NCBI RefSeq assembly: GCF_000417875.1
Contig: NW_006920876.1
Span: forward strand, 598,678-662,677
Length of the DNA stretch: 64,000 nt
Source of the DNA: Pseudozyma flocculosa PF-1
Lineage: Eukaryota > Basidiomycota > Ustilaginomycetes > Ustilaginales > Ustilaginaceae
Direction of reading: 5' to 3'
The notes under the pieces were generated by a model. That model was not told the origin of the DNA. It made no database searches and was given only the letters and a program-made list of their open reading frames with translations. The position numbers and the translations under genes were made by a program. The stretch's first letter is position 1. The number at the start of each line of letters is the position of its first letter. Shown piece by piece: positions 1 to 64,000 of the stretch.

Positions 1-202
1 AACTCCACAACCCCACCTTTGGCCTCTCTGCCGCTCGCCTTCCTTCCCTGCCTGTCACTCGTCTCATCGTCGCCTCGCCTCGATCAAGCTCGCCACCCTC
101 TACGACTCTGGCCCAACCAGACATCAACCGTGGTCGCACACTCGATCATCGAGCTGTGGGTCCAACGAGTCCATCTTTGCGCCCCGCGCCCTGCGATCCG
201 AC

Positions 203-3018
203 ATGTTCGCCGACGACGAGGCCATCGACTACGGCGACGACGACGTCCAGCTCGTCCAGCAGCAAGAGCAGCCGCAAAAGCCGGCTACTGCAGACGATGC
301 GGCACAGATCGCCAATGCGCACGACAACGGCGCACACGATGCCGCAACAGCTGCTGCCACCAACGACACCGGCAGCATCACCGAGGCCGACGATCCGACC
401 CTGCCCCCTGGCTGGAAGGCTATCCAGTCCAGGTCGGCGGGCGGCGAGTGCTACTACTACAACAGCACCACCGGAGAGAGCACCTGGGACAAGCCCACCC
501 AGCCTGCCTATGACCTGGCGCCCTCAGAGGCATCGTCAGCAATAGCAGCCTCATCGGCGCAGGACCCTGGTCACCAAGCACCACTTCAGCACGCTGCGAC
601 CGAAGCCACCGTCGAGCTTCATGATGAGGCGAGGGACGTCGAAAACAACGCCGCCCTACAGACGGGTCAGAATGGTGACGCTCCTCCGCACGCAGGGGCG
701 CACCATTCCGCGCCCGTCGACCAGCAGCACGCAGCTGGACAAGCAGCGCAGGCAGAGCCGGTGCTGGACAGCAGCACACGAGCCCCCTCAGCAGCGGCCG
801 ACGTGGCTGACGACAGCTTGAGGGCACCGTCGCGCTGGGAGGACGAGCGCACCGAGGACCAAGGGTCGAACCAACCACCCCATCACAGTGAGCATCCTCC
901 GGCCGGTATCCCGCGTTGCCGCCCCTACTCGGCCAAGCGCTGCCATTCTCAGGTAGCACGGCGACTGCTTGAAGGCGACTCGCGGCAGTATCATCGCCTT
1001 CGGAACCAGCGATACCGCAGCTCGCGGCTTGCTGTTGCGACGCTTAGCTCGACGCCATCATCGCTGCCGCTCGGCGGCGCGATCAGCTGATCGCTAGTCA
1101 TCGCGAGTCGGGCGGCAACCGCTGTCTTCGGTCTGGATTGTGCCATCCGCGCAGGCTGGAGCGCGGAACCTCGCTCGTTTCGCGAAAGCGCAGCCTGGCG
1201 CGTTCGGCTCCGCGCTCCAGCAGTCTGCTAGCACCCTTTGGCGCAGGCGGTCCACTCGGAGCAACAATACTCACACCACCCTCGACTCGGTACCGGCCCT
1301 CGTCTGCACTTTCAAACGCACCAGAACGACGCAGAGATGCGCGCAGGGAAGAGCGAGAGCGTGCGCCGCAAGGCATCACAATCCGAGGCAGCGCAGCTTC
1401 GGCTGCCTCGGCCAACGCCTCCCAGGACCGCGCCGCAAGGCTCGAGACGCGCACAGGCGATGTCGCCAAGACGCCCACTGGACCCAAGTCGATGCTCACT
1501 GGCGGCGCAGAGCCAGACATGTGGCCGCCTCCGGGCAAACGGCGACGCAGAGCGAGCGAAGAACGGGCGCTGCAGCCGCAGGGCGACGCTGGCTGGAGAT
1601 CCAGGGGCGTCGACCGCTCCACGAGGGACGAATCAGCCGAAGCCGGGCCAGCTGGTACCGCGGTGCGTAACGGGGCTGAGGCTCGGCCCTCTCCGGCAGC
1701 TACGGTCCTCGTCGCGCACGTCCCGCTGAACCTCGCCTCTTTTCCTCGATCCTTTGTTGAGCAGGCCGAGGTCGAGCGACCGCATGCCAACGACACAGTC
1801 GCAGCCGCCTACGCGTCCAGAAACAAGGCTAGAGCCCGTGCTTCGACGCCTCCGGACGGTCCGCCGCCGTCCGCATGGCCAACTGCGGAATACGGCGGCG
1901 AGCGCGGTGGCCCCGGTGGCGGCCGCCGACGTGGCGCGCGCCCGCTGAGACCTCCGCGACCGCCGTCGCCGGACTGCTACCGACCGGCCGAAGAAGCCGC
2001 CAGGGCTGCATACGCGCCTGCCGAGCCTCGGCGACGACAATCCAGCGACAGGATTGCCCCGGTAGAGTCCACGTCCCTGCTGGCTCGGCTTTCGACGTCG
2101 AAAGACGCGACCGAGGCCAGCGTGCCTCGTGCGCCCCGCGACGGCGAGCGAAGGATCAGCGAAGCAAGGCCGCGCGATAGGTCGCCGCCACGAGCGTCTG
2201 CCTCGAACGGTGCGGCTCGCGAGCGGTCTCGTGAGAGTCTGCCCGGTCCTTCTACACCTCTCGCCCGGGACGCGGCTGCGACGTCGGCCAAAGCTGAAGC
2301 CCCGCCGGCCGATCGCTGGGGCAGGCATGCGCGCCGAAGAGAGTCCGCCCAGCCGCAATTGCAGCCGCAGCCGACATCGCAGCAAGAAGAGCGGCGTCCA
2401 GAGGCTCGGCCAAGGCCCGAGAGGAGCGCGGCGGCTACCTCGCCGCCCGCTGCCGTCGCCACTCCTCTTCGTTCCGACACGGAGCGTGTGACGGGGTGGG
2501 ATGCGATGCGAGCCAGGCGCGGCGGCGCGGCTGCGCAGCCCTCGACACCCGCTCCTCCCTCTAGGCGGGAAGAGACGGACGCAATGGTGCCGCTGGAACC
2601 GAGCCGTTTGGGCAGCAGCAGGCGAGGCGCGCGCGGCAGCAGCCGACGTCGATCCCGATCGCCGCCTGCCGCCGCTACAGCGCCGGCGCGGTGGGGTCGA
2701 AGCGAAACGCCTTCGGGCCCGCCCGCCGCCGTTTCTGCGCCCGTCGAGACTGGATGGGGCCCAAGGGGCGCACGCGGTGGTCGGAATGCGGTGCCGGCAC
2801 CAGCGCCAGCTTCGACGCCCATGAGGCAATGGGGCAAACCGGCGCAGGCAGCCTCTCCCTCAGCCCCCGTGACAGCCTCGGCATCGGCATCGGCGGCGAC
2901 AACGGCGAAGGCGGAGAGGGCAGAGGGTGGAGCGAGGGCGGCGCCGGAGAGGGAGCTGTCGTTGGAGGAGAGGGAGGAGAGGATCAGGAGGAGAGAGCGG
3001 GAATTGGGGCTGATCTGA
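203..3018 (+). CDS. WW-domain protein with long disordered Arg/Ser/Pro/Ala-rich region (two exons proposed)
   Basis: The start ATG at 203 opens an acidic N-terminus (MFADDEAIDYGDDD). A WW domain follows at about residues 68–100: LPPGW at its start, a YYYN centre and a STWDKPT end, so both signature Trp and the terminal Pro are present. WW domains bind proline-rich ligands and are common in splicing and transcription factors. The first frame is open to about 1090 and a different frame is open from 1087 to the stop at 3018. A GT–AG intron at 953–1086 (GTAGCA…CAG) joins them in phase, giving about 893 aa. The second part is low-complexity, rich in R, S, P and A, with several WG/GW dipeptides and a charged C-terminal end (LSLEEREERIRRRERELGLI). 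I do not recognise a named ortholog. The intron is inferred; the gene could instead end near 1090, with the downstream frame being separate. Confidence 0.6.
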
Positions 3019-3261
3019 TCCGGAGCATCCTCGACGCGCTGTGCTGCGATGCGATGGGATGCGAACGGACATCCTGCGCTCCTCGTCCCGCCAAGCTGGG
3101 GTCCTACCAACATCCACTCGAAGCTATCGAAATTGAAATCGAAATCGAAACCAGGCCAGGCCACAGCAGGGGACCTGGGCGCACCACGAACGCCACACGG
3201 ATGCAAGTACGCGCAGAGAGACGCACGCGAAAGGGCGCAGGCAATACCACCCGCCCGGAGT

Positions 3262-4373
3262 TCAGATGAGCCACTTGTTGTACACGGTTCTTCCGCCGAG
3301 GGGGCCGGCTGCCTCGGGCCACTGTACGACGAAGCGATCAACGAGTGGCCGGACGAGTTTGGCGGTGAGCGAGAGGGATTTGACGCGGGCGAAGGATTCG
3401 ATGTAGATGAGTTTGGGCGAGGGTAGGCCCAGGAACTGAAGCGTCGGTACGGTCGGCGGCAGGGGGTTGGTTTGTTGGGCGTTAGGGGACCATGTTTTGC
3501 TCAATGTCACCTCGCGGTGCGGCCCGGGGCCAGACTCACTTTGAGAAGGTAGATGGACACGACGATGGGCACGCAGGTACCCGGTCCGTTCATAAGGACG
3601 AGGTCGGCAAAGGGACACCTCGCCCCGTCGTCGTTCCATCCCTGCCGCGCCCGCCTCTGTCTCCACTGGGCTCGTCGGGTGATGTGGGCGTCGACGAGGG
3701 GTCGCCTGACGATGTGGTCGATGCAGAAGGCCAAGCTGTAGAGCAGGCTGAGCGGGGTGGAGAGGAAGCTCTGGTGGACGCGGCGGGCCCGCGGTACCTC
3801 GAGCGTGTGCAGCGGTGGTGTGTCGTCCGAGGAGCGTGGGACGAGAGTCCGTTCGAACTCGCGTGCCTTTTGCAGGCTGAAGTTGTCGCCGGACGAGTAG
3901 AGGTACAGACGTTCGGCGTATCGCCCTGGTGGCAAGGCGCGGAGGAGCTGGAGCAGCTCGGTCGTGTGCCCTCCTGCGAAGGAGCGGGGACCAGGTGGCG
4001 CGTGAGACGTCAGTCGACACGTCGAGCGGGCTTGCACGGAGCAAGGATACCGAGACCACGCACCTGATCCGAGAAAGAGACCCACTCTGACCTTTCTCTC
4101 AGCCTGCTGATCCCCCTCCTTCTTGGTTCCACCGACCGACGGCGACTTGGAAGCGGCGCGGCGGAGGAAATCGTCCGAGACTGGGCCGGGTAGGATGAAG
4201 TAGAGGCGCATCGCGATGAGGGCGACGAGGGTGAGGCAGATGGCCGTCGTCTGGCGCGAAGGCAGTGGTGGGACGAGGTAGAGGATGAGGCTTGGCGGCA
4301 GTGAGTGGTTGATGGGCCGGTGCGGGAAGCGGAGGAGCCAGTCCTGCACGGCTTCCAGTGCCGTCGACGCCAT
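3262..4373 (-). CDS. ALG14: UDP-GlcNAc transferase subunit ALG14 (three exons)
   Basis: ALG14 is the ER-membrane anchor that recruits ALG13 to form the enzyme adding the second GlcNAc to dolichol-PP-GlcNAc in N-glycan assembly. The start ATG is at 4373 (MASTALEAVQDWLL). An N-terminal hydrophobic segment follows (TTAICLTLVALIAMRLYFI). Exon 1 ends at 4064 and exon 2 starts at 3973, which rebuilds the family motif GSGGHTTELLQLL. Exon 2 contains DLVLMNGPGTCVP and ends at 3540. Exon 3 (3435–3262) encodes the typical C-terminus: LIYIESFARVKSLSL, then a QWPE motif and a YNKW tail. Introns are 3974–4063 (90 nt) and 3436–3539 (104 nt), both GT–AG and phase-consistent, giving 305 aa. An insert rich in R and Q (ARQGWNDDGARC) precedes the NGPGTC motif and is longer than usual. 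Family identification is firm. Confidence 0.92.
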
Positions 4374-4800
4374 GGTCGGCCAAGATGATGGAGGGATGGT
4401 GGAGCTTGGTCGGGGGAGGGAGCGGCCAGACGAAAGTCGACAAGCAGTCGTCCGTGCGAAGACGGCAAGGCGAGCGAGCGAGGGAGCGATCCAGGGTCCA
4501 ACTGGACTGTAGTCGCCGACTTCCGAGGTTAGCAGCCGGCTGCCCCGCCTTTGCCTCTTGACTTTCACTCGGACGACAAGCGGCGACCAAGATCGGGTAA
4601 TTACGCCTGCGCGCTGGTCGGGCCCAGGCAGGTTAGCAGGCCAGAGCAGGCTGCCAGGTCGATAGGCCGCGAAGATCGACCCATGCGTTGATGCCGTGAG
4701 CCCCGGGCGAGGGGCGCGCCTACCGCCTGCTGGCTGCCTGACTTGTTGACCCTGAGCTCTAAATCAGCCCTCTCGCCTCGGCCCCTGCCTGCCTGCCTCA

Positions 4801-4875
<75 letters not shown>

Positions 4876-7800
4876 ACTGCCTGACTGCCTCTGGCTGGCC
4901 TGGCGGATGTGTCTCTTCTGGCTGTCTCTGTGTGGGCGCGACTGCCCCTGCCTGGCCCGCGACCGACGCCGCTTCTTCTTTTGCCCTGCCAGCTGCCAGC
5001 CGCCAGCCCGCGTACGTAGGGTAAGCAGCCGGCGCACCCACCGGGTGATGCCGCCGCCGGGGGCCTGCTTCCTGCCTGAATCGGTCCCTGCGTCGCCGCG
5101 CCGTACGTGTGGCCTCGTCCGCCGTCGCCGTCGTCGTCGTCGCAAACGCGAGCGAGTGAGCGTCACCCAGCGTAGAGCAGCGTAGTACAGGGTGGTAGGA
5201 CCATAGCCATGGCATGCCGACACGCCATGGTGCGGGAACGGTGAGGCGAGGGTTGGGGACAGGCAGTCAGGCGGGTCCACCAGGAGCGAGGCGCCGGCAG
5301 CGAGTACCGTCGATGTTTAGCAAATCGGCGAGCCTCTGGGCGCTGGCATGGGGCGACCTGCCTGGCTGTCAGCCTCCTCGTCTGGCGCCAGTCTCCCCAG
5401 CCTCTGCTTTGGGCCCTCCGGCTTTCCTATGCCCAGTTGACCTGCTTCCGCTTCAGACCAGCGGCCACGATGGCCTCTGCCAAATCCCTCTGCATCGCCG
5501 GCCATCAACCCTAGCCTAGCCTAGCCTACCGGTAGCACCTAGACTGCCTGCCTTGCCTTTCCCTCGGCCAGAACCTAGGCTAGGGCGGCTGTTTGCGGTC
5601 TGAGAAACACCCTGCCAGGCCCGCGCCGCCCACATGCTTGGGGGGCGGGCCTACGCGTAGTGTGTCTGGTTGCAGGCGACGCAACCAAAATCTCGGCCTC
5701 GATCTGACGATGGCGGTGGCAAGGGCCCTAGGCTGCCAACAGCACGCACGCACGCACGCACGCAGAAGAGAGACAAAGCGCAAACAAAGAAGTCGAAAGA
5801 TAATACGGTAAGAATCGCAAGGGCCACAGGCAGACGACGATGATGGCGGCTGGCTGCCTGGCTGGCTGCCCGCCTGCCTGCCTTCTGCTCGCCATCGCCG
5901 CCATCGTCGCACACGCACGCCCCTCGAGGCGGCCCACGGTGGCTTGCAACCGCCGTATGGCCGTGCGACCGATACGCCCCAGCGGGCTTACGCCGGTTTG
6001 GAGGCGTCGGATGGCAAGGCACGCACGTAACGGTAGGAGGCCATGCTTGGGAAGATGACGGAAGGAAGGGGGCACACCGTGAGTCGGCTGTTGTGGCAAG
6101 CAGGCGGCAAGGTTGTTGTCGGTCTGAGGCCAAATCTGGTCGGATCTCGTCTCGTCTCGACTCGACCTTTGACTCGTCTCGTCGCCTTGCCTGCTTGCTT
6201 GCTTATGCTCTGGGGCCTCGGGCTGGGCTGGTCGTTCCTGATTACCACATCGCCACGCCCTCCTGTCGACTGTGGTGGCTCTGATGGTGACCTGCGGGTC
6301 GAGGTCGTGGCCGCACCTTCTCCACCTTTGCTGGTCGCTCTGCTTGCCTGCCTTGTCTGCCTTGCCTCACCTTGCCTCACCTTGCCTCACCTTGCCTCGT
6401 ACGTCTTGCCTCACCTTAGCTTGCCTGCCTTCTTGCTTGTCTTGCTCGCCAGCTGCTCCTTGACCGCCCGCTGTATGTGGCCCTGACCTAACCTGACACC
6501 GCCCCTGCCCTCTTGGCCGCTACTCAATCCCGCCTCCATACCTACCCACCCACACCGTACCTCGGCCTCTCCACCTTCGCCTACTCGCTCACACCCAACT
6601 ACACCGCAGCCCGCACCCCGTCTAGCCTGCGCCCGCTGCCCAGCCTTACTGCAGCAGCCCATCTTGGCCGCTGTCGTCGGACCGAAGGAGGCGCAGGCAG
6701 GCAGATCCAAAGCAAGCCAGCCGGTCAGCCAAGCCAGCCAGCCATCCCTCGCCTCGAAACAAGACTTGCCTCTGGCAACCTCCCTTGGGCTGCTCGACGT
6801 CGGTCTGCCGCCCCTTTGGCTCCTGCGATTGCCCCCGCCAACCGCCGCCGCCATCGTGCGTGATTAGCCAAGGGCCCCCTTCGCCTCAGCTTGCCTCAGC
6901 CGCCTCCGCAGCACCGCGCAGCTAAGCACACATACACCAAACTTCGCTCTCTCAACGGCGACGCCACGCTTACACCCACCGCGACCCTTCCCTTCCTGAG
7001 CGCCTGCCCGCCGCCCTGCTGCCTCCTTCCTCGACCACCTGCGCGCTCCAGCTCGCATCTTCGCCAACCCCTCTCGACGTCGCAGCAGTCGAGCCCTTCA
7101 CCCTCTTCCGACCCTCGCTGCTTCCGACCAGAGCTAGGCCCGGCCTCGCTCCACAGCCAACCATTGATCCCGACCCGCCACTCGAAGCTCGGCCTCGACA
7201 GCTTCCATCGTCGAGGATTCCACCCTTGCTCAGCTGCAACCCCCCCTCGCACCCCGTTCCCGAAGATCTTCCACACACACACACCTTTGGCACCGCCGTG
7301 TCGCCGCTGCTTTGCTCACCAACCTTAGCTCACGCGCGCCGTAAGCCCACCCTCGTCCAGCAAGCCGACCCCTCCGCCACCACCAGGCCAGGGCCGTCGC
7401 CTTGCCGTTTCCTCCGTTCCACCATCCCCCCGCAACTCCACCGACCCTGCAGAACACTTAGACTGCGCTACCAGGTCGCCCTCAGGCCTAGCCCAACAGC
7501 CAAGGCGACCGCACGGCATTCGGCGTCAATTGCCCATCACCCGATAGGCTCTTCCCAGCTTCGTCTTTCGACCTCGCCCTCACCCACACCTAAGCCACCG
7601 CCGAGTACGGAGTTATCCTTGTCCGCTCACCACCACCATCAGACGCAGCTTCTCGACGCCCTCGAGAGAGGATCATTGACCCGCTCTGTCGCGGTTCGCA
7701 CTTACCGACATAACAGCCCCTTCGTACGAAACCAATCAAATCGAGCCGGGACTTTTGCCAACTAGGCGCATTCATACTACCTCGCCCCCGCCATACGTTT

Positions 7801-8070
7801 GCTGCCATCGTCGGGGCATTCTTCGATCTCGTCATCCCGCCTTCAATCTCTCGATCAGCCAGCCATCGCCTCTCCGACGACAAGCCAGCTCGGCGCTCTT
7901 CGGACCTCAGCATTACCAGAGTCAACGAGGGGCGCTGGACTATGACTATTTGATCGTCTTGTTCCAGCCGACGACTTCTGAAGGCGCTGCTCTGCTGGTT
8001 ACACACCATTACCACGTTCACCTCGCAACCGCAAGGCTGCCTCGCGATTCGCGTCGCGTCTTCGACAAAC
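4374..8070 (+). other. Gene-poor 3.7-kb stretch between ALG14 and the RING/LON gene
   Basis: I see no coding region with recognisable domains or consistent exon structure. The stretch is rich in C/T tracts and short tandem motifs: (CTGC)n at 4801–4874, CGCA repeats near 5747–5763, and repeated CTTGCCTCAC around 6355–6400. The last part (about 6500–8070) is pyrimidine-rich and could be the 5' leader or promoter of the downstream gene. Several stretches are open on both strands, but their translations are compositionally biased and match nothing I know. Confidence 0.5.
4801..4874 (+). repeat. (CTGC)n tetranucleotide microsatellite
   Basis: About 18 uninterrupted CTGC units, followed by imperfect units carrying CTGA interruptions to about 4890. 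It is read directly from the sequence and lies upstream of the ALG14 start on the opposite strand. Confidence 0.95.
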
Positions 8071-11000
8071 ATGACCGGTTCGTCTGGCTCCGCAGAGGCG
8101 GGTCCGTCCCGCACCGCGTCGATGGCACCTCCGGTTGCGCCCCCGCACGCGACCGGCGCACTCGAGGAAAACGGACGGAAATCTCCCGGTATGGCGACTG
8201 CCGAACGGCAAGAAGGTGAGTTTTGGGCTTTGACACTGGAGCACTGCACCGACGACCTCCATGAAGCTCCAGCTCGCAGGGTGCGGCTGACCCCTCGTCT
8301 TGTGTCAACTCCCCGTGAAATTCTTTGCCTCACGTCAGACCACCTTGCTCGCCCACCTACCGCGGACGCGCAAAGCTTCGGGCTGCCCTCGGCGTCCACC
8401 TCTCACGTCATGGACGACAGGAGCGCGGGGAAACGGCCATCGACCGTTCGATCGCCATCGCCACAACCAGATCAACGGCATGCGGGCTTCGGCGCCCAGC
8501 ATCGGGACCGGCGTGCTTCTTCCTCCAAGGAAAAGCTGCCCAGCGCGCTTGACCGCAGGCGCGCTCGCGACATGGCGTCGGCCTTGCTCAGGCTGACGCG
8601 ATGCGCAGAGTGCGAGGGGCCGCTCAACGACCCTATCACACTGCCGTGTGGCCACACGGCTTGCCTGCAGTGCATCCGCAACAGGTGCCAGCCTGGATTC
8701 TCGTCGACGCGAGGCAACGATGAAGAGCCCACGCTGCCCTGCGCCACCCACATCCCGCCGCGGCTGCCCCTGTCGCCGATGACGGTGTCTTGCCCGGTTA
8801 ACGGATGTCCTCGCAGCGCCATCGGCAGGGGGATGGGCAAGTGGTCGGGGCATCGGCCTCGGTACGGCCTGGTCCCTGCCTACCAAGAAAGGCTGCCCAC
8901 CGACAGCGAGGACGTGGGACCGGGCTCCCCTCCCCTCGACGGCTTTGTCATTGGTGTGGCCGACCACCCTCACCGCCTCACCGTTGTCGGACCGCAGTGC
9001 CGCACCAAGTCGCACCTCTTTGCCGTCCCCCCGGTCGGTGTCGAGACCACTGCATCTGGTAGCAGCGCCGCCTCGACCTCGGCATCGCTGTTGCCGTCCC
9101 TGTCGACGTCAAACCTGCTGCGGACCGACGTCAGCCTCTCCAAGGCAATCGCAATCCTCAAACGCTACGTGGCGGCGCCAGTTCCTCGCGCCAGTCGCTC
9201 GCGGCGATCCCCGCCGCGCTCGCCGTTGAGGCCACGGGCGGGCCGCGCCGGACGTCGACGCTACGGATCGGGCCTTGGCCGAGGCGTCGTCTTCGAGCGC
9301 AGGGCGCTCGCAGCGGCCAGGGGCCGGGGTCTGACGATACCGGGCCCGTCCGGCTCCGGATCGAGGGGCACGACGGGCCTCTTGCCAGCCGGCAGAGCTT
9401 TCCAGCGAAGGTCAAACGACCAGGGCCGCGGTGGCGCCATGCGGCGGACGCAGCTCCTGCGGTCAGCCATGAGCGTCTTGGGCACTAATGAGTCGGAGCT
9501 AGAGAGCGGCACCGTCGGCGGGGTGCGCGCCGTGCCAGAGTCAGAGGAGGACGAGGCGGACGAGGAGGCGGACGATCTCTACGGCGACGACGGGGGCGCT
9601 TACGACGACGACGAGCTCTCCGACTACGACTCCGCCTACGACGACGATGGAGACGGAGACGAGTTCGAGGACGAGGACGACGACGGCGGCTACCACGCAC
9701 GCTTCCGATCCGGCCTCGAGGACGAGGGCGAAGAGGACCCGGGCATGTTGTGGCCTGACGGCGTTGGTGGCGCCTATGCTCGGCCGTTGGCCTCGGGCGG
9801 CAGCCTTTCTGCTCGCGCGCACCGCAAGCGTCGCCGTGCGCGCACCAGCCTCCGTGCGGGCGATCATCGGGGCTCTCCCGAGAGCCAGCTCGATGCGCTG
9901 CGCCACGGACCCGTACGCCGCCTCTTCGACGACGCCGATGGTCCGCGGGGCGACTCGGGCTGGAGCACCGAGGAATCAGCCCTCACTGACGCCATCACTG
10001 GCAAATTCGCCGATCAGGCTACGGCGTCGGCTTCGCGCGCCGACAGCCGGCCAACGAGCCCCGGTCCCGAATCTCACCGTGGCCAAGGCCGCGAGCTGGC
10101 CGACAAGCAGCGCAGCCTGGCGCTGTCGACCAAGACCGGTCCCAACGGCGAGCCGCTTGTCCAGACGGTGGCCACGCTGCACGCCGAGCTGCTCGAGGTG
10201 CTCGAGTGCCAGCTGTGCTACCTGCTCCTCTACCAGCCGCTCACCACGCCCTGCGGCCACACCTTCTGCCGCTCGTGCTTCGCTCGCAGCCTCGACCATG
10301 GCAACCGCTGCCCGCTCTGCCGGGCCGATATGCCCAACGTGGCTTTCTTCTCGGAGCACCCGTGCAACTTTGCGCTGCTCAAGATGCTCACGGCCGATAC
10401 GGCGACGCTGACCGACTCTGAGGATTCGGCCGCGGATGCTACATCACCATTTGACGAGGACGACAAGCGCCTCGAGCTGCACGCGCCGACCTCGTCGTCG
10501 TCGGCGGCGGCCAAGTTTGGCGGGCTCGCCGCTCCTGCGACGACGGCCCCGCTGCGGGCGCCATCGTCGCCGCTGTCCGAGGGCGAGAACAACCCGCACC
10601 ACCTCGGCTTCAAGCAGCTCTACGAAAACCGCAAGTCGGCCATCGAGCAAGAGGAGCGTGAGGCGCGGCTCTCGACGCCGCTCTTTATCTGCACGCTGGC
10701 GTTCCCGCAGATGCCGACGATCCTGCACATTTTCGAGCCGCGGTATCGGTTGATGATCCGGCGGTGCCTCGAGAGCGGCAACCCCCGTTTCGGTATGGTG
10801 CTGCCTTCGCGCGATAACGGCGGATTGGGCGAGTACGGCACCATGCTTGAGATCAAGTCGGTGCAGATGCTCACCGACGGCCGCAGCATGCTCGAGACGG
10901 TGGGGTCGTACCGGTTCAAGGTGCTCGAGAAGGGCACGCTCGACGGCTACACTGTCGGGCGGATCGAGCGCGTCGAAGACATTCCGCTCGAGGAAGAGGC

Positions 11001-11691
11001 CGAGCTGGAACGCCAGGCCATGGTGCGTCGACGCGCACTCGAGCATTGCGCGGATGCCAACCGGACGTCCAGGCCTCCCTCGCGAGGGGCCACGGAGGCA
11101 CAGGCCACGGCTCCCTCGGCCGGCGCCTCGGTCGAGGAGCAGCCGCTGGCGCAGAGTCCTGCTGCCGGTTCGCAGCGGCCGCCGTCGTCGCAAGGCCGGG
11201 ACGGCGCCGGAGATGGCGAGGATGCCTCGATGTCGCTCTTCCGGCGTGAGGGCAGCGAGGCGGTGCAGGCGACGACCGAGACGGCGGCGATGCATCGCGC
11301 GCCCTCTTCCGCCGGCGGACGTCGCGAAGGGTCCGAGTACGGCTTCACCGACGACTCTTCGGATGGCGGGATGCCGCCCTTCCTGCCGATCCCTCAGGAG
11401 CCGACGACGGCGGAGCTGGTGGAAATCTGCCGGTCGTTTATCGCAACGCTGCGATCCGGGTCGGCGCCGTGGCTGCTGACGCGGCTGCACAACGCGTACG
11501 GGCCGATGCCCGAGGCGCACGAGGTGGAGCGGCTTGGCTACTGGATGGCGCTGGTGATGCCCATCGACGAGCACGAAAAGGCCAAGTTGCTGCCCATTAC
11601 CAGCCGCCGTCTGCGGCTCTGCATGGTGGTCGACTGGATCGAGCAGCTGCGCCAGTCGTGGTGGTTCAGCAACGGCTGCACCGTCTCGTGA
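8071..11691 (+). CDS. Double RING-finger / LON substrate-binding domain protein (LONRF-like E3 ligase candidate)
   Basis: Two C3HC4-type RING fingers are visible. The first lies around 8600–8700 (CAECEGPL…PCGHTACLQC). The second lies around 10206–10335 (CQLCYLLLYQPLTTPCGHTFCRSC, then CPLCRADMP). A LON N-terminal substrate-binding domain starts near 10680 (FPQMPTILHIFEPRYRLM) and runs to the end (LPITSRRLRL then WIEQLR). Between the RINGs lies a long acidic Asp/Glu run (about 9541–9690) and basic low-complexity sequence. RING plus LON architecture is known from the LONRF family, presumed ubiquitin ligases. The start is ATG 8071. A probable intron at 8216–8338 (GTGAGT…CAG, 123 nt, in frame) removes 41 codons, so the protein is about 1165 aa rather than 1206. 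The zinc ligands of both RINGs look complete. Substrates are unknown. Confidence 0.85.
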   Translation: MTGSSGSAEAGPSRTASMAPPVAPPHATGALEENGRKSPGMATAERQEGEFWALTLEHCTDDLHEAPARRVRLTPRLVSTPREILCLTSDHLARPPTADAQSFGLPSASTSHVMDDRSAGKRPSTVRSPSPQPDQRHAGFGAQHRDRRASSSKEKLPSALDRRRARDMASALLRLTRCAECEGPLNDPITLPCGHTACLQCIRNRCQPGFSSTRGNDEEPTLPCATHIPPRLPLSPMTVSCPVNGCPRSAIGRGMGKWSGHRPRYGLVPAYQERLPTDSEDVGPGSPPLDGFVIGVADHPHRLTVVGPQCRTKSHLFAVPPVGVETTASGSSAASTSASLLPSLSTSNLLRTDVSLSKAIAILKRYVAAPVPRASRSRRSPPRSPLRPRAGRAGRRRYGSGLGRGVVFERRALAAARGRGLTIPGPSGSGSRGTTGLLPAGRAFQRRSNDQGRGGAMRRTQLLRSAMSVLGTNESELESGTVGGVRAVPESEEDEADEEADDLYGDDGGAYDDDELSDYDSAYDDDGDGDEFEDEDDDGGYHARFRSGLEDEGEEDPGMLWPDGVGGAYARPLASGGSLSARAHRKRRRARTSLRAGDHRGSPESQLDALRHGPVRRLFDDADGPRGDSGWSTEESALTDAITGKFADQATASASRADSRPTSPGPESHRGQGRELADKQRSLALSTKTGPNGEPLVQTVATLHAELLEVLECQLCYLLLYQPLTTPCGHTFCRSCFARSLDHGNRCPLCRADMPNVAFFSEHPCNFALLKMLTADTATLTDSEDSAADATSPFDEDDKRLELHAPTSSSSAAAKFGGLAAPATTAPLRAPSSPLSEGENNPHHLGFKQLYENRKSAIEQEEREARLSTPLFICTLAFPQMPTILHIFEPRYRLMIRRCLESGNPRFGMVLPSRDNGGLGEYGTMLEIKSVQMLTDGRSMLETVGSYRFKVLEKGTLDGYTVGRIERVEDIPLEEEAELERQAMVRRRALEHCADANRTSRPPSRGATEAQATAPSAGASVEEQPLAQSPAAGSQRPPSSQGRDGAGDGEDASMSLFRREGSEAVQATTETAAMHRAPSSAGGRREGSEYGFTDDSSDGGMPPFLPIPQEPTTAELVEICRSFIATLRSGSAPWLLTRLHNAYGPMPEAHEVERLGYWMALVMPIDEHEKAKLLPITSRRLRLCMVVDWIEQLRQSWWFSNGCTVS

Positions 11692-12584
11692 GGCCGGCGT
11701 CGTCGTCGCAGCCTTGCTCGAATGCCGCAAGCACACCAATTGTGCCTAACCCTGTCTCCCCTCTTGACACTGGGCGCACGGCGTGCGTCTATGTGCACGT
11801 CGGATGCTCCACGCCGGCTGTCGCCTTTCTCTTATTTCCCCCGCCACCTACAGTAGTATTGCTCTCTGGACGGGACGGAGCGAGTGGGCGCCCTTTGATG
11901 AACCTTGGGCTGTCGTCTCGCCGACCTCGTCTTCCCCACACTTACCTTGTACTCATAGCCGCGTGTATCGATCTGAGAACTCGCATTACATCCTCATACC
12001 TCGACCCTCGCTCGCTCGGGCTCGCCAGAGAGGCGAGTCGTAGTCTGGCAAAGGGTTAAGTGCTGGTGCGGTGACGGAGGCAGAAGCGCGGAACCGACGG
12101 ATGGGCTGAGGGCGTGGCTCGCTCTGTAAGCCGGCCAGGCCAGACGGTCCGCACCGAGGCCATTTTGAGCCGGGGACAAACAAGGCAGGTCGGTCGGCAG
12201 GCTGAGTTTGAGTAGTGCGGGCGGCTGACGAGGCTGAGCCAAGCTGGCAGTCAAACCGGCGAGCAATCAAGGTGGAGGCCAGGGCGGGTGGTTGATGAGG
12301 TGATCGCCCGCGTCGGCCCGGCCCACAGCGACCTGACAAGACCGGCTATGTGGAGAAGGCTAGTGAGGGCGGGACCAGCCTGGGACAAGCTGCCCAACCC
12401 CCTACCTGCCTGGTCGCATCAACACCACCACCACCACCACCACCACCATCGTTGCACCTTTGCTCGCCTGTACAACCCCGCTCTACACCCAGCGCACCTC
12501 CCACACACCGGATCAAAATCGCCCAAGATAGGCTCTCTACTCTCCACGCACCCGCGCTTCGACGAGTTGCCCCCACCGCGCAAG
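11692..12584 (+). other. Intergenic region between the RING/LON gene and glutaredoxin
   Basis: No coding region is supported. A (CAC)n run of about nine units lies at about 12423–12448, in the probable promoter or 5' leader of the glutaredoxin gene. CT-rich sequence follows up to the ATG at 12585. Confidence 0.5.
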
Positions 12585-13013
12585 ATGGCAGCAAAGCAGA
12601 TCGCCGACAAGCTCATTTCCGAGCACCTCATCGCCGTGTTTAGCAAGTCCTACTGCCCCTACTGCTCGCGCGCAAAGAGCGTCATCTCGAGCCTCGGCCT
12701 CGACTCGTCCAAGGTCGGAATCATTGAGCTCGACCAGACAAAGGAGGGCGCCGACATCCAGGTGAGCCACCCCGCACGGATCCTCTGCCATTCGGCACTA
12801 GCCGCCTCACCTTTCGACACCTCGCACTGACACCGGACCCCATCATCTCTTGTCCTGCCTCTTCCCGCCCTCGGCCAGGCCTACCTCGCTGACGAGACCA
12901 AGCAGAGGACCGTCCCCAACATCTTTATCAACGAGAAGCACCTCGGCGGTTGCGATGACCTCCTCCGCGCCCAGAGCGAAGGCCGCCTCGAGCAGCTCAT
13001 CTCGTCGGCCTGA
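12585..13013 (+). CDS. Dithiol glutaredoxin (two exons)
   Basis: This is a small thiol-disulfide oxidoreductase that uses glutathione to reduce protein disulfides and glutathionylated proteins. The start ATG is at 12585 (MAAKQIADKLISEHLIAVFS). The dithiol active site CPYC follows (SKSYCPYCSRAK). Exon 1 ends at 12761 (…EGADIQ). An intron at 12762–12878 (GTGAGC…CAG, 117 nt, phase 0) leads to exon 2, which encodes AYLADETKQRTVPNIFI, containing the TVP cis-Pro motif, then the glutathione-binding GGCDDL motif. The product is 103 aa, typical for class I glutaredoxins. No targeting presequence is seen, so a cytosolic location is inferred. Confidence 0.93.
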
Positions 13014-14749
13014 ACACCGCAACCAGTAGCCGCACACCGCGAGCCCAACCGCCCCTCGGATCATGATCCGATCCGATCCCGATCCAACCCTCGACACCCG
13101 CCCGCGCGCTAATCACGCCTCTATCTTTTATCACGCTACCCGTGGCAGCCACTCTACTGCTGAAATGAAACCCGCCCACCTGGCCTTTGCCTCTGGCCGA
13201 GACTAGACTGCAGCATCATATCATGTCTATCGCTGCATGTGTGAACCGCGGGCCGCTCCGTCTCTGCCTCGCCTCGCCATCGACGTCCTCGCTTGGCCGT
13301 GGGACAGGTCTCGAGCACCACTACTCCCCCTGTACCGTGTTGCCACGCAACGCCGCTCGCCCTCTCCGAGGCCACGGGGACAACCGGTCCATCGCATCTC
13401 CTTCCGAGGGCTGTCAGGCACCCATCCGATCGATCCCCTTTGCCCCGGGACAACGGCGAGGGCGCAGTCTCACGTACGCTCATCTCTTCCTCCTTCCCAC
13501 CGTCATTCCCCACATTCATCTCATCTCCTCTCATCTCATCTCGGCCCCTCTCATCTCGTCTCGTCCCGATCATCTCCCATCCCCTGCCTCCCTGCCTGCC
13601 TGCCTGCCTGCCTGCGAACGTGCAAGCAAGACAAATGAAACCAAGGACCGCAGCGAGGCCGGGGCAAAGGCACACGAGACGGCGCCTTCGAGCATGTTCG
13701 GACCCTCTGCTGCGTGACCGGGCCGACCGGTCACCTCGCCCTATCAGCTAGCGTAGGGCGCCGCTACTACTCTGCTGCCAAGTCCAGGTCCGGCCAGGAA
13801 AGAGGCCACGGCGTGACGTACGCATTGTCAGCCCTCTCTTCGCCCAGTCTTGTCGCGCCTCGTGCCTTACCCTTGATCAGGTCCCTGAGCCGAAGGCAGC
13901 ACGCGGCCATCCTCCCCACTTCATTCACCAGCGTGGGAGCGACTACAAATGTAGAGCTCAGACCCAAGCAAGCAGCAAGAAAGGGTCCGAGGCGGTGGCT
14001 AGCACGGATGCTAGGCAGCTGCAGCTTCACCTACTGACTACCGCATTGCACCGTCCTCCCTGGGGCTGCAGCAAGGACAGAGGAGCTCGGAAGGACACAC
14101 CGCGACAAATGTGAAGTGGCACGCACCCGCTGCTTGCCGGGCTAGGGCTCTTGGTGCGGCGCCGCGCTCACCAGCTCACCACCACCACAGGAGGCATGCC
14201 CTGCCCATGCTCACAGCATGTGGGTCGATCTGGACATGTACATAAGGTGGGGCAATGGCACCTGCAAGATGGATCAAGCAGCCAGGGACGAGCGACGCAC
14301 GGAGACTGTCCGCTCTTGCACACAACCGCGCTGCTCGTCGCGGGAGTACAATACCAACGTCGCCATCCGCTACCCTCTTTCGCCCACCCCCCGCCAACCG
14401 ACCGGCCACCCCCCTCATTCACGCTGCTCTTCGCCCATACACCTCTGTTGTTCTTCAATCCTCCTCGCCCGACCACACACGGGAACCCGACAACGACGTC
14501 TACAGCATCCACGCATGCTTCGACTGGGCTCAGGGTCGCCAACGTTCCCCCTTGGCTGGTTCACTGCACCTGCACGGTAGATCCGCAACCCTTCAACCTG
14601 TCTCGCCTCCCGCCCAAGGCCACGGCACATGAGGCAGCCATCATCGAGCTTGTCAAGTGCAGTCCGGCTACTTCACATCCCTCGAGCTCTCTCGATCCCG
14701 CCCTTTCGCCCTCACCCTTTTGCGTTCACAGCTGGCGCCGGCCGCCAAG
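13014..14749 (+). other. Intergenic region, 1.7 kb
   Basis: No supported gene. It contains CATCTC/TCATCTC repeats around 13505–13575 and a short CTGC run around 13590–13612. Open stretches on both strands give compositionally biased translations without domains. Confidence 0.45.
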
Positions 14750-17419
14750 ATGTTCAACCCGTTCAAGCGAACCAATCTGGGCCCGCCCATGGACCTCAGG
14801 AGCATCCGTACGGGCCGCGAGCTGCTGGCACAGGTCGAGATGCACTCGATCGGCATCATCCCGCACGCCTACTGGGTCATGACGCTCGTCTTTGTCGCCT
14901 TCGATCTGGTCACGCTCGGCGTCTGCGCCTACTTCCTCGTCTACGTCCGCCCGGGCAAGTATTGGCTGTTTAGGCTGGTCGAGTGCCGCCAACACTACGG
15001 CGAGGACCGCCGCGACGACGACGACGAAGGCGATGGCGGCCACGAGGACAGGGAGGGGGAGCAACAGCAAAGGTGGGGACGAGGCGATCAAGTCGAGGTC
15101 GCTCCCGCCGATCATCATGTCCTTGTCCGGAAGGACGCCGAGCATGCGGGGACGGCGATGCGGGTCCAGGAGCCACGGCACCTTCAAGAGCGACGACGCG
15201 GTCGACGGGGGCCAAAGAGGGGCCGGCACCTGGTCGCTTCGGCCCTCTCTGCGCAGCTGACCTTTTTCTCGCTCTGGCTCCTCATCGACATGGTCCGGCG
15301 CATCCTCCTCTTTCTCGAGCGCTGCCTCCTCATCCGCACGCCTCTCGTCACCGTCACCTTTGAGCACCTCGCAAACACCGTCGGACTCAACATCTTCTAC
15401 TGGGACCTCGTCGCGTTCGCCCACCTCTTTCTCCACCACGTCCGCCCGCTCTACTGGAACGTCGGGTGAGTGGCGCTGGTGCCACTATGGTCCAACCAAG
15501 CGGCAGGGCAGCGGGAAGGCAACTGACCGTGGATCTTCCTCGTTTCGATCGACCCTGTCTTTCCATCGCCTCGCGCCTGCCTTGCCCGACACTGGCCACG
15601 ACGGCACACAGGGTGCTTATCTTCCCCGTCATCTCCTTCAGCTTTCCCTTCTACTACGCTGTGCTGGGAGGCGTCTACGAGTACCGGGCGCAGGCGTACA
15701 AACGCAAAGTGTACGACGCCGTCGTGGCGGCTGGGCTCGACTCTCCATGGCCGCTAAGCATTATCCCGGACCTGACCAACGCCGGCTTCGCCCTGGCCAG
15801 CGCCTACTACGTCACGGGCATCCTGGCCTTCATCATCGTGCTCTTCGTCCTGCTCCTCGTCGTCGGCTTCGTCGTCGTCGCCTACTTTGTCGTCACGCGC
15901 GTCTTGCGCGACCTCGAGGGCCAAAAGACCCTGCGCGGCGCCGCCGACAGCCGGAGCGGAGGAGGCGGCGCTGTCGGGGCCGCTCCGACTTTTGGATCCG
16001 ACTCGGCTTGGTCTTCGGCTGCTGTTGCCGATGCGACTCCCCAAGGTGCAAGCTCATCGTTCCACCTTCAGCCGCTATGCCATTCGAACGACCAACGCAT
16101 GCAACAGCAGCGGTGGCAGCGGCAGCAGCAGCCATGCAAGATGCCGCAGGGTGCAGGCGAACACGATGCGGTCAAGTCGATGGATGCTTCGTCGAAGGTC
16201 ATGACGACGACGACTTCGGTCTCACTCGACGGCGAGGTCGCGCCCAGGGCAAAGAGCGGATACGGGATTGGCAGATTGAGCCTGCCGCAGTCGGAACTGA
16301 GTGAGTGCCAGTCCCTTTGCCGCCGCCCGCCGCTCGAGGCTTCCCGATAGACCCCTCCGAGGCGGCCAACCGCTGACGATCCTGCCTCGGTGTCATCGCG
16401 CCTCGACGCTTGGGCAGAACGCTTCATGGTGCACTGCTTCATCTCGACGTGCCTCGGCGTCAGCCTGCCGCTGAGCCTCGGCATCAACCTCGTAAGTCGC
16501 GTTGGACCTGTCACGACCTGGCTCGCACAGGCACAAGCAAGCTGATGGCGTGTCTGTCGCGCCACCCCGGCGTCTTCCCTGGCTGTGCACGGGCATGTCA
16601 GGTCCCCGTCGTGCTCCACGCCTACCACGACGTGCTCTACGATCCGCAGCACCTGAGCCGGCTGCACATGCTCTACACGATCTCGTACAGCGTGGCCGTC
16701 CTCATCATTTCGACGTTTGGCATGGCCAACCTCTACTTTGCCTACCGACGAAAGGACCCTCGACTGTCCCAGACCATCGAGGTGGGCGACCGCGGCAGCG
16801 GCAAGGTTGACGGCGTCGACGAGCAGGGAAAGGAGCGGTTGAGCCGGATCGTCACTCGTTCTTCGACGCAGCCGCCCTCGCCTTCGTCCTGGCCCTGTGA
16901 ATCCTGTGCAGGGCGGTGGGATCGGTGTCGGGGATGCACCGATGCGGCCGACGCCAAGGAGAGGGGCGAGCAGAGGAAAACGTCGGGGTACCCACCCAGC
17001 TCTTCGCTCCGACACGCCCCCTCGGTATCGACGGTGGGCACCATTACTTACGACGACTGCCGAAAGGCGGACCGGACCACGCTCGTCTATTCGCCCAGGC
17101 CCACATCGATATCGACGACGAAGACGACGACAAGGAGGTTCCCGGACGCATCGACGCTGCATCGCCTCAACTCGCTCTCTTCTGCCCACGCCGCCGCCGC
17201 CGCCGCCACTGCTGGTGCCGCCCCTACCCACGCACCTTCGTCCACCACGGCGACCTGCCCATCACCAGCACCAGCACCCACCAAGACGACGCGACCGTCG
17301 GCATCGCAGCAGCTCATCCTCGACAGCCTCGTTTCGTCGCGCTCGCTGCCCATCCGCGACTTTGTATCCCACTACGGCGCAGCCCACCCGCCGCCCGCGC
17401 CCAACTTTGCTTTTACCCC

Positions 17420-17456
<37 letters not shown>

Positions 17457-17684
17457 TCGTCGCACTCGGCGCACCACGCACCGCCGCAGCCGCGACACGT
17501 CGGTAGGCCCGACGGTGGATGTGCGGTACATGCCCATAGGGCCGAGACAAACGTCGGTGACGAGGCGACACAGGGACGGAGGCGCTGGAAACCTCGTCGG
17601 GGTGCTGCGGGGGCTGCACCGTCCAGGCCGAGAGAGAGGGACGACGCGTCGCCTGCGCCCCCCGTCATCATCCACCTGTACTAG
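14750..17684 (+). CDS. Multi-pass membrane protein of unknown function with long disordered C-terminal tail (four exons)
   Basis: The start ATG is at 14750 (MFNPFKRTNLGPPMDLRSI). Exons 14750–15465, 15612–16300, 16418–16491 and 16602–17684 join in phase through GT–AG introns of 146, 117 and 110 nt, giving about 853 aa. Hydrophobic helices are visible: VMTLVFVAFDLVTLGVCAYF; FFSLWLLIDMV; VLIFPVISFSFPFYYAVLGG; a long segment ILAFIIVLFVLLLVVGFVVV; FMVHCFISTCLGVSLPLSLG; and YTISYSVAVLIISTFGMANL. That makes roughly six or seven spans. The Ser/Thr-rich tail after FAYRRKD is low-complexity with a poly-Ser run encoded by (TCG)n near 17424. I do not recognise the family. The acidic loop around 15000–15240 reads more naturally in another frame and may hide an extra intron; the 3' end frame is also uncertain. 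Confidence 0.6.
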
Positions 17685-18186
17685 TCTGAAGTGCCCCGCG
17701 CTACACCCCCGCCCTCGCCCCCGACGTCGAGAGGGTGCACCTTGTGTTCTTCGTTTTTCCCTCATACCCATCTACTAGGCCTCGTTACCCTCTTGTTGCC
17801 ATCTGCTCCGTTCCCGTTGACCCCCTCCAACCGCCTGCAAAACACAAACCCGTCACTGCCGGATCGCCTCTCGTTCCCTGTCTCCCACCCAACGCCTTCG
17901 TCCCTCCCATCGTTCCCCACGCCGTCGCGAAGTACAAATACGACAGGACAAGCAGCGACGATCGTCGAGGCAAAGCAGAGTGATAGTTGAGATTGCTCGA
18001 GGCCTAAGTCGGATGGATGCAGCTTGTGTCGGGCCTTTGCGCCTCGGGGGAGTGCGAGCTTCAGCTTGGTTCTGGTCATCCGACGTTGATCGGTCGCATG
18101 GTGCCGCGTCGAGGGGGTTGCGGGTTCAACGACCGAACTCGACGACGCGCGGCCCACCCACCTCCTTTTGTCCACTCCTGCCCGAT
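17685..18186 (+). other. Convergent intergenic region
   Basis: These 500 nt separate the membrane-protein gene from the minus-strand kinase gene. No gene is seen; it presumably holds both 3' ends. Confidence 0.4.
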
Positions 18187-18606
18187 TTAGCTGTAAGGGT
18201 TGGCCGGTGGTCCGCCTGAGCCGTTCTGGTACGGCTGTCGCATGCCGCCTGAAGGCGGATAGCCTCCCATTGGCGGTTGCTGCTGCGAGGGCGGCAGCAG
18301 TGGGCCCCGTCCCATGCCCATACCAACGCCGTACTGTCCCTGTGAATGCGGCGGTGGTGGGCCGCCACCTCGGTACGATGGCAGAGGAGGTCGCGACGGT
18401 AGCGGCGCTCCTCGACCTCGTTGGCCGCCCGGCCCGTTCCACTGCGAAGGGTTGGGAAAGGCGCCGTAGCCTCCTCCTCCTCCAGCAGGCTGCCCCCCCA
18501 TCGGGTCGGCATAGCCCGGTGCTGAGGGGGGAGGTGGAGGTCCGCCGTACCCGCCCATCGGCGGAGGACGACCCGTGCCTCCCCCCATGCCCATAGCCAT
18601 GCCCAC

Positions 18607-18642
<36 letters not shown>

Positions 18643-21600
18643 ACCGGGTCCTGGTCCCTGACCCATGCCCATACCGCCGCTCATGCTCATCCCGGGTCCT
18701 TGCTGTGGGTATGGGTGGCTGCCGGGAGCCTGTCGGGCCATGCCGTACGGCTGCGTCTGCTGCGGAGGGGGCGCCGGCGGCGGTCGCGCCTGGATGGGCA
18801 ACTTAAAATCGCGCTTGGTGCGGTCCAGCTCCTTGGACGGGTCGTACTTGGGCAGGCTAGAGAAGGAGGCGGCGCAAGAAGGTAACGAACAGATCAAGTG
18901 CCTGCGGTCAGCAACGGGGCCAGGTCGGTCTCGCAGACAACAACGTCAGAGACAGGAGCCAACACCCACGAGGAGGGGTCAGCCGGGAACGGCTTCGACC
19001 AGAAGTAGTCGTGGTCTAGTGCCTCCGCTGCCGTCAGACGCCTGGCAGGATCGAGGACGAGCAGCTTGTCGATGAGGTCGGCGCACTCCGGACCACTGCA
19101 GCGGCGTAGCACGAGGCAAGGATGGAATCAGCACGACGCGGCTCGGCGGACGATGCGGCCGACTCCAGACGTCTACTCACACGTCGACCGTGGTGCGGAA
19201 AAAGGTCTTCACGCTCCTCTCGTAGTTGCCAAAGTCGAGCTTGCCCGGCACCTGCGGATTCGGGTCGGGCCGGCCATTAGGATCGGCATTCTTGACGCCG
19301 GGCAGCGAGCTCCAGCCGGGGAAGTTGTCTTCGTTGGGCGAGCCGCAGAGCTTCGAGATGAGCTCGAGCTGGTTGATCTCCGAGGTGCCCTTGAAGATGG
19401 GCTTGCCGGTCACCATCTCGGCCAGGATGCACCCGATCCCCCACATGTCGATGGGCGGGCCGTACTTCTTCTCGCCGGCCAGCAGCTCGGGCGGCCGGTA
19501 CCACCGCGTGACGACCATGTTGGTATACTTGTGCAGGCCACCCTGCCAACCCTTGGCCTTCCATCCCTGCCCCGGATCGCGATACGGGCGTGCCAGGCCG
19601 AAATCGGCAATCTGCAGCTGGCCCTCGTTGCTGATGAGCAGATTGGCCGCCTTCATGTCGCGGTGAAGCACCCGGTTCTTGTGCAGATAGAGGGTGCCTT
19701 CGAGGAGCTGCTTCATATAGAGCTTGATCTGGCTGTGCTCGAGCCGGATGTTGGGGTTGTCGAGCATGCCGTTGAGGTCGTGGTCCATGTAGGGCTCGAC
19801 CATGTAGACGTCGCCCAGCTTGCCGCGCTCGCGCGAGGGGCGGTAGGCCATGTCGATGACGGGTACAATCGATGGGTGCGAGAGCTTCTTGAGCAGCTTG
19901 ACCTCGCGCAGCGCCGTGATGGGCATGCCGTCCTGCTCGTCGTGGATCGTCACCTTCTTCAGCGCCACCTGTACGCCCGTGGTGATGTGACGACCCTTCT
20001 TGACCTCTCCAAAGGTTCCCTGGCCGAGCTTGACCGTGATCTCGTAGTCGTCGAGCGAGCTGCAGCCGTAGAACTTTCTCTCGTTGAGCGGCACCGGCGG
20101 CGGCCGCGACTTGCGCCTCTGCGGACCGGAAAGCGCGCCGCGGTTCCGGGGCGCGCACGAGAGCTTGACCGAAGGGCAGCTGGGGTCATCGAGTGCCTCG
20201 CAGGCGCTGGCCACTTTCGAGACCCGGCTGTCGTCGGGTCCAGGGAGCGACTTTTTCTCCACAGCCTGGTGCTCGGGCGCGCCAGGCTGCGCAGACCAGG
20301 AGTCATTGCTGTCCGAGGCCAGCAAGGCGTCTTTGCCCGACCTCGGCGCCGACACGCCGCTGAGCGCCCCATTGGCATCGAGGCTCGACTCAAGCCCCGG
20401 AGTGTAGGACGACGTGCCCGCCAGCGCCGAAGAGACCTGGCTTCCCAGCGTAGACTTGGCCAAGGCTGTGCTCGCATCGACAGGCTCGGGTGCCTGCACC
20501 GCGGTGAAGTTGGGCTTGCGCTTCAAGAGGCCGGCTGGGGGGGACCTAGAGGGCGAGCGCGAGCGTTTGCGAGAGGTCGCCGGCCGGCTGGTATCCAGAT
20601 CCCCCGGTCGGGCTGCGCTCAGTGCTGGGCCATCCTTGACTGGCGTGTCGTGCAGATCGTCGTACTCGGCCCGGGTCCGCCGATGCGCTGGTGGGTCGAG
20701 TGGTCGAGATGCGTGCCATTCACCGTTGCGGCTGTCTCTTCCAAATCGGCGATCGCGATCCCGAGGCGGAGATGGTGCCCGTGGAGGACGGTCGCGGTAA
20801 CGGTCCGCGTCTCCAAAAGAGCTCGGTCTGGCGCCACGCTCATCGCGAAGATCATCGTCCCAAGCCGAGCGAGGGTCATGGGCGTAGGGTCGGGCTCTCG
20901 GAGCGACTGCGGCCCGGGGAGGCGACGGGCTCTGCGGATAGTAGCCGCGCCGTGATGGCGGAGGGGGCGAGGCAGGCCGGTACGAGTCGCCGCTGGTGCG
21001 GGAGGCGTAGGCAAAGGCGCGATCTCGGTCACGGTCCCTGTCAACGTCGGGCAGTCGGTCGCGTTGTCCGTACCAGGCGTCGCCGTAGCGGTTGTCGTAG
21101 GCGTCGCTTCGGTGTCCTATGCTGTGACGGCTCGGGTAGGCGGGCGGAGAAGCGCCTCGATCCCAGGCATCCCTAGCACGGTCTTCGGAGCTGCGGTAGC
21201 GATCTCGGTCCAGCGGCCTTGCTGCTGTGAAGAAGCCGCCGTCTCCTGCGCGCGAAGACGAGGGCGGGTCGGCGGGCCGCCGCGGTTCCGCAGCTCGAGG
21301 TGGTGTCCTGGGACGCCGGACGGGTTCGTGGCGATCGGCCTCACGCCTGGAGGTGGCGGGCGGAGGTGGTGGGTCGAGGCGGCTGGACCCGGGTGCAGCA
21401 TGGTTCGAGCCGCTGCTGTCCCGACGTGTTTGTTGTTGTTGTTGTTGTTGATGATGTTGTTGCTGCGGAGGGTCTTGAGCGTGCTTTTGACGGGGCGGAG
21501 GGGAGGCCTTGTCGGTCTCTGCGGTGATTGCGCCTTCTTCCTCTTCGTCGTCGTCTTGTTCCACCTGTTTGTACTCTGGCTTTCGATCGCGCTGGATCCT

Positions 21601-21810
21601 TGGGGGTCGGAAGGAGCTGCTGCCGTTGGATGGGGTGGGTGGGTCTGCGCGTTTCCTGTCTGCGATGTCTGCGGCTGCGGCTGCTGCTGCGTTGTGTGCG
21701 GTGCTGAGGAGGCGATTGTGCCTCGAGGCGGCGTTGGGTGAGGTGGCTCTGTGCGAGTCGCGCAGCCTGCCTGCGCTGCCGGCAATCTCGAGCTGCGACG
21801 GCGGCGGCAT
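18187..21810 (-). CDS. BUR1: BUR1/CDK9-type cyclin-dependent kinase (three exons)
   Basis: BUR1/SGV1 (CDK9, P-TEFb-type) phosphorylates elongation factors and the RNA polymerase II CTD to support elongation. The kinase domain (about residues 585–915) shows the GQGTFGEV P-loop, VALKK, a PITALRE-type αC helix (MPITALREVKLL), HRDMKAANLL, DFGLARPY, NMVVTRWYRPPELL and DMWGIGCILAEM. The wording PYMDHDLNGML and KLYMKQLLEGT is characteristic of Bur1 rather than Ctk1/CDK12. Exon 1 runs 21810–19181, exon 2 19095–18970, exon 3 18856–18187. Introns of 85 and 113 nt are GT–AG, and the joins rebuild VGPECADLIDKLL and ADPSSLPKYDPSKELDR. The product is 1141 aa. The N-terminal extension of about 580 residues is RS/RD-rich and disordered. 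The C-terminal tail is Gly/Pro-rich with a Met-Gly tandem repeat. Start choice rests on the first in-frame ATG (MPPPSQLEIAG). Confidence 0.88.
18596..18652 (-). repeat. Hexanucleotide repeat encoding a Met-Gly run in BUR1
   Basis: GCCCAT units (ATGGGC on the coding strand), with a few variants, encode alternating Met-Gly, with some Val-Gly/Ala-Met, in the kinase's C-terminal tail. It is seen directly and keeps the frame open. Confidence 0.9.
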
Positions 21811-22114
21811 GTCGAGAGCGGGGTAGGTGCGGCAGGTGCAGAGGAACTGTGAGGTTTGTGCGTCGGAGGCAGTGCCTCTTTGCGGTTGCGGTCCAGGCTA
21901 GGACGGGGGATTAGCGGTGGTAGAACTTCATCTGGGCAATCGGGGTGAAAGCCGGTAGGGATGCGAGTGGCTGAGAGTGGCCCGAATAGAGCTAGGCGGC
22001 GGGGGATGAGGGATGCGAAGATGCAAGGTAGGCTGCGTTGGCGTCGGTGGCAGTGTACGATGAGTTTTGGTGTTGATGGGGTTGGAGGTGGTGGTGATGG
22101 TGGTGGTGGTGACG

Positions 22115-22148
<34 letters not shown>

Positions 22149-22553
22149 GAAGGTGACAGAGACCAGTAGTGATGGGCTGCAGCGACGATGACTTGACCTC
22201 TGGCGGGCGGCCCGCGACGCCGCTCGCGCTTTCCCGCAACGCCTCCCGATCCGTGGTTGCCTCCACCTCGACTCTCAAAACAGCGCCCGATGCACTCGCA
22301 AAAGCGCCCCCGCCCCAGACTCGACGTCTTGACTGCGCCCAAAGGGTCCCTCCCTATCCAAGGACCCCCTCAGCCAACCTCCGCCACCGGCTTGCCCACC
22401 CACCACCACCACCACCGCCATCACCGCTGCTGCTGCCTAAAATCATCCCCACCTGGTCCCGCTTGTCTCTTCTCTTCAACTACCTCCACACCTGCACAAC
22501 GGAGACACACCGCAACTCGCTACCCTCCCCTCTCCCGCCACCCGCCGCCCACC
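21811..22553 (+). promoter_or_regulatory. Shared divergent promoter region of BUR1 and SLU7
   Basis: This is the 743-nt space between two divergent gene starts. It contains a (GTC/CGT)n run near 22110–22146 next to GGTGGTGAT repeats, and CT/CA-rich sequence before SLU7. No core promoter element is identified with certainty; the role is inferred from gene orientation. Confidence 0.5.
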
Positions 22554-24578
22554 ATGTCGTCGGTCGGCAAACTCTCCCGCGAAGAGTTCCGCCGCCAAAA
22601 GGACCTCGACGCTGCGAGAAAGGCAGGAACCGCCGCACCAGAGATCGACGAAGATGGAAACATCATCAACCCGCACGTCCCCGAGTTTATGGCAAAGGCC
22701 CCCTGGTACCTCGACACCGGCAAACCCTCGCTCAAGCACCAAAAGAAGCCCGTCAAGCCAGGCGAGGTAAAGGCCGGCATCAACGACTGGTACCACCGCG
22801 GTCAGGTCGCCGGACCCGCAGCCACAAAGTACCGCAAGGGCGCATGCGAAAACTGCGGCGCAATGACCCACAAGCGCAAGGACTGCCTCGAGCGGCCCAG
22901 GAAAAAGGGCGCAAAGGTCACCGGCCGCGACATCCGCCCAGACGAGGTCATCGAAGACGTCCAGGGGCTCGACTATGCCGCAAAGCGCGACCGCTGGAAC
23001 GGCTACGACCCCACCGACCATAAAAAGGTCATGCAGGAGTTCGAGGCCATCGAGCAGGAGCGCAGGCGGCTGAGGGAGGAGGAGATCGACAACCAGACCA
23101 GCAACGACCTCACCACCGCAAAGAAGCTCGCCAAAAAGGAAAAGGGCCCAAAGGACGACGGCGACTTTGCCAGCAGCGACGAGGACGACGAGGACGAGGA
23201 CAAGTACGCCGAAAAGGCCGACGCCGTGGGCCAGCAGGTCAACACCGACAAGCGCATCACGGTGCGCAACCTCCGCATCCGCGAGGACCGCGCAAAGTAC
23301 CTCTACAACCTCGACGTCAACTCGGCCTATTACGACCCAAAGACGCGATCCATGCGCGAGGCCCCCGACCCAAACGTCCGTCCCGAAGACGCCCAGTACG
23401 CCGGCGACAACTTCACCCGCGGCACCGGCCAGGCGGCCGAGCTGCAAAAGATGCAGCTGTTTGCGTGGCAGGCCGAGGCCAGGGGCAACAGCGACGTCCA
23501 CACCCAGGCCAACCCGACGGTCAACGAGCTCCAGTACCGCGAGTTCCAGCAGAAAAAGGAAAAGCTGCGCGAGGCGACCAAGGGCAGCATCCTGGAAAAG
23601 TACGGCGGCGCCGAGCACTTTGACGCCCTGCCGCGCGAGCTCCTGGCCGGCCAGACGGAAAACTACGTCGAGTACAACCAGAGCGGCAAAGTCATCAAGG
23701 GCCTCGAGCGCGCAAAGGCGCGCACCAAGTACGAGGAAGACGTGCTCGACAACAACCACACGGCCGTGTGGGGGTCTTGGTACGACCTCAACTCGGCACA
23801 GTGGGGCTATCGATGCTGCCACAGCACCACGCCCAACTCGTACTGCACGGGCCAGGCGGGCATCGAGGCGTCGATGAGCAGCCTCCCCTCGTCGTCCAAG
23901 GCCGTCGCCGCCGCGTGCGCTTCAACATCGGCGGCGACCGGTGCCAACGGAAAGGGCAAGGCGTTGGCCACGCGGAAGCGCTCCCACTCGGCGGCGTCGC
24001 GCTCCTCGTACTCTTCCTACTCCTCTGCATCCGAGTCCGAGTCGGACGATGGCGACCGCCGGCGTCGGTCACGCAGGAGGAGCGGCAGCCACCGCAAGGA
24101 CAAGGGAAAGAGCAGCGGCGGTCGGGGAAGCAGCAGCAAGCGAACGCGGCGGCGCCGCTCAGACTCGGTCTCGTCGTCTTCTTCGTCGTCGTCATCGACC
24201 TCGTCGCCGCGACGCGATCGGGACCGGGATGGCAAGGACAAGCCGCGATCGTACCACTCGCGCAAGGACATGGGAACCGGCGACGTCTCATCGCGGATCG
24301 ATAAGGCCAAGCTCAAAGAGGCGCTCGAGGTGGAAAAGGCCAAGCGCGATCCGGTCCTGGCGAGGGAGTTGGAGGAGCGACAAAGGAAGCGGGAAGAGGC
24401 CAAGCCGGACTGGCTCAAGGAGGCCGAGGCGATCAACTCGAGGGGCAAACCTGGCCGCGGTGGGGACAAGCACGAGGATGTCGACGTGTCAGAGGAGCAG
24501 CTCGAGGCTTACCGCTTGGCCAACCGGGACGTCTACGAGGATCCTATGGCCAACTACCGCGACGAGGAGGACAAGTAG
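22554..24578 (+). CDS. SLU7: Pre-mRNA splicing factor SLU7
   Basis: SLU7 acts in the second catalytic step of splicing and is needed for 3' splice-site choice. The single open reading frame starts at ATG 22554 (MSSVGKLSREEFRRQKDLDA) and gives 674 aa. Family landmarks in order: NPHVPEFMAKAPWYLD; the CCHC zinc knuckle (CENCGAMTHKRKDC, about residues 98–111); PRKKGAKVTGRDIRPDE; the WNGYDP motif; NLRIREDRAKYLYNLD; and DNNHTAVWGSWYDL then WGYRCCHS. The C-terminal third is RS- and E/K-rich (SSYSSYSS runs, RRRSRRRSGS) and ends in YEDPMANYRDEEDK. No intron is needed. It is divergent from BUR1, sharing the upstream 743 nt. Confidence 0.95.
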   Translation: MSSVGKLSREEFRRQKDLDAARKAGTAAPEIDEDGNIINPHVPEFMAKAPWYLDTGKPSLKHQKKPVKPGEVKAGINDWYHRGQVAGPAATKYRKGACENCGAMTHKRKDCLERPRKKGAKVTGRDIRPDEVIEDVQGLDYAAKRDRWNGYDPTDHKKVMQEFEAIEQERRRLREEEIDNQTSNDLTTAKKLAKKEKGPKDDGDFASSDEDDEDEDKYAEKADAVGQQVNTDKRITVRNLRIREDRAKYLYNLDVNSAYYDPKTRSMREAPDPNVRPEDAQYAGDNFTRGTGQAAELQKMQLFAWQAEARGNSDVHTQANPTVNELQYREFQQKKEKLREATKGSILEKYGGAEHFDALPRELLAGQTENYVEYNQSGKVIKGLERAKARTKYEEDVLDNNHTAVWGSWYDLNSAQWGYRCCHSTTPNSYCTGQAGIEASMSSLPSSSKAVAAACASTSAATGANGKGKALATRKRSHSAASRSSYSSYSSASESESDDGDRRRRSRRRSGSHRKDKGKSSGGRGSSSKRTRRRRSDSVSSSSSSSSSTSSPRRDRDRDGKDKPRSYHSRKDMGTGDVSSRIDKAKLKEALEVEKAKRDPVLARELEERQRKREEAKPDWLKEAEAINSRGKPGRGGDKHEDVDVSEEQLEAYRLANRDVYEDPMANYRDEEDK

Positions 24579-27500
24579 CCGGGCGGTGGCGGCGTGACCC
24601 GTGTCTCCTCCCGCTACGCATTTGTCTTGGATATGGAGCAATCCCACTCAACTTCCCGACTCGATCCTAATTCTTTCGTTTGCCTTGCCGCGAGCCTCGG
24701 TGCGACCGGCGCTGGTGCGATGATCGACGTGCGTGGCCGTGCGTGCGAGCGTGCGTGCGAGCGTGCGTGTGTGCGTGCGAGCTGGGCAAAGGGTGCAATC
24801 TATCGATGCAATGGCAGATGTCGGTACAAGTACAAGAGGGCGGCCAGTGACGGTGTCGACGAAGGTGCTTGAAGCCGGTCCCGTCGTCGGGATGAAGCGA
24901 TCCCGGACGACGTCATCGTCGTCGTCGTCCTGCGCATCGTGTTTTGCCTGCTGATGAGAGCGGAAGGGGGGGCGGGACAGAAGAGCCAAAACGGGATCGA
25001 CGAAGAAGGCAAGACGGGGGCGGAGGACCCGGAGGTGGGGACACAGGGAGGACAAGCTGGTGCGTCGTCAGCCTCTTCTCTGTTCAACACCTCGTCTGTG
25101 CTCCTTCTCCATCGTCGTTGGTGGGGCCGCCCGACGTCGTGTTGGGTGCAGACGATGAGAGCCAGTCAGTTTGGTCATGGGTGCACGGCGCGGCGCTGCG
25201 CCGCGTCTCCACCCTTCCATCCTCGCCGCCAGCTCGAGAGACGGACCAAGGAACATTGCCAGCACCGCAAGCCCCGCAGAGCGAAACCTCAGATCTCTGT
25301 TCTGGGTTAGGGGCGCAGTGGGCTTCCTCGAGATAGTGCAGCCGAGCGGCCGGAGCGCGAAGAAGAGGGCCTTCCGGCGCTCGCACCTGCTCGGTACGTA
25401 ATCTCAAGAGGCTTCCCTGGCTGATTAGTTCCTCTGCTCGGGTCGTGCAGGCGCGTCGCAAGGTGGCAGCCACGTCAGCGAGGAGCAGACTCCGTCCCGC
25501 CGTCCGCCGTGCCGTGCCGCTTCGCGCCGCAGCGAGACGATGCAGCGAGGTTGGCGCTGCTCGGTGGACGCGAGGATAAGAGTGACGAGGGGTGATGGCA
25601 GAGATTGTGGTGGTGGTTGGTGGTGACAATGGCGTTGATGGGCATCCGACTCGAGCGACAGGTGTCGAAAGAGCGACAAGAGCAGCAGAGAGCAAGAGTG
25701 GTAGAAGAAGGACGCGCAAAAAGAGGGGGCTGGCCGTCATCGGGTAGGGATCTGCACGAATGCAACCCCGCGTCGTAAGCTCGTCGAAGCCGATCCCTAA
25801 AACCGAGGCGCCGGCACCGACAAAGGAGCATCAGAGCTTTCACCCGTCTGATCCCCGCCCCGCCAAGGCCACGCTGCCGCCTGCCAATGCGGGAGGCAGG
25901 CGCCTTGCGAAGCTGAGGGCAGCTGCTCTTCGAAACGGCGGAGTCGACGGCGTCCGATCGGATCATCCACACTGGCGACTCGCAATCCGACCCAGTCCGA
26001 CGTTCCACAGCACAGCGAGCCGGCGGTGAAACGAGGGAGCGGCGTGCGATGCGAGACCGCCAGCACGGGGGATCCTTTCGGAGTCGCCGATCCGCCGTCC
26101 AGCGTTGGGCGCCAGAAGGGACTGAAAGCTTCGGTCGAATCCGTCACTCTGCGGACGAGGTGAGCAAGTCGATGATGGCGCCGTCGTATCGGGAAGAAAA
26201 ACCAGATCAGCCGCTCGGGCGTGTCTGGCGCGTGTCCGTGAAGGTCGTTCGTGGCCGTGCTGACGAGGACCGTTCAGTCGCACGCCGGTAGATGCCGAAA
26301 AGATCCGGGCCTTGTCGCACGTGCCGAGGGGAACAAGCTCGTCCGAGAGCTGTCGAAGGATAGCCGGTGACGGGTCGTGCAAACCTCGAGGCACCTCCGA
26401 AGAGGGCGGCCCTGGGGCGCAAAGGGGGTGGTCCGCTTGTGGGAACCCTGCTCCAGGATCGCCACCCTCCCAAGAGGCGGCCTCGGCGCAAACACAACTG
26501 CTGACTGCGAGGATCGGTCCGTGGCAAGCCTAGGTCGGGTCGAATCGGTGAGATGCTGCGGTCACATCGACGAGATGCGGGGTGCCGCTTCTTGTGGCAT
26601 CGCGCCTCGAGCTTCCCGTCTCTCGACGCAGCTCGTCGTCCTCTGATGTTGCCGGCGCGGGCTGGTCACGGCTCGCAACGGGCGAGACCGTGACCCACCC
26701 GTCGCCGCTGAGGGCGTCCAAGACCCGCTCGCACAGGGTCCGCCAATCCGAGATGGCCAGTAGGTTTCCGTCGCGCAAACCCGTGCGCAACGACCGGGCA
26801 GTGAGGACACGCCGCCGATGTGAACAAGTCCCCGAGGGAAACATGGACACTTCTGGTGTGCGTGCCCCGCGCTGCCTGTCCGTCCGCAACTGCCTGCCTG
26901 CCTGCCTGTCTGTCCGGGATATCCTTGATCGGGTCGGTCGTCGCTTGTCTTCCTTTCCTCCGAAATGTGTCGTATGACTCGCTTGAAGATGAAAATATGC
27001 GCAGGATGGTCGAGGTTCGTCGTGGGCCTCACACGCCCTCGACTCGGCGGCCGCCGACCCTTCACCTTTGCCTCGTCATGGGAGGCGCAGTTCGCAGGTC
27101 GGCACGTCGCCCGCACAAAGACAGGCGACGGCCTCTCCAGCTCGACCCGCCGCCAAGGCAAGCAGGTGAGCTCAGGAGAGAAACCGCCTCGCTGGAGCAG
27201 CCGGCTCCTCCAAAACACGTCGGGAGCGATCTCGGGGTCAACAGGAAGGGCGACGACGAGCCCGACGCCTAGGCGCAGCCCCCGGCACGCTAATGGGTAC
27301 AGCATCGACGGTCCACGAGCGGCCGTCCACGCGCACCGCCTCGCGTGGCGGAAATCCGCTCCCCATCGCCCTGCCGAGGACAGTAGCGGCCTAAAGCCAC
27401 GCAGATCCTAGGCAAGGCGAGGGAGCGCAGATCGGAGGCCGGCGTCTGGCGAGCGGAGTTGTCCGGGCTGACGGGCTGCACCGCGACCCGAGCAGGGGTC

Positions 27501-27809
27501 TCTTCGTGCAAGTTTGATCATCACCGGTTCGCAAAGGCTGAGGCTGGCGGCCCTGGGCCCGTGCCCCTGAGCTGATCGAGGATGGAAGGAAGCGATCGCC
27601 GAGGCGAGGATGCGACGGCAGCGGGGCGGCCTGAGAGCATCCTCTCGCCCAAAGCGAAGGATGATGCGGAAACACGAAGCGCGCGCCATCATGACCAAAG
27701 TGACGGCTCATCGTCTGCAAGCACGAGTGGAAACGGTTCAAGTCCTAGTACGCACCTTGACAAGGAGGTTTTGAGGAGGGCAGCGGCGGACGATGAAGTC
27801 CTGCAATCG
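24579..27809 (+). other. 3.2-kb region without a resolvable gene
   Basis: Both strands have several short open stretches, but none shows a recognisable domain, and I could not chain them convincingly with splice sites. Readable fragments on the plus strand start at 25760 (MQPRVVSSSKPIPKTEAPAP) and lie around 26582–26977 and 26965–27411. On the minus strand there are pieces around 26530–26889 and 25797–26147. The stretch also carries GCGTGCGA-type repeats at 24730–24785. A multi-exon orphan gene, a decayed gene, or non-coding DNA are all possible. Confidence 0.35.
25084..25740 (-). CDS. Doubtful small secreted-protein candidate
   Basis: A 218-codon open frame from an ATG at 25740 begins with a hydrophobic, signal-peptide-like stretch (FLRVLLLPLLLSAALVAL), then a Thr/Pro-rich segment and Cys-containing sequence ending GEGAQTRC. 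Nothing else supports it: there is no known domain, and overlapping frames are also open. GC-rich DNA often gives chance frames of this length. It is listed only because of the leader. Confidence 0.15.
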   Translation of the reverse strand: MTASPLFLRVLLLPLLLSAALVALSTPVARVGCPSTPLSPPTTTTISAITPRHSYPRVHRAAPTSLHRLAAARSGTARRTAGRSLLLADVAATLRRACTTRAEELISQGSLLRLRTEQVRAPEGPLLRAPAARLHYLEEAHCAPNPEQRSEVSLCGACGAGNVPWSVSRAGGEDGRVETRRSAAPCTHDQTDWLSSSAPNTTSGGPTNDDGEGAQTRC

Positions 27810-28778
27810 CTAGTAGATGACGTGGGCCTCGATGCGGTATCGTCCGCCGGTCTCGTCGACGTTGAAGCGTTGTGGAGTGAAGTAGGAGTTGTGCCACATG
27901 CGGGCGAGACGCATGGCCTCGGCCGTCGTCCTGAGCCTAATTAGGAAGGCGGCCGTCGAGGCGTCTTCGTGGATGTTGTGCAGACGGAGGACGGGTCCGA
28001 GGTTGAGGGCGTGGTTGGACACAGGGTCGAACCCAGGCTTCCTCGGAGCCTTGTAGCCGGCGTTGCTGCGCCGCTTTCCACGCCACCATCCGGTCTCCAT
28101 GAGGTCGTAGGTGCGGCTCAGCTTGGTCTGCATCTTGTCCTCGGTGGTCAGAGACGGCAGCCCTCGCAAGAGGACTAGCTTGCCGGATTCATAGTGGACG
28201 AGGTCGAGAGGGAGCTGGAGGTGTCGCGGGTGCCTCGAGTAGGCGACGGCGAGGAGGTTGTCGGCCGCCGCGTCGGACATGCAGCGCGAGTCGAGGACAT
28301 TGGCGCCCAAGATGCGCTTGGAGCAGGCGCGCTGGAAGCGGCGGGCGGAGCTGTCGGTAGAGAAGTAGACAAGCGCCTTGCCTGACGGGTTGAAGAAGAG
28401 GGTGCGGAGGAACTCGATGCGATGAAAGTGCTGTCCGCTGGCGTCGTTGCCCGTCAGGCGACGAATATCATTGGGCGTGGCCGTTGCGGGCAGCCCGGTG
28501 AGAAGCACCACACGCTCCGGTGGCGGGCGGCGGCTGGACTGCGTCGCGAGGGATGGCTTGGCGGTTGCGTGTGTCGGAGTGGAGTCTGAGTCGCTCGACG
28601 AGAGGCAGGAGAATGTGGCCAGCCGTCTTGTTCCCGACTGCCCGGAGGAGGGCCCCGCAGTGGAGACCCGGAGATGTCTGGTGAGGTAACGAGACGATGT
28701 CGGTGGGAGCGCTGGGATACGAGCGCCGCCAGACGAGAGCGCAGCGGCCGCGCGGGTGGCAACGGCTCGACCGGCCAT
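27810..28778 (-). CDS. RRM-like RNA-binding protein, probably mitochondrial
   Basis: A single-exon frame of 322 aa starts at ATG 28778 (MAGRAVATRAAAALSSGGAR). The first 60 residues lack acidic residues and are Arg/Ser/Ala-rich, which fits a mitochondrial presequence. An RRM-like fold is suggested at about residues 90–165 by VVLLTGLPATATPNDIRRLT (RNP2-like) and GKALVYFSTDSSARRF (RNP1-like). A second related segment at about 195–310 contains KLVLLRGLPSLTTEDK and, near the end, a TAAFLIRLRTTAEAMRLARMW helix-like stretch. I do not assign a named ortholog; a role in mitochondrial RNA metabolism is inference from targeting plus RRM-like motifs. It is divergent from the J-protein gene. Confidence 0.75.
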   Translation of the reverse strand: MAGRAVATRAAAALSSGGARIPALPPTSSRYLTRHLRVSTAGPSSGQSGTRRLATFSCLSSSDSDSTPTHATAKPSLATQSSRRPPPERVVLLTGLPATATPNDIRRLTGNDASGQHFHRIEFLRTLFFNPSGKALVYFSTDSSARRFQRACSKRILGANVLDSRCMSDAAADNLLAVAYSRHPRHLQLPLDLVHYESGKLVLLRGLPSLTTEDKMQTKLSRTYDLMETGWWRGKRRSNAGYKAPRKPGFDPVSNHALNLGPVLRLHNIHEDASTAAFLIRLRTTAEAMRLARMWHNSYFTPQRFNVDETGGRYRIEAHVIY

Positions 28779-29604
28779 GGTCGATCTCGCCTCTGGAGCC
28801 TCGCTAGGGATGGCTGAGCGGGATGTCGGTCGCCGTTCGCTCCTGCCTCTGCTTGCCGGAAATCAGTCGGAGGATCGAAGAGCACCGCGCGGGAAGGGGC
28901 AGTATGGATGAAGACTGAGTAGGGAAGAGGAGGGTGATGATGGGCCGGATGCAAGAGACGCAAGCTTTGGGCGCGCTCCGGCCGCCCCCCTGAGAGGTCT
29001 CAGGTCAGGCCGAGCCAAGCCAAGCCAAGCCAAGCCAGGCAACCAGCGTGTGTATGTACGTGCCCCGCCCTCCCAGAAATTTCCGAGGACCCTCGCCGTG
29101 TCCCGAGAAAGGGCTGTGCCGGGTTTGCTTGCTTTGGCTTCACTTGATATCCCGCCCGGGTGGCGTGGCGGCGGCACAGGCCAACAAGCAGGCCCGCCCT
29201 TGGCCACGCAGGAAGCCAGGCCAGGCCGCTTCTGTGGCCTCTCTGCCTGGCCGGCCATGCGGCTGGCAGTCGAGTTTCGCCCGGGCCCACGCAGCCTGCC
29301 GGCCACTCACCCCACCTTCGTGCTTCTATCCCGCTCCTCCGCTGGCCAGCCTGCCGACCTTCTGGACACCATCTCCGCCTGCTTCCCCGATTCGATTTGC
29401 CACTACCTATCTCTCTACTCTCTCCCTCGACTCTTCCACGAAAGCTTGCGATCGTCGCGGCCGGGGTATCAGTCCGTCCGAGACTCGTTGCACCAGACTG
29501 CGATCCGGCCTCCGCCAAACTCTAGCCGTCACTGGATTCTGGGATCGCTCTCGTCTACCCCTGCTCCTCTTCGACGTCTGCGAACCGCTCCACGGCCGGG
29601 CGTA
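28779..29604 (+). promoter_or_regulatory. Divergent promoter region (RRM gene / J-protein gene)
   Basis: These 826 nt separate two divergent starts. Tandem GCCAA units lie at about 29013–29036 (AGCCAAGCCAAGCC). No other gene is supported. The promoter role is inferred from gene orientation. Confidence 0.4.
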
Positions 29605-31336
29605 ATGGAGTCTGAAGAAGCGCAAAAGGCGCTCAACCTCGCGTTGAAGCACGACGGCAATGGAGACACGGCGGCGGCCATCAAGTGGGCGAAAAAGAGC
29701 ATCGCCATCTACTCGACACCCTCCGCAGAGGCGCTCCTGATCCGGCTCGAAAAGAGCGGAGCTTCGGGCTCGGCAGCCTCATCGTCTTTTGCAAGCGCCT
29801 CGACGTCCAAAGAGGGCCTACGGGCCAGGAGCACCGCCTCGGCAAATGGGTCGACATCGGCCTCGACTCCCTCGAGTGCACCAAAGAGGGAGTACACCCA
29901 GGCCCACGTCGAGGTCGTCACGAAGGTCAAAAGGGCCGGCGGCGACTTTTACAAGGTGCTCGGGGTTGAGAAGACGGTCGACGATGGAGGCATCAAAAAG
30001 GCCTACAGAAAGGTGAGGCTTTGCTCCTGCTTCGCCGCAGGTGCCACTCGAGCTGGGGAGCTGGCATCTTCCACTCTTGCCTCGCTTCGCTGCTCTGCTC
30101 GAAAGTATAGGCGGTGCGAACATCATGGCTGATCAGATATCGTCCCGCCTGGTCCTATCCCACTCTTCACCGCGCAGCTTGCGCTGCAGCTGCACCCTGA
30201 CAAGAACGGAGCTCCCGGGGCTGACGAGGCTTTCAAGAGTGAGCTAGGCCCGGTCCTTGCGAGGCTCGACCTGATCGCTGAAGCCGTCAAAGACTGACAA
30301 AGCTCCCCTCCCGCCCTGTGGCTGTCTGCGTGCGCTGTCGCAGCCGTTTCAAAGGCTTTCACGATCCTCTCGGACAAGGACAAGCGAGCCGCGTATGACC
30401 GGTTCGGAGGCGACCCAGACAACCGCTACTCTTCCGCAGGGGCAGCCGCCTCGGGTGCCGGGTCACGGTTCGGCGGAGGCGGCATGCGCGGGACGCCGTT
30501 CAGAGGGGGCATGTACGGCGACGAGATTGACCCGCAGGATCTGTTCAACATGTTCTTTGGCGGAGGGATGGGCAACGGTGAGTGGAAGCTGGCCGCGCGG
30601 CCGAGCAAGAGGACGACCTCGTCGCAGCACACTGATCGCATCTCCATCTCGGCCTGCGTCGACGCCTGTTTCTCCAATATAACAGCTGGGTTCGGCGGCA
30701 CCACGTTCACCTTTGGCGGCCCCGGTGGCCGGACGCAGTACTACCGACAGGCGAGGCCGGGCGGCACCCGCAACGCCCAGACGCCGCAGCCGCAAAATGC
30801 CGGGATCCTGCTCCAGATCCTGCCGCTCATCATCCTGGGCCTGTTTTCGCTGTTGACGTACGCGCCGGCGCTCTTCTCGACACCGGATCCCAACTTTGAG
30901 TGGCAGCCGACGGGGCTGTACCGGACGCAACGCATGACGCCGCAGCACAATGTGGCATACTATGTCAACGACCGCCAGTTCAACTCGCACCCGATAGTCA
31001 CGGGCGAAAAGAGCCGGGCGGATCTGGCCAGTTTCGAGAACCGTGTCGAGTCGGCGTACAAGCAGGCAATGTACGGCAGCTGCCAACGGGCGAGAGAGTG
31101 GCAAGAGAGGAGGCTGGCTTCGACAAGAGGGTTTATGGGCATCGGCGTGAGTCTTTCTCGACATTGCGATCGACGAACGCTCGCACATATGGTCATAGGG
31201 GTTCGTGCTGACGTTGCTCGTCTTCTGGATTCTGCTTTGCTGTGGCGTACAGAGCGATCCCGAGGCGGCAAAGAGGATCAAGAACGAGGTGATAGACAGC
31301 TGCGAACGGCTCAAGGCTTTCGGCATCCACATGTAG
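29605..31336 (+). CDS. ER-type membrane J protein (DnaJ domain + DUF1977; DNAJB12/14-like), five exons
   Basis: This is a J-domain co-chaperone that would stimulate Hsp70 at the ER membrane. The start ATG at 29605 begins MESEEAQKALNLALKHDGNG, the N-terminal helical segment typical of DNAJB12/14. The J domain reads DFYKVLGVEKTVDDGGIKKAYRK | LALQLHPDKNGAPGADEAFK | TVSKAFTILSDKDKRAAYD, with the HPD motif intact. A Gly/Phe-rich segment follows (DPQDLFNMFFGGG, GFGGTTFTFGG), then one hydrophobic span (ILLQILPLIILGLFSLLTYA) and the DUF1977 region. Exons: 29605–30012, 30178–30238, 30344–30577, 30686–31146, 31253–31336; all GT–AG and in phase; 415 aa. An alternative acceptor at 31198 keeps the frame and adds 18 hydrophobic residues (433 aa). 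Identification is firm; the last junction is ambiguous. Confidence 0.9.
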
Positions 31337-32954
31337 ACGGGCTTGGGCCCACGACCGCCGATGGGTTGGCGGCGGGGAGCGAGGGCGCTGCCCGTTGTCA
31401 TCCCGCCTGCTGGCCGGGCTCGGACGCAAGCGACCAGTTTTGGCGGACATTCGAATCGACTCAGCCGCTTACCAGCCATTGCGATGCTTATCATGTGCGA
31501 GGGAGGTGCGCGGCGTGCAGACATGGGCCCGATACAGGCGGCGGATTGCGAAGGAACAAAGGCAGGCTGGAGAGCCTTTGCGCGCGCTGCGGAGCCTCTT
31601 GGCGGAAGGCTTGACAGGTTGGCTGCAGTCATGGCCCCTGCTAGCAGCAGCAGCAGCAGCAGCGGCGGCGGCGGCGGCAGCGGCGATGCAGGTGATGGCG
31701 CAGCTAGTACCTAGGGGTTGCTTTGCCATAGTCGACGTAGCCAGATGTCGGAGCAGCGGGCAGGTTTGGCAGGAAGTTTGTGAGGCCACCTCGATCCGCG
31801 AGGCTGCGACTGTCTGGCTCGAAGGTTGNNNNNNNNNNNNNNNNNNNNNNNNNNNNNNNNNNNNNNNNNNNNNNNNNNNNNNNNNNNNNNNNNNNNNNNN
31901 NNNNNNNNNNNNNNNNNNNNNNNNNNNNNNNNNNNNNNNNNNNNNNNNNNNNNNNNNNNNNNNNNNNNNNNNNNNNNNNNNNNNNNNNNNNNNNNNNNNN
32001 NNNNNNNNNNNNNNNNNNNNNNNNNNNNNNNNNNNNNNNNNNNNNNNNNNNNNNNNNNNNNNNNNNNNNNNNNNNNNNNNNNNNNNNNNNNNNNNNNNNN
32101 NNNNNNNNNNNNNNNNNNNNNNNNNNNNNNNNNNNNNNNNNNNNNNNNNNNNNNNNNNNNNNNNNNNNNNNNNNNNNNNNNNNNNNNNNNNNNNNNNNNN
32201 NNNNNNNNNNNNNNNNNNNNNNNNNNNNNNNNNNNNNNNNNNNNNNNNNNNNNNNNNNNNNNNNNNNNNNNNNNNNNNNNNNNNNNNNNNNNNNNNNNNN
32301 NNNNNNNNNNNNNNNNNNNNNNNNNNNNNNNNNNNNNNNNNNNNNNNNNNNNNNNNNNNNNNNNNNNNNNNNNNNNNNNNNNCTGGGTGGGTGGGTTTGT
32401 TGGTTGGCTGCTTGGCTCTTGGCTGGCTCATTTTCCGCCCTCCACACGTCCGGCGGGCGTCAGGCAGCCAGCCAAAAGGGCGACCAACAACCTCGCAGCG
32501 CAGCCAGCAGCCAGCAGCCAGCAGCCAGCAGCCAGCAGCCAGACGGGGCAAAGCACGCGTACACCGACCCTACAGCTAGAGGCCAAAGGCCTGCAGGCCG
32601 CCCGGCAGGCCGCCGCGAGGGGCGCCGCCCCACCACCACCCCGCCGCAGTCGCTGCTCCCCCCCCCCCCCTCCGACTCCCTCGCCAACTGCGCTTCCACC
32701 CCTGGCCCCCGTCTCAAACCACCATCACTGCCCTGCCTTGTCATCCTTTACCAGCACCCATTAGCCCTCGTATCCGCGGAGCATATCCTTCATCCATTGC
32801 AACACCGCACTCGGCTGCAGCCTCAAACGCCCGTATCGTTCTCCACCCGACTCAGACAAGGCAAGCCTGCTTCTCGCTCCACCGCCTACCAAAGCCACGC
32901 CCCCCAGCACCCAGCCCCCAGCACTCAGCACCGTAGCGCTCGACCCTCTTCGCC
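31337..32954 (+). other. Intergenic region containing an assembly gap and triplet repeats
   Basis: The region between the J-protein and RAD6 genes. It holds an AGC/GGC triplet run (about 31642–31687), 554 unknown bases (31829–32382), GGTG/GGCT-rich sequence after the gap, and CAGC/CAGCAGC repeats at about 32500–32542. A poly-C run lies near 32658. No gene is supported outside the gap; a gene inside the gap cannot be excluded. Confidence 0.5.
31829..32382. other. Assembly gap (Ns)
   Basis: 554 consecutive N. The gap is flanked by repeat-rich sequence, which probably caused it. Confidence 1.
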
Positions 32955-33904
32955 ATGGTAGGTGGCCTTTGCACCTGTCGATCCTTTCCGCCGCAACAGC
33001 TCGGACTGGAAAAGGGACTGACCTGATACGGCTTTGCCACCCGCCACGCACCCGGTCCCGCCGCGCAGTCCACACCGTCCAAGAAGAGGCTCATCCGAGA
33101 CTTCAAGAGGCTCAGCAGCGACCCGCCCGGCGGCATCTCGGGCGCACCATGCGCCGACAACCTCATGATCTGGAACGCAGTCATCTTTGGTCCCGGTATG
33201 TGGGGTCCAGTCGGCCGTTGCCACGCTCGACTTGGGTGGCAAGATGGTAAATCGCAGCGCTGACATTGTCCTTTCCCTTCTGCGTCGATCCCTCGCCTGG
33301 CTTCCGCAGCCGACACGCCGTTCGAGGACGGGACGTTCAAGCTGGTTCTCACCTTTGACGAGTCCTACCCCAACAAGCCGCCGACGGTCAAGTTCCTCAG
33401 CAAAATGTTCCACCCCAATGTCTACGCCAACGGCGAGCTCTGCCTCGACATCCTGCAGAACCGATGGAGCCCGACGTACGATGTCGCGGCGATCCTGACA
33501 AGCATTCAGAGCCTGCTGCATGACCCGAATCCCAACAGGTAAGTCGATTGCGGCCAGGACTGGCGCTCGACGAGCGCCTCGAGCTCCTCACCACCTTGAC
33601 CCCGCCGAGGCGCTGACAGGACCCCTTCCCCTTGTGCTTGCACCCTACGCTCGATGTGGCGCGGTGTAGCCCCGCCAACGCCGAGGCTGCCTCGCTCTAC
33701 CGCGAGAACATGAAAGAGTACGTGAGGAGGGTCAAGGCGACGGTCGAGGCATCTTGGATGGACGACGGCGAGATGGCAACCGAGGACCCGATCCCAGAAG
33801 AAGACGAAGAAGCCATGGACGAGTCGGCGCATGGCAGCGGCGGTGGTGCCGGCCAAGCCACATCAGCATCAACGACACCGGCGGCAGCGGCACCGGCATC
33901 CTGA
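32955..33904 (+). CDS. RAD6: Ubiquitin-conjugating enzyme E2, RAD6/UBC2 (four exons, first exon is only ATG)
   Basis: RAD6 is the E2 that monoubiquitinates histone H2B and PCNA and supports N-end-rule degradation. Exon 1 is just the ATG (32955–32957), directly followed by the donor GTAGGT. Exon 2 (33069–33195) gives [20 protein letters not shown], matching the invariant RAD6 N-terminus. Exon 3 (33310–33538) contains [29 protein letters not shown] (the catalytic Cys is in the ELCLD motif) and [18 protein letters not shown]. Exon 4 (33670–33904) holds [18 protein letters not shown] and an acidic tail ([14 protein letters not shown]) followed by Gly/Ala/Thr-rich sequence. The total is 197 aa. 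The acidic tail recalls the yeast RAD6 tail. All junctions are GT–AG and in phase. Confidence 0.95.
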
Positions 33905-34390
33905 AGCCGAGCCAGGCCCTCCGAACCCGATCATCCCAATCGAAACGCGACTAGGCCGGACGTGGGCCGTCCACTGCCTCTCGACCGGCACAGCATCACT
34001 GAGCGACACCAGTCGTCGGCTGGACTTGCATCCGCACCTAACCTCTTGCACCCTGCACCCCGCCCGGATGTTCGACCTGCCATTGACCCGCACCGTCCCC
34101 ATCATCGACTCTGCCTGCAGCATCAGGGTCGGTCCTCTTTGCCTGTCTGAACAATGGTGTTTTTCCCCGCACTCGAGCACTGGGCCCGATTCTCGCCACA
34201 CGGGCTACGGTAGAGCGTTCGGTCGGACGGCCGTGTGGTCTTTACGCCTGACGGCTTCATATTGATCCGAAGTAGAGCGAGAGAAAGTGGCGCGGACAGT
34301 TGAAGCCCAGCAGCGAGACCTAGCCGTGCATCGGGTAGCGCCGAGCAGGGAGGAGGGAAGCAGAAGAGGCGGACGCGAGAATAGGGCCGG
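33905..34390 (+). other. Convergent intergenic region
   Basis: 486 nt between the 3' ends of RAD6 and the minus-strand UNC-50 gene. No gene is seen. Confidence 0.4.
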
Positions 34391-35880
34391 TCAGATCTTT
34401 GTGCGTGCCCACTGGGCGCATTCCGACGGGGCTCGGGCAGGACGACGGCGTCTCAGCAGTATCTGAAGGGATGAGGAACATGGCCGACCCTTCTCTCCCC
34501 ACTCTTTCCTCTCGCGCGCGAGCGGGAAAGAAGAGGGAAGGGGGTTGGCTGTTCGATTTGGGTTGTACTCCTTGTGGTTTGTGGATGCATCGTTGATCGT
34601 CGTCCTGCCTCGGACTGCTGCCCTCTCGACGTCGAGGACAGAGCCGGACCGGTGACTCGAAGGACAGGAGGGCTCGCTCGCGCACTCACCATGAAGAAGG
34701 CGACGAGGACGAGGACGGGGAAAAGGAGGAGCTCGGTGCGTTGCAGAAAGGGGAGCGCATTGTAGCCAAGGTAGGTGACGTACCAATACTGGCCGAACTG
34801 CTCGGTCACAACACGTCAGAGGTTCGTGGTCAGTCACCCCCTCTCGTGTCATCCGTCCTTTCGTCTCTTGTTTAAAGCGACCACTCACGGCGACGAGGTA
34901 AAGGCCGTTTCCGAGCAAGAGGCAGATCCAGTTGTGCCTGACCAGGACGGGTTTGAACAGGAGCTGGACAAAGTAGAGCTCGAGCATGGCGGGGAAGAAG
35001 CCGTTGGTGTGGACGTCGAGGGCGTAGGCCCACTCGACGCGCTGGTCGGTCGTGTGGATCGACGCGGGCGCCTGAAGCAGCGAGTTGGAGATGAACCACA
35101 GCGCCGTGGCCGAGACGATGCCGAGCAGCAGGCAGTCGCGCAGGACCATGACCAAAACGGTGCGCAAGGTGCCGAGGGGGCCGAGCGAGTAGTCGAAGCC
35201 CCACAGTATGCCCGCCACTGTACCAGGATGGTCGTTAGACGATGCGAGAGAGAAGGTAGAGTCGGTAGCTGCGCTTTTTATCGGGGTTGCGCGCGGCTTG
35301 CTCGCCGACCGACTCACGGCATAGTGTTGAGGTGAGGATCATGAGGACGGCCGGGTCATCGCGAGCCCATGTGTTTTTGGTCTGCTTGTGGTAATAGACC
35401 TGGCGGTACCTGCGGTCAAGTGTCGAGGCCATCGGAGGGAAGAGGAACGAGGTAAACCAAGCTGCTTGTACGCTCAAGGCCTGCGGTACCAGAGAAGGCG
35501 GGCTACGCGAGCTACGCACACCTTGCGAGGGGCGACGCAGAGGTTGAAGAGTTGCCACGTCGCGAGCTCAAAGTCGGGCTGCGTCGTCGATACGGAAATG
35601 AAGCGGAGATGGCCAGGTCGCCACGTCAGCCTTTCAGGACGAGACGTCAGCCTTTCAGGACGAGACAAAGCTAGTCGCGACGTGCTCCGAGCAAGAGGGC
35701 TGGACGCACCATCTGAGAGGGGAAGCGGGCGAGGTTGTGCAGCACCCGACTGATGCCGGACCGGGCGGACCCGTCATAGTCAAAGGTGCTGCAAGGACAA
35801 AGCTGATCATGGTCAGAGCGAGGCTAGCTTCGTCAGGGGATTGCAGCAGCAGCTCACCTCGTCGTCGGCAGCAGGGACAT
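34391..35880 (-). CDS. GMH1: UNC-50/GMH1 family Golgi membrane protein (seven exons)
   Basis: UNC-50 proteins are multi-pass inner-nuclear/Golgi membrane proteins linked to Arf-GEF recruitment and receptor trafficking. The start ATG is at 35880. Exons: 35880–35858, 35788–35710, 35578–35520, 35409–35318, 35217–34889, 34797–34690, 34462–34391; all GT–AG and in phase; 253 aa. The joins rebuild conserved blocks: VLHNLARFPSQM | PDFELATWQLFNLCVAPRKV | YRQVYYHKQTKNTWARDDPA | ILWGFDYS. VEWAYALDVHTNGFFP and GNGLYLVA | FGQYWYVTYLGYNALPFLQ follow. Hydrophobic spans include VLRDCLLLGIVSATALWFI and LLLFPVLVLVAFFM. The last exon (ILLRRRRPARAPSECAQWA…) is the least certain; an alternative acceptor gives a shorter end. 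The small upstream exons rest on family similarity. Confidence 0.88.
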
Positions 35881-37028
35881 GGACGCTCTCCTGTCGCGCT
35901 GTCGGGCCCGCCAGTCGAGGGGAAGAGAGGGATCCGGCGAGCATCCGAAGGGGTCGGTTCCGGCCCGACGTCGCAGCGGTAGAGCCAGGCTCAGAGTTTT
36001 GGCTTGCTTGCAAACGAGGGCCGCGGCGTCGCTCGACGCGGTGCAAGGGCAAGGAGGGGAGGCTAGGGTGGTGCGGTGTTGAGAGCTCTTGCGGGGCCGT
36101 GCGGTTCGTCCAGCGGTACGGCAGGGTCCAAGGCACCGGCAGGTCGGCCTACACGGCCTGCCGGGTGGCCGCCCAGCCAGCGTTTGCCTCGGGAACCGGA
36201 ACCCGCCACCTCGCGGACAGCGGGTCAGGCGTCACCAGGCCTGGCCGACCCGATCACCGGCGAAAGTCGTGTGAGCGTGACGCTGGCTTGCATGCCCGCC
36301 ACGTCTCGTGCGTGTGCGACCCTGGCCTACCTGTCGCCTCCTCCACCCAGCCAACGAGAAAAATCGCCAAGGGAGGCCAGGCAAGGCGGCGACGGCGGCG
36401 CCCGGGCAGAGGGGGGTCGAAGGTCGCAGAAGGAAAGGCGGCGGTCCTTCTCGAAGGGCGGGCGAGGCCGACGAAGAAGAAAATTTCAAACGCCAGGCCC
36501 GGCCGGCCGCCTGGTGACTTCACAAAGTCGATGCGGCCGCCTTACCCCAGCCGGCCCCCAACGCTGGCCTCGCAGTGCACACTTGCTTGCTAATTGGCTA
36601 AGGTGGGCCCTACGCCGGCTGAAATCGCGGCTCAATCAGGGCGAGCAAGAAGCAAGCAAGCAGGCAGGCAGGCAGGCAGGCAAGCAGGCAAGCAGCTGCT
36701 GGCTGGTGGCGGAAGGGAGGCCACCCACGGCCCAGCCTGCGCCCTGCCCGCCCTGCCCGACCCGACCGATGGCACCGCTCGATCTCCACAAAAGCCCAGT
36801 CACGGCCGTCGGCGCTTTCCTTCTCACCGACCTTCCCCCCTCCTCTGCACACAGCGCACACCGCACTACCTCCCCCCAAAAGGCTTCCACCCTCTTTGCC
36901 TCTCGCCACGACCATCACCACCCCCACCATCATCACAGCGCTCTTCCCCTCGCCCGTTTGATACCACCCGCGCTACCGCCATCCGCCCCGGTTCTGTCCG
37001 TCTTCCCGTGCACACGACCCTCTCCGCT
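35881..37028 (+). other. Intergenic / promoter region upstream of mtHsp70
   Basis: 1.15 kb between the divergent UNC-50 and SSC1 starts. AAGC/AGGC tandem units (AAGCAAGCAGGCAGGC-like) lie at about 36650–36693, and a C/T/A-rich leader precedes the ATG. No gene or definite heat-shock element is assigned. Confidence 0.4.
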
Positions 37029-39345
37029 ATGATCTCTCAATCACTCCGTGCCGCCGCTCCGGCGACGAGGATGCTCAACCAGCCCCTCCGCTCGGCCCCC
37101 TCGATGGCGGTGAGTCGCGTCTTTGCATCCCCCTTGCTCTGCAGCGCCTGCGTCCCGCCGAGCAGCGAACCTGACCTCGTTGCACCCCTCTTTTACCGTC
37201 GCGTCTGCCTACCTTTCCCACAGCGACTTGCGCCGATGGGAGCTCGTTTCAACTCTGGCAAGGTCTCGGGCCCTGTCATCGGAATCGACCTGGGCAGTGA
37301 GTTTCTGCGCGTCGTGGCGGTCAAGGGGGGTGTGGCGTTCGTGGCGAGCCGGAGCGCCCGAGTAGGAAGGATTTAGAACCTGCCCTGAGCGACGCTTGGC
37401 AGGTGGCGAAGAGCGATCATCATGCCTGGCTTGCGGTAGCTGACCCGAAACCTTGACTTGCGCCCCTGCTATTCTGTACGCTTTCTCAGCCACCAACTCA
37501 TGTGTCTCGGTCATGGAGGGCCAGCAGGCACGCGTCATTGAGAACTCTGAGGGTGGCCGGACGACGCCTTCCGTCGTCGCCTTCACCAAGGACGGCGAGC
37601 GCCTTGTCGGTCTGCCCGCCAAGCGCCAGGCTGTCGTCAACCCCGAGGCCACCCTCTTTGCCACCAAGCGTCTGATTGGCCGCAAGTTCCAGGACAAGGA
37701 GGTCCAGAAGGACCTGAGCAACGTCCCCTTCAAGATTGTGCCCCACTCGAACGGCGATGCGTGGCTCGAGGCCCGCGGCCAGAAGTACTCGCCCTCGCAG
37801 ATCGGTGCGTTTGTCGTAGGCAAGATGAAGGACACCGCCTCCGGCTACCTCGGCAAGCCCGTCAAGCACGCCGTCATCACCGTCCCCGCCTACTTCAACG
37901 ACTCGCAGCGCCAGGCCACCAAGGACGCCGGTGCCATTGCCGGCCTTGACGTCCTCCGCGTCATCAACGAGCCCACCGCCGCCGCCCTCGCCTACGGCAT
38001 GGACCGCGACGACTCGTCGGTCATCGCCGTCTTCGACCTGGGCGGCGGTACCTTCGATATCTCGATCCTCGAGATGCAGAAGGGCGTCTTCGAGGTCAAG
38101 TCGACCAACGGCGACACCCACCTCGGCGGCGAGGACTTCGACATCGTCCTCGTCGAGCACCTCGTCAACGAGTTCAAGAAGGAGAGCAACATCGACCTCA
38201 GCAAGGACCGCATGGCCATCCAGCGCATCCGCGAAGCAGCCGAAAAGGCAAAAATTGAGCTGTCGTCGACGAGCCAGACGGACATTTCGCTGCCGTACAT
38301 CACGGCCGATGCCAGCGGTCCCAAGCACATCAACACCAAGCTGACGCGCGCGCAGCTCGAGGGCCTGGTGGGCAAGCTGGTCGACCGCACCGTCGAGCCT
38401 TGCAAGAAGGCGCTGTCCGACGCCGGCGTCAAGCCGTCCGAGATCCAGGACGTCATCATGGTCGGCGGCATGTCGCGCATGCCCAAGGTCCTCGAGACGG
38501 TCAAGAGCATCTTCAACCGCGACCCCAGCAAGGGTGTCAACCCTGACGAGGCTGTCGCCATCGGCGCCTCGATCCAGGGCGGTGTCCTCTCCGGCCAGGT
38601 CACGGATGTCCTGCTGCTCGACGTCACCCCGCTTTCGCTCGGCATCCAGACGCTCGGCGGCGTCTTCACCCGCCTCATCAACCGCAACACGACCATCCCC
38701 ACCAAGAAGAGCCAGGTCTTCTCGACTGCCGCCGATGGCCAGACTGCCGTCGACATCCAGGTCTACCAGGGAGAGCGCGAGCTCGTCCGCGACAACAAGC
38801 TGCTGGGCAACTTCCAGCTGACTGGCATCCCCCCGGCACCCAAGGGCGTCCCCCAGATCGAGGTCACCTTTGACATCGACGCCGACGGCATCATGCACGT
38901 CTCGGCGTCCGACAAGGCCACAAACAAGGACCAGTCGATGACGATCTCGGCCGGTTCCGGCCTCAGCGACACCGAGATTGAGCGCATGGTGGCGGATGCG
39001 GAGCAGTACGCTGAGTCGGACAAGGCCCGCAAGGCCGTGATCGAGGAGGCCAACCGCGCCCACTCGGTGTGCGGCGAGACGACCAAGGCGATGCAGGAGT
39101 TCAGCGAGCAGCTGCCCGCCGACGAGAAGGAGAAGCTCAACGTCCTCATCAAGGAGACTGAGGAGCTGGCCGCCAAGGGCCTCAACGCCGACAGCGACGT
39201 CACCGCCGACGCCATCCGCGAGAAGATCGACGCCACGCAGCAGGCCTCGCTTCAGCTCTTCAAGCTGGTCTACGAGAAGCGCGGCCAGCAGGGCTCGTCC
39301 GAGGAGGCTAAGCCCGCCGAGGGCGAGGGCGAGAAGAAGCAGTAA
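37029..39345 (+). CDS. SSC1: Mitochondrial Hsp70 (SSC1-type, DnaK family), three exons
   Basis: This matrix Hsp70 drives protein import with Tim44/Mge1 and folds imported proteins. Exon 1 (37029–37109) encodes a presequence ([20 protein letters not shown]). Exon 2 (37224–37296) continues [20 protein letters not shown] and ends in the first ATP-binding motif, IDLG|TTNSCV. Exon 3 runs 37490–39345. Motifs: [37 protein letters not shown], the VGGMSRMP signature, DVTPLSLGI and [15 protein letters not shown]. The total is 669 aa, with a Glu/Lys/Gly-rich C-terminus (…GEGEKKQ). Lineage-specific words such as [17 protein letters not shown] and the mitochondrial presequence separate it from ER (no HDEL) and cytosolic (no EEVD) Hsp70s. 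Both introns (114 and 193 nt) are GT–AG and in phase. Confidence 0.96.
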
Positions 39346-40169
39346 GCGGCTGGCTTTGGTCTTCGTGCCCGCCTGCTTTCCCCGATCCCTTTCTCGTTTC
39401 TTCTCTTCCTCCTCCCGTGTGTCATAGCTCTTCCTTCTCCCCCTTGGCCCTCACTCGGCTCCCGCCTTCTCGCCTATTACCCCGAGCTTTTCTTCTTCAG
39501 TCTAGAACCGTTTGCTTCGCCGTGCCTCGACCACCCTCAAACCCCCCTTCTCTGTACCAACAAACCGACCACCAGTCTGGGCTGTTCAGCATCGTATCCA
39601 GCATCACCGGCGCCTCTGTTGAGCCTGGCGCAGGTAGAAGTCCTTCCCCACCCGACATTGCCGGCCATCCTGGCCCGGGTGCGGGCGGGTAAGTTACTTT
39701 TTGCAATCACCAAAAGCAAAGAAATGCACCACCGCTTCTCGTTATTCAACCACCCGTTCGCCGTCTGTCGAAGTGTGCGCTGGCTGCCTGGGACCGAGAT
39801 CATCCTGGATGTGCTGCTGCATTGCCGGTCTGCCCCACTACTGTAGTTGATCTTGCGGTGCCCCGTGGGTCGCGGCTTGCGATCGGGGCCTCGTCATTCC
39901 TTCCCCGCTTCCGTCCACCTGCAACGAGCGGCGACCAAGTCGGCGGACCCCACCTCCCCTCCTTGCCTGCGTCACAACCACGATTCCCTCGACGAGAAAG
40001 ACGCAGGACGTCGGGCAAACGAGCAGCGAGCGCAGCCGTCTTGCCTCCCTCTCTCTTCGCTTGAACTCGCAGGACCAGACAGCAAGTCGACGAGGCAACG
40101 AGGCAGGGCGGACGGAGTCGGTATCGCGTCAGGCTCGTGCCAATCGTCGCTGCGATCGCCTGAATCGAG
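39346..40169 (+). other. Intergenic region downstream of SSC1
   Basis: 824 nt, pyrimidine-rich just after the SSC1 stop (probable 3' UTR). No gene is supported. Confidence 0.4.
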
Positions 40170-41467
40170 ATGGAGGGCAACGAGGTCGACGTCCTCGTTC
40201 GACGTCTTCACGATCGACTCGATGCATCACCTGCGCCGTCATCGAGGGCCAGGAAACGAAGGACGACCTCGCATCGAAGTGTCCGCACCATCGTCCAAGA
40301 TGTCATCTTGGTGCGGTGGGGTTTCCGGTACGTCGCCTTGGTCTTGGCACCACTCAGCACCCATCGAGGCACCCCTGACACGCACACCTCTCTATAACGC
40401 TCGACGTGGCGCTGGCGAAGGGCAGACAAGCAACGCTCCTGGACTCGACCCGCCTTACGGCGAGTCAATGCAGGCACCTCGCCACGTTTCTCGAGGAAGA
40501 AGGCATGTCGGATCTCGTGGTCCTGCACTGGCGCGAGACAGCCGACATCTTTGTGGCCCACCGCGCCCTGCTTTGCCGTTCCATCGACCTTTACCTGTCT
40601 TCTAGCCTGGAGGAGAGAAGATGGATCGTGGATGTACGAAGGGGAAGCTTGCAGGTGAGTACGGCGTCTACTTCCGACGTCCCCCTGCCTGGCCCGAAGT
40701 GGAAGAGATAAGGGCCGCCGACCGACTGACGCACGCTGCGGACGACCACCCAGATCGCTCCACCGTCGCAACGCTTCATGACCCTTCTCTCGATGCTCCG
40801 ACAGCGTTTAGAGGATGTGTCGATCAACCTGATTGCCATCTCGCCTTCCTCTGCCGATCAGGGCCAGACAATGCTAGGGACGACCCTTTCCGGCTTCCTG
40901 CTAGAGTACACGACCATCTACTCTCTCGAGGACCCCACACCATCCGCGTCGTCCTCTCCACCCTCTGCCTCTCCCTTCTCGTTGCAGACATCGACCAACG
41001 CATCACAACCACTGAGACACGACGAGGAAGAAGAGGGACGATTCCAACGAGGAGAGGAAGAGGAGGACGACGCAGAGGTGGCATGGATCGAGACTCCAAA
41101 CGCCCTCGCCCACCAAGCTTTGAACCTATGCAGGGTCTTCCTCGACTTGCCGAGCCCTACGTCGTCGTCAAGAGGCGCAAGAAGTCGCAGTGAAAATGCA
41201 AGGCAAAGCGCGCCGCCGCCGACGACGACGAGGCGGAGGAAGGAGATCCGCGCATTCAGCTGGCCTCGATCCTTACAGCATCTCCTTCCGACGACGCAGC
41301 AAGTCGAGGATGGGATACGCAGCCAACTACAAGAAAGGATCGAGAGGCTCCGTGCCATCCGGCTCGTAGGCGGCGACAACGACCAGGCGTCCGCAAGAGC
41401 GTCCCTGGCGCGCGCGCACGTCGACGTCGTCTTTGAGACCATCACCCTCGATCGGGTGGCGTTGTAG
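40170..41467 (+). CDS. Uncharacterised 366-aa protein (three exons), weakly C1orf74/DUF4504-like
   Basis: The start ATG at 40170 has an in-frame stop nine bases upstream. Exons 40170–40327, 40426–40654 and 40754–41467 join in phase through GT–AG introns of 98 and 99 nt. The N-terminus is helical ([17 protein letters not shown]), followed by [16 protein letters not shown] | QATLLDS. A compact region then contains [41 protein letters not shown] and [20 protein letters not shown], and [18 protein letters not shown] low-complexity Ser/Glu insertion separates this from [15 protein letters not shown]. The order of motifs (LLD…, FLEE..DLVVL, a VAHR block, a FLLEYTTIY block) loosely recalls the C1orf74/DUF4504 family, but I recognise it only faintly. 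No function is assigned. Confidence 0.65.
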
Positions 41468-41514
41468 TGGTCCGTCGTACCGCCGCACCAAGGGAGTTGT
41501 ACTACCGCTGCTGC

Positions 41515-41516
<2 letters not shown>

Positions 41517-41569
<53 letters not shown>
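41517..41569 (+). repeat. (CTG)n triplet microsatellite
   Basis: About 17–18 CTG units just after the stop of the 366-aa protein gene and before the 3' end of the next, minus-strand gene. It is outside coding sequence as annotated. Confidence 0.95.
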
Positions 41570-41753
41570 ACATAGGCTGTGCATTTGACCGGTGCGATTT
41601 GCTAAACTCGACAAATAGAATGCGCTGACTAGGTTGCTGTTTGCAGACATATCCGGAACGGACGCCAATGTTCGGAACCTCCCTCCCGGATGCTTCGCCC
41701 CAGAGGCGGAAGACACCTTCAATCGGATGCGCGACCATCCTGATCGAATGACG

Positions 41754-44700
41754 CTAATCGTGCTCGTCGACATCAAAGGGCGTGATCCACGTAGCGAGAT
41801 CCTCGTCGACGACGTTGCCATCCCCCTGCCTCTTGCCCAGCTTCCGCTTCATCTTGGCCTTGAGCCTGGCGCGCTTCCCCATGGCCTCGACCTGCTCGAT
41901 CCCTCCATCCTCGAGGGCGAGGTTGTTGAAGTCGACCTCGTCCTCGTGCTCCGAGTCCATGAGGTTGACGTGGCTCTCGTTGCCATTGCTGGGGCCCGGC
42001 TCAAAAGTCGACGAATGACCCTCTGCTGTTGTGGCCGTGGTGTCGACCGAAGGGCGGTGGAACATCGAGCTCGCAAATGACTGGTTGGTCTTGGTCGTCG
42101 TCAGGCTCAAACTCGACGCTGTGTTGTTGGTGCCGCCGCTGCCCGACCCAGACGCCAGCAGCGCGCCGGCACTCGCCAGCGCCTTCTGCTTCTTGATGAA
42201 GCCCTCGTCGTGACGCTCAATGGCGTGGTGCAGGTCGCGCGGGCTGTGACGCGCCGTGTGGCTTGAAGTGGGACAGGCAGCGCTGAAGGTGTGGGCGAGG
42301 TGCAGATGCTGGGCCAGCTTCACCATGGGGAGCGGGAGGCTCGGCGGCTGCCTCGGCAGGTAGATGAGCCTCCTGGCAGACCCGCGGCCGGCGTAGAAGG
42401 CATCCAGGCGCTTCGACTCGCTCTGCGCTGCCCTGTACGCTGCGCTCTGGTGAAAGGCGCGCGCGGCCGCCGGCGAGGGGACTAGCGACATGCAAATGGA
42501 CACGTGCGCCGGAGGCTTGTTGGGGCCCGTCCGTGGCATCAGACCCGTGTTCTGCGCGTATCGAGCATAATCGCCGACTCCGTAGCCCATCTCGGCCTTG
42601 GTCGGCGTGACGAACTCGATCTCGACCCGAAGGAAGCACTTGGCTCGCGATCGGTCGTGAGACGTCGCGGCCGAGGCGGCATCCGCCACCTCTTCCGGTC
42701 CAGCTTCGATCCTCGTGTTGCCGTACCATGCCAGAGCACGCAGCAGGCTCTTCCACGAGTGGGCGCGGACGACGAAATAGGGGCCGCGGGTTCCGACGAC
42801 GGCCGGCGATCGATTGCCTGCGCTGCCGGTGCCAACAGCGCGAGGTGCGGTCACGCTGGTGAGCTGCAGAGCGTTGGGGAAATAGTACTTGGCCGCCGTC
42901 TCGCCTTCGCCGGGCTCGTGAACCTTCTCTAGCTGTGTCGCAAACGGCTGCGATGCAAAACCGAAATCGACGCCAGCGATTGCTTTTTTGCCTCGAGAGG
43001 CCTGCGACTGCTGCTGAGGCGAAGGCGACGCGACGAGCGGCGCCGCTCCGGTCGAGGTGCGTTGTGGTGACGCGGGGGACTCATGCGCTGGTGAAGCCTC
43101 TAGAGCGGAGGCAACTATGCCGGCAGCTACAGAAGGGGTAGCAGTGCTGTCTGCCTGCTTCGGTGGTGGCTGTGGCGGCGTCGAGAGCGCTTCTCGTTCG
43201 TGCCGGTTGATTGAGACCGAGGAATGGCGTCGGTCTCGACCGCCTACGGGCAAACCGGTCATCCTGCTGAAATCCAACGCCGCTTCGACGGCGGGAGAGC
43301 TGACCCGACTGTTGGACGCCGTATGAGCTGGGCTAGGTCCGGCGAACGAATCCACTGGGCTCGGCGCCTCGTCTCGGAGATTTGGATCAAAGTCGTACGC
43401 TGAAGGACTCTGTAGGTAGCTCAGCTCCGTCCGGCAGGCTGTCGATGATGGAGTCGCGGATTGCGTCATCTTGTCGCTGATTCCCCGGCCGCTGGCACCA
43501 GGTTTATGTGCGAACGAGGTATCTGCGGCGGCAGCGGCTTCGTACGGCGGCGGTGCATCGAGCGGGATGATGCTGAAGGGAACCGGATCATCAGCATCCG
43601 CCGGCATGGCAGGTGACGTTGGAAGAGCGGGCGCGCCTGCTGTTGCGAGAGGCGCCTGGCCCGGGACGGGTGGCAAGGGACGCCTGATGGATGGGCGGGC
43701 ACGAGATGGCTCGGATGGGGCAGACTGAGAGGAGGCGGCGGCCTGCTGCTCCATCTTCTTGGCGAGATCGTAGGCCTCGTTGTGCCCGGTAAACCTCCAG
43801 AACTCCGCCTCGGAGTCTTCGAGATCGTCTTGCACGCCCTCGTTGGCCGCCATCCTCGAGGACCCTTCGCAGGTGGCGTCGCTCTCGCGTCGTCTCGACT
43901 GGTGCTCGAAGAAGGCGATGAGCGATCTCTCTTCGCTCTCACGTCGCCGCCATTCCTCCTCCTGCTGCCTCATGCTTTCGGCGATGGCGGCCCTTTCTGC
44001 TTCAAGCTCCTGCTCGAGCGCCTCTGCCCTCTTCCGCTCCTCTGCTTGAGACGCACGGAGAGCCACCTCGATCTGCATCTGGTCCTCGGCCGCCGCCTTT
44101 TCGCTCTCGCGCTGGGCCGCTTGCCGGCTTTCCTCCAGGATCCGAGCTTCCTCTTCGGCGCGCGCCTTAGAGAGGAGCTCGGCTTCTCGCTTGCTGTCCT
44201 CGACGGCCTTTTCGAGCATCGTCCGCTCCTCCTCAGCTCTTCTGCGGCGTGCGTCCTGCTCGCTAGCGCTGATGGCATAGAGATTCTCCATCTCAGAGGC
44301 CTCCCGTTGCTTCCTACGCTCCTCGTCCAGACGCGCCGACGCCATCGAGGCTGCCAGCGCCTCGTCCAGTTCGGCCCGACACCCAGGACAATCGTCGAAC
44401 TCATGCTCCTGCTGGATCGAGTTGGTCTGCGGCGATGTCGCGGACGTTGCGGACGACTGACGACCTGATCTGCCGATGGCCGACTCGCTCGCCGACGAAC
44501 CGGACCCGAAGCGCTGCGGAGGCATCGGCGACGGCGAGAGAGAGGCGGCATGTGCTGAGGGCGTCGTGGGTAGCGGGATGTTCTGCGCTCGTTCTGAGTG
44601 GGCGCTGAAGCCGGACGACTGTCGTCGGGAGCTTGCGTGGCGGCCGTAATCACCCTCGTGTGCCGCGCCAAAGGTGCCGCTCCACTGCGACGGCGACGAC

Positions 44701-45173
44701 GATGGTTGCAGGGACTCGTATGGATTCGGCAGCCGATCCCCCTGGGGTAACGCAGGGAGAGGCGACGAGACCATAGGCGCCGGAAAAGACAAAGAAGCTC
44801 TCTGCTGGAAGGGAGGAAGGCTTGGGTGATTCTGCTGAGCTTGCTGCTGCATGCCTGGGGCTTGCAGCTGATAGCCATTCTGTTGAGGGCGAGCGGGGAG
44901 GGTGGTGTGATGCGGCTGCTGGATAGCCGGCGGCGCAACGAATCGCTGCGGTCGAGAGCCCGAGCTCGGAGTCGGGTTCGGACCGAGCCAGGGACGAGAC
45001 GGTCCAGCCTGTATGGCGTGGGGAGGGGCGTGGCCGTTGAAGTTGGGCGTCAGCTGTGGCGAGTTCGGTGAAGGCTGACGGTGCGATTGCGGTGGTCGGG
45101 GCGGCGCGTGCTGGTACCACGTCGAGGTGCCATCATGGCCGTTCGGAGGTGCCGACGAGGACGTCGGCCTCAT
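41754..45173 (-). CDS. Large coiled-coil protein with tandem UIM-like motifs
   Basis: The conservative ATG at 45173 (MRPTSSSAPPNGHDGTSTW) gives 1139 aa in one exon. The first 250 residues are Pro/Gln/Ser-rich. A CPGC motif then introduces a charged helical block (about residues 255–430) with repeated ΦxxAxxxSxxE patterns resembling ubiquitin-interacting motifs: ELDEALAASMA, NLYAISASEQD, LEKAVEDSKRE, IEVALRASQAEE and AAIAESMRQQEEE. A Pro/Ser-rich spacer follows. A folded-looking region (about 800–1010) contains PYFVVRAHSWKSLLRALAWY, CFLRVEIEFVTPTKAEMGYG and DYARYAQNTGLMPRT. The frame stays open upstream to 45239 and beyond without an ATG. A better N-terminus (MPASASLSSTYTNPYSS, ATG 45327) lies one frame off, separated by a C7 run at about 45218–45225. 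The family is unknown; ubiquitin binding is inference. Confidence 0.7.
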   Translation of the reverse strand: MRPTSSSAPPNGHDGTSTWYQHAPPRPPQSHRQPSPNSPQLTPNFNGHAPPHAIQAGPSRPWLGPNPTPSSGSRPQRFVAPPAIQQPHHTTLPARPQQNGYQLQAPGMQQQAQQNHPSLPPFQQRASLSFPAPMVSSPLPALPQGDRLPNPYESLQPSSSPSQWSGTFGAAHEGDYGRHASSRRQSSGFSAHSERAQNIPLPTTPSAHAASLSPSPMPPQRFGSGSSASESAIGRSGRQSSATSATSPQTNSIQQEHEFDDCPGCRAELDEALAASMASARLDEERRKQREASEMENLYAISASEQDARRRRAEEERTMLEKAVEDSKREAELLSKARAEEEARILEESRQAAQRESEKAAAEDQMQIEVALRASQAEERKRAEALEQELEAERAAIAESMRQQEEEWRRRESEERSLIAFFEHQSRRRESDATCEGSSRMAANEGVQDDLEDSEAEFWRFTGHNEAYDLAKKMEQQAAASSQSAPSEPSRARPSIRRPLPPVPGQAPLATAGAPALPTSPAMPADADDPVPFSIIPLDAPPPYEAAAAADTSFAHKPGASGRGISDKMTQSATPSSTACRTELSYLQSPSAYDFDPNLRDEAPSPVDSFAGPSPAHTASNSRVSSPAVEAALDFSRMTGLPVGGRDRRHSSVSINRHEREALSTPPQPPPKQADSTATPSVAAGIVASALEASPAHESPASPQRTSTGAAPLVASPSPQQQSQASRGKKAIAGVDFGFASQPFATQLEKVHEPGEGETAAKYYFPNALQLTSVTAPRAVGTGSAGNRSPAVVGTRGPYFVVRAHSWKSLLRALAWYGNTRIEAGPEEVADAASAATSHDRSRAKCFLRVEIEFVTPTKAEMGYGVGDYARYAQNTGLMPRTGPNKPPAHVSICMSLVPSPAAARAFHQSAAYRAAQSESKRLDAFYAGRGSARRLIYLPRQPPSLPLPMVKLAQHLHLAHTFSAACPTSSHTARHSPRDLHHAIERHDEGFIKKQKALASAGALLASGSGSGGTNNTASSLSLTTTKTNQSFASSMFHRPSVDTTATTAEGHSSTFEPGPSNGNESHVNLMDSEHEDEVDFNNLALEDGGIEQVEAMGKRARLKAKMKRKLGKRQGDGNVVDEDLATWITPFDVDEHD

Positions 45174-46093
45174 CCTCAAGGCTGGCTTATATGATGGGTC
45201 GCTGAGCTGAGGACCACGGGGGGGTTGCGTGCGCCGCAAGCTTGGTGGGCGCAGACTTGCTTCGTGGGTCGAATAACGAACTGTAGGGGTTAGTGTAGGT
45301 CGATGACAGCGAGGCCGACGCCGGCATCTTTCGAAAGCCGGAAGTGCCGACGATGCTGGAGGGGAGTAGGTCGGGCCCGCTCGCCCGCCGCGTGACGCTG
45401 CTTTAGCTTCTTGAACAGGCCAAGGTTCGGGAAGGGCCGAGGTCGTGATTCAATCAGAAGACCAGCAGGCAGGGCTTGAGCTTCGTCTTCGGCTGTCTCC
45501 GAGACGGATAGGGCTCCGAGGCTTCCAGCGACGAGGTACAATCAAAGAGCAAGTTCCAGGTGGAGATCCGCGCTCGAGGCAAAGAAAAAAGATGCGGGAC
45601 GGATCCAGATAGAGACGACGTCGGAGCAAGAGGTGGAATGAGGGTCTGTATGGCTGGAGGACTCGGTCGGGAAATGAGGGCAGGGGATGGATGTGGTGAG
45701 AGGCCAAGGAGCAGGCAGGGGCCACCCGCAGCATGATAGCCTGCCTGGCTGCAGGTGCGCTGTTTCGGCACGGGCGGTCTCGGACCTTGACGCCGTACAG
45801 CCTCTCCCTCCACACCTGCTCCGCCGGCGCCCCGCTCCGCGGCTTCAAAGAGGCGCGTCCCTGCTGCTGTCCCCGCCTCGCTCTCTTTGGCCCAGCCAAG
45901 ACCCTGGCTTCGATCTGGCTGTGCCGCTCCGCCGAGACCGTAGCATCCTATCGGAAGCCCACTTTTCGGCCACTTTTGGTGTGTCGCCTGTTCGCAATTG
46001 CCCTATTCTGGTCCAATTGACTTGAGATTTGAAGCCTGAGCCAAAGCAGCCCTCCCAATCAGGAACAAGCTGTGCTGGAGTCAAGATACCAGT
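45174..46093 (-). promoter_or_regulatory. Upstream region of the UIM-like gene, possibly including its true first codons
   Basis: An ATG at 45327 on the minus strand opens a natural-looking stretch (MPASASLSSTYTNPYSSLFD) that runs into the downstream frame only if one base of a 7-C run is removed. Further upstream no gene is supported. The repeat island begins at 46094. Confidence 0.35.
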
Positions 46094-46594
46094 CATAGCT
46101 AGCAGCAAAGAGCACGTGGATTTTTGCCAAATGCCAGCCTGCAGTTGGGAGATTGGGCATCATCTACGCTAAAAAATGGCTGTAGGCCACCTATGGCCGG
46201 AAATTGGCGATCTCCTGTGCCAAATTGAGGCTGTAGGCAGCCCTACACCAAACATCAGCGATCTCCTGCACCAATATAAGGCCGTAGGGCCACTCACGGC
46301 CGTTTTCTGAGGGGCAGCTACTGCATTCTTGGCCGTAGGGCCCCCAACAGCCCTGGGCCGACCCTACCCTGCGCTATTTCTGGCCGCAGGCCACGAGAAA
46401 ATGGCCATCTCTGCTTACGTCAGCACAGGGGGCCCTGCGCATGCACGCTTGGCCCCTTGCCACCCGGCCCTTTGCAAAATCCATCTGCCTGCCCACCCGT
46501 CTCTCCTCCCCTCCTACCACCACCAACCGACGCCAGCTGCCACGACCTGCCAGCCAGCCCCTGGCCAAGCGCAGCCACCTTGCTGCTTGCATCT
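46094..46594 (-). repeat. Inverted, 5'-truncated copy of the CATAGCTAG repeat unit
   Basis: It starts with CATAGCTAGC and then matches, in reverse complement, the right-hand 450 bases of the full units (the GTGGATTTT segment, GGCCGTAGGG motifs, the CTGCTTACGTCAGC segment, TCCTACCACCACC). It shows clear drift from them. It runs directly into the full unit starting at 46595. Confidence 0.75.
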
Positions 46595-48124
46595 CATAGC
46601 TAGCGGCAGGGATTTAGCTACGGCCTCGGGAATCGGAGATCTGTTAGGCCCTTGGGGTCTTAGGATACCGCAGGCGGCCAAGGACGGTATAGGGCTTGCG
46701 CGGAGAGGTCAGGGATGAGGAGGAGTGGGATATCGATGCTGTACCAGTCTCCAGTAAGAAGAGGATATAGTACATTTGACAAGGAGACCATCAGAGGCCT
46801 CCGCAGGAGCCGGGGGACTACATACTAGCTCCCTTGAGCCCCTCCGGGGTCGAGGGGCTGGCTGCGGCAATTGCCGCTCGGCTCCGCCGCCCGCCAGCAC
46901 TTCCTCGGGACTCAGGCGCCCGCAGGGGCGTGTTGGGCAGCCGCCTAACAAGATCTCCTTTGCTACCCCAGGGCCGTACCTAGCCGGTCTACCACTTCGG
47001 CCTTTGGGCCGTAGGACTCCTACGCTCCCAGGGCCGTAGGACAGCGTCGCTCCCACACCGCAGGCATAGCATGCACCCACAGCCGTATCCTAGCTACAAT
47101 TCCATTGCAAAACTATGCTACCTACAAGGGCAGCACCAACGGCGCAGAGCAAGGTGGCAGCAGGGCGGCAGCAGAGCGGCAGCAGCGACAGCGGCAGAGC
47201 ATTGTCAGCAGCCAAGTAAGGCGGTGAGGGAGGAGCAGGCAAAAGAGAGACAGGAGCAAAGGAGTCAGCAACGGCGTGCAAGGGAGCGGGAGACGAGGAG
47301 CGGTGGTGGCAACTCACTTGTCACGACCAGGCTGTCAAGCGGAAGGCGGAAAGAAGGCTGTCAATGGTCAAAATCGACGGAGACTTTGGAGAGGCCTCTC
47401 TCCGACGTCTCCGACAATTGATGGCAGGGGCGGAAGTAGCAGCAAAGCGGAATCAGTGGCAAGGCGGCTGGGGCTGGCAGCGGCCCGGCTGGCGGCTGCG
47501 CTTGGCTGGCGGGCGGCTGGCGGGTGGCTGGCAGGGTCAGGCGGCTGAGCTGGGCTGGCTGAGCCGGGCAAGTGGTGGCTGGCTGGCTGACAGCTGGTGG
47601 CTGGCTTCTGGCTGGCGGGTGCTGGCGGGTGCTGGCACGGCCTTGCGGCTGGCCTGGGTTGGCGACTGGCGGCTAGCTGGCGGGTGGTGTCGGGTGGTGG
47701 TGGTAGGATGGCAGGAGAGATGGGTGGGCGGCGGATGGGTTTGGCAAAGTGCTGGGTGGCAAAGGGCCGGGTGGCAAAGGGGCCAGCGCGCGCGCAGGGC
47801 CTCCTGAGCTGACGTAAGCAGAAAGGGCCATATTCTGCGCAGAGTGGGGTTGGCCCAGGGCTGTGGGTGGCCCTACGGCCAAAAATGCCGTAGCTGCTCC
47901 CCAGAAAATGGCCACGGGTGGTTGTACGGCCGAAAAAGCCGTAGGAGATCGCCGCTTTCTGGCCGTAAGTAAACCTACGGCCCCAAAATACCGCAGAAGA
48001 TCGCCGATTTTGGCGGTAGGGCTGCCTATGGCCATTTTTTAGCGTAGGTGACCCCCGATCTCCCGATCACATGGCGTAGGGTGGCCTACGGCCAAAATCC
48101 ACCTGCCCTCTGACGCTAGCTATG
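46595..48124 (+). mobile_element. Repeat unit 1 (non-autonomous element-like), carrying a nested solo LTR
   Basis: It is bounded by CATAGCTAGC at the left and GCTAGCTATG at the right, a perfect 10-bp terminal inverted repeat. It is 1530 bp long, or about 1216 bp without the inserted LTR and its target duplication. Its right 900 bp are almost identical to unit 2 at a constant offset of 1756. It has many short GGCCGTAGG/CCTACGGCC motifs and a GGCTGGCGGG-rich core. The open frames inside are low-complexity (Trp/Gly/Ala) and resemble no transposase, so it is probably non-autonomous. No convincing target duplication is seen at its ends. Confidence 0.7.
46642..46950 (+). mobile_element. Solo LTR of an LTR retrotransposon
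   Basis: A 309-bp segment beginning TGTTAGGC and ending GCCTAACA (8-bp inverted ends, TG…CA). It is flanked on both sides by the 5-bp direct repeat AGATC (46637–46641 and 46951–46955). Unit 2 has no such segment at the equivalent place (GGAGATCGTTAATCCCC). This is the structure left by LTR–LTR recombination. No internal retroelement genes are present. Confidence 0.85.
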
Positions 48125-48642
48125 CCTGCCAGCCAGCCACCCAAGCCAGCCACCCAGCCAGCCGCCAGCTAAGCGCAGCTGCCAGCCAAGCGCAGCTGCC
48201 AGCTGCCAGCCGGCCCAGCCAGCCACCCAATGAGTTGCCAGCTGCCGCTGCTTCTGCCCTGCCGCTGTCAATCATCGGAAATGTTGGAGATGCTTTCTCA
48301 TAGAAAGCGTCAAAGGGCACCAGGATTTTGGCCGTACGCAAGCCTACAGCCTGAAATTGTGAAATCGGGGGTCATCTACGCTAAAAATGGCCATAGGGCC
48401 ACCTACGGCCATGAAAAATGGGGCTGTAGGGATACCTACGGCCATTTGCTGAGGGGCAGCTACGGCATTTTGGCCGTAGGGGGCCCTACGGCCATTTTCT
48501 GAGAGGCAGCCACGGCATTTTTGGCCGTAGGGCCCCCCACAACCTGGGCCGACCCTACCCTGCGCAGAAAATGGCCCTTTCTGCTTATGTCAGCTCAGGG
48601 GCCTGCTCGCGCGCGCGCAGGCCACCTGGCCCTTTGCCAAAT
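48125..48642 (-). repeat. Inverted, rearranged fragment of the same repeat family
   Basis: Between the two full units lies sequence matching the unit in reverse complement: CAGCCAGCC-rich core, the TGTCAATCATCGG segment, then GGGGGTCATCTACGCTAAAAA and several GGCCGTAGGG motifs. It ends where unit 2 starts. Parts of the unit are missing. Confidence 0.7.
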
Positions 48643-49879
48643 CATAGCTAGGGGCAGAGATTTTCCTACGATTTTGGAAATCGTAGACATTCTACAATAT
48701 GGCAGTGCCGTAGGAGATCGTTAATCCCCTACGGCACCCAGATGCCATAGGGCCACCTACAGCATTTTTGGCCGTAGGCATCCTACAGCCTGCTTACCGT
48801 AGGCCCTCCCTCGCACCCACAGCCGTATGTACTCTACCGGCATTGTATTGCAAAATCTAGTTACACTGATGTGCGGCAGCGCAGCGATGGCATTGGTGAG
48901 TGGCGGGGCAAGCATGCAGGAAGGCAGGCGGCAGCAGGCAACAGGCAACAGCGGCAGAGCATGTCGGAAGCAAAGAAAGGTAAGGGAGGAGCAGGCAAAA
49001 GAGAGACGGGAGCAAAGGAGTCAGCAACGGCGTGCAAGGGAGCGGGAGACGAGGAGCGGTGGTGGCAACTCACTTGTCACGACCGGGCTGTCAAGCGGAA
49101 GGCGGAAAGAAGGCTGTCAATGGTCAAAATCGACGGAGACTTTGGAGAGGCCTCTCTCCGACGTCTCCGACAATTGATGGCAGGGGCGGAAGTAGCAGCA
49201 AAGCGGAATCAGTGGCAAGGCGGCTGGGGCTGGCAGCGGCCCGGCTGGCGGCTGCGCTTGGCTGGCGGGCGGCTGGCGGGTGGCTGGCAGGGTCAGGCGG
49301 CTGAGCTGGGCTGGCTGAGCCGGGCAAGTGGTGGCTGGCTGGCTGACAGCTGGTGGCTGGCTTCTGGCTGGCGGGTGCTGGCGGGTGCTGGCACGGCCTT
49401 GCGGCTGGCCTGGGTTGGCGACTGGCGGCTAGCTGGCGGGTGGTGTCGGGTGGTGGTGGTAGGATGGCAGGAGAGATGGGTGGGCGGCGGATGGGTTTGG
49501 CAAAGTGCTGGGTGGCAAAGGGCCGGGTGGCAAAGGGGCCAGCGCGCGCGCAGGGCCTCCTGAGCTGACGTAAGCAGAAAGGGCCATATTCTGCGCAGAG
49601 TGGGGTTGGCCCAGGGCTGTGGGTGGCCCTACGGCCAAAAATGCCGTAGCTGCTCCCCAGAAAATGGCCACGGGTGGTTGTACGGCCGAAAAAGCCGTAG
49701 GAGATTGCCGCTTTCTGGCCGTAAGTAAACCTACGGCCCCAAAATACCGCAGAAGATCGCCGATTTTGGCCGTAGGGCTGCCTTCGGCCATTTTTAGCGT
49801 AGATGACCCCCGATTTCCTGATTTAAGGCCGTAGGTCAGCCTACAACCAAAATCCACCTGCCCTTTGACGCTAGCTATG
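48643..49879 (+). mobile_element. Repeat unit 2 (intact, 1237 bp)
   Basis: It starts CATAGCTAGG and ends GCTAGCTATG (9/10 inverted match), flanked by AAT on both sides, which could be a 3-bp target duplication. Positions 48981–49876 match 47225–48120 with few differences. It has no coding content beyond low-complexity frames. It starts with a TTTTCCTACGATTTTGG segment that reappears inverted at 50825–50850. Confidence 0.72.
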
Positions 49880-50865
49880 AATCCATCCGCCCGCCCGTCC
49901 CATCTCCTGCCCTCCTACCACCACCACCTGACGCCACCTGCCAGCCACCCACCCCTTCGGCCCTGCCATCCAGCTGCCAGCCGCCACCTGAGCCAGCCAC
50001 CAGCCAACCGCCCGGCGCAGTTGCCTGGCCCTGCCCCCTCAGGCCAGCAGCCGCCCGGCGCAGCCAACCGCCAGCCGCCAGCGAGGCCCAGTCAGCCGCC
50101 AGTCAAGCGCAGCCGCCCGGGCCGCCAGCCAGCTGCCCGGCCCAGCGAGCAGCCAGCCACCCGTCAGCCACCTGCCACCAGCCGCCTGAGCCGCCAGACA
50201 GCCGCCCAGGCCGCCAGCCAAGCGCAGCTGCCATCCAAGCGCAGCCGCCAGCCAAGCGCAGCCGCCAGTGAATCCGCTGCCAGCCCAGACGCCTTGCCAC
50301 TGATTCTGCTCTGCTGCTACCTTCCGCCCCTGCTGTCAATCGTCGGAGACTTCGCAGGAGGCCTCTCCAAAGTCTCCGATGATTTTGACCATTGACAGCC
50401 TTCTTTCCGCCTTCCGCTTGACAGCCTCGTTGCAACAAGTGAGTTGCCACCACCGCTCCTCTTCTGCCGCTCTCTTGCACGCCGTTGCTGACACCTTTGC
50501 TGCCCCTCTTCCTTTTGCCTGCTCCTCCCTCACCGCCTTTTCGCTGCTGACGCTCTACCACTGTTGCCTGCTGCCGCCCTGCCGCTCTGCCACCACCCTG
50601 CTGCTTGCTGCCGCCTGCCTTCCTGCCTGCTTGCCCCGCCACCAATGCCATCGCCACGCTGCCGCATATCAGTAATTAGATTTTGCAATACAATGCCTGT
50701 AGAACACATACGGCTGTGGGTGCAAAGGCAGGCCTACGGTAAGCAGGCCGTCGGACGCCTACAGCCAAAAGTGCCGTAGGGGATTAACGATCTCCTACGG
50801 CACTGCACTTTTGTAGATGATCTCCGATTCCCAAAATCGTAGGAAAATCTCTGCCCCTAGCTATG
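49880..50865 (-). repeat. Inverted repeat unit 3, truncated at its left (distal) end
   Basis: Read on the minus strand from 50865 it begins CATAGCTAGGGGCAGAG and follows unit 2 through the GCACCCACAGCCGTATG segment, the CATTGTATTGCAAAATCTA segment and the TGTCAATGGTCAAAATC segment. It diverges more in the GGCTGG-rich core. Together with unit 2 it forms a 2.2-kb inverted arrangement centred near 49880. Confidence 0.72.
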
Positions 50866-51085
50866 TCTCCGGCGTCTCCAATGATTGAGACCACTGACCG
50901 CCTTGCGTCCACTCTGCCTGCGTGCACAGCCCACCTTGCCACTGCCTGCTGGTCTGCTGTTGCTCTGGTGAGTTGACTGTTGCCGCTCTTATCCTTCTGC
51001 CTCTCTGCTGCGCACCATTGCTGACTCCTTTGCTCCTGTCTTTCTTTTGCTGCTCCTCCCTCACCGCCTTACTTGCTGCTGACAA
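50866..51085 (-). repeat. Diverged fragment of the repeat core
   Basis: In reverse complement it resembles the part of units 1 and 2 around 47205–47330 (AAGTAAGGCGGTGAGGGAGG, AGCAAAGGAGTCAGCAA). The similarity stops where the palindromic element begins. Confidence 0.5.
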
Positions 51086-51103
51086 TCATATTGTCAGCAG
51101 CAA

Positions 51104-51620
51104 AAGTGATTCCCAATTTTTCCTATTGTACAAGCTGTGCGATCCAGGATTTGAGAGTCATTATACAAGTGCAATCTGAAATCCTGGCCACTATGAGTGG
51201 ATTTCAGATTACAGGCAGGAGAAATTCGGGATCTCAGATCGCAGCTGATTGCACACCTGGTGCGCTTCTGAGGAATCGCACAAGCTGGCTGCAGCTGGAT
51301 TACAGATTGTTATACATGTGCAATTTTTTTTGACCAGATACTGTTTGACCCGATGACGGTGGAACCGGGCAGAGCGTGAGTGACCTCAGCCAGCAACTGC
51401 ATAGCTAGCAGCAGGATCTGGTCAAAAAAAAATGTATAACAATCTGGAATCCAGCTGCAGCCAGCTTGTGCGATTCCTCAGAAGCGCGCCCTGAATTTTT
51501 ACTGCCTGCGATCTGAAATTTACATACAGTGATCAGGATTTCAGATCGCACTTGTATAACGACTTTCAAATCCTGAATTGCACAGCCTGTGCGATGGGAA
51601 AAATCGGGAGTTCCGTTTCA
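51104..51620. mobile_element. Foldback / long imperfect palindrome element
   Basis: The left half (51104–51339) is matched by the right half (51416–51620) in reverse complement over nearly its whole length. The inner arms 51261–51339 and 51416–51488 are the most similar (CTGAGGAATCGCACAAGC; TTGTTATACAT; TGACCAGAT). The outer arms share GCTGTGCGAT, CAGGATTTGA, TTATACAAGTGC and ATCTGAAATCCTG. The spacer is about 76 bp and contains another CATAGCTAGC. AT content is higher than the surroundings. It has no coding potential. This matches a foldback or MITE-like transposon; the class is inference. Confidence 0.75.
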
Positions 51621-51896
51621 CTTCACGGGAGTCTGGGTCGGAAAACGGCGGAGACCAGCGCCGATTTCCGGCCCGGAGCCGTCGAGAGTTGCATAAGATT
51701 CGCGTTCCCCGGTTTCGGGGCCGCAAGCCTCCCACAACTTTGACGCAAACGAACCATCTCATGTGGCTGTAGCGGGCTTGCGTTCATAGACAATTTCGTG
51801 ACAGCTCGTTCGTGCAAGATAATGAGTACAGTCTACATCAAGAGGGTGAGATGTCCACGGCCAGTATGTGGGCGCGGTGGTCCTGTGTGAACCCGT

Positions 51897-53441
51897 CTAT
51901 GCCTGGGCGGCCTGAACCTTGTCGTTGTTGGTGGGGTGGTTGGCCTCGAAGATGTCGTAGGCCGGCACGACGAGGTCGGACTGGTCGCAGACCTTCTTGG
52001 GGGTCTGGGCGAGGGCGCCCTTCTCGAGGGTCTCGATCTCGTCGGCGGAGAGCTCGATGAGCTTGATGTTGTTCTCGATCCTCTTGGGGGTGACTGACTT
52101 GGGGAGCGGGTTGCAGCCGCGAGCGACCTGCCAGCTGATCAGCACGTTGGCGCCCTCGACGCCGTGCTTCTTGGCGATGCTGTCAACGACCTCGAGCGAG
52201 GCCTGGCTGGCGCCCGTCGAGCCGAGCGGCGAGTAGGCCTGGGGCAGGATGTCCTGCTTCTTGAGCCAGGCGACGAGCTCGGGCTGCGGAAAGGTGAACG
52301 AGAGCTCGACCTGGTTGACGACGGGCTTGATCTTGCACTCCTTGAGCAGCTCCTTGAGCCTGCGGATCGAGAAGTTCGAGACACCAATCGACTTGACCAG
52401 GCCCTCCTCGACCAGCTTCTCCATCTCCCTCCACACACCGACAAAGTTCTCGGTCGTCTCGACGTCCAGCAGGTGCTTGCCGGTGGCAGGGTCCTTCTTC
52501 GAGTTGCGCGGAAGCTGCCCAGCAGGAACATCTTCCGGAACAAAGGCAATGTTCCAGTGCATCAAGTAGAGGTCGAGGTACTTGACGTTGAGCTTCTCGA
52601 GGGTGTCGAGGCACGCCTGACGGACGCTGAGGGATGGGAGAGGGGCGCGGAGGTGCGGGCGAGGCGGAAGTCGGCGATGGATGGGTCAGTCGTGGGCCAA
52701 AGACGGCGGAAGAGGAGGGGTGGAACCGTCGGTGGGTGGGAGTCCGACTGCGAATACGCACTGGTTGTGGTGGAACTCGAAGAGCTTGCTGGTGATCCAG
52801 ATGTCCTCGCGCTTGACACCGCTGAGCTTGATGCCTTCTCCGACCTCGTCCTCGTTCCTATAAAGGCAGGGGCGGGCGACGTGGCGATGGGAGCGACGGA
52901 GCGCGAGTGAGCAAACAGTCGCGGTATGAGGCGACTGCGGGTACGGCGGGCCAAGCAGGCGGAAAGGGGGAGCGAGAGAGGCGAGGCACTACTCACTGGT
53001 AGCCCCAAGCGCAGTCGATGTGCTTGTAGCCGTTCTTGAGGGCGTGGCAGACGGCATCCCTGACCTCTCCCTTGCTGATGTAGACGGGGATTGGGACGAG
53101 CCCAGAAGCAGAAGGGGGTTCGGGAAAGGCTTTGGCGATGGTCAGCATGAGAGAGCGCCGCGGTGCTGCAGGAGTCGGGCAAGAGCAAGGTATGCAACCG
53201 CGGCCGAGGCACACCGATACCCACGGGGACTGCCAGGTTCCCAGACCGACGGAGGGAATCGAGAGACCGTTGTTGAGCTTAAACTCGGTAGCGACCCTGC
53301 AAGACGGAACGTTTTGAAGCACCCGGTCAGCATCGACGTTTCGGTTGGCATCGGCGTCAGCGAGGTCCATCGTGACGAGGAGGGAGGGGGGCCGAAAACG
53401 GAAGAGGCAGCAGGCACCGCACGAAGGCCGGTCACGCACAT
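51897..53441 (-). CDS. Aldo-keto reductase (five exons; start codon split by an intron)
   Basis: An NAD(P)H-dependent reductase of the AKR superfamily, close in wording to fungal glycerol dehydrogenase/aldehyde reductase members. Exon 1 supplies only AT of the ATG (53441–53440), and exon 2 begins with its G (53296). The join gives MVATEFKLNNGLSIPSVGLGTWQ. Exons: 53441–53440, 53296–53225, 53074–52997, 52857–52762, 52626–51897; 325 aa. Catalytic residues are visible: Asp and Tyr in HIDCAWGYQNEDE, Lys in WITSKLF, His in LYLMHWN. GVSNFSIRRLKELL and NQVELSFTFPQPELV follow. The cofactor loop contains NPLPKSVTPKRIENN. Exons 2–5 are firm; the split start is inferred from the AAAAT|GTGCGT donor, phase, and the natural N-terminus. 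Substrate is unknown. Confidence 0.88.
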
Positions 53442-55320
53442 TTTGGATAATTTGGTGATGAGCGGTAGAAAGAGGTGGTTGTGGTGTACTGCGCAGGAAG
53501 CGGATAAGGTGAGGGCTGGATAGGGGATCGGCCAGGATCGAAGGCGAGGAGAGGGCGACTTTATAGGTAGCCGGCCTCGGCCTGGCCTCGTCTGGCGCTT
53601 GCGGGTGGGCCGCCTTTCTTCTGGAGATTGCCAGGTGTTGAACGAGGGGCGAGGCGGGGCCCGGCAGGAACGGAGGTCAAGGCAAGGCGACGGCGGGCGG
53701 AGCGGGGCGGGGCGGGGCGAAGGGCGAAGGGCGATGGAGCGGAGCGGGGAGCGAGGAGCGAGGATACCGGTGGGCGAGCGAGGAGGGGCCTCACGCTCGG
53801 CTTCGTCGACGTGCAGCGCGCCACCGCACCCGGCGGCGAGCGTTTGGGGGGCGCGCACGCACCAGCCCACTGAGGCGAGAAATCCGCCTGGCTGGCTCTG
53901 AGCATCAGAGTAGTCGTATCGCCAACGACGAGATTGCCGGCCAACAAAGCTGGGCAGTAGGCTCCCAACCCCAAGGCGGTGTAGGTACTCACTACTCTGT
54001 ATGTACTCACAGTACTCTGCCGTACAGGCACACAACAGGCCAGGGTGCAGCCCGCTCCTCTCTGGCTCGATCTTCTTGCCAAAGGGCGAACGCCCTAGCC
54101 TGCTTGCTTACGGCGCTGCCAGGCTGGGCTTGACCGATCTGCCTGCTCGCGCCAGCTCGCCAGGCCGGCCCCGGTCATCCCGCCAAAAGGCCCTCTGGTG
54201 CTGGACCCTCGCCCGCCCTCGACCCGCCGCTACGTTTGCTAGGATTGCCGACAAAGACGAGTGTGTTTGCTCGCGCCACCTTGAGAGTCTGGTGGAACCC
54301 TTGGCAGCGCCAACCCTCGACGGACCTCTCCCTCTTCGGCCATCTCGTTGACAATAAGAGAGATGCTTTGTAAGTACCTAACAGCTCGGCCACCACCTCT
54401 TCATCCGTCCGGCCGCCTGGTGATGGGTATGTACATACATCCGAACCGAGTAGTCTTGATTCGTCTGCGGCAACGAGGGTGTGCAACTCGCCGGTGGGCC
54501 AGGCAGGTGGCTGGCAAGCTGGTGGTGCTGGCTTGCTCGCCGCAAGCCTGAGCCTGCTGGCCTCGGGGGGCTCGTCTACCGCCTGCAGGCGAAGGCGAAG
54601 GCCGCCTCAACGGCGAGTTCGCCGGGGGCCCAACCCTGCTGCGACCCTACTTCGCCGGTCGCGGCCTGGCCGGGCGCGCAGGCCACGCGGGCCGCCAGAG
54701 TGAGGCACTAATCGGCAAGCCAGCTGCAGCCAAAAAGCAGCTCGAATGGAGAGGCAGGAGTGGTTCCCCCGGGGGGTTTTCCCCGAAAGCCGCCAGCCTA
54801 CCTGCTTCGGCCCCGCGCCTCTCGGCAATCTTGTCGTCACCCCGAAGCGCGAGGGCGGAAAGATGCCCGAGCACCCGGCCTGGACAGGAAAGAGCCCTGC
54901 GCGCATTCTTACACACTACTGCAAGAGAAATGGTTGGCCAGGCCAAGCTCTCCTCCGCCACCACCAACACCACTTCGACGCCGTCACCTTGATCTCCTGG
55001 TCGCATCGAGGCAGGCGCGTCCCGACTCGAACCTCGCCAAGCAATTCTCTGACTGGCAAGCCTGCCCGACGAGACCACTTCGCACGACCTTGGGGTAGCA
55101 CTCACGCACGCCGCGGCCGCAGGCTTTGGAGGCAGATGGTTCAGGATCACGACGATTCGGCGCTAGCCATACGGCGATCGAGCTCAGAGTGATGCACAGG
55201 ACAGGTCAGGTAAGGTCGTCGGGGTCGGCACTTGCGGGGGTTGAGCGCATTCAATCATCAGACGACCCTGCTCCCCGCGCTGCCTTTGGCCATGGCGGTG
55301 GAGCTCTGCGCAAATCCAGC
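53442..55320 (+). other. Intergenic region, 1.9 kb
   Basis: No gene is supported. GGGGC-rich repeats lie around 53695–53725, and TGTATGTACTCACAGTACTC-type short direct repeats around 53985–54015. It presumably contains the AKR promoter and the 3' flank of hexokinase. Confidence 0.4.
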
Positions 55321-57548
55321 TCAGACGTGCGCGTGGATGCCGGCCTCCTTCCTGGCCTTGGTCATGGCTGCGTCGGACACAATCAAACGCAGGAAGCGGC
55401 AAGTCGAGGTGCAACAACACAGGAAACGTCAGCGGCCGACCAGTGGATTGCGCATCCGCCGCGCTCTCGGCGAAACGGCCGCACTTACCCGCAATGATGG
55501 CCGAACCGACGCCCGAGCCATCCTCGGCCTGGTAGGTGCGGATCTTCTTGCCCTTTTCGCCGAAAATGTCTTCGAGCGCCTCGTGAAGACGATCGGGGAA
55601 TCCGGGGTACTTGGAGTAAAGACTGCCATCCGCTCCGACGCCGCAGCCCTGCTCGAGGTAGCCCATCTTTGTCACGAGGGCGGCGATGCCACAGCTGCTC
55701 AGCCGGGCGGCCCGCGTGCCGATCAGCCTGGCCAGCTTGCGGAAAAAGTGTCGCTCCTCGAGCGTCGTGTCCAGGCCAAAGAAGTGGGTGAAGAGGCCGG
55801 TGACGGTGAGCAGCTCGTCGGTCGGGTCGCTCTCAATCAGCGAGAGGAAGGCCGTGTCGAACGCGTACGGCTTCTCGATCTTGTACGTATTCTGGCCGAG
55901 GAAGAGGTCGCCCTCGTCGCTCAGCTCGATGAGCACCAGCCTGAACAGCTCGCCGAGGTAGAGGCCAGCGATCATCTTCTCGTACGTCTGCTCGTGCGGC
56001 TTGTTCGAGTGCAGGTCGATGTGCTCGTCGTACTTGGTCCGGATCTCGGCCATGTGCTCGTGGGTAAAAGAGTCAAAGGCGCCGTACTCGCAGTTGATGG
56101 CCATGTCCTGGTCGCCCGGCAGGCCGAGGTCGTTGATCTTGGGAATGTCCCTGATGTGCTCCATGTAGGCGGCGTTGCAGCCGGTGCCAAAGATGCAGGC
56201 GATGCGCGTGTCCTTGTTGACGTAGTTGGACGCGATCAGCGTGCCCGTCGTGTCATTGATGAGCGACGTCATCTTGATTGGCACGCCGTACTTCTCGAGC
56301 GATGCGCGAAACATGGCGGCGCAGTCGCGACCCTCGGTGTTGGGGTTGCCGAAGCCCTTGGTCCATCGAATCAGCTTGCCGTGGTCGATGCGATCCTGAG
56401 ACATGGGGTAGCTGAAGGTGAAGCCGAGCGCGATCTCCTCTTCGAGGATGACCTCGCCGTTGGCATCGCCAAAGTGGTCCTTGACAAACGTGTCGAGGCA
56501 CTCGGCGCAGAAGTCAAAGAGCTCCTGACCCTCGATCTGCTTCTGCTCCTCTGTCAGGCGGAACTTGGTCTGGGTAATCTCAAACTTGCCCTGTCCCTTG
56601 AGCACGACGTGGCAGACACGCAGGTTGGTGCCACCGAGGTCCAGGGCAAGATACGATCCGACCTCTTCTCCCGTAGGCCAGCCAAAGACAAAGGCCGGAA
56701 GCATCGGCTGCCTCGCACGGTGGTGGGGGCGCGATGCGCAAAGGCGGCTGAGCCAGACGTCAGCGGAAGGATCGGTGGAACGGCGATGCAGGGGCGGCGA
56801 GCAGCCTTACTTCCGCTCGACGTTCGTCGGCCGACGCTCACCACGGTCTGATCGGGCTTCTTGAGGCCCTCTTCGAGCACGCCGACAAAGCGGTCCGTGA
56901 TCATGCGCAGCCTCTGCGGAGTGATGGAGAAGATCTTCTCGTACTTCTCGTAGAGCTTCTTCAGGTCCTCCTCTCGGGCGTGAGGAGTCTTGCCGCCATC
57001 GTGGGTCCTCGTGTGCCACGATGCAATCTTCGGAAGCACAGGGCGGTGGAAAGGGTCGGCAAGGGATATCAGCGGGGAAGGCCAGTTGGAAAGGCGCAAG
57101 ACTGCGGTTGGTGGCTCCGATCTGGATGATTTCCGAAGCGGCTGCGTTGACGGCCTCCATGTTCGTTGCAGGCAGTACCGGCGACAAACTGGAACGCAGC
57201 GATGCTGTATCGCCTGCAGGACCTCGGGACCGGCTGAGGCCTTCCTCACCGCGACAAGGCCAGGGCCATCGGAACCGGTCCGTGCGCCTGGACTTGCAAG
57301 CCTCGCTCACGCCGACGGAGTCTCTTTGGTCGAGACACGGCCTCAAAGGGGATATCTGCCGCACAGCAGCCAGAGAGCCGGCCACACATCCGGAAGCACT
57401 CGAGTCGCTCTGCTCGAGACGGAGACGGCAGCTGACGACTCACATGCGTGTCGAGCTTCTCTGTGCCGGAGCCACGTCTCCTACTGGCGAGCGAGGTCGA
57501 GCCGCGCCTAGGCTTGTCCTCCTGCGCCTGGGGCTGCTGCGCAACCAT
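55321..57548 (-). CDS. Hexokinase (four exons proposed)
   Basis: Phosphorylates glucose, fructose or mannose at C6 with ATP. Core motifs: PMLPAFVFGWPTGEE, YLALDLGGTNLRVCHV (phosphate 1), the FTFSYPMSQ sugar-binding region, LIRWTKGF, NDTTGTLIASNYV, then GTGCNAAYMEH and INCEYGAFD, and near the end ADGSLYSKYPGF and DGSGVGSAIIA|AMTKARKEAG. Exons: 56842–57027 (EEDLKKLYEKYEKIFSITP…KKPDQTV), 56707–55489, 55367–55321, joined by introns of 134 and 121 nt. The 5' exon is less sure. An ATG at 57548 opens MVAQQPQAQEDKPRRGSTSL and ends at a GTGAGT donor (57444, phase 0), fitting an AAG acceptor at 57028. That gives 518 aa with an unusually long (416-nt) first intron. An alternative is an AT|G split start at the same donor. 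Confidence 0.88.
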
Positions 57549-57621
57549 GATGATGTCGGTCTGGGGGCGGTCTGTTAGCTTCCAGCCGGCAAGCGGGACG
57601 AGAGAAGAGAGAGAGAGAGTA

Positions 57622-57657
<36 letters not shown>

Positions 57658-59546
57658 CGGGAGGCGGTAGTTAGGTAACGGAAAGGGTACGGTTAGGTAG
57701 TTTAGTTTTTTAGTTAGTTCGGTACGGAAGGAAAGTAGGGAGGAGTAGACGAAGGACGGGGACGGAGGGTACGGAGGTCGAGTCGAGCGANNNNNNNNNN
57801 NNNNNNNNNNGANAGAGAGAGAGAGAGAGAGAGAGCGGGAGCGGTATTGGTAACGAAAGGCGTTGATTATTTTTTTGATGGCCGAGAAATGGGGAGATGA
57901 CAAGCGGGGCAGGGTCAGGTCAGTCAGCACCGCGCAAACGTCTGAGACTGTGCCGCAAGGCTCTGCGGCCCGGAGAGCCCGGCCAAGCCCGGGCGACAAG
58001 CCTCGATTGCCGGGCAGAGAGCGAGCTTGTCGCCCTGCGAGAGGGCATAGCTGGCCTGGTCAGGCCACCGAGGAAGGAGGCCCGGCTTGGTTGCGTGCCA
58101 GGCGACGAGGTGGAGGTGGCGCGGGCAGGCGTTGAACTCACCTCTGGGCGAGCGTCGGTGCTGGGGCCTTGGTCGATGCGGAGCTCGTGGAAAACAGGTG
58201 GGAGCGCTTCGCGGTGGAGTAGCCCAAGAAACGGAGCGAGGGTGGATGCCAAGGGGGTGGTGGTGATGGTGGTGGTGGTGACGTGAGGTGGAGAACAAAG
58301 CCAGCCGTTAAGAAGCTGGTTTGGCTGATCGCGCGCGCTTGGGCCCCGCCGAAATCCCCAACAGTCGAGAGGAGTGCGTTCGGTGCCTCCCCGGGCCTCG
58401 CTCTGAGTGGACGCCCGCTGGACCGTGCAGCCTGCTGGTGCTGCCCAGCCGCTCCCGTGGCAAATTTCGCTGCGCCGCAACCAAATGGCCCTAGGCTAGG
58501 ATGCGCCTACAATATGCACGCAACTTTTGACGTAGGAGCGCCGAGGCTTCAGGCATGGCACTCTTGACTGGCCTCAACGTCTCTGCCGCTCCTCGCGATG
58601 CCAGCCTCTTCTGGCCCAGGTCAGGTTTACAGACCTCATCTTGAGCAGGCAGGAAGGAGACTGGCGGGAGGACATCCGCCGCAGTAGTCTCACCCTACTG
58701 GGTGTCTGTACATACTGTACTGGATGCGATCTCGAATGGCGCTACGCAGACGGAATCACATATATAAGTTATATGTATGTAGTCGAAGTGACCTCTGTTC
58801 GTGAGCCTCGCCTAAAGAGTGGCGCACAACGACGAGCTCCGCGACAGAGACATGAGCGAGGTTCGACCGAAATTGTTGCTGCGTCTCCGGGGGATCCAGC
58901 GCGGCGGCGGTCGGGACTCCGTGATGGGCACGGAAAGATGCAGCAAAGCTCTCGATGCCTTTGCCTCACCGGACCGCGCGAAGCACAGATACCTTGTTAA
59001 CCTAGACGGGGCCGGCTGGGAAACGAGTCTCTGGCTTGGCACCTCGAGAGAGAGGTTGTGTGTGTCGTCTGAGCTGGCCGGTCAAGACCGCCTTCGCGCT
59101 AACGATACCGCCGGCCGTTGGCTCGTCTGGGTTTCTTTCTCGAGCCCAAGTCTGCCCTTCTGTCATTCTGCTGCTGCGGCCTGTCTACAGGCCGTGCCAT
59201 CTCACTCCTGGCTCCATCGAGGTCGGCAGACGCGGCGAGGCACTGCAGAAGCGAACGTGATTGGAGGATATATATGGCTTTTGCTGCTGCTGCCTAGGTT
59301 TACAGTCGCGATCTTCTAGAGTGTGTAGGGTAGTGAGTGGGGAGGCACCCGAACCAGGTCGGCGGAAGGGGCGAGCTGATGACAGCGACGCGACACCAGG
59401 CTCGTCCGGACCGACCCAGACAGCGGGGTCTTGCGGGGGCGACAGAGGACCAGCCGAGGAGGGTCTCGAGCTGCAGAGGTCCCTCGGCTGGGTGCGTGAT
59501 GAGGAGGACAAGAGGACGACGACGGTCCGGGGTTCGCGCGCGTCCC
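57549..59546 (+). other. Intergenic region with GA repeats and a small gap
   Basis: The region between hexokinase and the UDP-galactopyranose mutase 3' end. It holds two (GA)n tracts (57605–57659 and about 57811–57836), each followed by a GCGGGAGgCGGTA…GGTAACG-like sequence, separated by a T-rich stretch and 20 N (57791–57810). Further on: (GGT)n near 58255–58280, and an AT-rich palindromic spot ACATATATAAGTTATATGT near 58757–58776. No gene is supported. Confidence 0.45.
57605..57836 (+). repeat. (GA)n microsatellites flanking a 20-N gap
   Basis: Two GA tracts with imperfectly duplicated flanks around unresolved bases (57791–57810 and a single N at 57813). The gap length is arbitrary. Confidence 0.85.
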
Positions 59547-61501
<1,955 letters not shown>

Positions 61502-62329
61502 GCTGGTCGAGGACAAAGAGTTGTGCGTAGCGAGGCGTAGAAGCCAGATGTGACGGCTATGGTGAGAAGGGAGAAAGAAGTAGCGCACGACGGGCGGGGG
61601 CCGGGACAGGTGGTGGTCGGGGGGGGTTCGTGGTGGTTGTGGCAGTGGCAGCGGTCCGAGGGCGCAGGTGTGAGGCGGGTGGCTCAGGAAGGGCCGCGGT
61701 TTGAGCTGTGCTCGGCTACAACCAACAAGAAGGAGGCTTGTGCGAAGCAGCGGCGTCGGGGCTGGGCTCACAGAGGCCGGGGTGGACTGCGCGCGCGTTT
61801 GTGGAAAAACCAGAGATCCTGCCGGGCCAGGCCAGAGAGCAGAGACGAGAGCAAACGTTTCAGACACCACCAAGGCAGCCAGCCTCCTCGCCGAATTGCG
61901 GAATTCCGGCCTCAAGCCAAGCAGGCGCGGTACGGTGCAGGCACGGGGGGGGGGGGGCGCGGTACGGCCTGGCCTGGCCTGGGCGGGTGCGATTTTGCCG
62001 CCTATTTTTGGGACGAGATTTTCCTTGCATCGGCACGCCCGCGCCCCTCCCTCTGGCCTGCGCTTTGGGCTACCACAGCACGCCTCCCGATCCATGGGCC
62101 CGATGCATCGGTTGGCGAGAGAGGGTGGGGTGGGGCGATGCAGGGTGCAGGTGGGCTCGCTCCGCCCTCCACCGTTTGACTTGGTGGCTGCCGTGGGTGG
62201 AAGTCAGAGGCGGACCGCCTTCTTGGCTCAGCCCCGCCACCCAGCGTTAGCGACCCTTCGTACCTCGATCGCCGCCCGCTGGTGGCGACGCATCGATCGG
62301 CTCGACGCCCAGCAGTACACCTTTCGGTC
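61502..62329 (+). promoter_or_regulatory. Divergent promoter region (glfA / RecA-paralog gene)
   Basis: 828 nt between two divergent starts, including a run of 13 G (61945–61957). No gene is supported. The role is inferred from orientation. Confidence 0.4.
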
Positions 62330-64000
62330 ATGACCTCCTTGCCCGTACCCGTGCAAGATGTCGCCTCCCTGTCCAAGCGGTTCAAGGCGTGCTGCCGGCG
62401 AGGTAAGCTCGATTCAGACGTGCGGTGCCGCTCGGTCTGGCGCGATCTAAGGCATCTCTCCGCCCTCGCCTGCCTCGCCATCGTCTGTCAACAGCCAAGC
62501 TCTTTAACGCAGATCAGATCGTCCTCTCAAAGTTCGAAGATCTCACGAACAAGCTTGGACTGAACCACGCCGAGGCAGGCCAAGTCTTCCGCGCCGCTGC
62601 TCGCACCGTGGCGCCCAGGCCCGCACCAGTCTTAGGCATCCTCATGGGTTCGCTGCCCGACGAAGTCGCCCCCTACGGATCGGAGGACGCGGCAGATGAC
62701 ACTGACGGCTCGAGCTCCGAGCCGTCTTCTCTTCATAGTCCTGCAGCCGCAGCTGACACTCTGCTGTCATCACTCATTCACGAGATCCATGGCAACTTCG
62801 ATGGCCAGCCCGCTTCCTCATCGGGCTCCTCCTCCCGTACATCAGAACAGGGCTCGAACCGCTCACACACGAAGTCTCGAAGCAGCTCTCCGCCCGAGGT
62901 CGATGTCCTCGGATCTGGCGCATCGGTACGCACCGCAGCGGCACATACGGACATCATTGGTGGGAAGCGCAAGGCCTTCGACCAAGGCGACGCACTCGAC
63001 AGCCGCGGGGCTCTCAACAACGGACCAGCCACAGGCGAGGCCTGTTCGGTTCACTGCGGTCAGATCGAGGAGGCTCTCTATGATGGGCAGCCCCGCCGCA
63101 TCCTGACCACCGGCGACACGAGCCTTGATGACCTGCTCAATGGCGGAGTGTATCGAGGCGCGTTGACAGAGATCGTCGGCGAGAGGTGGGTCCAATCCGA
63201 ACTGTACTCCCCCCTCCCCGGCGCCGTCGCTTTTGATCTGACGATCGGACAACCTGATCGCACCCGCTCTTCGATTTCAGCACATCCGGCAAGACCCAGC
63301 TGGCCGTACAGCTGGCAGTTTGCGCGACGCTCGGTCTTTTGCCCACGGGTCGCGAGCTTGGTGCAAACGCTGTCCACGACTCTGCTGGCCCGATGGCCTC
63401 GAACGACTCGGTAAAAGTCAGCGGTACGACGCCTCGCCTCGACGTCGGTGGCGCGACAGCAACGGCAGGCGGCTGCTGCGGAATTGCCTACATCACCTCG
63501 GGAGGGCACAGCGCTGCACAAGCCTTTGTCCGACGAGCCGTCGAAGTCGCAGACTCGGCGGTTCGCAAGCGACTCCGAAACGCTGCTGCGTCTGCTGAAA
63601 GTTGCCCCAATCAACAGGACGAGGACGCCGCCGTAGATCAAGCTAAGGGTCAGCTTTTGGCCAATATGCATATCGCCTGTGTCAACGACGTCGAGGCACT
63701 CGACCATGCGCTCAAGTTCACGCTGCCAGGCCTTTTCGCGAGGACCCACCAGCCGGCCGCGACGCCGAGCGTCCGCTGCGCACATACAAGCAGCGCTGGC
63801 CAGAGCGGGCAACAAGCCCCTATTGGACTCGTCATCGTCGACAGCCTCCCACCCCTGTTTCACGAAGATTCTGCCACGCAAAGCATGGACAATCTCGTGC
63901 ACAGGTCGAGGGCCCTCGTCGAGATATCAGACTCTCTGAAGCGACTTGCGGGATCAAGTCCAGGGCCGTACGGCCAGCGCGCAGGAACCATGGGCGCTGC
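62330..64000 (+). CDS. Rad51-paralog / RecA-like ATPase (RAD57/XRCC3-like), cut by the window end
   Basis: RAD51 paralogs assist RAD51 filament assembly in homologous recombination. The start ATG is at 62330 (MTSLPVPVQDVASLSKRF). Exon 1 ends at 62402. Exon 2 (62495–63185) continues AKLFNADQIVLSKFEDLTNK. Exon 3 starts at 63281 and stays open to the window edge. The joins are in phase. RILTTGDTSLDDLLNGGVYRGALTEIVGE|STSGKTQLAVQLAV contains a Walker A motif with the typical approach sequence. GIAYITSGGHSAAQAFVRR corresponds to the next strand (ISTEG-type in RAD57), and GLVIVDSLPPLFHED is a Walker B-type strand. A Ser-rich disordered insertion of about 100 residues sits between the N-terminal helical region and the ATPase core, and another low-complexity segment sits inside the core. 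RAD57 versus XRCC3 is not settled; the C-terminus is missing. Confidence 0.75.

What the first reader, a model, noticed from the sequence alone, without database searches (positions are those of the whole stretch)
46094..50865. Cluster of a CATAGCTAG-bounded non-coding repeat family
Two full units (46595–48124 and 48643–49879), about 1.22–1.24 kb without the LTR, plus at least three inverted or truncated copies (46094–46594, 48125–48642, 49880–50865), abut one another, each junction marked by CATAGCTAG or its complement. They lack any transposase-like frame and differ in age. This looks like an undescribed non-autonomous mobile family with 10-bp termini, building an island by nested or repeated insertion.
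Basis: partly seen in the sequence, partly recalled or inferred. Interest (0 to 1): 0.75.

Follow-up and report, generated by a model that had tools for sequence, protein, structure and literature searches.

The report
Jumping genes confined to presumed centromeres
In a smut-related yeast, a family of cut-and-paste jumping genes and its short non-coding followers pile into one another at one spot on most assembled chromosome pieces, probably the centromere, which is an unusual home for this kind of mobile DNA.

Summary
The window lies in Pseudozyma (Anthracocystis) flocculosa PF-1. CATAGCTAG marks the ends of transposons inserted inside one another. Insertions make a 3-bp target duplication, confirmed by empty-site relatives. 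Several families share these ends, from a 267-bp MITE to 1.2-2 kb units. An autonomous partner exists: a 19.7-kb element on C2 with the same ends and CGT/CGT flanks lies inside a 1.4-kb unit and carries a Tnp2 (PF02992) transposase in an open 1042-aa frame. The closest kind is CACTA/En-Spm, but the ends read CATAG.

The larger result is distribution. Of 337 family matches (five searches, two capped, some places counted more than once), 336 fall in one cluster per contig, on 25 of 33 contigs, in about 0.95% of the genome; a solo LTR searched the same way has 2 of 15 copies in clusters. The clusters measured are CpG-depleted, and four lie at contig ends. I read the clusters as centromeres colonised by a CACTA-like DNA transposon. 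Transposon identity is shown; centromere identity is inferred (no CENP-A data; 8 contigs lack a cluster).

The parts
46094..46594 (-). oldest element of the stack, first piece: right end CATAGCTAGCAGCAAAGAGCACGTGG
   Evidence: (C8:644771-645250, minus)
46595..48124 (+). unit 1, full length with both CATAGCTAG ends; left end of family-d type, body of the window (family-b) type; flanks TCT/CCT (one mismatch)
46642..46950 (.). solo LTR (TG...CA) inside unit 1, flanked by AGATC/AGATC; a dispersed family (15 matches, 13 outside the clusters)
48125..48298 (-). oldest element, second piece (after unit 1)
   Evidence: read from the nesting
48299..48642 (-). unit 3 (inverted), first half: right end mutated to CATAGAAAGC; duplication TCT at 48296-48298
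48643..49879 (+). unit 2, youngest insertion, 1237 bp, both ends intact, duplication AAT (48640-48642 / 49880-49882); CCGTAG/CTACGG words only at 66-155 and 987-1187 of the unit
49880..50865 (-). unit 3 (inverted), second half ending CTAGCTATG; duplication TCT at 50866-50868
50866..51089 (-). oldest element, third piece
   Evidence: C8:649673-649742, minus; boundary read from sequence
51096..51343 (+). 267-bp-family MITE, 89% identical, left end decayed
   Evidence: C8:649773-650020
51400..51618 (-). 267-bp-family MITE, 76% identical, end CATAGCTAGC at 51400
   Evidence: C8:650077-650295

Best explanation
The window island is one of 25 clusters of a CACTA-like (Tnp2-transposase) cut-and-paste DNA transposon and its non-autonomous derivatives. 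A roughly 20-kb autonomous element encodes the transposase. The transposase acts on the shared CATAGCTAGC ends and the subterminal CCTACGG/CCGTAGG repeats of non-coding relatives (1.2-2 kb units, 267-bp MITEs) and moves them in trans, making a 3-bp target duplication. SHOWN: shared ends, 3-bp duplications, nested insertions with empty-site relatives, a transposase-bearing copy inserted inside a unit, conserved catalytic-type residues, and confinement of the matches found to one locus per contig. INFERRED: transposase binding to the repeats and trans-mobilisation; that the locus is the centromere; and that confinement comes at least partly from targeting of centromeric chromatin or of resident copies rather than only from selective loss elsewhere.
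For: Confinement: 336 of 337 matches (115+39+111+42+30; some places counted by more than one search) lie in one cluster per contig, on 25 of 33 contigs, about 218 kb = 0.95% of the genome; the single outlier is a 3-mismatch 20-mer. In the three uncapped searches alone: 39 of 39, 41 of 42 and 30 of 30. Control LTR: 2 of 15 in clusters. Target duplication: MITEs 8 of 14 exact at 3 bp against 21 of 182 for mismatched flanks, 0 of 14 at 4 bp. Of 16 elements with rejoined flanks 13 had a match across the junction; with 3 bp removed the best match is gapless there in 10 of 13, with 0, 1, 2, 4, 5, 6 or 7 bp in 0 or 1. Autonomous copy: C2:526723-546437, CGT/CGT, inside a unit with ACT/ACT. Transposase: PF02992 E 7.3e-15; D372, D475, C495, C498, D567 and H570 invariant and E786 at least 90% in 13 aligned proteins. 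Of four PF02992 hits in the genome, two lie inside clusters and one (C33) within 5 kb of one. Cluster CpG o/e is 0.53-0.81 in 16 stretches on 15 contigs, against 1.04 for the rest of the window. Four clusters are at contig ends (C11, C22, C29, C33).
Against: No CENP-A, Hi-C, methylation or expression data. 8 of 33 contigs have no match; C12 (846,226 bp) and C16 show no exact CATAGCTAGC in the listed part. Three clusters rest on very little: C22 one 20-mer with 2 mismatches, C11 and C19 two matches each. Searches scored only 40 of 47 and 40 of 67 candidate places, so copies elsewhere could be missed. Of the first 100 of 147 exact 10-mers, 5 lie outside the clusters. A fourth, weak PF02992 match (below cut-off) is outside, at C8:232571. 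Telomere repeats appear on one contig only, so contigs are not shown to be whole chromosomes. CpG level is normal in 10 of 12 flanks next to clusters, so depletion may follow the elements rather than a centromeric domain; the autonomous copies are not depleted. The end core is CATAG, not CACTA. N runs interrupt the C2 and C13 autonomous copies.
Confidence: 0.78

Rival explanations
1. Retention, not targeting: the elements insert anywhere, but copies outside the centromere are lost to selection or recombination.
For: Centromere-confined LTRs of Cryptococcus (TCN3) do insert into a reporter gene under selection (passage of PMC12810828). The genome is compact (23 Mb).
Against: A solo-LTR family survives outside the clusters in 13 of 15 matches, so short repeats are tolerated in the arms, yet among the scored matches no family piece longer than a 20-mer was outside.
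Confidence: 0.4
2. The clusters are one-per-chromosome heterochromatin islands that are not centromeres.
For: No kinetochore data; 8 contigs lack a cluster; CpG depletion does not extend into most flanks.
Against: No other one-per-chromosome internal locus is known to me (recalled). Ustilago centromeres are described as large regional, with transposons (passages of PMC7025860, and PMC7763443).
Confidence: 0.15
3. Self-nesting alone: the transposase prefers to insert into resident copies or nearby sites, so founder clusters grow without any link to centromeres.
For: Many insertions lie inside other members (20 of 27 tested junctions have at least one uninterrupted relative).
Against: Founders would have to sit at exactly one place on each of 25 contigs. 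The sequence searched for empty sites was mostly cluster sequence, so nesting is over-counted.
Confidence: 0.15
4. The repeat is a satellite or protein-binding motif array, not a mobile element.
For: The CATAGCTAGC ends are short and partly palindromic, and recur close together.
Against: 3-bp duplications, empty sites, varied families and a transposase-bearing copy.
Confidence: 0.02

Closest known systems
CACTA (En/Spm) DNA transposons, Tnp2 / Transposase_21
   Same: Tnp2 transposase with D-D-E and D(2)H type residues, 3-bp duplication, subterminal short direct and inverted repeats, large transposase-bearing copy with non-coding derivatives. CACTA features as given in PMC8978399 (passages).
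   Different: TIR core CATAGCTAGC instead of CACTA; the best non-Pseudozyma proteins found are 25-33% identical (capped candidate list); confined to one locus per contig. A bean CACTA family is depleted at centromeres (passage of PMC4938662).
TRC elements of animals and fungi (SmTRC1 group)
   Same: Transposase_21 with an L/V/I-D-X-L/M-H motif (here VDVMH); TIR core departs from CACTA (CCC) (passages of PMC1636069).
   Different: 2-bp duplications and CCC ends in the animal elements described there; 3-bp and CATAG here.
CNIRT6, CACTA element of Cryptococcus neoformans
   Same: Basidiomycete CACTA-type transposon.
   Different: CACTG ends; DNA transposons there are spread over the arms while LTR elements hold the centromeres (passages of PMC12810828), the reverse of this genome.
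Centromeric LTR retrotransposons of Cryptococcus (TCN3)
   Same: A transposon family restricted to centromeres (passage of PMC12810828).
   Different: Class I; here a class II cut-and-paste element.

Membership tests
CACTA (En/Spm) superfamily | Transposase_21 (Tnp2) transposase | tested here: met
   PF02992 over cut-off at three places, two inside clusters and one (C33) close to one; E 7.3e-15 for the C2 frame
CACTA (En/Spm) superfamily | DDE catalytic residues | tested here: met
   D372 and D475 invariant, E786 at least 90% in 13 aligned proteins; their assignment as the triad is my reading
CACTA (En/Spm) superfamily | 3-bp target site duplication | tested here: met
CACTA (En/Spm) superfamily | terminal inverted repeats beginning CACTA/CACTG | tested here: not met
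   ends read CATAGCTAGC; filed therefore as CACTA-like (Tnp2 group), not CACTA in the strict sense
CACTA (En/Spm) superfamily | subterminal short direct and inverted repeats | tested here: met
   20 words of the CTACGG/CCGTAG kind (four spellings) in the last 577 bp of the C2 element; in unit 2 only in its two subterminal parts. The other end of the C2 element is an N run
CACTA (En/Spm) superfamily | second reading frame (tnpA-like) | tested here: inconclusive
   of 9 other long frames scanned none matched Pfam except a Prp8 fragment
MITE / non-autonomous derivative | short, non-coding, shares termini and duplication length with an autonomous element | tested here: met
   267-bp family, 39 matches; same CATAGCTAGC ends and 3-bp duplication. 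With the C2 copy it shares only the terminal core; longer end identity is seen for the window family (94 bp at 87%)
Centromere | one locus per chromosome | tested here: inconclusive
   one cluster on 25 of 33 contigs, none on 8; contigs not shown to be chromosomes
Centromere | CENP-A / kinetochore binding | not testable with these tools
   no ChIP data
Centromere | gene-poor, repeat-filled, modified chromatin | tested here: inconclusive
   CpG o/e 0.53-0.81; CpG C>T excess 5.3-fold in 14 MITEs against 1.4-fold in 11 LTRs outside clusters; gene content examined mainly in the window; no methylation data

The most novel reading that the evidence does not exclude
A CACTA-like transposase has evolved, or been recruited, to insert into centromeric chromatin, so that a class II element rather than an LTR retrotransposon builds and renews the centromeres of a basidiomycete, with its MITEs and units as the bulk of centromeric DNA.
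Probability: 0.35. Interest if true: 0.82.

Novelty: new variant of a known kind. Interest (0 to 1): 0.62.

Why it matters
It gives a sequence-based candidate map of the centromeres of P. flocculosa, and a nearly complete system (transposase-bearing copy, several non-autonomous families, empty sites) in which targeting and retention at centromeres can be told apart. In the one fungal comparison whose passages I read (Cryptococcus), LTR elements hold the centromeres and DNA transposons the arms; here the class II element is the confined one. Nested units with exact 3-bp duplications also give a relative time order of insertions at a locus.

Tried and rejected
Plavaka (PF18759): 0 matches, but the control genomes rang nowhere, so absence is not shown. 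Telomere pattern, to test whether contigs are chromosomes: one match only, no use. PIF/Harbinger was considered from memory because of 3-bp duplications, but the duplications are not TWA and the transposase is Tnp2. A satellite array was rejected by the duplications and empty sites. A TET/JBP-like reading of a frame in the C1 cluster (E 0.06, below cut-off) was dropped: the homologue search found only a protein of the same strain. A fourth, weak PF02992 match at C8:232571 (below cut-off) has no paired family ends in the 9.6 kb held around it, one exact CATAGCTAGC at C8:240369-240378 apart. Flanking hexokinase homologues gave no route to known Ustilago centromeres. Yadav et al. 2018, the paper on Ustilago centromeres, is not held and is known here only through passages of other papers. 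Literature searches that brought up no description of this family: (listings only; one search was spoiled by an ambiguous term). The library holds open-licence papers only. Of eleven papers I saw passages only.

Samples: unit 3 was entered one base off (48298), one search uses 48299. The 27 elements and the 16 were chosen mostly because their flanks match, so those counts are not a random sample; any one gapless match counted, the best match. In one search, 18 of the 39 MITE matches were tried, 4 lacked held flanks, 14 were counted. One search aligned 13 of 34 proteins. The LTR comparison used 11 of the 13 copies outside clusters.
Full report
WHAT WAS CHECKED. The window is C8:598678-662677 of a 23.05-Mb, 33-contig genome. 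The C2 transposase frame is identical, over the 84% covered, to PFL1_00837 of Pseudozyma flocculosa PF-1, on a contig of exactly the length of C2, which names the organism. CATAGCTAG is present 7 times in the window against 0.11 expected. The genome holds 147 exact CATAGCTAGC against 46 for the reversed control.

ANATOMY OF THE WINDOW ISLAND. The island is a stack of insertions. The oldest element, inverted, survives as 46094-46594, 48125-48298 and about 50866-51089 (my reading of the nesting). Unit 1 (46595-48124, flanks TCT/CCT) interrupts it and itself carries a 309-bp solo LTR (AGATC/AGATC). Unit 3, inverted (48299-48642 plus 49880-50865, TCT/TCT, one end mutated to CATAGAAAGC), interrupts it again. 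Unit 2 (48643-49879, AAT/AAT) sits inside unit 3. Two MITE copies follow, to about 51618. The three island frames that I scanned have no Pfam match. The right-hand neighbour is an aldo/keto reductase frame at 51897-52565, then hexokinase at 55184-56704; the left one is a 1161-aa frame without Pfam match at 41754-45239.

MOBILITY. Pairing of ends (up to one mismatch) with equal 3-bp flanks in the sequence then held gave 42 pairs from 215 ends; some pairs are redundant. They fall into several families that share the terminal core: a 266-268-bp MITE; the window family (1.2-1.5 kb); a family with ends continuing AGCAGAGTCAACC / AGCAGGGTCGGGCC (1.5-2 kb); and one with GGCAGGGATTTAGCTACGG / GTCAAAGGTACCTAC (1.4-1.9 kb). 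For the MITE, 8 of 14 copies have an exact 3-bp duplication, against 21 of 182 mismatched flank pairs and 0 of 14 at 4 bp. Rejoined flanks find at least one uninterrupted relative in 20 of 27 elements tried. Of 16 elements, 13 had a match across the junction: with 3 bp removed the best match is gapless there in 10 of 13, with any other length from 0 to 7 in 0 or 1 of 13. The target duplication is therefore 3 bp.

AUTONOMOUS PARTNER. PF02992 (Tnp2) has four matches in the genome: C2:530571 and C13:401006 inside clusters, C33:20280 about 4.5 kb from one, and a weak one below cut-off at C8:232571 outside. The C2 copy runs from C2:526723 (right end, CATAGCTAGCGTCAAAGGGC) to C2:546437 (left end, CATAGCTAGGGGCAAGAATTTTCC), 19.7 kb including two N runs (assembly gaps or withheld), flanked by CGT/CGT. 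It lies inside a 1.4-kb window-family unit whose own flanks are ACT/ACT, and its rejoined flanks match uninterrupted units elsewhere. Its left 94 bp are 87% identical to the window unit. The frame is open for 1042 aa from stop to stop. D372, D475, C495/C498 and D567/H570 are invariant and E786 nearly so in 13 aligned proteins. A sister copy on C13 is 92.9-96.1% identical in three pieces of about 11.8 kb together, over a 14-kb span. It has the same kind of left terminus at C13:418143: the first 120 bases shown are nearly alike, though an ungapped count over 577 bases gives only 242. Its other end was not found; an N run lies there. On C33 a diverged transposase (about 70% in nucleotides) lies upstream of an end of a second family at C33:24899; the left end is not held, so that they form one element is inferred. 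The nearest non-Pseudozyma proteins are 25-33% identical, among 7994 scored candidates.

DISTRIBUTION. Five genome searches (three DNA queries, two extended end patterns) gave 337 matches, some places counted more than once; 336 lie in one cluster per contig, on 25 of 33 contigs, spanning about 218 kb or 0.95% of the genome. The outlier is a 20-mer with 3 mismatches. Two of the searches were capped (searches scored 40 of 47 and 40 of 67 candidates); the uncapped ones give 39 of 39, 41 of 42 and 30 of 30. Of the first 100 exact 10-mers listed, 5 lie outside the clusters. The clusters of C22 (one match), C11 and C19 (two each) are thin. The solo LTR from unit 1, searched in the same way, has 15 matches of which 2 are in clusters, so dispersed repeats are found by this search. 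The clusters on C11 (last base), C22 (first 1.2 kb), C29 (first 10 kb) and C33 (last bases) are at contig ends, and several others contain N runs, as expected where assemblies break, though withheld stretches also read N. 21 internal plus 4 terminal clusters would fit 23 chromosomes if the four ends pair up; U. maydis has 23 (recalled). Against this, 8 contigs have no match, and C12 and C16 show no exact motif.

CHROMATIN SIGNATURE. The 16 cluster stretches measured (15 contigs) have CpG o/e 0.53-0.81 and TpG+CpA excess (1.19-1.44); the rest of the window has 1.04 and 1.06. In the window, 14 of 126 evaluated 1-kb steps fall under 0.8, and 11 of these are the consecutive steps over the island. 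C>T change at CpG is 15.1% against 2.8% elsewhere in 14 MITEs (5.3-fold), but 5.8% against 4.0% (1.4-fold) in 11 LTR copies outside clusters. This suggests long-standing CpG methylation of the units. The autonomous copies are not depleted (C2 and C13 pieces 1.05-1.16, C33 0.98), which suggests recent arrival or escape. Ten of 12 flanks are at 0.9 or more; both C4 flanks are low. The genome has DNA-methylase domains on C24 and C23 and an Argonaute frame at C29:16.6 kb. A review reports shorter centromeres and fewer transposons in RNAi-deficient U. maydis than in U. hordei (passage of PMC7763443).

INTERPRETATION. That these are mobile, mutually nested, 3-bp-duplicating elements of the Tnp2 group with a transposase-bearing partner is shown. 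That the loci are centromeres is the best reading of one-per-contig confinement, contig breaks and CpG loss, but has no direct proof. Whether confinement is by targeting or by retention is open. The survival of a dispersed LTR family in the arms favours a targeting component; the TCN3 case in Cryptococcus (centromere-confined in the genome, yet inserting into a reporter gene under selection) warns against assuming it.

NOVELTY. By membership rules it is not a CACTA element in the strict sense, because the terminal core was tested and is not CACTA. It works like one and shares its transposase, duplication length and subterminal repeats. I therefore call it a new variant of a known kind. Ten literature searches (listed under tried and rejected) brought up no description of it; the library holds open-licence papers only.

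Noticed in passing
L056:3066-4805 (C2:541066-542805), inside the 19.7-kb element: The autonomous element carries a Prp8 RRM_4 domain (PF10598, E 1.1e-40); most of this stretch (to C2:542323) is also in the C13 sister copy, so it looks like a captured host gene fragment.
   Followed up: partly
window 46595-48124: Unit 1 is a chimera: left end of one family, 96% identical to unit 2 from position 285 onward.
   Followed up: no
C9:750506-750537: Two tandem copies of the 16-bp word CATAGCTAGCAGCAGG directly before a MITE; similar runs of 80-bp MITE left ends on C13:427287-427446. Possibly footprints of aborted transposition.
   Followed up: no
C33:15738-19050 vs C2:532234-535546: Two diverged transposase regions (about 70% identical in the gene) share a 3.3-kb stretch at 93%, suggesting recombination or conversion between elements of different clusters.
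   Followed up: no
C29:16630-17553: An Argonaute (Piwi) frame lies about 7 kb from the C29 cluster.
   Followed up: no
C1:933257-934723: 489-aa frame in the C1 cluster with a sub-threshold Tet_JBP match (E 0.06); the only homologue found is PFL1_00333 of the same strain.
   Followed up: partly
window 51897-56704: Aldo/keto reductase next to hexokinase; a Ustilago bromivora protein record carries both domains, so the pair seems conserved beside this cluster.
   Followed up: no
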